Position numbers and translations under genes: made by a program. Under the pieces are notes generated by a model, which worked only from the letters and a program-made list of their open reading frames with translations, had not been told where the DNA came from and made no database searches. A stretch of DNA of 32,638 bases from contig NZ_ASGZ01000001.1 in the NCBI RefSeq assembly GCF_000495475.1, forward strand, positions 1 through 32,638. The letters are read 5' to 3'. Source of the stretch: Candidatus Halobonum tyrrellensis G22 (GTDB taxonomy: Archaea; Halobacteriota; Halobacteria; Halobacteriales; Haloferacaceae). Of the stretch, positions 1 through 32,638 are shown one piece after another; positions within the stretch are counted from its first letter, which is position 1, and each line of letters opens with the position of its first letter.

Positions 1-75
1 GGCGCCGGCGTCGCCGCGGGCCAGCCCCGCGAACCACCCCGCGTCGGCGGGCGGCGTTTCGGGTGTCTCGGTCAC
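1..75 (-). CDS. Partial CDS, N-terminus of unknown protein
   Basis: A leftward reading frame starts at a GTG (73-75) and runs off the left edge after 25 codons, beginning (M/V)TETPETPPADAGWFAGLARG. The frame has haloarchaeal G/C-rich third positions and an acidic, proline-rich start. An AT-rich stretch at 100-106 (TATATCG region) lies about 25-31 bases upstream of the GTG, where an archaeal TATA box would sit for a leaderless transcript. Too little is present to name a family. Confidence 0.5.
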   Translation of the reverse strand, partial: MTETPETPPADAGWFAGLARGDAGA

Positions 76-210
76 GTCCGACCGCTACTCGCGGGGCGCG
101 TATATCGGTTCCCGATGCGCGACGGACGCGCGGGTGTGCTCGCACCCCCCGAGACGACCCCGCGTGTCGCCCCTTCAGGCCGTCGATTACCCCGGTCAGC
201 TACGGTACAC

Positions 211-216
211 TTATCA
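211..216 (+). promoter_or_regulatory. TATA-like box of the small membrane protein gene
   Basis: TTATCA lies 26-31 bases upstream of the ATG at 242. This spacing predicts a transcript starting at or next to the start codon (leaderless), and it supports that ATG over an upstream in-frame ATG at 134. Confidence 0.5.
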
Positions 217-241
217 GTCTCCCACTCGCGAGAGCACACAG

Positions 242-430
242 ATGGGTAGTATCTGGTCGCTCACGGCCCCGACCGTACCGGCGCAGATGGGGCTGAGCGA
301 ACTCTTCGTCTCTACCGGTTTCTGGCTCGCCATCGTCCTGCTGGTGGGAACCGTCGTGCTCGGGGTCACCTTCCTCCTGATGCGGGAGTGGCCGCAGTCG
401 TCCTCGTCGGCGCCGCCGAGCGAGAACTGA
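242..430 (+). CDS. Small single-helix membrane protein, unknown function
   Basis: The product is a 62-residue protein with one clear hydrophobic helix at about residues 24-47 (FWLAIVLLVGTVVLGVTFLL), a short N-terminal part, and a serine-rich polar tail of about 14 residues. I chose the ATG at 242 because a TATA-like TTATCA lies about 30 bases upstream; the longer version from 134 would add an arginine/proline-rich segment unlike a real N-terminus. It sits alone between a leftward gene and the aminotransferase. Miniproteins of this shape often accompany membrane complexes, but no family motif is visible, so no function is assigned. Confidence 0.6.
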   Translation: MGSIWSLTAPTVPAQMGLSELFVSTGFWLAIVLLVGTVVLGVTFLLMREWPQSSSSAPPSEN

Positions 431-509
431 CTCTCGGCTCCCGACCGCCCGAACCGGGTCGGTCGGCCGATACCGAACCGCATTTGCCCCGCCGGCTGAG
501 TGAGCCGAC

Positions 510-1688
510 ATGGACCGCCCCGAAGTCCCGGAACTCGCGCCGCCCGACCGCACGCTGATGGGTCCCGGCCCGAGCGACGTCCACCCGCGCGTCCTCCGCG
601 CGATGGCGACGCCGCTCGTCGGCCACCTCGACCCCGCGTTCGTCGAGATCATGGACGAGACGCAGGAGCTCCTCCGGTACGCGTTCCGGACGGACAACGA
701 GTGGACCATCCCCGTCTCCGGGACGGGGAGCGCGTCGATGGAGGCGGCCATCGGCAACGTGGTCGAACCCGGCGAGACGATGCTCGTCCCGACGAACGGC
801 TACTTCGGCGGCCGGATGGCCGAGATGGCCCGCCGCGCGGGCGGCGAGGTGGTCGAGGTGGACGCGCCGTGGGGCGAGCCGCTCAACCCCGCCGACGTGG
901 CCGACGCGTTCGACGAGTACCAGCCCGACGTGTTCGGGTTCGTCCACGCCGAAACCTCCACGGGCGTCCGCCAGCCCGACGTGCCCGAACTGACGGGGAT
1001 CGCACACGACCACGACGCGGTCGTGATAGCGGACTGCGTCACCTCGCTCGGCGGCGTCGAACTACGGGTCGACGAGTGGGATATCGACGTGGCGTACGCG
1101 GGTCCCCAGAAGTGCCTCTCGTGTCCGCCGGGCGCGTCGCCGCTCACGCTGTCGGACGACGCGATGGAGAAGGTGCTCTCGCGGGAGGCGCCGCCGCGGT
1201 CGTGGTACCTCGACCTCTCGCTGCTGGAGGGGTACTGGGGGGACGAGCGCGCGTACCACCACACCGCGCCGGTCACGAACGTGTACGCGCTCCGAGAGGC
1301 GCTCCGGCTGGTCGCCGAGGAGGGGATCGAACGGCGGTGGGAGCGGCACCGCGAGACGGCGGGCGCGCTCAAGGCGGGCGTCGAGGCGATGGGAGTCGGA
1401 CTCGAACCCGACGACGAGTACTGGCTGCCCAGCCTCAACGCGGTCAGCGTCCCCGACGGCGTCGACGACGCCGCGGTCATCGACGACCTGCTCGACGGCT
1501 ACGACCTGGAGATAGCCTCGGGGCTGGGGGACCTCGCAGGCGAGATACTCCGGGTCGGCTGTATGGGCCACTCCGCGCGGCCGGCGAACGTCTCGCTGCT
1601 GGTGAGCGCGCTGGGGACCGCGCTCCGCGACCGCGGCGCGGACGTCGACGTCGCCGCCGGGGCCGAGACGGTCGCCGAGCGGCTGTAG
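510..1688 (+). CDS. Class V PLP aminotransferase (alanine/serine-glyoxylate type)
   Basis: The 392-residue protein has the architecture of the small-subunit-type class V aminotransferases (alanine-glyoxylate / serine-pyruvate aminotransferase family), which move an amino group to glyoxylate or a related 2-oxo acid using pyridoxal phosphate. The N-terminal substrate loop reads LMGPGPSDVHPRVL (about 16-29), the cofactor phosphate-binding SGTGSASMEAA is at 70-80, the Asp that contacts the pyridine nitrogen is in VIADCVTSLGG (D175), and the Schiff-base lysine is K201 in AGPQKCLSCPPG. Length is normal for the family. The ATG at 510 puts this N-terminal motif at the usual distance. The gene appears monocistronic. 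Substrate cannot be settled from sequence: alanine, serine or another donor is possible. Confidence 0.9.
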   Translation: MDRPEVPELAPPDRTLMGPGPSDVHPRVLRAMATPLVGHLDPAFVEIMDETQELLRYAFRTDNEWTIPVSGTGSASMEAAIGNVVEPGETMLVPTNGYFGGRMAEMARRAGGEVVEVDAPWGEPLNPADVADAFDEYQPDVFGFVHAETSTGVRQPDVPELTGIAHDHDAVVIADCVTSLGGVELRVDEWDIDVAYAGPQKCLSCPPGASPLTLSDDAMEKVLSREAPPRSWYLDLSLLEGYWGDERAYHHTAPVTNVYALREALRLVAEEGIERRWERHRETAGALKAGVEAMGVGLEPDDEYWLPSLNAVSVPDGVDDAAVIDDLLDGYDLEIASGLGDLAGEILRVGCMGHSARPANVSLLVSALGTALRDRGADVDVAAGAETVAERL

Positions 1689-1805
1689 CCGGTAGTCGGC
1701 CGGGTTTGTGACGATCCGAGTGAATCTCCACGTCTATACACCGTCGGCCGAATGGGTCGACACCGGCCGGGGGACCGAACGGAGGACGGACCGGCAGTCG
1801 TATCC

Positions 1806-2126
1806 ATGTCACATTCCCGCTCCGCACCGACGACGGACGCACTGGTAGCGCTGCTCGCCGACCGACGCCGCCGAACGGTCGTTCGCCACCTCGCCGAGCG
1901 ACCCGCCGAGTCCAGCCTGGAGACGCTCGTCGAGACGCTCTCGCCCGCGAACGCCGACCCCGCTGACGAACGGGAACTCCGGACCGCCCTCCATCACAAC
2001 CACCTCCCGCGACTCGACGAGGCCGGCCTCGTCGAGTACGACGCCGCGACCCACGCCGTCCGCTACCGACCCGACGACCGCGCGGAGTCGCTCCTCCGGT
2101 TCCTCGCCGAGGCGTTCGACGACTGA
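1806..2126 (+). CDS. Small winged-helix-like protein (DUF7344 type)
   Basis: The product is 106 residues. It contains a winged-helix core: DALVALLADRRRRTVVRHLAE (about 11-31) as the first helices, then LHHNHLPRLDEAGLVEYDAATHAVRY (about 62-87), typical of the haloarchaeal DUF7344 group in which a leucine-rich recognition helix precedes a short wing. Such proteins are presumed DNA-binding regulators, but targets are unknown. The ATG at 1806 starts just before the conserved helix. A possible TATA box (TCTATAC, about 1733-1739) would leave a leader of about 45 bases. The gene ends three bases before the stop codon of the convergent TrmB gene. Confidence 0.75.
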   Translation: MSHSRSAPTTDALVALLADRRRRTVVRHLAERPAESSLETLVETLSPANADPADERELRTALHHNHLPRLDEAGLVEYDAATHAVRYRPDDRAESLLRFLAEAFDD

Positions 2127-2129
2127 CCG

Positions 2130-2930
2130 TCAGGAGTCGTCGACGGCCGCGGGGGGGACGGCCACGAGCGCCGTCACGACGCGGAGCAGGCCGCTCGTCT
2201 CCCCGCTCCCCCGGACGGCGTGTTCGGTCTCCATCGAGGGGTGGCCGTCGCTGAGCGCGGTGAGGTAGGTCACCTCGACGTCGAGCGACGGCGCGCTCAC
2301 CAGCCCCTCCTCGCCGTCGACTATCACCAGTCGGCCCAGCCGTACCTCCTCCCAGACGGACGGGGAGTCGACCACCACGGCGTCGGGAACCGCCGCCGCG
2401 GCGTCCGCCGCCGACGTCCCGACGAGGACGACCCGGACGCCGCGGTCGGCCGCGGCACGGAGTTCCGTCAGTTCGGCCTCCGTGGGGTCGATCTCGCCGG
2501 TCGCGTACAGTATCTCCCGCTCGGCCTCGGCGATCATCGAGCGGAGTTCGCCGGTGATGGTGTCGCTCCCGACGACCGTCTCGACGGAGCCGTCCCGGCC
2601 GCCCCGGTCGGACGCCTCTATCGGCGCGAGCACGTCCGAGAGGTCGTCGACCCGGGCGAGGAACTCCCGTTCGAGCGTCCGGCCCGCCACCGCCACCGAG
2701 ACGGGACGGAACCGCTTCGGGGTGGCGTCCCCGACGGTGACGAGCCCCTTCTCCCGGAGTTCGTCGGCCGCGTCGTACACCCGCGTCCGCGGGACCGCCG
2801 CGACTTCGCTCACCTCCTCGGCCGTTCCCGAGCCGAGTTCGACCAGCGCGACGAACGTCCGCGCGGCGTACGTGCTCAGCCCGAACTCCTTCAACTGGTC
2901 TATCGCCTCTTCTCGTCGGTTTCTAGTCAT
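2130..2930 (-). CDS. TrmB-family transcriptional regulator
   Basis: The 266-residue protein opens with a TrmB-type winged helix: LKEFGLSTYAARTFVALVELG (about 13-33) followed by AEEVSEVAAVPRTRVYDAADELREKGLV (about 37-64), the family's signature with the P-R-T-R-V-Y-D recognition helix. The C-terminal half (about 115-225) resembles the PLD-like effector domain of haloarchaeal TrmB proteins, with EREILYATGEIDP and LGRLVIVDGEEGLVSAP. TrmB proteins commonly sense sugars or other metabolites and switch transport and metabolic genes; the ligand here is unknown. It is transcribed away from a second TrmB gene, and the two share a 292-base intergenic region. The last residues are unusually hydrophobic. 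Confidence 0.85.
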   Translation of the reverse strand: MTRNRREEAIDQLKEFGLSTYAARTFVALVELGSGTAEEVSEVAAVPRTRVYDAADELREKGLVTVGDATPKRFRPVSVAVAGRTLEREFLARVDDLSDVLAPIEASDRGGRDGSVETVVGSDTITGELRSMIAEAEREILYATGEIDPTEAELTELRAAADRGVRVVLVGTSAADAAAAVPDAVVVDSPSVWEEVRLGRLVIVDGEEGLVSAPSLDVEVTYLTALSDGHPSMETEHAVRGSGETSGLLRVVTALVAVPPAAVDDS

Positions 2931-3166
2931 GATTGAGTCTCGACCAGCGCCTCACCGACCAGACAGGCGGAACATCGACACGCACACGCACCGACATCAG
3001 GTCGTCACGCCGTTGTACGGAGTCCGGTGGGGACCGCACGGGTATGTAATTTTTGTGATTAATCGAGTCACACCCCGGACGGAGTCGCCGGATCGGCGCG
3101 GAGTCGGGCGGCCACCCCCGAGAGCCGTTTCACTCGAAAGAGTACAAATCGTCGTCCGAGACTGGG

Positions 3167-3175
3167 GTTATATCC
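3167..3175 (+). promoter_or_regulatory. TATA-like box of the rightward TrmB gene
   Basis: GTTATATCC lies about 48-56 bases upstream of the ATG at 3223, predicting a short leader of about 25 bases. A second AT-rich block at about 3045-3062 is the likeliest promoter for the leftward TrmB gene. The region between them could hold operators shared by both regulators, but I see no clear palindrome. Confidence 0.45.
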
Positions 3176-3222
3176 ATCTCTGACGCGACTATCGAGGTGA
3201 AGACCCGCGGACCGAGACCACG

Positions 3223-4122
3223 ATGTCACCCGACACCAGACACGACGAGGCGTTAGAGTTGCTCCAGCAGTTGGGGCTCAAGGAGTACGAGGCCCGGTGT
3301 CTGGTCACGCTCGTCGGGGTGGCGGACGCGACGGCCAAGCAGGTGAGCGACGAGTCGGACGTCCCCCGGACGCGGGTGTACGACGCGATGCGGGTCCTTG
3401 AGTCGCGGGGGCTGGTCGAGGTCCAACACGCCAAGCCACAGCGGTTCCGCTCGGTTCCGGTCGGGGAGGCGGTGGAGACGCTCCGCCGGTGGTACGACGC
3501 GCGGCTCGACCCGCTCGAAACCGCGCTCAGACGGCTCCACGACACGGGCGCGCCCGAGACGGGCGAGACCCACGAGGTGTGGTCGCTGTTGAGCCGCGAC
3601 GGCATCGCCAGCCGGACAAGACAGATCACCGAGGAGGCCGAACGCGAGGTGGTCCTCGTCGTCGGCACCGAGTCGGTGCTCACCGACGAACTGCTCGGCG
3701 CGCTCGCGGACGCGAACGAGCGCGGCGTCAGCGTCGTCGTCGGCGCGCTCGACGAGGGGATCCGCGAACGCGTCGAGGCGGCCGCCCCCGACGCGGAGGT
3801 GTTCGTCTCGGAACTGGAGTGGCTCCGCGGCGTCGAGGGGGCGGCCGAGGAGGGCGTCTCCGTCGGACGGCTGCTCCTCGTCGACGGGTCGACCATCCTC
3901 GTCAGCTCGTTCGACCCCGAGAGTTCGACCGAGCGCGCGGTGTTCGGCCGGGGGTTCAGCAACGGGCTGGTGCTCATCACGAGGCGGCTGATGGAGACCG
4001 GTCTCAGTCGCGGCGGCCGGGCGGTGGGGTCGCCGGAGCGGACGGACGGGGCGGCTCACGACGGGGAGCACGCGGACTCCGAACCCGGGAGCTCCGACGA
4101 CCCCGAGAGCCGCGAGGAGTGA
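3223..4122 (+). CDS. TrmB-family transcriptional regulator
   Basis: The 299-residue protein has the same order as its divergent neighbour: a TrmB winged helix at about 8-65 (LLQQLGLKEYEARCLVTL, then VPRTRVYDAMRVLESRGLVEV), a coiled linker (about 75-105), and an effector domain with REVVLVVGTESVLTDELLGAL and VGRLLLVDGSTILVSSFDPES. An extra acidic, Gly/Ser-rich tail of about 40 residues follows the core, which explains its larger size. The ATG at 3223 is the only start that places the winged helix at the N-terminus. The two proteins are clearly paralogous and may regulate each other or one shared regulon; no target operator could be identified. Confidence 0.85.
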   Translation: MSPDTRHDEALELLQQLGLKEYEARCLVTLVGVADATAKQVSDESDVPRTRVYDAMRVLESRGLVEVQHAKPQRFRSVPVGEAVETLRRWYDARLDPLETALRRLHDTGAPETGETHEVWSLLSRDGIASRTRQITEEAEREVVLVVGTESVLTDELLGALADANERGVSVVVGALDEGIRERVEAAAPDAEVFVSELEWLRGVEGAAEEGVSVGRLLLVDGSTILVSSFDPESSTERAVFGRGFSNGLVLITRRLMETGLSRGGRAVGSPERTDGAAHDGEHADSEPGSSDDPESREE

Positions 4123-4158
4123 GCCGGCCGGGTCACCCGGGCGCCGACGGGCGACCGC

Positions 4159-4866
4159 TCACTCGGGCGTGCGGACCGCGACGACCACCTCGTTCCGCCG
4201 GAGGAACGGCAGCGTCCCGGGTCCCTCGTAGCCCAGGGTGAACGGGTCGCCGGTCGTCTCGACACCCGCCTCGCGGAGCGTCGCGAGCAGCCGCCGCCGG
4301 TACCGACGGACCCGCCGGTCGGTCGGCCACCACGAGAACCGGAGCGCGGCGAGCGTCCGCGCCGGCACCGCGACGAGTTCGACCGCGGGGTCGGTCGGCC
4401 GCGGCGCGGTGTGAACGTCGTACTCGACCGGGAGGTAGAACGCCATCCGGACGCCCGAGTCGGTCCCGTCGGGGTCGGCCGCCCCCGTCTCGACGGGAGC
4501 GGTCATCGGCACCGACGCGCCGGCCCCGCGGTCGTCCCCGTCGGGGTCGGCGGCTCCGGTCTCGACGGGGGCCGTCATCGGTATCTCCGTCCCGTCGGAC
4601 GCCGCTGGGGCGGTCGTCCCGACACGCTCGGCGTCGCGGTTCTCGCCGGAGAGGTAGCCGAACAGCCGGCGGAACGCCTCGCCGTCGGAGGCGGCGGTCG
4701 TCTCGACCAACACGCTCGGGGGGTACGCGCGGAGTTCGACCGGCCCGAACCGGTCGAGCACGTCGTACGGAACCCGCTCGGTCGTTCGGTCCCGGTAGGT
4801 GCGGTAGACGGACGCGCCGGCGAGCGCGAGCGTCCCACCGGCGAGGAGCGTTCGGGTTCGAATCAC
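4159..4866 (-). CDS. SOUL-family haem-binding protein with duplicated motif
   Basis: The 235-residue protein matches the SOUL/HBP haem-binding family: YDVLDRFGPVELRAYPPSVLVET (about 34-56), the IPMTAPVE motif, MAFYLPVEYDVHTAPRPTDPAVEL (about 139-162) and the C-terminal GYEGPGTLPFLRRNEV. A hydrophobic N-terminal segment (about 5-20) suggests a signal or membrane anchor. The PMTAPVETGAADPDG segment occurs twice, about 24 residues apart; the family normally has one such loop. GTG at 4864-4866 is chosen because a GCTTATCC box lies about 22-30 bases upstream. The physiological role of archaeal SOUL proteins is not established; haem or porphyrin binding is family-based inference. Confidence 0.85.
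   Translation of the reverse strand: MIRTRTLLAGGTLALAGASVYRTYRDRTTERVPYDVLDRFGPVELRAYPPSVLVETTAASDGEAFRRLFGYLSGENRDAERVGTTAPAASDGTEIPMTAPVETGAADPDGDDRGAGASVPMTAPVETGAADPDGTDSGVRMAFYLPVEYDVHTAPRPTDPAVELVAVPARTLAALRFSWWPTDRRVRRYRRRLLATLREAGVETTGDPFTLGYEGPGTLPFLRRNEVVVAVRTPE
4466..4584. repeat. Internal duplication within the SOUL gene
   Basis: Two segments of about 45 bases, at roughly 4468-4513 and 4540-4585, encode the same PMTAPVETGAADPDG stretch on the minus strand. They differ mainly at synonymous third positions, so the duplication is old enough to have drifted while the protein sequence was kept. Confidence 0.75.
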
Positions 4867-4927
4867 GACGCGGGTACGCGCCGTCGGGGGATAAGCGTCG
4901 TTACCAGGGGTCGAGTGCGACGCCGCC

Positions 4928-4991
4928 GTCGCCGGACCGTACCGTCGCCGGACCGTACCGTCGCCGGACCGTACCGTCGCCGGACCGTACC
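4928..4991. repeat. Four tandem 16-bp repeats
   Basis: Four exact copies of GTCGCCGGACCGTACC lie end to end (4928, 4944, 4960, 4976), followed by a degenerate part-copy (GTCGCTGTTACCGTACC). They sit in the 222-base gap between the divergent SOUL and universal stress genes, about 100 bases before the latter's start. A 16-base period does not fit a codon repeat, so this is probably not coding. Confidence 0.95.
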
Positions 4992-5088
4992 GTCGCTGTT
5001 ACCGTACCGTCGACGCCGGGCCGGCCGCGTTCCCCCGCGGTGGGAATCGGTCTCCGGCTTCTTCGTCACGCCCGCCGATAGTCGAGAC

Positions 5089-5559
5089 GTGTACAACGAC
5101 ATCCTGATCGCGACGAACGGCGGTGTCGCGTCCGCCCGCGCCGTCGAACACGCCGTCGACCTAGCGGCCGAACGGGACGCGACGCTGCACGCGCTGTTCG
5201 TCGTCGACGAGGACGCCTACTCGGCGTACAGCGGCGACGAGTACGTCGACGGCCACGAGGGACCGGAGTACGGACTGCGGGAACACGGCGAGCGGGCGCT
5301 CGCGGACGTCGAGCGGCGGTGTCTCGACGCGGGGCTGACGGTCGAGACTCACCTGGTCCGCGGCGTCCCCCACCAAACCGTCGTCGACGTCGCGGACGAA
5401 CTCGGGGTCGACCTGATGGTCGCGGGGAGCAAGCGCCGTCCGGACGCCTACCGCGCACTCCTCGGCAGCGTCACCGAGCGGGTCGTCCGACTGGCCGACC
5501 GGCCGGTGTTGGTGGTGAAGACCCCGGTCGACGAGGCGGGCGAGCGCGTCGTGCCGTGA
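5089..5559 (+). CDS. Universal stress protein (UspA family)
   Basis: The 156-residue protein has the Usp fold: first strand YNDILIATNGGVASARAVEHAVDLA (about 2-26), middle LVRGVPHQTVVDVADELGVDLMVAGSKRR, and the C-terminal LLGSVTERVVRLADRPVLVV. The nucleotide-binding consensus G-2X-G-9X-G(S/T) is partly altered: after the first glycine the chain reads GSKRR instead of GxxG, so ATP binding is uncertain. The GTG at 5089 gives the standard N-terminus. An upstream extension of the same frame would translate the 16-bp repeats and an Arg-rich segment and is not credible. The gene is divergent from SOUL. Usp proteins are usually induced by stress; the direct role here is unknown. Confidence 0.88.
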   Translation: MYNDILIATNGGVASARAVEHAVDLAAERDATLHALFVVDEDAYSAYSGDEYVDGHEGPEYGLREHGERALADVERRCLDAGLTVETHLVRGVPHQTVVDVADELGVDLMVAGSKRRPDAYRALLGSVTERVVRLADRPVLVVKTPVDEAGERVVP

Positions 5560-5693
5560 GTCACCTCCGCGGCCCGGTCGACGGTCGCGGCACCACTCGC
5601 GGAGCGTCCGTGCCGTGGTAGTGGCGGAGGACGCCGAGGAGCGTCGCCGACCCGAGCGAGCGAGTTTTCCCCGACCGGCGCCTCCCGCTCCGC

Positions 5694-6146
5694 ATGACCG
5701 TCCCCGACGCCGTCGAGGCGCGCATCGCCGGCGCGCCGCTGTCGGCACACCTCGCCACCGCCGTCGACGACCGCCCGCACGTCGCCCCCGTCTGGTACGT
5801 CTACGGCGAGGGGTCGCTGTGGCTGTTCACCGGCGGGCAGAAACTGCGGAACCTCCGGTCGAACCCGCGGGTCGCCGTCTCCGTCGAGCGGGCGGACCCC
5901 GACGGGGCCGTCCGCTGGAACGCGACGCTGTTGGGCACCGCGCGGGTGGTCGACGACGACGACCGCGTCGCCGCAGTCGAGGCGGAACTCGCGGAGACGT
6001 ACGACTACGACGCGGGCGAGGGAAGCGAGGAGAGCGACGGGACGGACGGGACCGCCGACACCGGTAGGGAGGGTACCGACGAGAACGACGGAACGGGCGC
6101 GCTCGTCGAAGTCGTCGTCGCGAGCGCCTCGGTGAGCGTCTACTGA
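5694..6146 (+). CDS. Pyridoxamine 5'-phosphate oxidase-like flavoprotein
   Basis: The 150-residue protein has the split-barrel FMN-binding fold of the PNPOx-like family: APLSAHLATAVDDRPHVAPVWYVY (about 14-37), LWLFTGGQKLRNLRSNPRVAVSVE (about 42-65) and GTARVVDDDD (about 82-91). Related proteins bind FMN, F420 or haem; the substrate cannot be predicted. Residues about 103-135 are an acidic Gly/Thr/Asp insert that reads like a low-complexity loop, after which a last strand (LVEVVVASASVSVY) completes the barrel. A GTTTTCC box at 5664-5670, 24-30 bases upstream, supports leaderless transcription from the ATG at 5694. Confidence 0.8.
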   Translation: MTVPDAVEARIAGAPLSAHLATAVDDRPHVAPVWYVYGEGSLWLFTGGQKLRNLRSNPRVAVSVERADPDGAVRWNATLLGTARVVDDDDRVAAVEAELAETYDYDAGEGSEESDGTDGTADTGREGTDENDGTGALVEVVVASASVSVY

Positions 6147-6195
6147 GCCCGACCGTGGCGGGCGGTCGGTGAAACGACAGTTTCAGTCTACTGAG

Positions 6196-6204
6196 CCTAT
6201 TAGG
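6196..6204 (+). promoter_or_regulatory. TATA-like box deciding the start at 6229
   Basis: CCTATTAGG lies 25-33 bases upstream of the ATG at 6229, the archaeal spacing for a leaderless start. The in-frame ATG at 6169 lies upstream of this box and is therefore unlikely to be used. Confidence 0.55.
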
Positions 6205-6228
6205 CGTTCGAGGCGCTACGTGTGGGGC

Positions 6229-6525
6229 ATGGGCGAGTCGACCACCATCCGGATGACCGACCGGCGCGAGACCCTCTTCGAGGCGCTCGAAGACGCGACG
6301 GGGGAGAACACCCGCTCGGGTGCGATCGACGTGGCCGCGGAGTACTACTGTTTCATGCGCGGCGAGAACCGTCGCCAGCCCGCGAGCGGCCGCGTCGAGC
6401 GGCTCGTCAGGCGCGCGCGTGAGGAGGGGAGCCTCACCGCCGAACAGATCGCGGACGTGCTCGACTGCGACGAACTCCCCGTCCGGTACGACGTCTCGAC
6501 CGGCTACGGCCGCGGCGAGGAGTGA
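6229..6525 (+). CDS. Small haloarchaeal protein, possible ribbon-helix-helix
   Basis: The 98-residue protein begins with TTIRMTDRRETLFEALEDATGENTRSGAIDVAAEYY (about 5-40): a beta strand plus two helices in the pattern of ribbon-helix-helix DNA-binding proteins. The second half (about 55-98) contains a helical segment followed by SLTAEQIADVLDCDELPVRY. RHH proteins dimerise through the strand and bind DNA as small repressors; that role here is inference from the pattern. The start is set by the upstream TATA-like box. The gene lies 82 bases after the PNPOx-like gene and probably has its own promoter. Confidence 0.7.
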   Translation: MGESTTIRMTDRRETLFEALEDATGENTRSGAIDVAAEYYCFMRGENRRQPASGRVERLVRRAREEGSLTAEQIADVLDCDELPVRYDVSTGYGRGEE

Positions 6526-6550
6526 CGGGACCGACGGGAGCCGAGAGCAA

Positions 6551-6560
6551 TACCCTTATT
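6551..6560 (+). promoter_or_regulatory. TATA-like box for the gene at 6584
   Basis: TACCCTTATT lies 24-33 bases upstream of the ATG at 6584, predicting a leaderless transcript and supporting that start over upstream in-frame codons that lie within the preceding gene. Confidence 0.5.
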
Positions 6561-6583
6561 CCGCCGGCGCGAACGACCCGACG

Positions 6584-6985
6584 ATGGAGTCACGCCGTCC
6601 CGCGCACGTGCTCGCGGAGGAGGTCGTCATCGAGGAGCGCTACCGGGACCGGCCGGTCGTCGTCTGCGGACCGCCCCGCGCGCCCGGCGCGACCGGGACG
6701 CCGCTCGAAGACATAGTCGACGACGACGACGGCGCGGGCGCCGAACTGGTGAGCACCTTCTTCCGCGGGTTCACGACCACCCGCCTCGACGGCGACGCGA
6801 GCGAGTGGCGGCTCCCCTCCCCCGGCGACGGTCTGGAGTGGGGCGTCCGCGACGGCTGGGTCGGGTTCAGCACCGACCAGTCGTGTTTCGGCGGTCCCGA
6901 CCGCGCCGACGACGTGAGCGCCCTCCTGGAGGGGGTCATCGACGCACTGCTGTTAGTCGAGCGGAGTCGGTTCGGCGCGGAGTAG
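6584..6985 (+). CDS. Conserved-looking haloarchaeal protein of unknown function
   Basis: I do not recognise this 133-residue protein. It is acidic (VDDDDGAGAEL), has no membrane segment or signal, and mixes strands and helices: VIEERYRDRPVVVCGPPRAP near the start, FFRGFTTTRLDGDASEWRLP in the middle, WGVRDGWVGFSTDQSCFGGPD, and a C-terminal helix SALLEGVIDALLLVERSRF. Coding quality is strong. The ATG at 6584 is supported by the TATA-like box. It lies 58 bases after the RHH-like gene on the same strand. Confidence 0.65.
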   Translation: MESRRPAHVLAEEVVIEERYRDRPVVVCGPPRAPGATGTPLEDIVDDDDGAGAELVSTFFRGFTTTRLDGDASEWRLPSPGDGLEWGVRDGWVGFSTDQSCFGGPDRADDVSALLEGVIDALLLVERSRFGAE

Positions 6986-6994
6986 CGGACCGGC

Positions 6995-7207
6995 CTACTC
7001 GGACGCGCCGCCCGCGTCCCGTGCGGCGACCGCCTCAGACGGCGCGTCGGCGGGGTCGTCGTCCGGCGTGAGATACCCCGCCGAGAACGCCGTGGCTCAG
7101 TATGTCTCGGTCCACTTCGACGCACCCCCGATACCCGCGCTCGCGGCCCAGTTCACCCGGTTCGCCCACCTCACGATGGTGTTGCGGGCGCTCGAACCCG
7201 TCGGCAT
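6995..7207 (-). pseudogene. Small gene interrupted by an in-frame TGA
   Basis: On the minus strand an ATG at 7205-7207 opens a frame beginning MPTGSSARNTIVRWANRVNW and stops at a TGA (7097-7099) after 36 residues. The same frame then continues with equally strong third-position G/C preference for 33 more residues (ATAFSAGYLTPDDDPADAPS and on) to a TAG at 6995-6997. The second part has no start codon and an acidic end typical of haloarchaeal proteins. The simplest reading is a roughly 70-residue protein with a TGG (Trp) to TGA change, giving TETYWATAFSAGYL in the intact version. Either a recent pseudogene, a sequencing error, or a genuine 36-residue protein is possible. No TATA-like box is obvious. 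It follows the leftward gene at 7280-7888 by 72 bases, so they may share a transcript. Confidence 0.5.
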
Positions 7208-7279
7208 CGCCGTCCTCGTCCACGTGCCCCGGCAAGCGGCCGCCCGCCCGGTTCCGCAGTCGTCCGCCGCTCGCCGGCG

Positions 7280-7888
7280 TCAGTTGGAGTCCTCGACTTC
7301 GATGTGGGTCACGTCGTCGCCGCGCACGAACTCCTCGGGGGCGTCCGACCCCGAGAGGGCGTCGCGCAGGTCGTCGAGCGCGTCGGTCGGCGACGGCAGG
7401 TCCGCGCCGCCGACCCGGGCTTCGAGACCGTCCGCCAGCGCCGTGAGCCGGCGGACGTGCTCGCTGTCGGCCGTCGACTCCTCGTCGAGCGCCGCCCGGA
7501 GTTCCCGGAGGACGCCGACCAGCACGACGGTCAGCGACGTCACCAGCCCCGACAGCGGCGGGTCTGGGTCGTCGACGCGTTCGTCGACCCGGCGGGTGAG
7601 GTCCGCGGCGGCGCCCAACAGCACCGAGAGGTCGGCGCGGCTGGGCACGCCCACCACCATCGTGACCACCTCGACGACGCCGTCGGTGGCGTCGACGTCC
7701 TCGCGGTCGACGTCCACCTCCGCCGAGAGCTCCTCCAGGACCGTCCGGAGGTCGGCGAGCAGTTCGTCGAACTCCGCGTCCTCGGTCGCGTTCGCGTTCG
7801 TATCCGCGCTCGCGTCGGCACCGGCGAGCGCGGCGTCGTCGTCCGACCGCTCGTCGTCGCCGGGCGAGTGGGGGCTGTCGTCGACCAT
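7280..7888 (-). CDS. Acidic haloarchaeal protein of unknown function
   Basis: The 202-residue protein starts with a 35-residue disordered, Asp/Ala-rich segment, followed by helices: EFDELLADLRTVLEELSAEVDV (about 39-60), VVEVVTMVVGVPSRADLSVLLGAAADLTRRV (about 71-101), and a hydrophobic helix LSGLVTSLTVVLVGVLRELRAAL (about 112-134) that could be amphipathic or membrane-associated. Four or five helices overall suggest a helical bundle. No family is recognised with confidence. The ATG at 7886-7888 is supported by an AT-rich box (GGAAAAGT on the plus strand, 7914-7921) about 26-33 bases upstream on the minus strand. Confidence 0.65.
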   Translation of the reverse strand: MVDDSPHSPGDDERSDDDAALAGADASADTNANATEDAEFDELLADLRTVLEELSAEVDVDREDVDATDGVVEVVTMVVGVPSRADLSVLLGAAADLTRRVDERVDDPDPPLSGLVTSLTVVLVGVLRELRAALDEESTADSEHVRRLTALADGLEARVGGADLPSPTDALDDLRDALSGSDAPEEFVRGDDVTHIEVEDSN

Positions 7889-8365
7889 CCGAGCGGACGT
7901 TGGCCCTCCGGACGGAAAAGTGCGGTCGCCGGGGCCCGGGCGCTTCCCGACCGGCGGAACGGGGGCGAACAGCTAACTGGAAGGGAGTCGAACCACTCCG
8001 ACGCGTCACCGCGGCGTAGTGAGGCGACGTGGTGGCGTGTAGGCCGTCGGGTTGAGTCGTGCGGTCTGTCGTGCCGTCCTCAGGGACGCCGCGACGCTCC
8101 ACCGCTGCTCGATCCAGTCTCGGACTCCCGAGGGCGGTCTTCGGGGCAGTTCATCGGTCGCGGCTCTCCTCGCCCGCAGGTACTGTGCGCTCCGGACGCT
8201 CGCCACCGCCTCGACGTGCCGGGCAGTCGACGCGCTCGTCGAGCGGAAACTCGGCCGACTCGACGGTGGCTCTCGGAGCCAGCGGCGCGCCGTCGGTACG
8301 ATCCCCGAGTTATATAGACACCCTGATGGGAACACTCATATCGCGTTCCGTCGGCCTCCTCGGGT
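7889..8365. other. 477-base stretch without a convincing gene
   Basis: The stretch separates the leftward acidic protein gene from the rightward HTH_10 gene. Open frames exist on both strands (for example minus 8006-8335) but their products are Arg/Ser-rich with poor third-position preference, and coding-like quality switches between frames, as in decayed sequence. Two TATA-like boxes, TTATATAG (8310-8317) and CTCATATC (8335-8342), lie near its right end; the second is 24-31 bases before the ATG at 8366. Confidence 0.5.
8335..8342 (+). promoter_or_regulatory. TATA-like box of the first HTH_10 gene
   Basis: CTCATATC is 24-31 bases before the ATG at 8366, predicting leaderless transcription. 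A second box (TTATATAG, 8310-8317) could be an alternative promoter. Confidence 0.5.
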
Positions 8366-9160
8366 ATGGTGACACTCGTGAACACCGCCGTGCCGGCCGA
8401 GCAGTTCGCGCTCGCGAAGACGTTCGCCGCTCACCCCGACTTGTCGGTCCGAGCCGAGAAGTTGGTCGCGAACGGCGAGCGGACAGTGATGCCGTTACTC
8501 TGGACGCGGAACGTTCCCCCCGACCGGGTGGCGGACGCGTTCGAGGCGGACCCGACGGTGGCCGAGGCCGAACTCCTCGCCGAACACCACGGGGAGTCGC
8601 TCTGCGAGATAGGGTGGGTCGACGACGTCCGACTGGTCCTCCGGATGATAACCAACGCCGAGGCCACCGTCCTCGACGCGGTGGGCGCGGACGGGCGGTG
8701 GCGGTTCCGCCTCATGTACCCCGGGCGGGCGGCGTTCGCCGAGACCGACGCGTTCTGTGACGCCCACGGACTCGACGTCGACGTCCGGTCGATTCGGGAC
8801 GTCGACCGGCGGTCGGCGGGCCGGTACGGGCTGACGAGCAAGCAGCGCGAGTCGCTCGTCGCGGCGGCGCGCCGCGGCTACTTCTCGGTCCCCGGCGAGA
8901 CGACGCTCCAGGAACTGTCCGTCGAGACCGGCGTCTCCCACCAGGCGCTCTCCGAACGCCTCCGTCGGGCGAGCGAGGCACTCGTCGAGAACACGCTCCT
9001 CTGTGAGGTGCGCGACGTGAGCGCGGCCCCGATGGCGAGCGCCGACAGGGAGCCAGCGAGCGCCGACAGGGAGCCAGCGAGCGCCGACAGGGAGCCAGCG
9101 AGCGCCGACAGGGAGCCAGCGAGCGCCGACAGGGAGCCAGCGAGCGCCGACGGGGAGTAG
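8366..9160 (+). CDS. HTH_10 (Bat-like) transcription regulator with repeat tail
   Basis: The 264-residue protein has an N-terminal sensor-like domain beginning VTLVNTAVPAEQFALAKTFAAHP and a C-terminal HTH_10 domain (about 150-215): YGLTSKQRESLVAAARRGYF, then ETTLQELSVETGVSHQALSERLRRA, the signature of haloarchaeal bacterio-opsin-activator-like regulators. It is followed by about 40 residues made of ASADREP repeats, absent from the neighbouring paralogue at 9326, so the core ends near residue 220. The repeats come from a 21-base DNA repeat that runs to the stop codon and may be a neutral expansion. The ATG at 8366 is supported by a TATA-like box. Such proteins usually control one or a few haloarchaeal genes; targets are unknown. 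Confidence 0.85.
   Translation: MVTLVNTAVPAEQFALAKTFAAHPDLSVRAEKLVANGERTVMPLLWTRNVPPDRVADAFEADPTVAEAELLAEHHGESLCEIGWVDDVRLVLRMITNAEATVLDAVGADGRWRFRLMYPGRAAFAETDAFCDAHGLDVDVRSIRDVDRRSAGRYGLTSKQRESLVAAARRGYFSVPGETTLQELSVETGVSHQALSERLRRASEALVENTLLCEVRDVSAAPMASADREPASADREPASADREPASADREPASADREPASADGE
9035..9160. repeat. Six tandem 21-bp repeats ending at the stop codon
   Basis: Six units of 21 bases start at 9035, 9056, 9077, 9098, 9119 and 9140. The first five look identical; the last has a base change and ends in the TAG stop. Each full unit encodes ASADREP in the frame of the HTH_10 gene. The near-identity of the copies points to recent slippage or unequal exchange. Confidence 0.95.
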
Positions 9161-9325
9161 CGACGGTCCGACCGCCGTGACCGATCGGGTCTCGCGACCA
9201 GCCGGGGCGGTGAGAACCGGGCCGCGTCGACCGGGGTGACATTTCCTTACGAGTAGGATGCTGTCTGCAAACTATCTGTTCGGGCGAAAGAAAACTTCAT
9301 CTCGCCTCACATCTCTCACACGCAC

Positions 9326-10012
9326 ATGGCGACGCTCGTAAACGGGTCCGTTCCGGCCGAGCAGTTCGCGCTCGCCGAGACGTTCGCCGCCCACCCGGAC
9401 CTGTCGTTCAGAGTCGACAAGTTCGTGGCGAGCGGCGAGGACGCCGTGATGCCGCTCCTGTGGGCGCAACACGTGCCCGCGGAGGAGTTGGAGGCGACGC
9501 TCGAAGCCGACCCGACCGTTCGGGACGCGGCGTTGCTCAACGAACAGGACGGCGAGGCGCTCTACGAGATGACGTGGAGCGACAACATCCAACTCGTCCT
9601 CCAGATGATCACGAACTCGCGAGCCACGGTCCTCGACGCGATCGGCGAGAACGGTCGGTGGAAGTTCCACGTCCTCTACCCGGCCCGGGAGGAGTTCTCC
9701 AAGACGAGCGAGTTCTGCGATTCACACGGCGTCGACTTCGACGTCCACTCGATCCGGGAGGTGGACCGGAGTTCCGCGAGTCGGTACGGGCTGACGAGCG
9801 AGCAACGCGACTCGATCGTCGACGCGACTCGTCGCGGCTACTTCGAAGTGCCGAGACAGGTCACGCTGCAGGAACTCTCCGAGGCGGTCGGCGTGTCCCA
9901 CCAGGCGCTCTCCGAACGCCTCCGTCGGGCGATCGAGGCGCTCGTCGAGAACACGCTCCTCTACGAGGACGTCGACACGGGCGAGGCGGAGTTGGCCGTG
10001 GCGGACGACTGA
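9326..10012 (+). CDS. HTH_10 (Bat-like) transcription regulator, paralogue
   Basis: The 228-residue protein is a close paralogue of the preceding gene. The starts match (ATLVNGSVPAEQFALAETFAAHPDL), as do the middle (QLVLQMITNSRATVLDAIGENGRWKF) and the HTH_10 domain (SRYGLTSEQRDSIVDATRRGYF, then VTLQELSEAVGVSHQALSERLRRA). Residues about 150-215 are the DNA-binding part; the protein ends normally soon after, without the repeat tail. An AT-rich box (AAAACTTCAT, 9291-9300) lies 26-35 bases upstream of the ATG. The two genes form a tandem duplication. The N-terminal half has diverged more than the HTH, suggesting different inputs but similar DNA sites. Confidence 0.87.
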   Translation: MATLVNGSVPAEQFALAETFAAHPDLSFRVDKFVASGEDAVMPLLWAQHVPAEELEATLEADPTVRDAALLNEQDGEALYEMTWSDNIQLVLQMITNSRATVLDAIGENGRWKFHVLYPAREEFSKTSEFCDSHGVDFDVHSIREVDRSSASRYGLTSEQRDSIVDATRRGYFEVPRQVTLQELSEAVGVSHQALSERLRRAIEALVENTLLYEDVDTGEAELAVADD

Positions 10013-10044
10013 CCCCGCTCGGATCGGGGTGGTTCAGTGCGCAC

Positions 10045-10107
10045 GGCTCGCTCCGCTCGCCGTCGGTGCGCCGCGGAGAAGTACGGGCCGGGAGGGAGGG
10101 CGAACCA
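10045..10107. repeat. Imperfect copy of tRNA-Lys 3' end and flank
   Basis: GGGCCGGGAGGGAG at 10085-10098 repeats the first 14 plus-strand bases of the tRNA-Lys gene (its 3' end) at 10222-10235. Similarity continues imperfectly into the preceding flank: CTCGCTCCGCTCG occurs here near 10050 and again near 10183. The copy lies about 137 bases away and lacks the rest of the tRNA. Confidence 0.7.
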
Positions 10108-10221
10108 CGGTCGTTTCGCTCGCCGACGCTCGCTCCACTCCCTGCTTCAACTCCCTCCACATACCGTTCGTTCGGCAGGAACGACTCGCTCCGCTCGTCG
10201 TTCGGTCTGCCTCACAGAAGC

Positions 10222-10294
10222 GGGCCGGGAGGGAGTTGAACCCCCGACCGACGGATTAAGAGTCCGTCGCTCTCCCTAACTGAGCTACCGGCCC
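10222..10294 (-). tRNA. tRNA-Lys (anticodon CTT)
   Basis: The minus strand folds as a 73-base tRNA: acceptor stem GGGCCGG / CCGGCCC, D arm with GCTC / GAGC, anticodon stem ACGGA / TCCGT around the loop CTCTTAA (anticodon CTT, reading AAG), and a T arm with loop TTCAACT. CCA is not encoded, as usual in archaea. No intron is present in the anticodon loop. Confidence 0.97.
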
Positions 10295-10372
10295 TCGGCA
10301 GGTTCACGTTGCGAGGAGCGCTTGAAAGGCCTTCCGTTTCCCGGCGACGCGGACGGTGGGCGAACATCACCG

Positions 10373-10380
10373 CTTAAGTA
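10373..10380 (+). promoter_or_regulatory. TATA-like box of the TrkA-N/DHH gene
   Basis: CTTAAGTA lies 24-31 bases upstream of the ATG at 10404, consistent with a leaderless transcript from that codon. Confidence 0.55.
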
Positions 10381-10403
10381 TCGTCCCCCCCGAGCCGGAC
10401 GCA

Positions 10404-11858
10404 ATGAGTACTGCGGCCACCATCTCCTCGATGTCGACGTACGCCATCCTCGGCTGCGGTAGCGTCGGGCACGCGGTGGCGGACGAGCTCACCGAGGAGG
10501 GGAAGGACGTCCTCATCCTCGACAAAGACGAGACGCGCGTCGAGGCGCTCCGCGACCAGGACCTCAACGCGCAGGCCCAAGACATCGCGGAGGCGGGCGT
10601 CGCGGACGCCGTCGCCGAACGCGACGTGATCCTGATCCTCTCGTCGGACGTCGACGCCAACAAGGAGGCGGTCCGCGCCATCCGCGACCACGACGCGGAC
10701 CAGTACGTGGTCGTCCGCGCCTCCGACCCCGTCAGCGAGGACGAACTGGTCGAACTCGGCGCGGACGTGGTGATCAACCCCTCGACGGTGATCGCCGACT
10801 CGGCGCTCCGCTCGCTCGAATCCGGCGAGTTGGAGTACAAGGCGCGTCAGCTCGCCGACATCCTCGACCGGACCGAGGGCCGGCTGGCGATCCTCGCACA
10901 CGACAACCCCGACCCGGACTCCATCGCCGCCGCGGTGGCGCTCGGCGCCATCGCCGCGGGGTTCGACCTCGAAGCGGACATCCTCTACGACGGCGACATC
11001 GGCCACCAGGAGAACCGCGCGTTCGTCAACACGCTCGGTATCGACCTCCACGCCCGGACGGACGCGCGGCCGCTGTCGGACTACGGCGCGGTCGCGCTCG
11101 TCGACTACTCGGAGGCGGGCGACACCGACGTCGGCGTCGACGTCGACATCTACATCGACCACGCGGAGTCCGACGACGGGTTCGAGGCGGAGTTCACCGA
11201 CATCCGCACGAACGTCTCCGCGACGTCGACCATCCTGACGAAGTACATCCAGGAGTTCGACCTCTCGCCGAGCGAGACGGTGGCGACTGCGCTGCTGTAC
11301 GGCATCCGCGCGGAGACGGTCGACTTCAAGCGCGAGACCACGCCCGCCGACCTGACCGCGGCGGCGTACCTCCACCCGTTCGCCAACCACGACACCTTAG
11401 AGGAGGTGGAGTCGCCGAGCATGAGCCCCGAGACGCTCGACGTGCTCGCCGAGGCGATCCAGAGCCGCGAGGTGCAGGGGAGCCACCTCATCTCGAACGC
11501 GGGGTTCGTCCGCGACCGGGAGGCGCTCGCGCAGGCGGCCCAACAGCTTCTCAACTTGGAGGGGATCACCACGTCGGCGGTGTTCGGCATCGCCGACGAC
11601 AACATCTACCTCTCGGCGCGTTCGAAGGACATCCGGATCAACATCGGGAACGTCCTCCAGGACGCCTTCTCCGACATCGGCGAGGCCGCCGGCCACGCCA
11701 CCCAGGGGAACGCCGAGATCCCGCTGGGGCTGTTTACGGGGATCGAGACCAGCGAGTCCAACCGCGACACGCTGCTCGCGCTCTCGGAGGAGGCCGTCAG
11801 GCGGAAACTGTTCGACGCGATGGGCGTCGAGAGCGGCGAGTCGTCGAACGGGTCGTGA
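10404..11858 (+). CDS. TrkA-N / DHH phosphoesterase
   Basis: The 484-residue protein joins an N-terminal TrkA-N (RCK) Rossmann domain (YAILGCGSVGHAVADEL, nucleotide-binding GxGxxG at 17-22) to a DHH/DHHA1 phosphoesterase. The DHH domain shows HDNPDPDSIAAAV (166-178), a metal-site Asp in ALVDYSEAG (D234), and IDHAESDD (251-258), where the family signature DHH reads DHA. The C-terminal part has the DHHA1 pattern, ending with AGHATQGNAEIPLG where many relatives have GGH. DHH enzymes hydrolyse short nucleotides or cyclic dinucleotides; a role in turnover of c-di-AMP or nanoRNA is plausible, with the RCK part sensing a nucleotide or ion state. Substrate is not shown. Start set by the TATA-like box. 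Confidence 0.87.
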   Translation: MSTAATISSMSTYAILGCGSVGHAVADELTEEGKDVLILDKDETRVEALRDQDLNAQAQDIAEAGVADAVAERDVILILSSDVDANKEAVRAIRDHDADQYVVVRASDPVSEDELVELGADVVINPSTVIADSALRSLESGELEYKARQLADILDRTEGRLAILAHDNPDPDSIAAAVALGAIAAGFDLEADILYDGDIGHQENRAFVNTLGIDLHARTDARPLSDYGAVALVDYSEAGDTDVGVDVDIYIDHAESDDGFEAEFTDIRTNVSATSTILTKYIQEFDLSPSETVATALLYGIRAETVDFKRETTPADLTAAAYLHPFANHDTLEEVESPSMSPETLDVLAEAIQSREVQGSHLISNAGFVRDREALAQAAQQLLNLEGITTSAVFGIADDNIYLSARSKDIRINIGNVLQDAFSDIGEAAGHATQGNAEIPLGLFTGIETSESNRDTLLALSEEAVRRKLFDAMGVESGESSNGS

Positions 11859-12065
11859 CCGGCTGACCCGGGATCGGAGACGGGGGACGGAAGCCGGGTC
11901 GCCGCGGTCGGGAAATCGGTCGCGGGCGCCCCCTCGTCGGCGGTCGGTCGACCGCCCGTCGGGACCATCGGAGCGAATCGGGGAGCGTCGGAGTGGAGCG
12001 GGTCGCGACGGGTCCCGCTACGGGGGGCGACGCGACGCTCGGCGACCGGCGGACGCGAGCCCGCC

Positions 12066-12377
12066 TCAGGCGACCGCCTCTTCGCGGTCCGAGTCGGGGT
12101 CGTCGTCCTTCAGCCGTTCGATCACGTCGTTGATCAGGATCACGTCGCCGACCGCGCGAACCCAACGGTACGGCAGCATGACGCCCTGCCCCCTGGAGAC
12201 GCGCCCGGCGAACAGTTCGTCGTTCAGTTCCGACAGCGCCAGCCCCGTGACCGTCTCGGCGTCGAGGTCGAGCCGAACGTCCTCCACCTCGCCGACGAAG
12301 ACGCCGTTGTTCGAGTACACTTCGCGGCCCACGAGGGAGGTGATCTCCTGTGGCGAGCCGTCAGTGTCCGTGTTCAT
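12066..12377 (-). CDS. PRC-barrel domain protein
   Basis: The 103-residue protein is a single PRC-barrel: EITSLVGREVYSNNGVFVGEVEDVRLDLDAETVTGLAL (about 11-48), then GVMLPYRWVRAVGDVILIND (about 66-85), and an acidic tail. The fold occurs in RimM and photosynthetic reaction centre H subunits and, in haloarchaea, in small free-standing proteins linked to RNA metabolism or cell division (CdpB-type); which applies here is open. The ATG at 12375-12377 is preferred over one 13 codons upstream because a TTTTAAGA box lies at 12401-12410 on the minus strand, 24-33 bases away. Confidence 0.85.
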   Translation of the reverse strand: MNTDTDGSPQEITSLVGREVYSNNGVFVGEVEDVRLDLDAETVTGLALSELNDELFAGRVSRGQGVMLPYRWVRAVGDVILINDVIERLKDDDPDSDREEAVA

Positions 12378-12400
12378 ACAGCCGCGAACGGCGGGCCGGG

Positions 12401-12410
12401 TCTTAAAACC
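12401..12410 (-). promoter_or_regulatory. TATA-like box of the PRC-barrel gene
   Basis: On the minus strand GGTTTTAAGA lies 24-33 bases upstream of the ATG at 12375-12377. It sits just inside the longer ORF, which argues that the shorter start is the real one. Confidence 0.6.
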
Positions 12411-12552
12411 GTCCACCGCGGCGCTCGCCGCGGGTCCGGGTCGATCCGGCCGGAGCGGGCGGATCCGAACGCCGCGGGTCGAGGCGAAGGGCCGACCGGG
12501 CGGGCCGGCGGACCGCGGTCGTGCTCCGGCCCGGACCGCCGGCGACCGTGTG

Positions 12553-12559
12553 TTTATCC
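12553..12559 (+). promoter_or_regulatory. TATA-like box of the FAD/Fe-S dehydrogenase gene
   Basis: TTTATCC lies 25-31 bases upstream of the ATG at 12584, placing transcription start at the start codon. Confidence 0.5.
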
Positions 12560-12583
12560 ACCTCCCACGTGGACGTGGAAGCG

Positions 12584-15500
12584 ATGAGTTCCGACGTCCC
12601 GACGCCCGACGGCGACCCGGACCTCGCCGACGCGGACTACGACTTCACCTCCGACGAGGTGGCCCGTCCCGGTCTCGTCGCCGACCTCGAGGCGCGTGTC
12701 GCGGGCGACGTGCGGTTCGACACGTACTCGCGGCAGTTGTACGCCACCGACGCCTCCGCCTACGAGGCGACGCCCATCGGCGTCGTCCTCCCCGAGTCGA
12801 CCGACGACGTGGCCGCCGTGGTGTCCTACTGCGCCGAGCGGGGGATGCCGGTGCTCCCGCGCGGCGGCGGCACGTCGCTCGCGGGCCAGTCGGTCAACGA
12901 GGCGGTCGTGCTCGACTTCACGCGGCACATGTCGAGCGTGCTCGACGTCGACCCCGACGCCCGGCGGGTGCGCACGCAGGCGGGCTGTCTGCTCGCGGAC
13001 GTGAACGAGCAACTCGCCCCCCACGGGCTGAAGTTCGCACCCGACCCCGCGTGGCGCGACAAGTCGGCGGTCGGCGGCGCCATCGGCAACAACTCCACCG
13101 GCTCCCACTCGCTGGTGTACGGCAAGACCGACGCGTACGTCGAGTCGTGCGAGGTGGTGCTCGCGGACGGCAGCGTCGAGACGTTCGGCGACGTCGAGGT
13201 GGAGACGCTCCGGCGGGAGGGCGACCCCGACGGGAGCGTCAGGGAGCGCATCTACGCCGAAGTCGCGCGGATACTCGACGAGGAGAGCGACGAGGTGTTG
13301 GAGACGTACCCGCCGATGAAGCGGAACGTCTCGGGGTACAACCTCGACGTGTTGGTCCGGGAAGCGCGCGGCGACCGCGGCGAGGCGGGCGTCGTCAACC
13401 TCGCGCGCCTGCTCGCCGGTAGCGAGGGGACGCTCGCGGTCGTCACCGAGGCGGAACTCGCGCTCGAACCCGTCCCCGAGACGAAGGCGGTCGGCCTGCT
13501 GACGTACCCCTCGCTGACCGACGCGCTCGCGGACGTGGAGGCGATCCTCGAACACGACCCCGCGGCGGTCGAGGTGATGGACGACGTGCTCCTCGATTTG
13601 GCGCGCGACACCGCCGAGTTCGGCGAGGTGGTCGACCTCCTGCCCGACGGCACCGACTCCGTGCTGCTGGTCGAGTTCTACGCCGACTCCGACGACGAGG
13701 GGCGCGAGCGGGTGGCGGACCTGCTCGCCGACCGGCGGCCGGGGACCGACACCGCCGCCGACCCCACCGACGGCCGCGTGGAGGCGGGCGCGCCCGTTCG
13801 CGCGAGCGCGGCGCTCGAAGCCCACGACGCGGCGCGCCGCGACCTGTTCTGGAAGATGCGGAAGGCCGGCCTCCCCATCCTGCTCAGCCGGACCTCCGAC
13901 GCCAAGCACGCCTCGTTCATCGAGGACTGTGCGGTCCCGCCCGAACACCTCGCGGAGTACGTCGCCGACTTCCAGGAACTGTTGGAGGAGGTGGGCACGT
14001 TCGCCTCCTTCTACGCGCACGCCGGGCCGGGCGTGCTCCACGTCCGCCCGCTGGTGAACATGAAGCGTCTGGAGGGTATCGAGCAGATGGAGGCCATCGC
14101 GGAGGGGGCGACCGACCTCGTCGTGAAGTACGGCGGGAGCGTCTCGGGCGAACACGGCGACGGCCGCGCGCGCACCCAGTGGAACCGGAAGCTGTACGGC
14201 TCGGAGCTGTGGGGGACGTTCCGCGAGTTGAAGACCGCGTTCGACCCCGACTGGCTGCTCAACCCGGGCAACGTCTGCGGCGACCACCACCTGACCGAAC
14301 ACCTCCGGTTCGACCCCGAGTACGCGTTCGACGCCGGGTTCGACCCCGAACTGGCGTGGCGCAACGAGAACGGCTTCCAGGGGATGGCCGAACTCTGTCA
14401 CGGCTGTGGCGGCTGCCGCGGCGAGCAGTCGACGACGGGCGGCGTGATGTGCCCGACGTTCCGCGCCGTCGACGAGGAGATACAGTCGACGCGCGGGCGC
14501 GCGAACATGCTCCGGGGCGCGATGTCCGGGAACCTCCCGGAGGACCCCTTCTCCGAGGAGTTCACCGACGAGGTGATGGACATGTGTGTGGGCTGTAAGG
14601 GCTGTAAGAAGGACTGCCCCAGCGGCGTCGACATGGCGAAGCTGAAAGCCGAGGTGGTCCACGAGCGCCACGAACGCGAGGGTGCCAGTCTCCGAGACAC
14701 GCTGTTCGCCAACATCGACGGCGTCAACGGGCTGGCGAGCGCGCTCGCGCCGGTGTCGAACTGGGCGACGAAGCTCCCCGGCGCGGGCGTCGCCGCCGAG
14801 AAACTGCTGGGTATCGCCCGCGAGCGCGACCTCCCGACGTTCCACCGCACGACGCTCCGCGACTGGTACGCCGGCCACGACACCCTCCCCGAGTCGGAGG
14901 CCGAACGGGTCGCGGTGCTCGTCGCCGACACGTACACCAACCACAACCACCCCGACGCCGGGAGGGCCGCGATCCGGGTGCTCGAAGCCGCGGGCGTGCG
15001 GGTCGAACTCGCCGACGTGGGCGACACCGGCCGGTCGGCCCACTCGATGGGCTTTCTCGACACCGCGCGCGAGCGTACCCGCGCGGCGGTCGATGACCTC
15101 GCGCCGCGTGTCGAGGCGGGCCGGGACGTGGTCGTCGTCGAACCGAGCGAGGCGGTGATGCTCCAGTCGGACTTACTCGACTTCCACGACGACGAGGCGG
15201 CGCGAGCGGTCGCGGACAACAGCTACGGCGTGTTGGAGTACGTCGACACGTTCCGGCTGGACGACCGCGTCGAGTTCGCCGCGCCGGGGTCGGGCACGCC
15301 CAGCGACGAGGGGCGGGGGGCGCTCGGCTCGCTCACCTACCACGGCCACTGTCACCAGAAGGCGACCAAGAAGGACCACCACGCGGTCGGCGTGCTCAGG
15401 CGGGCGGGCTACGCGGTCGACCCGCTCGACTCCACCTGCTGTGGGATGGCGGGCAGTTTCGGCTACGAGGCGGAGCACTACTCGATGAGCAAGGCGGTCG

Positions 15501-15646
15501 CGTCCATCCTCTACGACCAGGTGGACGACAGCGACGGCGAGGAGGTGGTCGCGCCCGGCGCCTCCTGTCGCGGCCAACTGGAGGACCGCGAGGGCGCGGA
15601 CGAACCCGCCCACCCGGTCGAGAAACTCGCCGCGGCGCTCGAGTGA
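12584..15646 (+). CDS. FAD- and Fe-S-binding D-2-hydroxyacid dehydrogenase (YdiJ-like)
   Basis: The 1020-residue protein matches the fused FAD oxidase / iron-sulfur architecture of YdiJ-type dehydrogenases. A PCMH-type FAD domain (about 65-240) carries PRGGGTSLAGQSVN at 92-105; a C-terminal oxidase cap follows. Iron-sulfur parts begin at C605 with CHGCGGC and a later CP, then CVGCKGCKKDCP (about 668-679), typical of 4Fe-4S binding. A CCG domain ends the protein, with YHGHCHQK and STCCGMAGSFGYE (Cys pair at about 952). Family members oxidise D-2-hydroxyglutarate, D-lactate or glycolate, passing electrons to the respiratory chain or an electron carrier. Substrate is uncertain; D-2-hydroxyglutarate fits the length best. 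No signal peptide, so cytoplasmic. Confidence 0.88.
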   Translation: MSSDVPTPDGDPDLADADYDFTSDEVARPGLVADLEARVAGDVRFDTYSRQLYATDASAYEATPIGVVLPESTDDVAAVVSYCAERGMPVLPRGGGTSLAGQSVNEAVVLDFTRHMSSVLDVDPDARRVRTQAGCLLADVNEQLAPHGLKFAPDPAWRDKSAVGGAIGNNSTGSHSLVYGKTDAYVESCEVVLADGSVETFGDVEVETLRREGDPDGSVRERIYAEVARILDEESDEVLETYPPMKRNVSGYNLDVLVREARGDRGEAGVVNLARLLAGSEGTLAVVTEAELALEPVPETKAVGLLTYPSLTDALADVEAILEHDPAAVEVMDDVLLDLARDTAEFGEVVDLLPDGTDSVLLVEFYADSDDEGRERVADLLADRRPGTDTAADPTDGRVEAGAPVRASAALEAHDAARRDLFWKMRKAGLPILLSRTSDAKHASFIEDCAVPPEHLAEYVADFQELLEEVGTFASFYAHAGPGVLHVRPLVNMKRLEGIEQMEAIAEGATDLVVKYGGSVSGEHGDGRARTQWNRKLYGSELWGTFRELKTAFDPDWLLNPGNVCGDHHLTEHLRFDPEYAFDAGFDPELAWRNENGFQGMAELCHGCGGCRGEQSTTGGVMCPTFRAVDEEIQSTRGRANMLRGAMSGNLPEDPFSEEFTDEVMDMCVGCKGCKKDCPSGVDMAKLKAEVVHERHEREGASLRDTLFANIDGVNGLASALAPVSNWATKLPGAGVAAEKLLGIARERDLPTFHRTTLRDWYAGHDTLPESEAERVAVLVADTYTNHNHPDAGRAAIRVLEAAGVRVELADVGDTGRSAHSMGFLDTARERTRAAVDDLAPRVEAGRDVVVVEPSEAVMLQSDLLDFHDDEAARAVADNSYGVLEYVDTFRLDDRVEFAAPGSGTPSDEGRGALGSLTYHGHCHQKATKKDHHAVGVLRRAGYAVDPLDSTCCGMAGSFGYEAEHYSMSKAVASILYDQVDDSDGEEVVAPGASCRGQLEDREGADEPAHPVEKLAAALE

Positions 15647-15691
15647 GCGGGCGAACCGGGCCGTCGGTCCGCGGCCCGCGTTCGGATCCCC

Positions 15692-16819
15692 TCAGAGGTC
15701 GTCGAGGACGCGCCCGAACGCCGCGAGCGCCGCCTCCGACTCGCCGGGTTCGCGCCCGAGCGAGACGCGGACGCCGTCGACGGCGCCGAAGAACCGGCCG
15801 GGCACCACGAGCACGCCCGCCTCCCACGCCGCCTCGCTGACGGCGTCGCCGTCCGCCCGGTCGTGTTCGACGTAGGCGAACGGCGAGCCGTCGGCGACCA
15901 CCCCCGACAGGTCCGAGCGGTCGGCGACGAACGCCGCGAGCAGGTCGTGGTTGGCCGCGCAGTGCTCGCGGGCGTCCGCGACGAGCGCGTCCCGGTGTTC
16001 GAAGAACCGCCGGGCGAGCGCGACGCTCGGCCGGCCGGGTCCGGGGACGTGGTCGACCACGTCGCCCGCCCGGTCGACGAACCGCTCGGGACCGACGACC
16101 CAGCCCACCCGGAGTTCGCCCAGGCCGTGGAACTTGGTGAGCGACCCCGTGACCACGGTGGCCGGGAGACCCGCGGCGGTCGGCCCGCCGAACGCCCGCT
16201 CGCCGCGTGCGTCGGCGGTGTACGGCGCGTACACCTCGTCGACCAGCAGGTAGCCGCCCCGGTCGCGCGCCACCTCGGCCATCTCCGCGAGGTCCTCGCG
16301 GTCCGCGAGGTAGCCCGTCGGGTTGTGGCGGTTGGTGACGGTGAGATGCGAGAGGGGGACGTCGCCGGCGGTGTCGAGCGCGCTCGCCGCGCGGTCGGGG
16401 TCGAGCGCCGCCTCCGGGCCGGGCCGGCGGAACCGCTCGACGCGTGTGCCGAGCGCGCGGGGCGTCTCGACCAGCGGTTCGTACCCCGCCTTCTCCACCA
16501 GCGCGCGGGGCGTCGACCCGTCCGCCGTCTCGTCGGCCCGTTCGACGGCGAGCGCGTGCGCCGTCGCGGCCGCGACGAAGTTGGCGTGCGTCGCCCCCGC
16601 CGTGAGCAGCACCGACGCGGGGTCGACGCCGTACTCGTCGGCGACCGCCGCTTCGAGCGTGGCGTCGCCCGTCGGCCCGGAGAGCCCCGCGAGGCGGTCG
16701 GGGACGGGGTCGACGGCGTCGCCCGGGAGCGCGGTGCGGAGGTCGCTCGACCCGAGGTCGTGGTCGGCCTCCGCCGGGCGGCCCTTGATCCAGTCGAGGT
16801 ACGCGAGCGGCGGGAACAT
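15692..16819 (-). CDS. Class I/II PLP aminotransferase
   Basis: The 375-residue protein is a fold-type I aminotransferase. It has VTNRHNPTGYLADREDL (161-177; the NPTG loop), LLVDEVYAPY (191-200; cofactor Asp194 and Tyr197), and GSLTKFHGLGELRVGW (225-240) containing the Schiff-base Lys229 and the phosphate-binding Arg237. The C-terminal arginine that binds the substrate carboxylate is probably in VRVSLGREPGE. It resembles the aspartate / aromatic aminotransferase-like group; the donor is not clear. The ATG at 16817-16819 is preferred over a GTG-like extension because an AT-rich box lies at 16843-16850. The gene ends 45 bases from the convergent dehydrogenase. Confidence 0.88.
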   Translation of the reverse strand: MFPPLAYLDWIKGRPAEADHDLGSSDLRTALPGDAVDPVPDRLAGLSGPTGDATLEAAVADEYGVDPASVLLTAGATHANFVAAATAHALAVERADETADGSTPRALVEKAGYEPLVETPRALGTRVERFRRPGPEAALDPDRAASALDTAGDVPLSHLTVTNRHNPTGYLADREDLAEMAEVARDRGGYLLVDEVYAPYTADARGERAFGGPTAAGLPATVVTGSLTKFHGLGELRVGWVVGPERFVDRAGDVVDHVPGPGRPSVALARRFFEHRDALVADAREHCAANHDLLAAFVADRSDLSGVVADGSPFAYVEHDRADGDAVSEAAWEAGVLVVPGRFFGAVDGVRVSLGREPGESEAALAAFGRVLDDL

Positions 16820-16842
16820 ACGCCGCGGTTCGCGTCGGGCGG

Positions 16843-16850
16843 CAAAAACC
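16843..16850 (-). promoter_or_regulatory. TATA-like box of the aminotransferase gene
   Basis: On the minus strand GGTTTTTG lies about 24-31 bases upstream of the ATG at 16817-16819. It favours this start over the upstream ATG at 16858, which would overlap the box. Confidence 0.45.
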
Positions 16851-16909
16851 CATCCCAACCGGCGCGTTTCGGGTTCGGCTCGGCCCCGCGCCGAGTCGAG
16901 CCGCGCGGC

Positions 16910-17347
16910 TCAGACGGCGTCGTAGACGGCTCGGACCGCCGCCGCCGCCCGTTCGGTCGACTCGTAGCGCGCGAGGTGAGAGGGGCAGTCGCAGTCGGAC
17001 GCGCCGAACCCGTCGACCGGGCCGGCCGCGAGTCGGCCCGCGACGGCGCACTCGACGTCGCGGCCGGGCGCGCGCACGACGCCGTCGAGGTGGACCGCCG
17101 GGTGGCCGCCGAGGTAGTCGACGTGCCAGTGGCGGACGCCGTGTTCGCCCGCCGCGACCCGGCGGTGGCGGTCGACCCGCGCGAAGCCGCCGCTCCCGAG
17201 CGCGCTGCCGGTGTACGCGTAGCCGCCCGCCGGCAGGTCGTGGGTCCCGAGCGCGCCCACCTCGACGGTCGCGGGGTCGGGGAGCGCGAACACCAGCGTG
17301 TACGTCCCCCACCCCTCCTCGCCCGTGGGGTCGTCGTCCGCGGTCAC
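16910..17347 (-). CDS. DUF123 GIY-YIG-like protein
   Basis: The 145-residue protein matches DUF123, a GIY-YIG-superfamily domain found in archaea alone or fused to endonuclease III. It has GTYTLVFALPDPATVEVGALG (about 13-33; GTY in place of GIY), AGGYAYTGSALGSGGFARVDRH (about 38-59; the YTG element), HWHVDYL and the C-terminal CDCPSHLARY. Nuclease activity is uncertain because the usual catalytic Arg/Glu pattern is not clear. The start is the GTG at 17345-17347, supported by a minus-strand TTTTTCG box at 17371-17380. The gene lies 113 bases downstream of ogt on the same strand, so a shared repair role is plausible. Confidence 0.8.
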   Translation of the reverse strand: MTADDDPTGEEGWGTYTLVFALPDPATVEVGALGTHDLPAGGYAYTGSALGSGGFARVDRHRRVAAGEHGVRHWHVDYLGGHPAVHLDGVVRAPGRDVECAVAGRLAAGPVDGFGASDCDCPSHLARYESTERAAAAVRAVYDAV

Positions 17348-17460
17348 GCGACCCCGTCGGGTCGCGCCGCCGAAAAACCACGCGGGTTCGGAGGGCGGTC
17401 GGCGGGCCGGCGGACCTGACGGGTCCGGCGACGGCCGACGCGCGGGCGCCGACGCCGGGG

Positions 17461-17949
17461 TCACTCCGCGTCGGCGAACCCGTCGAGCGTCGACTGGCGG
17501 GCGCCGCGGGTACCGGGAGCCGCCGGGGTCGCGCGCTCGTGTGCGAGTAGCGCCCGCTTCAGCCGGACGCCGCCGTCGGCGGAGAAGCCGCCGAGCGAGT
17601 CCGCGCCCACGACGCGGTGACACGGCACCACGAGCGGGAGCGGGTTCCGCCCGCACGCGCCGCCGACCGCGACCGCCGAACTGTCGAGGGCGGCCGCGAG
17701 GTCGCCGTACGTCCGCGTCTCGCCGTACGGAATGGCGGCCATCGCGCGCATCACCTCGCCCGTGAACCCGTCGGGGAACCGCACCCGGAGGTCGAACGCG
17801 CGGCGGTCGCCGTCGGCGTACTCGGCGGCCTGTCGGGCGGCGTGCTCGCGGGGCGCGTCGAGCAGTCCGGCGTCGAGCGTGAGTCGGCCGCCCGGGACCG
17901 ACACGGTCAGCGGGTCGTCCACGGCGAACCCGACGCGCCCGGGGGGCAT
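17461..17949 (-). CDS. ogt: Methylated-DNA--protein-cysteine methyltransferase (Ogt/MGMT type)
   Basis: The 162-residue protein removes alkyl groups from O6-alkylguanine by transfer to its own cysteine. The catalytic signature VVPCHRVVGADSLGGFS is at about 107-123, with C110 the acceptor; the helix-turn-helix that reads the DNA is at IPYGETRTYGDLAAAL (73-88), followed by RNPLP. The ATG at 17947-17949 gives normal family length. The extreme C-terminus reads RQSTLDGFADAE; Q152-F158 (QSTLDGF) resembles a PCNA-interacting (PIP) box, which would link the protein to the replication clamp. The gene is divergent from the helicase with a 94-base shared promoter region. Confidence 0.92.
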   Translation of the reverse strand: MPPGRVGFAVDDPLTVSVPGGRLTLDAGLLDAPREHAARQAAEYADGDRRAFDLRVRFPDGFTGEVMRAMAAIPYGETRTYGDLAAALDSSAVAVGGACGRNPLPLVVPCHRVVGADSLGGFSADGGVRLKRALLAHERATPAAPGTRGARQSTLDGFADAE

Positions 17950-18043
17950 AACTCCGCCCGCCCCGGAGCGGTCACCCCCCGCCGCCCGGCCGCCCCGACC
18001 CGACGCCCGAAACCCGTAAGCGCCCGCCGCGCGGAGTCGGCGC

Positions 18044-20398
18044 GTGGACGACACCGTCGAGTGGCTGCGCTCGCGGCCGTACTACGAGGGGCAGGTCGCG
18101 GACCACCGCGTCCTCCCGGCGCGCGACGCCGCCTTCGCCGACGTGGCCCTCGAATCGCGGCTGGCGGGCGCGCTCGAAGACCGGGGGGTCGACCGCCTCT
18201 ACACCCACCAGGCGCGGGCGGTCGAGGCGGTTCGGGAGGGGGAGAACGTCGTGCTCGCCACCCGGACCGCGAGCGGCAAGAGCCTCGCGTACACGGTGCC
18301 GGCGTTCGAGAAGGCGATGGACCACGGCGGACGGACGCTGTACCTCGGCCCGCAGAACGCGCTGATCGCCGACCAAGCGGAGTCGCTGTCGGAGTTGGCA
18401 CGCGGACTGGGGTTCGGCTCGCGCGTCTCCGTCGCCCAGTACACCGGCCGGCAGAGCGACGCCGAGAAGCGCGACGTGCGCGACGCCCGGCCGACGGTGC
18501 TGTTGTCGAACCCGGACATGCTCCACTACGCGCTTTTGCCGTGGGCGTACAAACACTGGGAGTGGTTCTTCTCGTCGCTCGAACTCGTCGTGATAGACGA
18601 GGTGCACGACTACCGCGGCGTGTTCGGCAGCCACGTCGCGATGACGCTCCGCCGGCTGAACCGTATCTGCGAGCGGTACGACTCGGCGCCGCAGTTCGTC
18701 TGCTGTTCGGCCACCGTCGGCAACCCCGTCGAACACGCCGCCCGGGTGACCGCCCGGCCCGAGTCGTCGTACGCGCTCGTCGACGACGACGCCTCCGCGC
18801 GGGGCCCGCGCCACTGGCTGCTGTGGAACCCGCCGGAGTACACCGGCCGCACCGCCGAACGGCAGTCCGGGCGACGCCGCTCTAGCCACACCGAGACCAG
18901 GCGGCTGTTCTGCGACCTGGTGAGCCGGGGGTTCCAGACGCTCGCGTTCACCCGGTCCCGGCAGGGGGTCGAGCGGTACGCCAGCGACTCCGCCTCGGAC
19001 CTCCGGGAGCGCGGCGAGTTCGACCTCGCGGGGTCGATAGCGGCGTACCAGGCGTCGCTGACCCACGACCGGCGGCGCGAGATAGAGGCCGGCCTCAACG
19101 ACGGAACGGTACGCGGCGCCTGGTCGACCAGCGCGCTCGAACTCGGCGTCGACGTGGGCGGACTCGACGCGGTGCTGCTCGACGGCTACCCCGGCACGCG
19201 CATGTCGACGTTCCAGCGCGCGGGCCGCGCCGGCCGCGGCGACGACCCCGCGCTGGTGGTCCTGGTCGGCGGCGAGGACCAACTCGACCAGTACCTGATG
19301 GGCGACCCCGACGCGCTCTTCGACGGGGAGCCGGAGCGGGCGATGGTCGACCCCGAGAACGCCGAGTTGCTGCCGGACCACGTGGCGTGCGCCGCCGACG
19401 AGAACTGGCTGTCGCGCGACGACGAGCGCCACTTCGGGGCGACGTTCCCCGACGTGGTGTCGTCGCTCGTCGCGGCGGGACGGCTCGACCGCCGCGACAC
19501 CGGCGACGGCGCCCGCTGGCTGTACGACGGCGGCGGTAGCGCCCAACACTCGATGGGGCTACGGACCGTCGGCGACCGCGAGGTGGACCTGCTCGACGCG
19601 CGGTCGAACGACCGCGTCGCGTCGCTGTCGCTGTCGGACGCGCTCCGGGACGCCCACCCGGGTGCCGTCTACCACCACCAGGGGCAGAGCTACGAGGTGA
19701 CCGACCTCGACTTCGAGCGCGACGTCGCCCGCCTCCAGCCCACGTGGGCGGACTACTACACGCGCGTGCTCACCGACAAGGACGTGGTGGTGAACGACGA
19801 CCTCCGGGAGAAACCGCTCGACGCCCGCCCGGACACCGCCGTCCGGTTCGCCGACGTGACCGTGACGGAGCGGGTCACCGGGTTCGAGCGCAGGGACCGA
19901 ACGACGGGCGAGACGCTCGGCCGCGAACCGCTGGACCTGCCGGAGACCAGCCTCCGGACGCGCGCGTTCTACTACACCGTCCCCCCCGAGGTGGAGGCGG
20001 CGATGCGCACGGCGGGCGGCGAGTACGGGTTCGCCGGCGGCATCCACGCCGCCGAACACGGGAGCATCTCGCTGATGCCGCTGTCGCTGCTGTGTGACCG
20101 CGCCGACGTCGGCGGGCTGTCGACGCCGCACCACCCCCACACGGACCGGTCGACCGTGTTCGTCTACGACGGCCACCCGGGCGGCGTGGGGCTGGCGGCC
20201 GGGGCGTACGACGGGGTCGACGACCTGCTGGCGCGGACCGCACGGCTGATAGCGGGCTGTGACTGCGCCGACGGCTGTCCCGCGTGCGTCCAGTCGCCCC
20301 ACTGCGGCAACGCCAACGACCCGCTGTCGAAACCCGAGGCGGTCCGACTGCTGAACGCGCTCGCGGGGACGGACGAGCCTGTGCCGTCCGGCGAGTGA
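18044..20398 (+). CDS. Superfamily 2 helicase with C-terminal Cys cluster (Hrq1/MrfA-like)
   Basis: The 784-residue protein is a DEAD/DEAH-type helicase. It shows a Q-motif-like THQ at about 54-56, Walker A RTASGKS (74-80), DEVH (185-188), SAT (222-224), and the second RecA domain ending with QRAGRAGRG (about 391-399). The C-terminus holds the DUF1998-like zinc cluster CDCADGCPACVQSPHC (about 738-753). This set is that of the YprA/Hrq1/MrfA family, DNA helicases linked to repair of crosslinked DNA. The start is a GTG at 18044. It is divergent from ogt, which agrees with a repair role; the specific lesion is an inference from family. Confidence 0.88.
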   Translation: MDDTVEWLRSRPYYEGQVADHRVLPARDAAFADVALESRLAGALEDRGVDRLYTHQARAVEAVREGENVVLATRTASGKSLAYTVPAFEKAMDHGGRTLYLGPQNALIADQAESLSELARGLGFGSRVSVAQYTGRQSDAEKRDVRDARPTVLLSNPDMLHYALLPWAYKHWEWFFSSLELVVIDEVHDYRGVFGSHVAMTLRRLNRICERYDSAPQFVCCSATVGNPVEHAARVTARPESSYALVDDDASARGPRHWLLWNPPEYTGRTAERQSGRRRSSHTETRRLFCDLVSRGFQTLAFTRSRQGVERYASDSASDLRERGEFDLAGSIAAYQASLTHDRRREIEAGLNDGTVRGAWSTSALELGVDVGGLDAVLLDGYPGTRMSTFQRAGRAGRGDDPALVVLVGGEDQLDQYLMGDPDALFDGEPERAMVDPENAELLPDHVACAADENWLSRDDERHFGATFPDVVSSLVAAGRLDRRDTGDGARWLYDGGGSAQHSMGLRTVGDREVDLLDARSNDRVASLSLSDALRDAHPGAVYHHQGQSYEVTDLDFERDVARLQPTWADYYTRVLTDKDVVVNDDLREKPLDARPDTAVRFADVTVTERVTGFERRDRTTGETLGREPLDLPETSLRTRAFYYTVPPEVEAAMRTAGGEYGFAGGIHAAEHGSISLMPLSLLCDRADVGGLSTPHHPHTDRSTVFVYDGHPGGVGLAAGAYDGVDDLLARTARLIAGCDCADGCPACVQSPHCGNANDPLSKPEAVRLLNALAGTDEPVPSGE

Positions 20399-20490
20399 CC
20401 GCACCGGTCCGACAGGAGGGCGGGAGCGCCGCCGAGCCGAACGATGGATCGATCGTGCAGGTTCACTCGCCCCGAAGTTAATGTGAGTAA

Positions 20491-20540
20491 GGGTTAAGTA
20501 GGCGGTGCAGAAACGTTTTGACGGCCTCTAGATACGGAGG
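20491..20540 (+). promoter_or_regulatory. Promoter and Shine-Dalgarno of the ABC operon
   Basis: A TATA-like GGGTTAAGTA sits at 20491-20500, and a Shine-Dalgarno GGAGG at 20536-20540, six bases before the ATG at 20547. The transcript is therefore expected to have a short leader of about 20-25 bases, unlike the leaderless genes around it. I found no clear palindromic operator in this interval. Confidence 0.65.
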
Positions 20541-20546
20541 ACTATT

Positions 20547-21914
20547 ATGAACGACACGGAACTCACGCGGCGCGATATTGCACGAGGCACGGCTGGCGTT
20601 GGCGCACTCGGTCTGACCGGCTTCGCCGGCTGTCTCGGTGGCGGTGACGGTGACGGATCGGACGGCGAGGAGACCACCGAGGGTGGCAGCGGCTCCGACG
20701 AAACCACCAGCGAGGGTACCACCGAGGGCGACGGCGGCTCCGGCGCCACCGTCGAGGTGCTCCACGGCTGGACCGGCGGCGACGGCGCGACGGCCGCCGA
20801 GTCGCTCACGGAGGCGTGGAACGAGGCGCACCCCGACATCACGCTCGACTTCCGTCCGATCGGCGGCGGAGGGAACACCAACCTGAACACGGTTATCTCC
20901 AACCGGCTGTCGAACCAGAACCCGCCGGCGTCGTTCGCCGGCTGGCCGGGCGAGAACCTCACCAAGTACGAGGGCGTCCTCGGCAACATCACGGACGTCT
21001 GGGAGGAGAACGGCTACATCGACGCTCACGTCGACGAGGCGTCGAACCTCTGTAAGTACAACGGCGAGTACCGGGCGGTCCCGATCGGCTCCCACCGGCT
21101 GAACTGCCTGTTTTACAACACCGCGGTCGTCGAGGAGGCGGGCATCAACCCCGACGACCTCACCAGCGTCGACGCGTTCATCGACGCCCTCGACACGGTG
21201 GCAGAGGAGACGGACAAGACGCCGATGGCCCACGGGATGCAGGCGCCGTGGACCACCCTCCAGTTCGTCGCGGCGATGCTGCTGTCGACGGGCGGGTACG
21301 ACACGTACATGTCCGTCGTCAACGGCGAGGGCGGACGCGACGCGGTCCAGACCGCGTTCGAGCAGTCGAAGACCGTCCTGCAGGACTACATCAGCCAGGA
21401 CGCCTCCTCCATCGGGCTGACCGGCGCGAACCAGAAGATCATCAGCGGCGAGGCGGCGTTCATCCACCAGGGGAACTGGGCGGCCGGCGCCTACCGGAAC
21501 GCCGAGGACTTCGCGTACGACGAGGACTGGGGCTTCAAGACGTTCCCCGGGACGGAGGGGCAGTACACCCTCCACTTCGACTCGTTCATCTACCCCAGCA
21601 ACAACCCGGCGCCCGACGCGGGCAAGACCTGGGAGGCGTTCGCCGGTTCGAAGGAGGCACAGGTCGCGTTCAACCAGTACAAGGGGTCGATCCCGACCCG
21701 GACCGACGTCGACATGTCGGCGTTCGGGCCGTACCTCCAGGAGACGATGGAGGACTTCCAGAACGCCGAGAACAAGCCGCCGACGATCGCACACGGGCTG
21801 GCGGTGCCGCCCGAGCAGTTGACCGGTCTGAAGGGCGTCATCTCCAACAACTTCTCCGGACCGTACAACGTGGAGGCGGCGACCGACGCCTTCATGTCCA
21901 CCGTCCAGGGATAA
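20547..21914 (+). CDS. ABC importer substrate-binding lipoprotein (sugar type)
   Basis: The 455-residue protein starts with a Tat signal (TRRDIARG, arginines 8-9), a hydrophobic stretch, and a lipobox FAGC with the lipid-modified cysteine at about C29, so it is anchored on the outer face of the membrane. An acidic Gly/Ser/Glu linker (about 31-65) follows, then a family 1 extracellular solute-binding domain: EVLHGWTGGDGATAAESLTEAW, NTVISNRLSNQNPPASFAGWPG, QGNWAAGAYRN and ENKPPTIAHGLAVPPEQL. The set resembles haloarchaeal glucose/sugar binding proteins (Tsg-type), but substrate cannot be read from sequence. It is the first of four co-directional genes with tight spacing. Confidence 0.88.
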   Translation: MNDTELTRRDIARGTAGVGALGLTGFAGCLGGGDGDGSDGEETTEGGSGSDETTSEGTTEGDGGSGATVEVLHGWTGGDGATAAESLTEAWNEAHPDITLDFRPIGGGGNTNLNTVISNRLSNQNPPASFAGWPGENLTKYEGVLGNITDVWEENGYIDAHVDEASNLCKYNGEYRAVPIGSHRLNCLFYNTAVVEEAGINPDDLTSVDAFIDALDTVAEETDKTPMAHGMQAPWTTLQFVAAMLLSTGGYDTYMSVVNGEGGRDAVQTAFEQSKTVLQDYISQDASSIGLTGANQKIISGEAAFIHQGNWAAGAYRNAEDFAYDEDWGFKTFPGTEGQYTLHFDSFIYPSNNPAPDAGKTWEAFAGSKEAQVAFNQYKGSIPTRTDVDMSAFGPYLQETMEDFQNAENKPPTIAHGLAVPPEQLTGLKGVISNNFSGPYNVEAATDAFMSTVQG

Positions 21915-21935
21915 CTCCCGTACGGTCACTCACAC

Positions 21936-23027
21936 ATGAAGGAATTTTTCGAACGGGTGAGACGAGCGACCAGTGGCCGGTCGGCCGACCGCGGGGCCGG
22001 CGCGGACGGGTCGGACCCGGAGGAGTCGGACGGGCCGGCGGAGTCCGGAGCCGCGGTGACCGACGGCGGCGTCGCGACCGGGTCGGACCGGGGCGGCACG
22101 ACGGGCGACGACCCCGGCGCGCTCCGCCGCGCGTTCGACCGGATCGACGACCGCCTCGGCCGCGACTTCGTGGAGTCGTCGCCGTTCTGGCTCCCCGCGT
22201 TCCTCCTGATGGGCTTTTTCGTCTACGGCGCCATCGGCTGGAACGTCCTGATCTCGCTGACGGACTACAGGGGGTTCGGGACGGTCGACTACAGCCAACT
22301 CGACTTCGATATGTACGTCCGGGCGTTCCAGTCGTCCGCCGTCCAGCAGGCCGCGATCAACACGTTCGTCCTCCTGTTGGGCTTTACGATCGTCTGTCTC
22401 ATCTTCGGGATGCTGCTGGCGATCCTGCTCGACCGGCGGGTCAGGTACGACAACTCGCTCCGGCTGATCTACCTGCTCCCGATGAGCCTCTCGTTCGTCG
22501 TCACCGCCCAGTTCTGGCTGTGGATGTACGACTACAGCAACGGCATCGTCAACCAGGTGCTCGGGCTGGTGGGGCTGGGGCCGTACAACTTCATCGGCAA
22601 CCCCCAACTCGTCCTCGGGGCGGTCATCTTCGCGTTGGTGTGGCAGTACAGCGGCTACGCGATGGTGGTCTACCTCTCGGCGCTCCGCGCCATCCCCGAC
22701 GAGCACTTCGAAGCCGCGAAGGTCGACGGCGCGTCGGTCGTGCGGATGTACTGGCGCGTCATCGTCCCGCAACTGCGGAGCGCGACGATCAGCGCGGCGG
22801 TCGTGATCATGGTGTTCGCACTGAAGGCGTTCGACTTCCTCTACTCGCTCGTCGGCGGGTACCGGCCGCCGAACGGCGCGGACATCCTCGCGACGCTGAT
22901 GGTCCGTGAAGCGTATCAGAACACCAACTGGGCGTACGGCTCCGCGATCGCCGTCATCCTGTTCATGATGGCGCTCGCGGTGATCGGGCCCTACCTCGTC
23001 TACCAGTACAGGAACGACGCGCTATGA
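21936..23027 (+). CDS. ABC sugar-type permease subunit 1
   Basis: The 363-residue membrane protein belongs to the MalF-like permease group. About 80 hydrophilic, Gly/Asp/Glu-rich residues precede the first helix (SPFWLPAFLLMGFFVYGAIGWNVL, about 82-105). Five more helices follow, and the cytoplasmic EAA loop, which docks on the ATPase, reads FEAAKVDGASVVRMYWRVIVPQL (about 257-279). It starts 21 bases after the binding-protein gene and ends overlapping the next ATG by 4 bases (ATGA), a sign of translational coupling. The long N-terminal extension is probably cytosolic, and its role is unknown. Confidence 0.9.
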   Translation: MKEFFERVRRATSGRSADRGAGADGSDPEESDGPAESGAAVTDGGVATGSDRGGTTGDDPGALRRAFDRIDDRLGRDFVESSPFWLPAFLLMGFFVYGAIGWNVLISLTDYRGFGTVDYSQLDFDMYVRAFQSSAVQQAAINTFVLLLGFTIVCLIFGMLLAILLDRRVRYDNSLRLIYLLPMSLSFVVTAQFWLWMYDYSNGIVNQVLGLVGLGPYNFIGNPQLVLGAVIFALVWQYSGYAMVVYLSALRAIPDEHFEAAKVDGASVVRMYWRVIVPQLRSATISAAVVIMVFALKAFDFLYSLVGGYRPPNGADILATLMVREAYQNTNWAYGSAIAVILFMMALAVIGPYLVYQYRNDAL

Positions 23028-23941
23028 GCACTGAAACAGACACACAGACGGAGAAGCAGAGCCGCTTCGGCGGCCTCGACGGCTATCGCATCGCACTGTA
23101 CACGGTCCTCGGACTGCTGGTGCTGTTCTTCCTCACCCCGATCGAGTCGGGGCTCGTCACCTCGCTCAAGACCGCCACCGCGGTGACGAACACCGAACCG
23201 TACCTGCCGCCGCTGAGCGGCGCGGAGTTCTCGCTGGAGAACTACGCCACCGCGTTCGACGCGCTCGCCAACGGCGTGTTCAACAGCCTGCTGTTCGCCA
23301 TCCCGGCGACGGTGGTCTCGGCGCTGTTCGGGAGCTTCGCGGCGTACGGGCTCACGCTCGTCGACTGGAAGTACCAGGTGCCGATCCTGGTGCTGTTCGT
23401 CGCCGGCGTGTTCATCCCGTACCAGGCGGTGCTGGTGCCGCTCTCGCGGCTCTACTCGATCATCGACTTCGCGGCCCTGTTGAGCTTCGTGTGGGCGCTC
23501 ACGCCGCTCAGCCCCGAGTACGCAAACCTGGTGGAGTTGGCGGTGACGCACATCGCGTACGGGATCCCCATCTGTACGGTGCTGTTCCGGTCGTACTACA
23601 CGACGATGAGCGAGGAGATGATGGAGGCGGCGCGGCTCGACGGCGCGAGCGTCCGCCGGATCTACCGGCGGATCGTCTTCCCGCTGTCGACGCCGATGTT
23701 CGCCGTGGTGCTCATCTACCAGTTCACCCAGATCTGGAACGACCTGCTGTTCGCGCTCGTCATCGTCGCGACGAGTTCGAGTCCCGCCTCGCCCGTGACG
23801 CTCGACCTCGCCGGTCTGGGCGTCTCGATGCAGGGGCAGGACTTCGGTCTCCGGATGGCCGGGGCGTTCATCGCCGCACTGCCGACGCTGCTGGTGTACA
23901 TCGCGTTCGGCGACGAGTTCGCCGAGGGCGTAGCAACGTAG
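23024..23941 (+). CDS. ABC sugar-type permease subunit 2
   Basis: The 305-residue membrane protein is a MalG-like partner permease. Its first helix is YRIALYTVLGLLVLFFLTPI (about 21-40), and the EAA loop is EAARLDGASVRRIYRRIVFPL (about 201-221), followed by two final helices ending near the C-terminus. Six helices are expected. It overlaps the upstream permease by 4 bases and is followed after 13 bases by the ATPase gene, so the two permeases and the ATPase are very likely cotranslated to form the membrane channel. Confidence 0.9.
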   Translation: MSTETDTQTEKQSRFGGLDGYRIALYTVLGLLVLFFLTPIESGLVTSLKTATAVTNTEPYLPPLSGAEFSLENYATAFDALANGVFNSLLFAIPATVVSALFGSFAAYGLTLVDWKYQVPILVLFVAGVFIPYQAVLVPLSRLYSIIDFAALLSFVWALTPLSPEYANLVELAVTHIAYGIPICTVLFRSYYTTMSEEMMEAARLDGASVRRIYRRIVFPLSTPMFAVVLIYQFTQIWNDLLFALVIVATSSSPASPVTLDLAGLGVSMQGQDFGLRMAGAFIAALPTLLVYIAFGDEFAEGVAT

Positions 23942-23954
23942 CCTCCCAACCACA

Positions 23955-25109
23955 ATGTCACAACTCCAACTCGACAAGCTCACCAAGGTGTTCACCGACG
24001 ACGATGGCAGCGACATCGTCGCGGTCGACGGCGTATCGATCGACATCGAGGACGGGGAGTTCCTCGTCCTCGTCGGCCCCTCGGGCTGCGGGAAGTCGAC
24101 GACCCTCCGGATGGTCGCCGGGTTAGAGACGGTCACCTCCGGCGACATCCGGCTGGGCGACCGGACCATCACCGACCAGAAGGCGCAGGAACGCGACATC
24201 GCGATGGTGTTCCAGTCGTACGCGCTGTACCCCCACATGACCACCCGCGAGAACATGTCGTTCGGACTCGAGGAGTCCACCGACATGTCCACCGACGAGA
24301 TCTACGACCGCGTCGAGCAGGCGGCCGAACTGCTCGGCATCGCGGCCCTGCTCGACCGCAAGCCCACGGAGCTGTCGGGCGGGCAACAGCAGCGGGTCGC
24401 GCTCGGCCGCGCCATCGTCCGCGAACCCGAGGTGTTCCTGATGGACGAACCGCTGTCGAACCTCGACGCGAAGCTCCGGTCGAGCATGCGGACGGAGCTC
24501 CAGCGGATCCAAGAGGACCTCGACACCACGACGATGTACGTCACGCACGACCAGACGGAGGCGATGACGATGGGCGACCGCATCGCCGTGCTCAACGACG
24601 GCCGCCTCCAGCAGGTCGGCACGCCGCTGGAGTGTTACCACCGCCCGGCCAACCGGTTCGTCGGCGGCTTCATCGGCGAGCCGTCGATGAACTTCTTCGA
24701 GATGACCGTCGAGGGCGACCGACTCGTCTCCGACCGCCTGAACTACCCGCTGTCGGCCGAGACGGCCGACGCCGTCGCGGGGTCCGACCGGGTCACGCTC
24801 GGCATCCGGCCGGAGGACATCGAGATCGTCGACCGCCCGGCCGACGACCACGCCTTCGAGACGGTCGTCGACGTGGTCGAACCCCGGGGGAACGAGAACT
24901 CGGTGTACCTCATGTTCGGCGACCAGGAGACCGAGGAGAACCCCGAGACGTTCGTCGCCATCGTCAACGGGATGTCGCGCGTGGAGGCGGGCGAACCGGT
25001 CGTCGCCCACGTCCCCGAAGACGCGGTCCACCTGTTCGACGCCGACTCCGGCGACGCGCTCCGGAACCGCGTGCTCGACGACCTCGACGAGACGGAGCCG
25101 CGGGTCTGA
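23955..25109 (+). CDS. ABC importer ATPase (MsmX/UgpC type)
   Basis: The 384-residue protein powers the importer. Walker A is GPSGCGKST (41-49), Q-loop VFQSYALYPHMT (85-96), signature LSGGQQQRVALGRA (140-153), Walker B VFLMDE (160-165), D-loop NLDAKL and switch His198 (VTHDQ). A C-terminal TOBE-type regulatory domain (about 240-384) is characteristic of carbohydrate importers of the CUT1 group, where it can receive regulatory signals or be shared by several transporters. The gene closes the operon; a strong hairpin follows at 25292. Confidence 0.92.
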   Translation: MSQLQLDKLTKVFTDDDGSDIVAVDGVSIDIEDGEFLVLVGPSGCGKSTTLRMVAGLETVTSGDIRLGDRTITDQKAQERDIAMVFQSYALYPHMTTRENMSFGLEESTDMSTDEIYDRVEQAAELLGIAALLDRKPTELSGGQQQRVALGRAIVREPEVFLMDEPLSNLDAKLRSSMRTELQRIQEDLDTTTMYVTHDQTEAMTMGDRIAVLNDGRLQQVGTPLECYHRPANRFVGGFIGEPSMNFFEMTVEGDRLVSDRLNYPLSAETADAVAGSDRVTLGIRPEDIEIVDRPADDHAFETVVDVVEPRGNENSVYLMFGDQETEENPETFVAIVNGMSRVEAGEPVVAHVPEDAVHLFDADSGDALRNRVLDDLDETEPRV

Positions 25110-25571
25110 CCGCGCCGTAGACACCGCACTCGCCGTTTCTCACCCGGCGGTCCGGCCCCGCGCCCCGTTCGCGTCCGGTCGCCGAGGCTGGTACCTCCCG
25201 AGACGGGTCGACGCCGAGCGCTCGCGAGCGGTCGCTCACGCGGAGAGAGGCGGCCGACGATCCGACGGCTACGGGAGCGAGTCACGGGAAAAAGCGTCCG
25301 CCTGTGGTACGGACGCTTCGGCCGGAACGGCCGTATCGCCGGAATGCGCACGACCCGCACCGCGTGTCGCGGAACGGTACGGATCGCATCCCACACAACC
25401 CGACGTGCGGGGATATGTGTGGCGGCCACCGCTCAACGGGCGAATCACTGCGCGATAGCTGTCGGCTGAACGAGATTCAGTCCCCGACGCAAAACTTGTA
25501 GAGATGTTCGGTTGGTTTTAGCACCTACGTGACAGTCAGACATTAGTGTTAGGAACGTAACTAGATTCGTC
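25110..25571. other. 462-base intergenic stretch with hairpins
   Basis: No convincing gene is seen. It holds two inverted repeats near 25292-25336 and then, from about 25440, a progressively lower-GC sequence leading to the PH-Mrr gene. The last 120 bases include TTGGTTTTAGCACC (about 25511-25524) as a possible promoter for that gene. Confidence 0.5.
25292..25318 (+). terminator. Strong hairpin after the ABC operon
   Basis: AAGCGTCCG (25292-25300) and CGGACGCTT (25310-25318) form a perfect nine-base inverted repeat around a nine-base loop, preceded by a short A-run. A smaller inverted repeat (CGGCC / GGCCG) follows at about 25320-25334. It lies about 180 bases past the ATPase stop, so it could end the operon transcript or fold within a separate RNA; there is no U-run on the plus strand. 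Confidence 0.45.
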
Positions 25572-26975
25572 ATGGTTCGATACGGCGGAATAGAGGAGTT
25601 AGAGGAGGGGATCCGAGAGGCGGCCTTGGACGCGGTAGGATCCGGAGAGACGTTTCTCGGAGGTGTTCGGGCTGCCGACGCTGTTCGTTCGAAGCGACAG
25701 ACGCGCCTAGTACTCACCGATCAGCGTCTCATTGCCCTGAAGCCTACTAGCGGAGGAATAAAGGTCAGCAGTGTCGAACGGACGGCGATTTCTCACGTCG
25801 ACTATGAATCGGGTGTGTTGAGCCGGGAACTCTCTATCGTCGGTAGTGGGGGCGTCGAACGGTCGTGGAAACTCCAACGGGACGGAGCGGATGCGTTCGT
25901 CGCGGCGCTTCGAAGTGGGGAGTCTCACGCCGTGTTCGTCGGTGAGAACAACGAGCCAGTCATTTCAGAAGAAATGGGGGTCGAAGAACGGGGGCAGATT
26001 GGTCGGTCCGACAGCGACCGTCGGCCCGCTTCTCGGGCTCAATCCCATCGAACTGCCAGTGCCGAGAAGACGGAAGATCCCAGCTCCTTCGAGGAGATGC
26101 AGTTGTCGACCTTGGCCTCGCGGTTACAGGGTATGGACAACTACGAGTTCGAACAGTTCGTCGGTGACCTCTGGGAGCGTCTCGGCTGGGATACGGAAGT
26201 CTCGCAGGCGTCCGTCGACGCGGGTATCGACGTGATAGCGACAAAAGAGACGCCGTATCCGCAGAAGAAGGTGATCCAAGCCAAACGGTACAGTGAGAAC
26301 ACCACGGTCGGCGGACCCGACATCCAGCAGTACGCCAGTCTCAAGAGTCAGGTCGACGGAGCCGACTCCGTAGTGGTCGTCACGACGAGTTCCTTCACGA
26401 ACGCCGCTAGAGACCGCGCTAACGACCTCAACGTGAAGCTCGTAGACGGAATTACTCTCGCAACGATGATCGACGACCTCGATGCGTACGACTTGGTAGC
26501 TGCTTACCTCGAAGCGCCGGCGGTCGCTACCGATTCGTCCGAACCCGCGAGAACTCCCGAACCCGACGCGACCCGACGCTCCGCCGAGACCACTCGCTCC
26601 GAGCCGGTCGGCCAGCCGGAGAAACAAGTCGCCGAGGACGGGGGAGCAGTACGCTCGAACACCGCTGGAACGGATTCGGTACTCACGGACCCGGAGAACG
26701 CCCCCGAAAGCGAGGAGGTAGAAGTCGGAAACTGGCATTACGGCATCGTCGGCTGTGCTGTTCTAGCTCTCCTCGCACCCGCGGCCGGCGCGAACGGTCT
26801 CGGAGGTCTGATGATACTGATGCTTCCGCTGGTTGTCTATGCCGACGCCTACAACGTGAGTAAGAAGTCACCAGAGTGGAATCCGCGCCGGTGGCTCTAC
26901 GCGCTCGCGTCCTTCGTCTTCTTCATCGGACCACCTATCTACCTCTACAAGCGCTGGAAGAACGTGGGACTGTGA
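25572..26975 (+). CDS. PH-like domain / Mrr-type endonuclease / membrane-anchor fusion
   Basis: The 467-residue protein has three parts. Residues about 28-115 resemble a bacterial PH domain (TRLVLTDQRLIALKPTSGG, a later LSIVGSGGVERSWKL, and FVAALR). Residues about 178-315 are an Mrr-like PD-(D/E)xK nuclease: MDNYEFEQFVGDLWERLGW with E195, DAGIDVIA with D220, and VIQAKRY with Q236/K238, then QYASLKSQVDGADSVVVVTTSSFT. A Ser/Glu-rich linker leads to hydrophobic segments at about 391-427 and 442-458, so the nuclease is probably tethered to the membrane. The family includes type IV restriction of modified DNA, so defence is plausible but inferred. Third positions are less GC-rich than in neighbours, suggesting transfer. 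The ATG at 25572 is the only start before the PH part. Confidence 0.82.
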   Translation: MVRYGGIEELEEGIREAALDAVGSGETFLGGVRAADAVRSKRQTRLVLTDQRLIALKPTSGGIKVSSVERTAISHVDYESGVLSRELSIVGSGGVERSWKLQRDGADAFVAALRSGESHAVFVGENNEPVISEEMGVEERGQIGRSDSDRRPASRAQSHRTASAEKTEDPSSFEEMQLSTLASRLQGMDNYEFEQFVGDLWERLGWDTEVSQASVDAGIDVIATKETPYPQKKVIQAKRYSENTTVGGPDIQQYASLKSQVDGADSVVVVTTSSFTNAARDRANDLNVKLVDGITLATMIDDLDAYDLVAAYLEAPAVATDSSEPARTPEPDATRRSAETTRSEPVGQPEKQVAEDGGAVRSNTAGTDSVLTDPENAPESEEVEVGNWHYGIVGCAVLALLAPAAGANGLGGLMILMLPLVVYADAYNVSKKSPEWNPRRWLYALASFVFFIGPPIYLYKRWKNVGL

Positions 26976-26991
26976 CCGAGTGTGTAAGTTA

Positions 26992-27016
26992 GCTGTCGGG
27001 GTTTTTCTCCGACAGC
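26992..27016. terminator. Hairpin between convergent genes
   Basis: GCTGTCGG (26992-26999) pairs with CCGACAGC (27009-27016), around a nine-base loop containing a T5 run. It sits between the stop codons of the PH-Mrr gene (26975) and msrA (27027, minus strand), so it may act in both directions. Confidence 0.5.
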
Positions 27017-27026
27017 AGAGTTCGTG

Positions 27027-27563
27027 TTACGCCTGTTTCAGCTTCGCCGCGAACCGCTCGCGAACCTTCTCCACCTTCGGCGCGGCGTGCATCTGACAGT
27101 AGGCGTCGTTGGGGTTCTTCTCGAAGTAGTCCTGGTGTTTCTCCTCCGCGCGGTAGAACGTCTCCAGCGGCTCGATTTCGGTCACCACGTCGTCGTCGTA
27201 CTCCTCGTCGAGCGCCTCGCCGTACGCCTCGACCTGCCGGCGCTGGTCGTCGTCGTGGTACAGCACGATGGAGCGGTACTGCGTCCCCACGTCGGGCCCC
27301 TGCCGGTTGAGTTGCGTCGGGTCGTGGGTGGCGAAGAACACCTCCAGGAGTTCGTCGTAGCCGACCACGCCGGAGTCGTACTCCACCTGTACCACCTCGG
27401 CGTGGCCGGTGTCGCCCGAGCAGACCTCCCGGTACGTCGGCTCCTCCGTCTCTCCGCCCGCGTAGCCGCTGGTCACCTCGCGGACGCCGTCGAGTTCCTT
27501 CATCGCCGCCTCGGTACACCAGAAACAGCCGCCGCCGAACGTCGCCCGCTCGTACTGGCTCAC
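27027..27563 (-). CDS. msrA: Peptide methionine sulfoxide reductase A
   Basis: The 178-residue protein reduces methionine-S-sulfoxide in proteins, repairing oxidative damage. The catalytic motif GGCFWC is near the start (Cys13), followed by EVTSGYAGGETEEPTYREVCSGDTGHAEVVQVEYD and, later, FFATHDPTQLNRQGPDVGTQYRS, all hallmarks of MsrA. The C-terminal NPNDAYCQMHA may carry the resolving cysteine. I chose the GTG at 27561-27563 because a CCTTATGT box lies at 27587-27594, 24-31 bases upstream; a longer form from ATG 27590 would start inside this box. It converges with the PH-Mrr gene. Confidence 0.9.
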   Translation of the reverse strand: MSQYERATFGGGCFWCTEAAMKELDGVREVTSGYAGGETEEPTYREVCSGDTGHAEVVQVEYDSGVVGYDELLEVFFATHDPTQLNRQGPDVGTQYRSIVLYHDDDQRRQVEAYGEALDEEYDDDVVTEIEPLETFYRAEEKHQDYFEKNPNDAYCQMHAAPKVEKVRERFAAKLKQA

Positions 27564-27586
27564 GGGAGAACGAAGGGGCCTGCGAG

Positions 27587-27594
27587 ACATAAGG
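27587..27594 (-). promoter_or_regulatory. TATA-like box deciding the msrA start
   Basis: On the minus strand CCTTATGT lies 24-31 bases upstream of the GTG at 27561-27563. It contains the ATG at 27588-27590, so that ATG would be part of the promoter rather than the start codon. Confidence 0.5.
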
Positions 27595-27806
27595 CTCCCG
27601 TCGGTCACCGTCGGGTACCGCGCGGCCGGCGGGACGCCGACCCTCGGCGCGACGGCGGCGACCGGTACGGGTCCGCGTCCCGATCCTACCCGTACGGCTC
27701 GAAAAAAGGCATTTGAGCGGTCGTATCGGGGGTTTAGGAAACAGCTAATACCTCACGGCGCCATCGTACGGTCGATTCTGCGGCCCGTGCCGGGAGTCAC
27801 AGACAC

Positions 27807-28541
27807 ATGTTCACCGAATCACTCACCTACCTGAGAGACAGCCGGGACGCGTTCAAGACCGTCTTCGTCGGCGGGATCCTGCTCGTCCTCGGCGTGTTCA
27901 TCGTTCCCACGATCACGGTGGTCGGCTACCTGATGCGCGTCCTGCGCCGGACCGGCGCCGGCGACGACGAGGCGCCCACGTTCGACAGCGTCGACGACCT
28001 GGTTGAACTGACGAAGGAGGGACTCCCGGGCTTCGTCGTCGCGTTCGTCTACGGTATCGTCCCCGCCGTCGTGATGGGCGTCGTGTTCGGCGGCGCGCTC
28101 GTCTCGTTCGTCCTCGGCGGGTCGAGCGGCTCCGACGGGTTGGCGGGTCTGGGGCTCAGCCTCGGTCTCGGCGGTCTCGTCGTCGGTAGCCTGCTGGGCG
28201 TCGCGCTCGGCCTGCTCGCGGCGTACGTCACCCCCGCCGCGGTCGCGAACGTCGCCGACCGCGGTACGATCGCCTCCGGGTTCGCGTTCGGCGACCTCCG
28301 ACCCGTCCTGCTGTCGGGCGCGTACGCGACCGGCTGGCTCACCGCGTTCGCGGTGCTCGTGGTCGGCGGTGTCGTCGCCGCGATGTTGAACGTCGTCCCC
28401 CTCCTCGGGACGGTGCTGGGCGTGTTCGTCCAGTTCTACTTCCTCGTGGCCGCCTACTACGTCGTCGGTAAGACGTGGGCGCGGGTGCGGAACGTCCGCG
28501 AGAGCGAGGAGCCGCTCGCCGACGAGCGTCCGGTCGTCTGA
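27807..28541 (+). CDS. DUF4013-like multipass membrane protein
   Basis: The 244-residue protein matches the DUF4013 pattern: MFTESLTYLRDSRDAFKTVFVGGILLVL at the start, then an amphipathic segment (DSVDDLVELTKEGLPGF, about 54-70), and several glycine-rich helices at about 73-97, 107-140 and 175-225. About five or six membrane passes are likely. The loop between helices is short and the C-terminus is acidic. Function of the family is unknown; an integral membrane role is all the sequence supports. It has its own promoter region, with TAATACC at about 27747-27753. Confidence 0.8.
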   Translation: MFTESLTYLRDSRDAFKTVFVGGILLVLGVFIVPTITVVGYLMRVLRRTGAGDDEAPTFDSVDDLVELTKEGLPGFVVAFVYGIVPAVVMGVVFGGALVSFVLGGSSGSDGLAGLGLSLGLGGLVVGSLLGVALGLLAAYVTPAAVANVADRGTIASGFAFGDLRPVLLSGAYATGWLTAFAVLVVGGVVAAMLNVVPLLGTVLGVFVQFYFLVAAYYVVGKTWARVRNVRESEEPLADERPVV

Positions 28542-28997
28542 GCCGGCCACACACCCTCGCGGCGGGCACGACCCGTCGCGTCGGGACCGATCGGTCCCCG
28601 GCACCCGCAGTTCTTCCGTCCGTTCTCGCATCCAGCGTTCCATTCGGTCCGTTCTCGCGCCGCGGTCGCGTCCAGCGTTCTAGTTCTTCCACCCGACACT
28701 CGGGTTCCTCCGGGTCGCGTCCCCGTCGGGGTCACGTCCTCCGCCCATCACGTCCCCCACCCGGATCGACTCACCAGAACAGCACCGTCGGCCGGCGGGC
28801 CGCCGCGTCGACCGACGTCTCCGCGTCGTCCGTCCGGTCCGGCCAGCGCCGCTCGCGGGGCAGTCCCCCGGCGGAACGCCCCCGCCCGACACCGGACGCG
28901 TCCCGGGTCGACGGACTACACCGGCGGCGAGTATCAACCCACGGCCCGGAGTATCAATCCGTGTAGTCGGGACCGGCCGCCGCGGTCACCGCGGCGG
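28542..28997. other. 456-base stretch without a convincing gene
   Basis: Short imperfect repeats are scattered here: GTCCGTTCTCGC (28618-28629 and 28647-28658), TCCAGCGTTC (28631-28640 and 28671-28680), AGTTCTTCC (28609-28617 and 28682-28690), and GAGTATCAA(C/T)CC at 28929-28940 and 28949-28960. Leftward frames (for example 28680-28937) are Arg-rich and lack a coding signature. Confidence 0.45.
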
Positions 28998-29864
28998 TCA
29001 CTCGAACAGGTGGAGTTCGACCCCGCAGTCGGCACAGACGAGCGCCTCCAGCGGGTCGCCCGCCGCGTCGGTCGGCGGCGGGCCGCAGCAGTCGCCCGCG
29101 AGTCCCTCGGTCACCTCGCCGCCGCAGGCGGGACAGTCGGTGAGGAACAGCCCCAGCGAGTGGGCGGCGACGGGCCGGTCGGCGGGGTCGACGCCGAAGT
29201 CGGCGAGCGCGCGGGCCGCCGCAGTCTCGCTCACCGCGACCGGCCGCCGCAGCCACGACTCCGCGCCCGGGTCGTCCGACCCGTCCGAGAGGATCACGTA
29301 CCGCCGGTCGCGGCGCTCGAACGTGTCGACGTGGCTCGCGGCGGGCGTCGCGTCGAGCGTCGCCGCCGCCAGGTCGTCGAGCGACGCCGCCCGCAGCGTC
29401 TCGGTCTCCGCGTCCCACCGCCGCTCGAACCGGTCGTCGAGGCGGAGGTCGTCGCCGTCGGGGCGGACCACCCCGCGCTCGACCAGCGACGCCAACACCG
29501 CCTCGCCGTCGCCGCCCGCGTCGGCGATGCTGTCGGTGCCGTCGGGCGGGCCGCCTCCGACGCCGTCGGCGGCGACGGCGGGGCCGACGTGGAACGGGTC
29601 GCCCGGGAGCCGCGCCGCCAGCCGCGGGCCGACCCGCGGCGTGTACGGCAGGAGGTAGCCGCGGAGCCAGACCGCCCCACAGCCGACGACGGCGGCGGCG
29701 ACGCCGACGAGCGGCGACAGAAGCGACAGCAGCGCGCAGCCGACGGCGAGGAGCAGCAGGTTGAGCGCGGTACAGGGCCAACAGCGGTTCTCGCCCGTGT
29801 ACTCCTCGCGGGCGAACCCCAGGTCGGTCAACGCCGAGGACACCCGACTCGCTTCGCCGGCCAC
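28998..29864 (-). CDS. Membrane protein with C-terminal zinc ribbon, unknown function
   Basis: The 288-residue protein has an N-terminal motif YTGENRCWPCTALN, two close hydrophobic segments (about 31-72, LNLLLLAVGCALLSLLSPLVGVAAAVVGC), a large acidic domain with LASLVERGVVRPDGDDLRLDDRFERRWDAETETLRAAS, and a C-terminal zinc ribbon (CPACGGEV, then CC and CADCGVELHLFE). The soluble part, about 95-250, resembles no family I can name. The GTG at 29862-29864 is the upstream-most start before a stop. It is divergent from the GH15 gene, with 288 bases between. Two CxxC pairs suggest metal binding. Confidence 0.72.
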   Translation of the reverse strand: MAGEASRVSSALTDLGFAREEYTGENRCWPCTALNLLLLAVGCALLSLLSPLVGVAAAVVGCGAVWLRGYLLPYTPRVGPRLAARLPGDPFHVGPAVAADGVGGGPPDGTDSIADAGGDGEAVLASLVERGVVRPDGDDLRLDDRFERRWDAETETLRAASLDDLAAATLDATPAASHVDTFERRDRRYVILSDGSDDPGAESWLRRPVAVSETAAARALADFGVDPADRPVAAHSLGLFLTDCPACGGEVTEGLAGDCCGPPPTDAAGDPLEALVCADCGVELHLFE

Positions 29865-29910
29865 CGGATTGACTCTTTCGTCGCCGCCGTCGGCGCCGGT
29901 CGTCGACCCG

Positions 29911-29973
29911 CCGACCGCTGACCCGTCCCCGCCGACCGCTGACCCGTCCCCGCCGACCGCTGACCCGTCCCCG
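29911..29973. repeat. Three tandem 21-bp repeats
   Basis: Three identical 21-base units start at 29911, 29932 and 29953 (each contains CCGCTGACCCGTCCCC), in the 288-base gap between divergent genes. It is not within a credible coding frame. A partial fourth unit is degenerate. Confidence 0.93.
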
Positions 29974-30152
29974 ACGGCCGGGGTCCGTCCGCCGACGCGA
30001 CCGCGGCCCGCCGGCCGCCCCCAGACCTTTGCCGGGGTGGGTCGTAGCCACCGGCATCACACCGCGACGGCGGCCGACCCGCTCCCGTTCGCCCGACCCC
30101 GACGAGCGAGCGGTCGGCGGGAGGGGCGGAGCCGCCGTCGCCACCCCAACCG

Positions 30153-32042
30153 ATGGAGACCCCAGACTACCCCCCGCTGAGCGACTACGGCGTGATCGGC
30201 GACCAGACGACGTGCGCGTTGGTGAACCGCCACGGGTCGGTCGACTGGTGGTGTCTCCCCCACCTCGAATCCCCGAGCGCGTTCGGCGCGGTCCTCGACG
30301 CCGAACAGGGCGGCCGGTTCCGGATCCGCCCGGTCTACCCGTACCAGTCGGCCCAGACGTACGTCGAGCGCACGAACGTCCTCAGGACCGACTTTTACGG
30401 CGCGACCGGCCGGGCGGCGCTCACCGACTGGATGCCGTTCCCGGGTCCCGAGGAGTCGCTCGAGGAGTCGAACGCGCTCTACCGGAAGCTGGAGTGTCTC
30501 GACGGCCCGTTGCGGTTCGACGTGACGTTCGACCCGCGGTTCGAGTACGGCCGCGAGCGCCCCGACCTCCGCGAGACCGACCGGGGCGTCGTCGCCACGG
30601 GCGACGCGGAGGCGGTCCACCTCGCCGCGCCGCCGTCGCTCGCCGTCGACGGCCTCGGTGACGACGGCGCGGACGCGACCCTCTCGCTCGACGAGGGCGA
30701 GACCGCGTGGTTCGTCGTCCGCGACCGGCGCGGTGACGCCGGGTTCGACCACGACCCCGCGTCGTTCGAGAGCCGCCTGGAGTCGACGGTCGACGCGTGG
30801 CGCGGGTGGCTCTCGGAGGGCGGCCGGCAGTCCGGCCGGATCGACGACGGGCAGTGGGAGCGGCTGGTCGACCGGTCGGCGCTCGCGCTCAAACTCCTGA
30901 TCCACGAGTCGACCGACGCGATCGCGGCCGCGCCCACCACGTCGCTGCCCGAGGAGATCGGCGGCAGCCGCAACTGGGACTACCGCTACAGTTGGATCCG
31001 CGACGCCGCGCTCACGGTGCAGGCGCTGTCGAAACTCGGCCACGCGGACGAGGCGAGCGCCTACTTCTCGTGGCTGATATCGAAGGTGTACGACAGCCCG
31101 GAGTCGATCCGCCCGCTGTACGGGCTTCACGGCGACGCGAGCGTCGAGGAGTACACTCTCGACCACCTCGAAGGCTACCGCCGCTCCTCGCCCGTCCGCG
31201 TCGGCAACGCCGCCGAGGCGCAGCGCCAACTCGACGTGTACGGCGAACTCGTGCTCGCGCTGTACGAGACCACGCGGTTCGGCGAGACGCTCGGCGACGA
31301 GGCGTGGACCGCGGTCCGGGAGGTGGTCGACCACGTCGTCGAGGTGTGGGACGAACCCGACGCGGGCATCTGGGAGGTCCGCTCGGAGCCGCGCCAGTTC
31401 GTCCACTCGAAGGTGATGTGCTGGGTCGCGCTCGACCGCGGGGTCAAACTCGTCGAGGACGCGGGGTTCGACGGGCCGGTCGACCGCTGGCGGCGCGCCC
31501 GCGAGGAGGTGCGCGAGACCGTCCTCGACCGGGGGTACTCCGAGGAGGCGGGGAGCTTCGTCCGGTCGTTCGAGACGACCGAGGCGCTCGACGCGACGGC
31601 GCTTTTGTTCCCGCTGTACGGCTTCCTCCCGTTCGACGACCCGCGGGTCGAGGGGACGATCGCGGCGGTCCGCGACCGGCTCACGACCGACGCGGGACTG
31701 GTGTACCGCTACGAGGGCGAGGACGGTCTGCCCGGCGGCGAGGGGACGTTCGTGCTCTGCTCGTTCTGGCTGGTCGACGCGCTCGCGCTGTCGGGCCGGG
31801 TCGACGAGGCCGAAGCGCTGTTCGGCGAGGTGCTCGCGCGAACCGGCCCGCTGGGGCTGCTCTCGGAGGAGATAGCCGCGGAGTCGGGCGCGCTGCTGGG
31901 CAACTACCCGCAGGCGTTCAGCCACATCGGCCTGATCAACAGCGTCCTCTATCTCGACCGGGCGCGCGAGAACCGCCAGCCCGGTCCCGAACCGCTCGGC
32001 GCGGAGTCGGCCCGCGGGACGCTCGGCTCCGACGGGTCGTAG
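30153..32042 (+). CDS. Glycoside hydrolase family 15 (glucoamylase/trehalase-like)
   Basis: The 629-residue protein has the N-terminal beta-sandwich of GH15 (about 1-230; LSDYGVIGDQTTCALVNRHG, DWWCLP) and an (alpha/alpha)6 barrel. Barrel motifs include SRNWDYRYSWIRDA (272-285), GIWEVR with candidate general acid E408, and LLSEEIAAESGALLGNYPQAFSH with candidate base E572 or E573. GH15 members cleave alpha-glucosidic bonds of glucan or trehalose; some are glucodextranases. No signal peptide is visible, so a cytoplasmic role in glucan or trehalose turnover is likely. The ATG at 30153 begins with the conserved PPLSDYGVIGD. The substrate is not resolved. Confidence 0.9.
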   Translation: METPDYPPLSDYGVIGDQTTCALVNRHGSVDWWCLPHLESPSAFGAVLDAEQGGRFRIRPVYPYQSAQTYVERTNVLRTDFYGATGRAALTDWMPFPGPEESLEESNALYRKLECLDGPLRFDVTFDPRFEYGRERPDLRETDRGVVATGDAEAVHLAAPPSLAVDGLGDDGADATLSLDEGETAWFVVRDRRGDAGFDHDPASFESRLESTVDAWRGWLSEGGRQSGRIDDGQWERLVDRSALALKLLIHESTDAIAAAPTTSLPEEIGGSRNWDYRYSWIRDAALTVQALSKLGHADEASAYFSWLISKVYDSPESIRPLYGLHGDASVEEYTLDHLEGYRRSSPVRVGNAAEAQRQLDVYGELVLALYETTRFGETLGDEAWTAVREVVDHVVEVWDEPDAGIWEVRSEPRQFVHSKVMCWVALDRGVKLVEDAGFDGPVDRWRRAREEVRETVLDRGYSEEAGSFVRSFETTEALDATALLFPLYGFLPFDDPRVEGTIAAVRDRLTTDAGLVYRYEGEDGLPGGEGTFVLCSFWLVDALALSGRVDEAEALFGEVLARTGPLGLLSEEIAAESGALLGNYPQAFSHIGLINSVLYLDRARENRQPGPEPLGAESARGTLGSDGS

Positions 32043-32234
32043 ACGGGAGGGGTGGGCGTCGCCGCGGTCGCTCCGAGCGTCCCGGAGGTTCTCCTCGGAC
32101 TCGAGGAGGTGAGTGAGCGCGGCGTCGATCACGCCCGACATGGGTGGGTCGTCGTTCGGGCCATCGGCGACGATCGCCTTCGCTTGCTCGAGCAACCGCT
32201 GTCGGTCGTCGTTCAGTCGGATCGTCGTCTCCAT
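32043..32234 (-). pseudogene. 3'-truncated small ribbon-helix-helix-like gene
   Basis: On the minus strand an ATG at 32232-32234 opens METTIRLNDDRQRLLEQAKA, then DDPPMSGVIDAALTHLLESEENL, an N-terminus typical of small haloarchaeal DNA-binding-like proteins of about 80-100 residues. After about 58 residues the frame loses this pattern and continues open antisense to the GH15 gene without a stop of its own. The natural C-terminal segment of such proteins is not seen. I read this as a gene whose 3' end has been lost. A GCATACAT box lies about 20-30 bases upstream of the ATG. A genuine short form ending soon after residue 60 is possible. Confidence 0.5.
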
Positions 32235-32262
32235 CGTCCGTCCCATATACCGATGTATGCCG

Positions 32263-32273
32263 CTAGGTCCTAG
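32263..32273. repeat. Short palindrome at the composition boundary
   Basis: CTAGGTCCTAG is a perfect inverted repeat with a one-base centre, just upstream of the truncated gene and where base composition begins to fall. CTAG is rare in haloarchaeal DNA in general, so two copies in 11 bases stand out. Confidence 0.5.
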
Positions 32274-32493
32274 AGCGTTGTACTGAGGTGACTGGGACAG
32301 GATCTGTTTATACCAGCGGGGTGGTCAGCCGTCCCATCGGCGAGCAATCGAGGGAGGGGAGGGTCGAATTTATGTACACCGGCCATCAGGTAAGGGGTAG
32401 AATCGTGCATACATTGAGGGAGCCGTATACATCTGAGCGCAACCCCGTGATGCAGGTTGATGTCTCTATTATCCTGGTCTACGACAGAACTAC
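32274..32493. other. Lower-GC intergenic stretch at the island border
   Basis: No gene is supported. GC content drops here relative to the rest of the window, with AT-rich tracts such as GAATTTATG and CATACATTG. Open frames on both strands (minus 32270-32515, plus 32288-32497) have no recognisable features. It ends with the promoter of the next gene. Confidence 0.5.
32465..32472 (+). promoter_or_regulatory. TATA-like box of the right-edge gene
   Basis: TCTATTAT lies 22-29 bases upstream of the ATG at 32494, the spacing of a leaderless archaeal promoter. Confidence 0.5.
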
Positions 32494-32638
32494 ATGAAGG
32501 AATGGTTGAACGCACTAAGAAGAGAAATATCCTTTCTTGAGGCTGACTGGGCTATCATCCTACTAGGGACCGTATTATTCCCTATTTTTATCCCATTTAT
32601 TTCTGAGATTCCTTCGGTAGATCTGCTTATTTTTTTTT
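32494..32638 (+). CDS. Partial CDS, N-terminus of an AT-rich membrane protein
   Basis: An ATG opens a frame with 48 codons before the window ends: MKEWLNALRREISFLEADW, then a hydrophobic stretch (AIILLGTVLFPIFIPFI), then SEIPSVDLLIFF. The charged N-terminus followed by one helix is typical of small membrane proteins or the anchor of a larger protein. Codons use many A/T third positions (TTT, ATT, TTA), unlike the rest of the window, which argues for recent acquisition. A TATA-like box lies 22-29 bases upstream. Family is unknown. Confidence 0.55.
   Translation, partial: MKEWLNALRREISFLEADWAIILLGTVLFPIFIPFISEIPSVDLLIFF

Follow-up and report, generated by a model that had tools for sequence, protein, structure and literature searches.

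A predicted membrane-tethered Mrr-type nuclease with an N-terminal PH domain as a candidate guard against incoming DNA in haloarchaea

The window analysed here, the first 32,638 nucleotides of contig NZ_ASGZ01000001.1 of Candidatus Halobonum tyrrellensis G22, carries one gene whose product appears to join a PH-like domain, an Mrr-type nuclease and C-terminal membrane helices, and the question raised by the locus is what a DNA nuclease would do at the membrane. The answer favoured here, held at about even chances and largely by analogy with known systems, is that a single accessory gene here may encode a DNA nuclease anchored in the membrane as a guard against DNA coming in. For this product we infer the nuclease activity, the topology, the ligand of the PH domain, the target and the part played in defence.

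The open reading frame was checked and runs on the forward strand from an ATG at 25,572 to a stop codon at 26,973–26,975, encoding 467 aa (the PH–Mrr–TM protein); its parts and the flanking genes are listed in Table 1. The domain order of the original prediction, namely PH, Mrr, linker and C-terminal helices, was recovered by the Pfam match to Mrr_cat, by AlphaFold models and by the predicted helices. Full-length relatives are 42–46% identical to the 467-aa protein, and among them identity is about 70% in the nuclease core, 39–49% in the PH domain and membrane module, and 12–25% in the linkers. Since the full-length AlphaFold model has a mean pLDDT of only 67, the placing of the domains relative to each other in that model is meaningless.

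Table 1. Coordinates of the PH–Mrr–TM gene, its encoded parts and its flanking genes in the window.
Feature	Coordinates	Strand	Evidence
Left flank: sugar ABC transporter ATPase, end of a transport operon	23955..25109	+	left border of a variable junction in relatives
PH–Mrr–TM gene, 467 aa	25572..26975	+	ORF, Pfam, relatives, GC3
PH domain, residues 1-118	25572..25925	+	AlphaFold, fold matches, haloarchaeal relatives in other architectures
Disordered linker 1, residues 119-178	25926..26105	+	low pLDDT, low identity among relatives
Mrr-type PD-(D/E)xK nuclease core, residues 179-315 (E194, D220, Q236, K238)	26106..26516	+	Pfam, fold matches, invariant residues
Acidic disordered linker 2, residues 316-386	26517..26729	+	low pLDDT, composition
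C-terminal membrane module, residues 387-467, 2-3 helices	26730..26972	+	hydropathy, helices, module alignment, profile matches
Right flank: peptide methionine sulfoxide reductase MsrA	27027..27608	-	PF01625 2e-65; right border of the junction in relatives

Residues 186–300 were assigned by Pfam to Mrr_cat (PF04471; E = 2.3e-26, 92.6 bits against a curated cut-off of 21), and pLDDT in the nuclease core of the full-length model was mostly above 90. Sequence searches of the PDB, with the protein or with a profile, returned chance matches only, so fold comparison was used, matching the core to the archaeal AF1548 (Z 17.0), AspBHI (Z 13.8) and MspJI (Z 13.3), and at a lower score to the nuclease domain of Avs4 (Z 9.8). 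D220 and Q236/K238, which had been named as active-site residues, are intact and, together with E194, invariant across 17 aligned family members, a conservation that makes an active enzyme probable. In the 467-aa protein, no domain for recognising DNA was found, which leaves the choice of target unexplained and counts against a role as guard.

For the N-terminal part, the Pfam match to bPH_3 (PF14470; residues 40–114, E = 0.0032, 18.3 bits) lay below the curated cut-off of 23, and the PH claim was therefore tested through structure. The PH part was aligned alone with 13 haloarchaeal relatives before folding; a MAFFT alignment of PH-only and full-length proteins together misaligned the PH rows, and was set aside. 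The AlphaFold model of residues 1–128 (pLDDT 85.8, pTM 0.81) consists of seven strands and a C-terminal helix in the order of a PH domain, and solved PH domains, including the bacterial 3dcx and 3hsa, match it at Z 10–11 over about 100 residues. The PH fold, on which the original prediction had staked the defence idea, is thus present by both the model and the structural matches, and two relatives of this PH domain in other architectures passed the bPH_3 cut-off. The ligand of PH domains is often a protein rather than a lipid, which also weighs against the guard reading.

The proposed disordered linker agrees with pLDDT below 50 at residues 118–173 and 315–390 of the full-length model, and linker 1 is 12–23% identical between relatives. 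C-terminal membrane helices, likewise proposed beforehand, were predicted by AlphaFold at 389–432, 440–450 and 453–464, in agreement with hydrophobic windows at 383–431 and 440–460 in the hydropathy profile, giving a C-terminus of three possible helices and a basic tail. In the module alignment, D425, W436, P438, Y457 and R461 recur in relatives, and no Pfam family exceeded its cut-off over this module in the proteins scanned. The module had profile matches in 170 of 392 genomes, frequently in ORFs that are not Mrr–TM, and therefore resembles a membrane module or anchor in general use among haloarchaea, a further point against a guard. ORFs with the module pattern Y-x-D-x-R ... W-x-P ... Y-x-Y-x-R are widespread in haloarchaea, and in some genomes the pattern occurs as neighbouring repeats. 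The chromosome of Haladaptatus pallidirubidus has two stretches of about 18 kb that are nearly identical, each with a 511-aa ORF (L140:8551-10086 and L141:8400-9935) in which a family-B DNA polymerase-like part (by eye) continues in frame as a PH–Mrr–TM-type C-terminal membrane module; these ORFs look like the duplicated wreck of an interrupted gene.

In the proposed mechanism, the C-terminal helices would anchor the protein in the cytoplasmic membrane, the two long, flexible, acidic linkers would leave the Mrr-type nuclease free to move close to the inner face, and the N-terminal PH domain would dock on a membrane lipid or protein and so control the place or the time of cutting. Self and non-self would be told apart by place: the chromosome would be mostly out of reach, and viral or plasmid DNA would pass the enzyme on entry. 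That the protein may act at the envelope on entering DNA is suggested mainly by SNIPE, a membrane-bound, single-gene nuclease of E. coli that cuts phage DNA during injection, in which the nuclease is the best-conserved region, the N-termini are diversified, and homologues without the TM helix may carry N-terminal PH domains (PMC13190303, Nature 2026). The PH–Mrr–TM protein is like SNIPE in being encoded by a single gene, in having variable N-terminal parts that include PH, and in being best conserved in the nuclease; by its predicted helices it would also be membrane-bound, and it may work in a similar way. It is not homologous to SNIPE, which has an N-terminal TM helix, DUF4041 and GIY-YIG, whereas the PH–Mrr–TM protein has an Mrr-type nuclease and an anchor at the other end, and neither GIY-YIG nor DUF4041 is among its Pfam matches.

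SNIPE also bears on a different reading of the same anatomy, since removal of the anchor makes SNIPE toxic, and in its anchored state the enzyme seems to be auto-inhibited (PMC13190303). The PH–Mrr–TM protein might be an abortive-infection or stress nuclease, held inactive by its PH domain and TM helices until a membrane disturbance at virus entry or exit unleashed the cutting of all DNA, the host's included. A membrane anchor, a sensor-like PH domain and long linkers would suit such an enzyme equally, the failure to find a sequence-recognition domain is in keeping with it, PADLOC ties Mrr domains to effector roles (ZorD), and the Avs4 nuclease domain is a fold relative. However, a release route is not evident in the sequence, and no protease, antitoxin, methylase or partner gene adjoins the PH–Mrr–TM gene in the window, the window ORFs agreeing with the earlier statement that neither a methylase nor a partner lies beside it; an abortive nuclease is judged unlikely.

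Type IV-like restriction of modified DNA, as by Mrr or MspJI, with membrane attachment secondary, is less probable still, even though the protein belongs to the Mrr_cat family and AspBHI and MspJI, its closest relatives of solved structure, act on modified DNA. With Mrr/Mrr_cat enzymes (PF04471) it shares the nuclease domain and its D/QxK residues; it differs from them in the PH domain in front and the membrane module behind. MspJI, which cuts modified DNA, and AspBHI have the same nuclease fold (Z 13–14) and are soluble enzymes with a base-reading domain, whereas no modified-DNA reader of a known kind, such as SRA-like or winged-helix, was seen by Pfam or by fold in the 467-aa protein, whose N-terminus is the PH domain, and the anchor recurs in many relatives. 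Turning back to entry guards, COG4741 (T. volcanium TVN1166) was predicted to be a 'membrane-associated guardian against foreign DNA' (Kosinski et al. 2005, PMC1189080), and is similar in combining a PD-(D/E)XK nuclease with a membrane helix, in the functional idea and in having an archaeal representative; it differs in its minimal YraN-like core and N-terminal helix, and a PH domain was not described. The profile of PADLOC PDC-S02, a candidate single-gene defence, matches the Mrr region (E = 2.6e-19) only through positions 171–306 of 334, not along the whole model, with the N-terminus and membrane module of the PH–Mrr–TM protein outside the match.

As had been noticed at the outset, third-position GC of the PH–Mrr–TM gene lies below that of its neighbours (GC3 0.687 versus 0.91–0.96 in eleven other window genes), and its product is the only Mrr_cat protein found in the G22 genome. 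Relatives from the same family often have msrA close to the gene for the sugar-ABC ATPase, and the content between the two varies (superoxide dismutase-, pirin- or short-chain dehydrogenase-like genes by eye, or hypothetical genes), so that the PH–Mrr–TM gene occupies a variable junction. An MrfA-like helicase at 18044–20398 was considered as a partner and rejected, because the transport operon lies in between.

Among 392 genomes of the order, 15 carried the PH sequence, and the full PH–Mrr–TM arrangement was seen in only 4 sampled genomes, namely G22, two Halococcus (G217 and G231, the latter taken as H. thailandensis) and, on a plasmid, Haladaptatus pallidirubidus; no further full-length matches came from 393 genomes sampled across the phylum. 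Scanning of genome contigs with the single protein returned no close relatives, the same contigs queried with a three-row alignment yielded seven relatives, and no phage records were matched. Most of the remaining proteins with the PH sequence are shorter (PH alone, PH–TM, PH–TM–TPR). The Mrr–TM chassis is commoner in haloarchaea than PH–Mrr–TM, and its N-termini differ: L062 and L067 have no such part, L003 has a zinc ribbon, L063 and L064 have a TPR-like module, and others have a short basic segment, in some cases accompanied by a C-terminal extension of about 400 aa (L005, L010, L012). The domain order described as unusual is therefore rare in its full form, but Mrr–TM itself occurs in many haloarchaea, with PH as one of several N-termini. 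The PH, TPR-like and Mrr–TM parts appear to recombine, as a PH–TM–TPR protein from another genome shares, in its C-terminus, 51% identity over 119 aa with the TPR-like module of L063, and a bPH_3 gene near a contig end (L142:6531-7397) is divergent from an adjoining TPR–Mrr–TM gene; the latter was rejected as a firm PH link and taken as only a hint, being barely similar to the PH domain of the PH–Mrr–TM protein.

Gain and loss were seen most directly in Halococcus. The spacing between hisF and the DUF7550 gene is about 83–135 bases in six of eight genomes, and in the other two, G217 and G231, the site is filled by the PH–Mrr–TM gene; between cdd and udp, G224, G238 and G245 carry an Mrr–TM gene that lacks the PH part, and the remaining five genomes have no such gene there. 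G173 has an Mrr–TM copy at a third location, and no Mrr–TM protein was found in G252 and G263. Homologues thus vary between close species, where a lack of variation had been named as telling against defence, and PH–Mrr–TM and Mrr–TM genes behave as accessory single genes. Defined mobile-element ends at the Halococcus hisF site were considered and rejected, as filled and empty spacers differ in sequence and no duplication was seen by eye. Three of the four full-length copies have housekeeping neighbours rather than defence genes, which counts against the guard reading, and no classical defence island was seen around the Mrr–TM or full-length copies inspected; of the candidate single-gene defence system first proposed, the single-gene accessory behaviour held, and a defence neighbourhood did not appear. 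The Halococcus neighbours hisF, cdd and udp would suit a host housekeeping or DNA-uptake factor, that is, a nuclease at the membrane that serves the import of DNA, its recombination or the maintenance of the chromosome, but the patchy occurrence of the full-length form, the two of eight Halococcus genomes with no Mrr–TM protein and the filled or empty sites between close species make such a factor distinctly improbable.

Several family copies lie in mobile contexts. One Mrr–TM gene was found in a provirus with a tail gene, the same protein being present in an IMG/VR contig and in an archaeal genome; another lies near an integrase and a D5-type primase, and a further one near an integrase and transposases. 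The Haladaptatus plasmid copy begins 209 bp after a 1510-aa PD-(D/E)XK/SF1-helicase gene. This gene resembles the defence models MkoA and DpdJ mostly through its helicase part and was not seen beside the other full-length copies, and it was therefore rejected as a partner. A selfish or mobile-element weapon against rival elements (superinfection exclusion or plasmid incompatibility) would account for the provirus, plasmid and integrase-linked copies, but most full-length copies, including that of G22, have ordinary chromosomal neighbours and no visible element nearby, and this reading is the least probable of all.

For a membrane-anchored guard against incoming DNA, the evidence counted comprises the swapping of N-termini on a constant Mrr–TM chassis, the mobile copies, the foreign GC3, the filled and empty sites, the intact D/QxK site, the folds that include the DNA-cutting AspBHI and MspJI, and a conservation trend as in SNIPE. 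A fixed nuclease with changing N-terminal adaptors and flexible tethers fits the location-based specificity of such a guard. More tentatively, and rather less likely than not, the haloarchaeal proteins may form a modular class of entry-guard nucleases, independent of SNIPE, tethered to the membrane and based on Mrr instead of GIY-YIG. Such a class would be the archaeal counterpart of SNIPE: it would separate self from non-self by location, and its swappable N-terminus (PH, TPR-like, zinc ribbon or none) would pick the entry site or the invader. Archaeal means of stopping viruses at entry are little known; if the proposal is true, location-based defence arose more than once, from unrelated nucleases, the swappable N-terminal parts would be a ready protein set for what steers such a guard, and the Halococcus species with filled and empty sites would offer a natural comparison.

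Further arrangements were observed around the Mrr–TM family. Five Mrr–TM proteins of 700–800 aa (L005, L010, L012, L014, L018) share a conserved extension of about 400 aa that is beta-propeller-like by eye. In two genomes of one genus, 446-aa ORFs (L029, L030) combine an HtpX/M48-like membrane protease (by eye, HEFAH motif) with a C-terminal Mrr domain. In Natronococcus pandeyae, an ion-channel gene (L064:8964-9833; Ion_trans, 8e-31) lies about 110 bases after the TPR–Mrr–TM gene, on the same strand.
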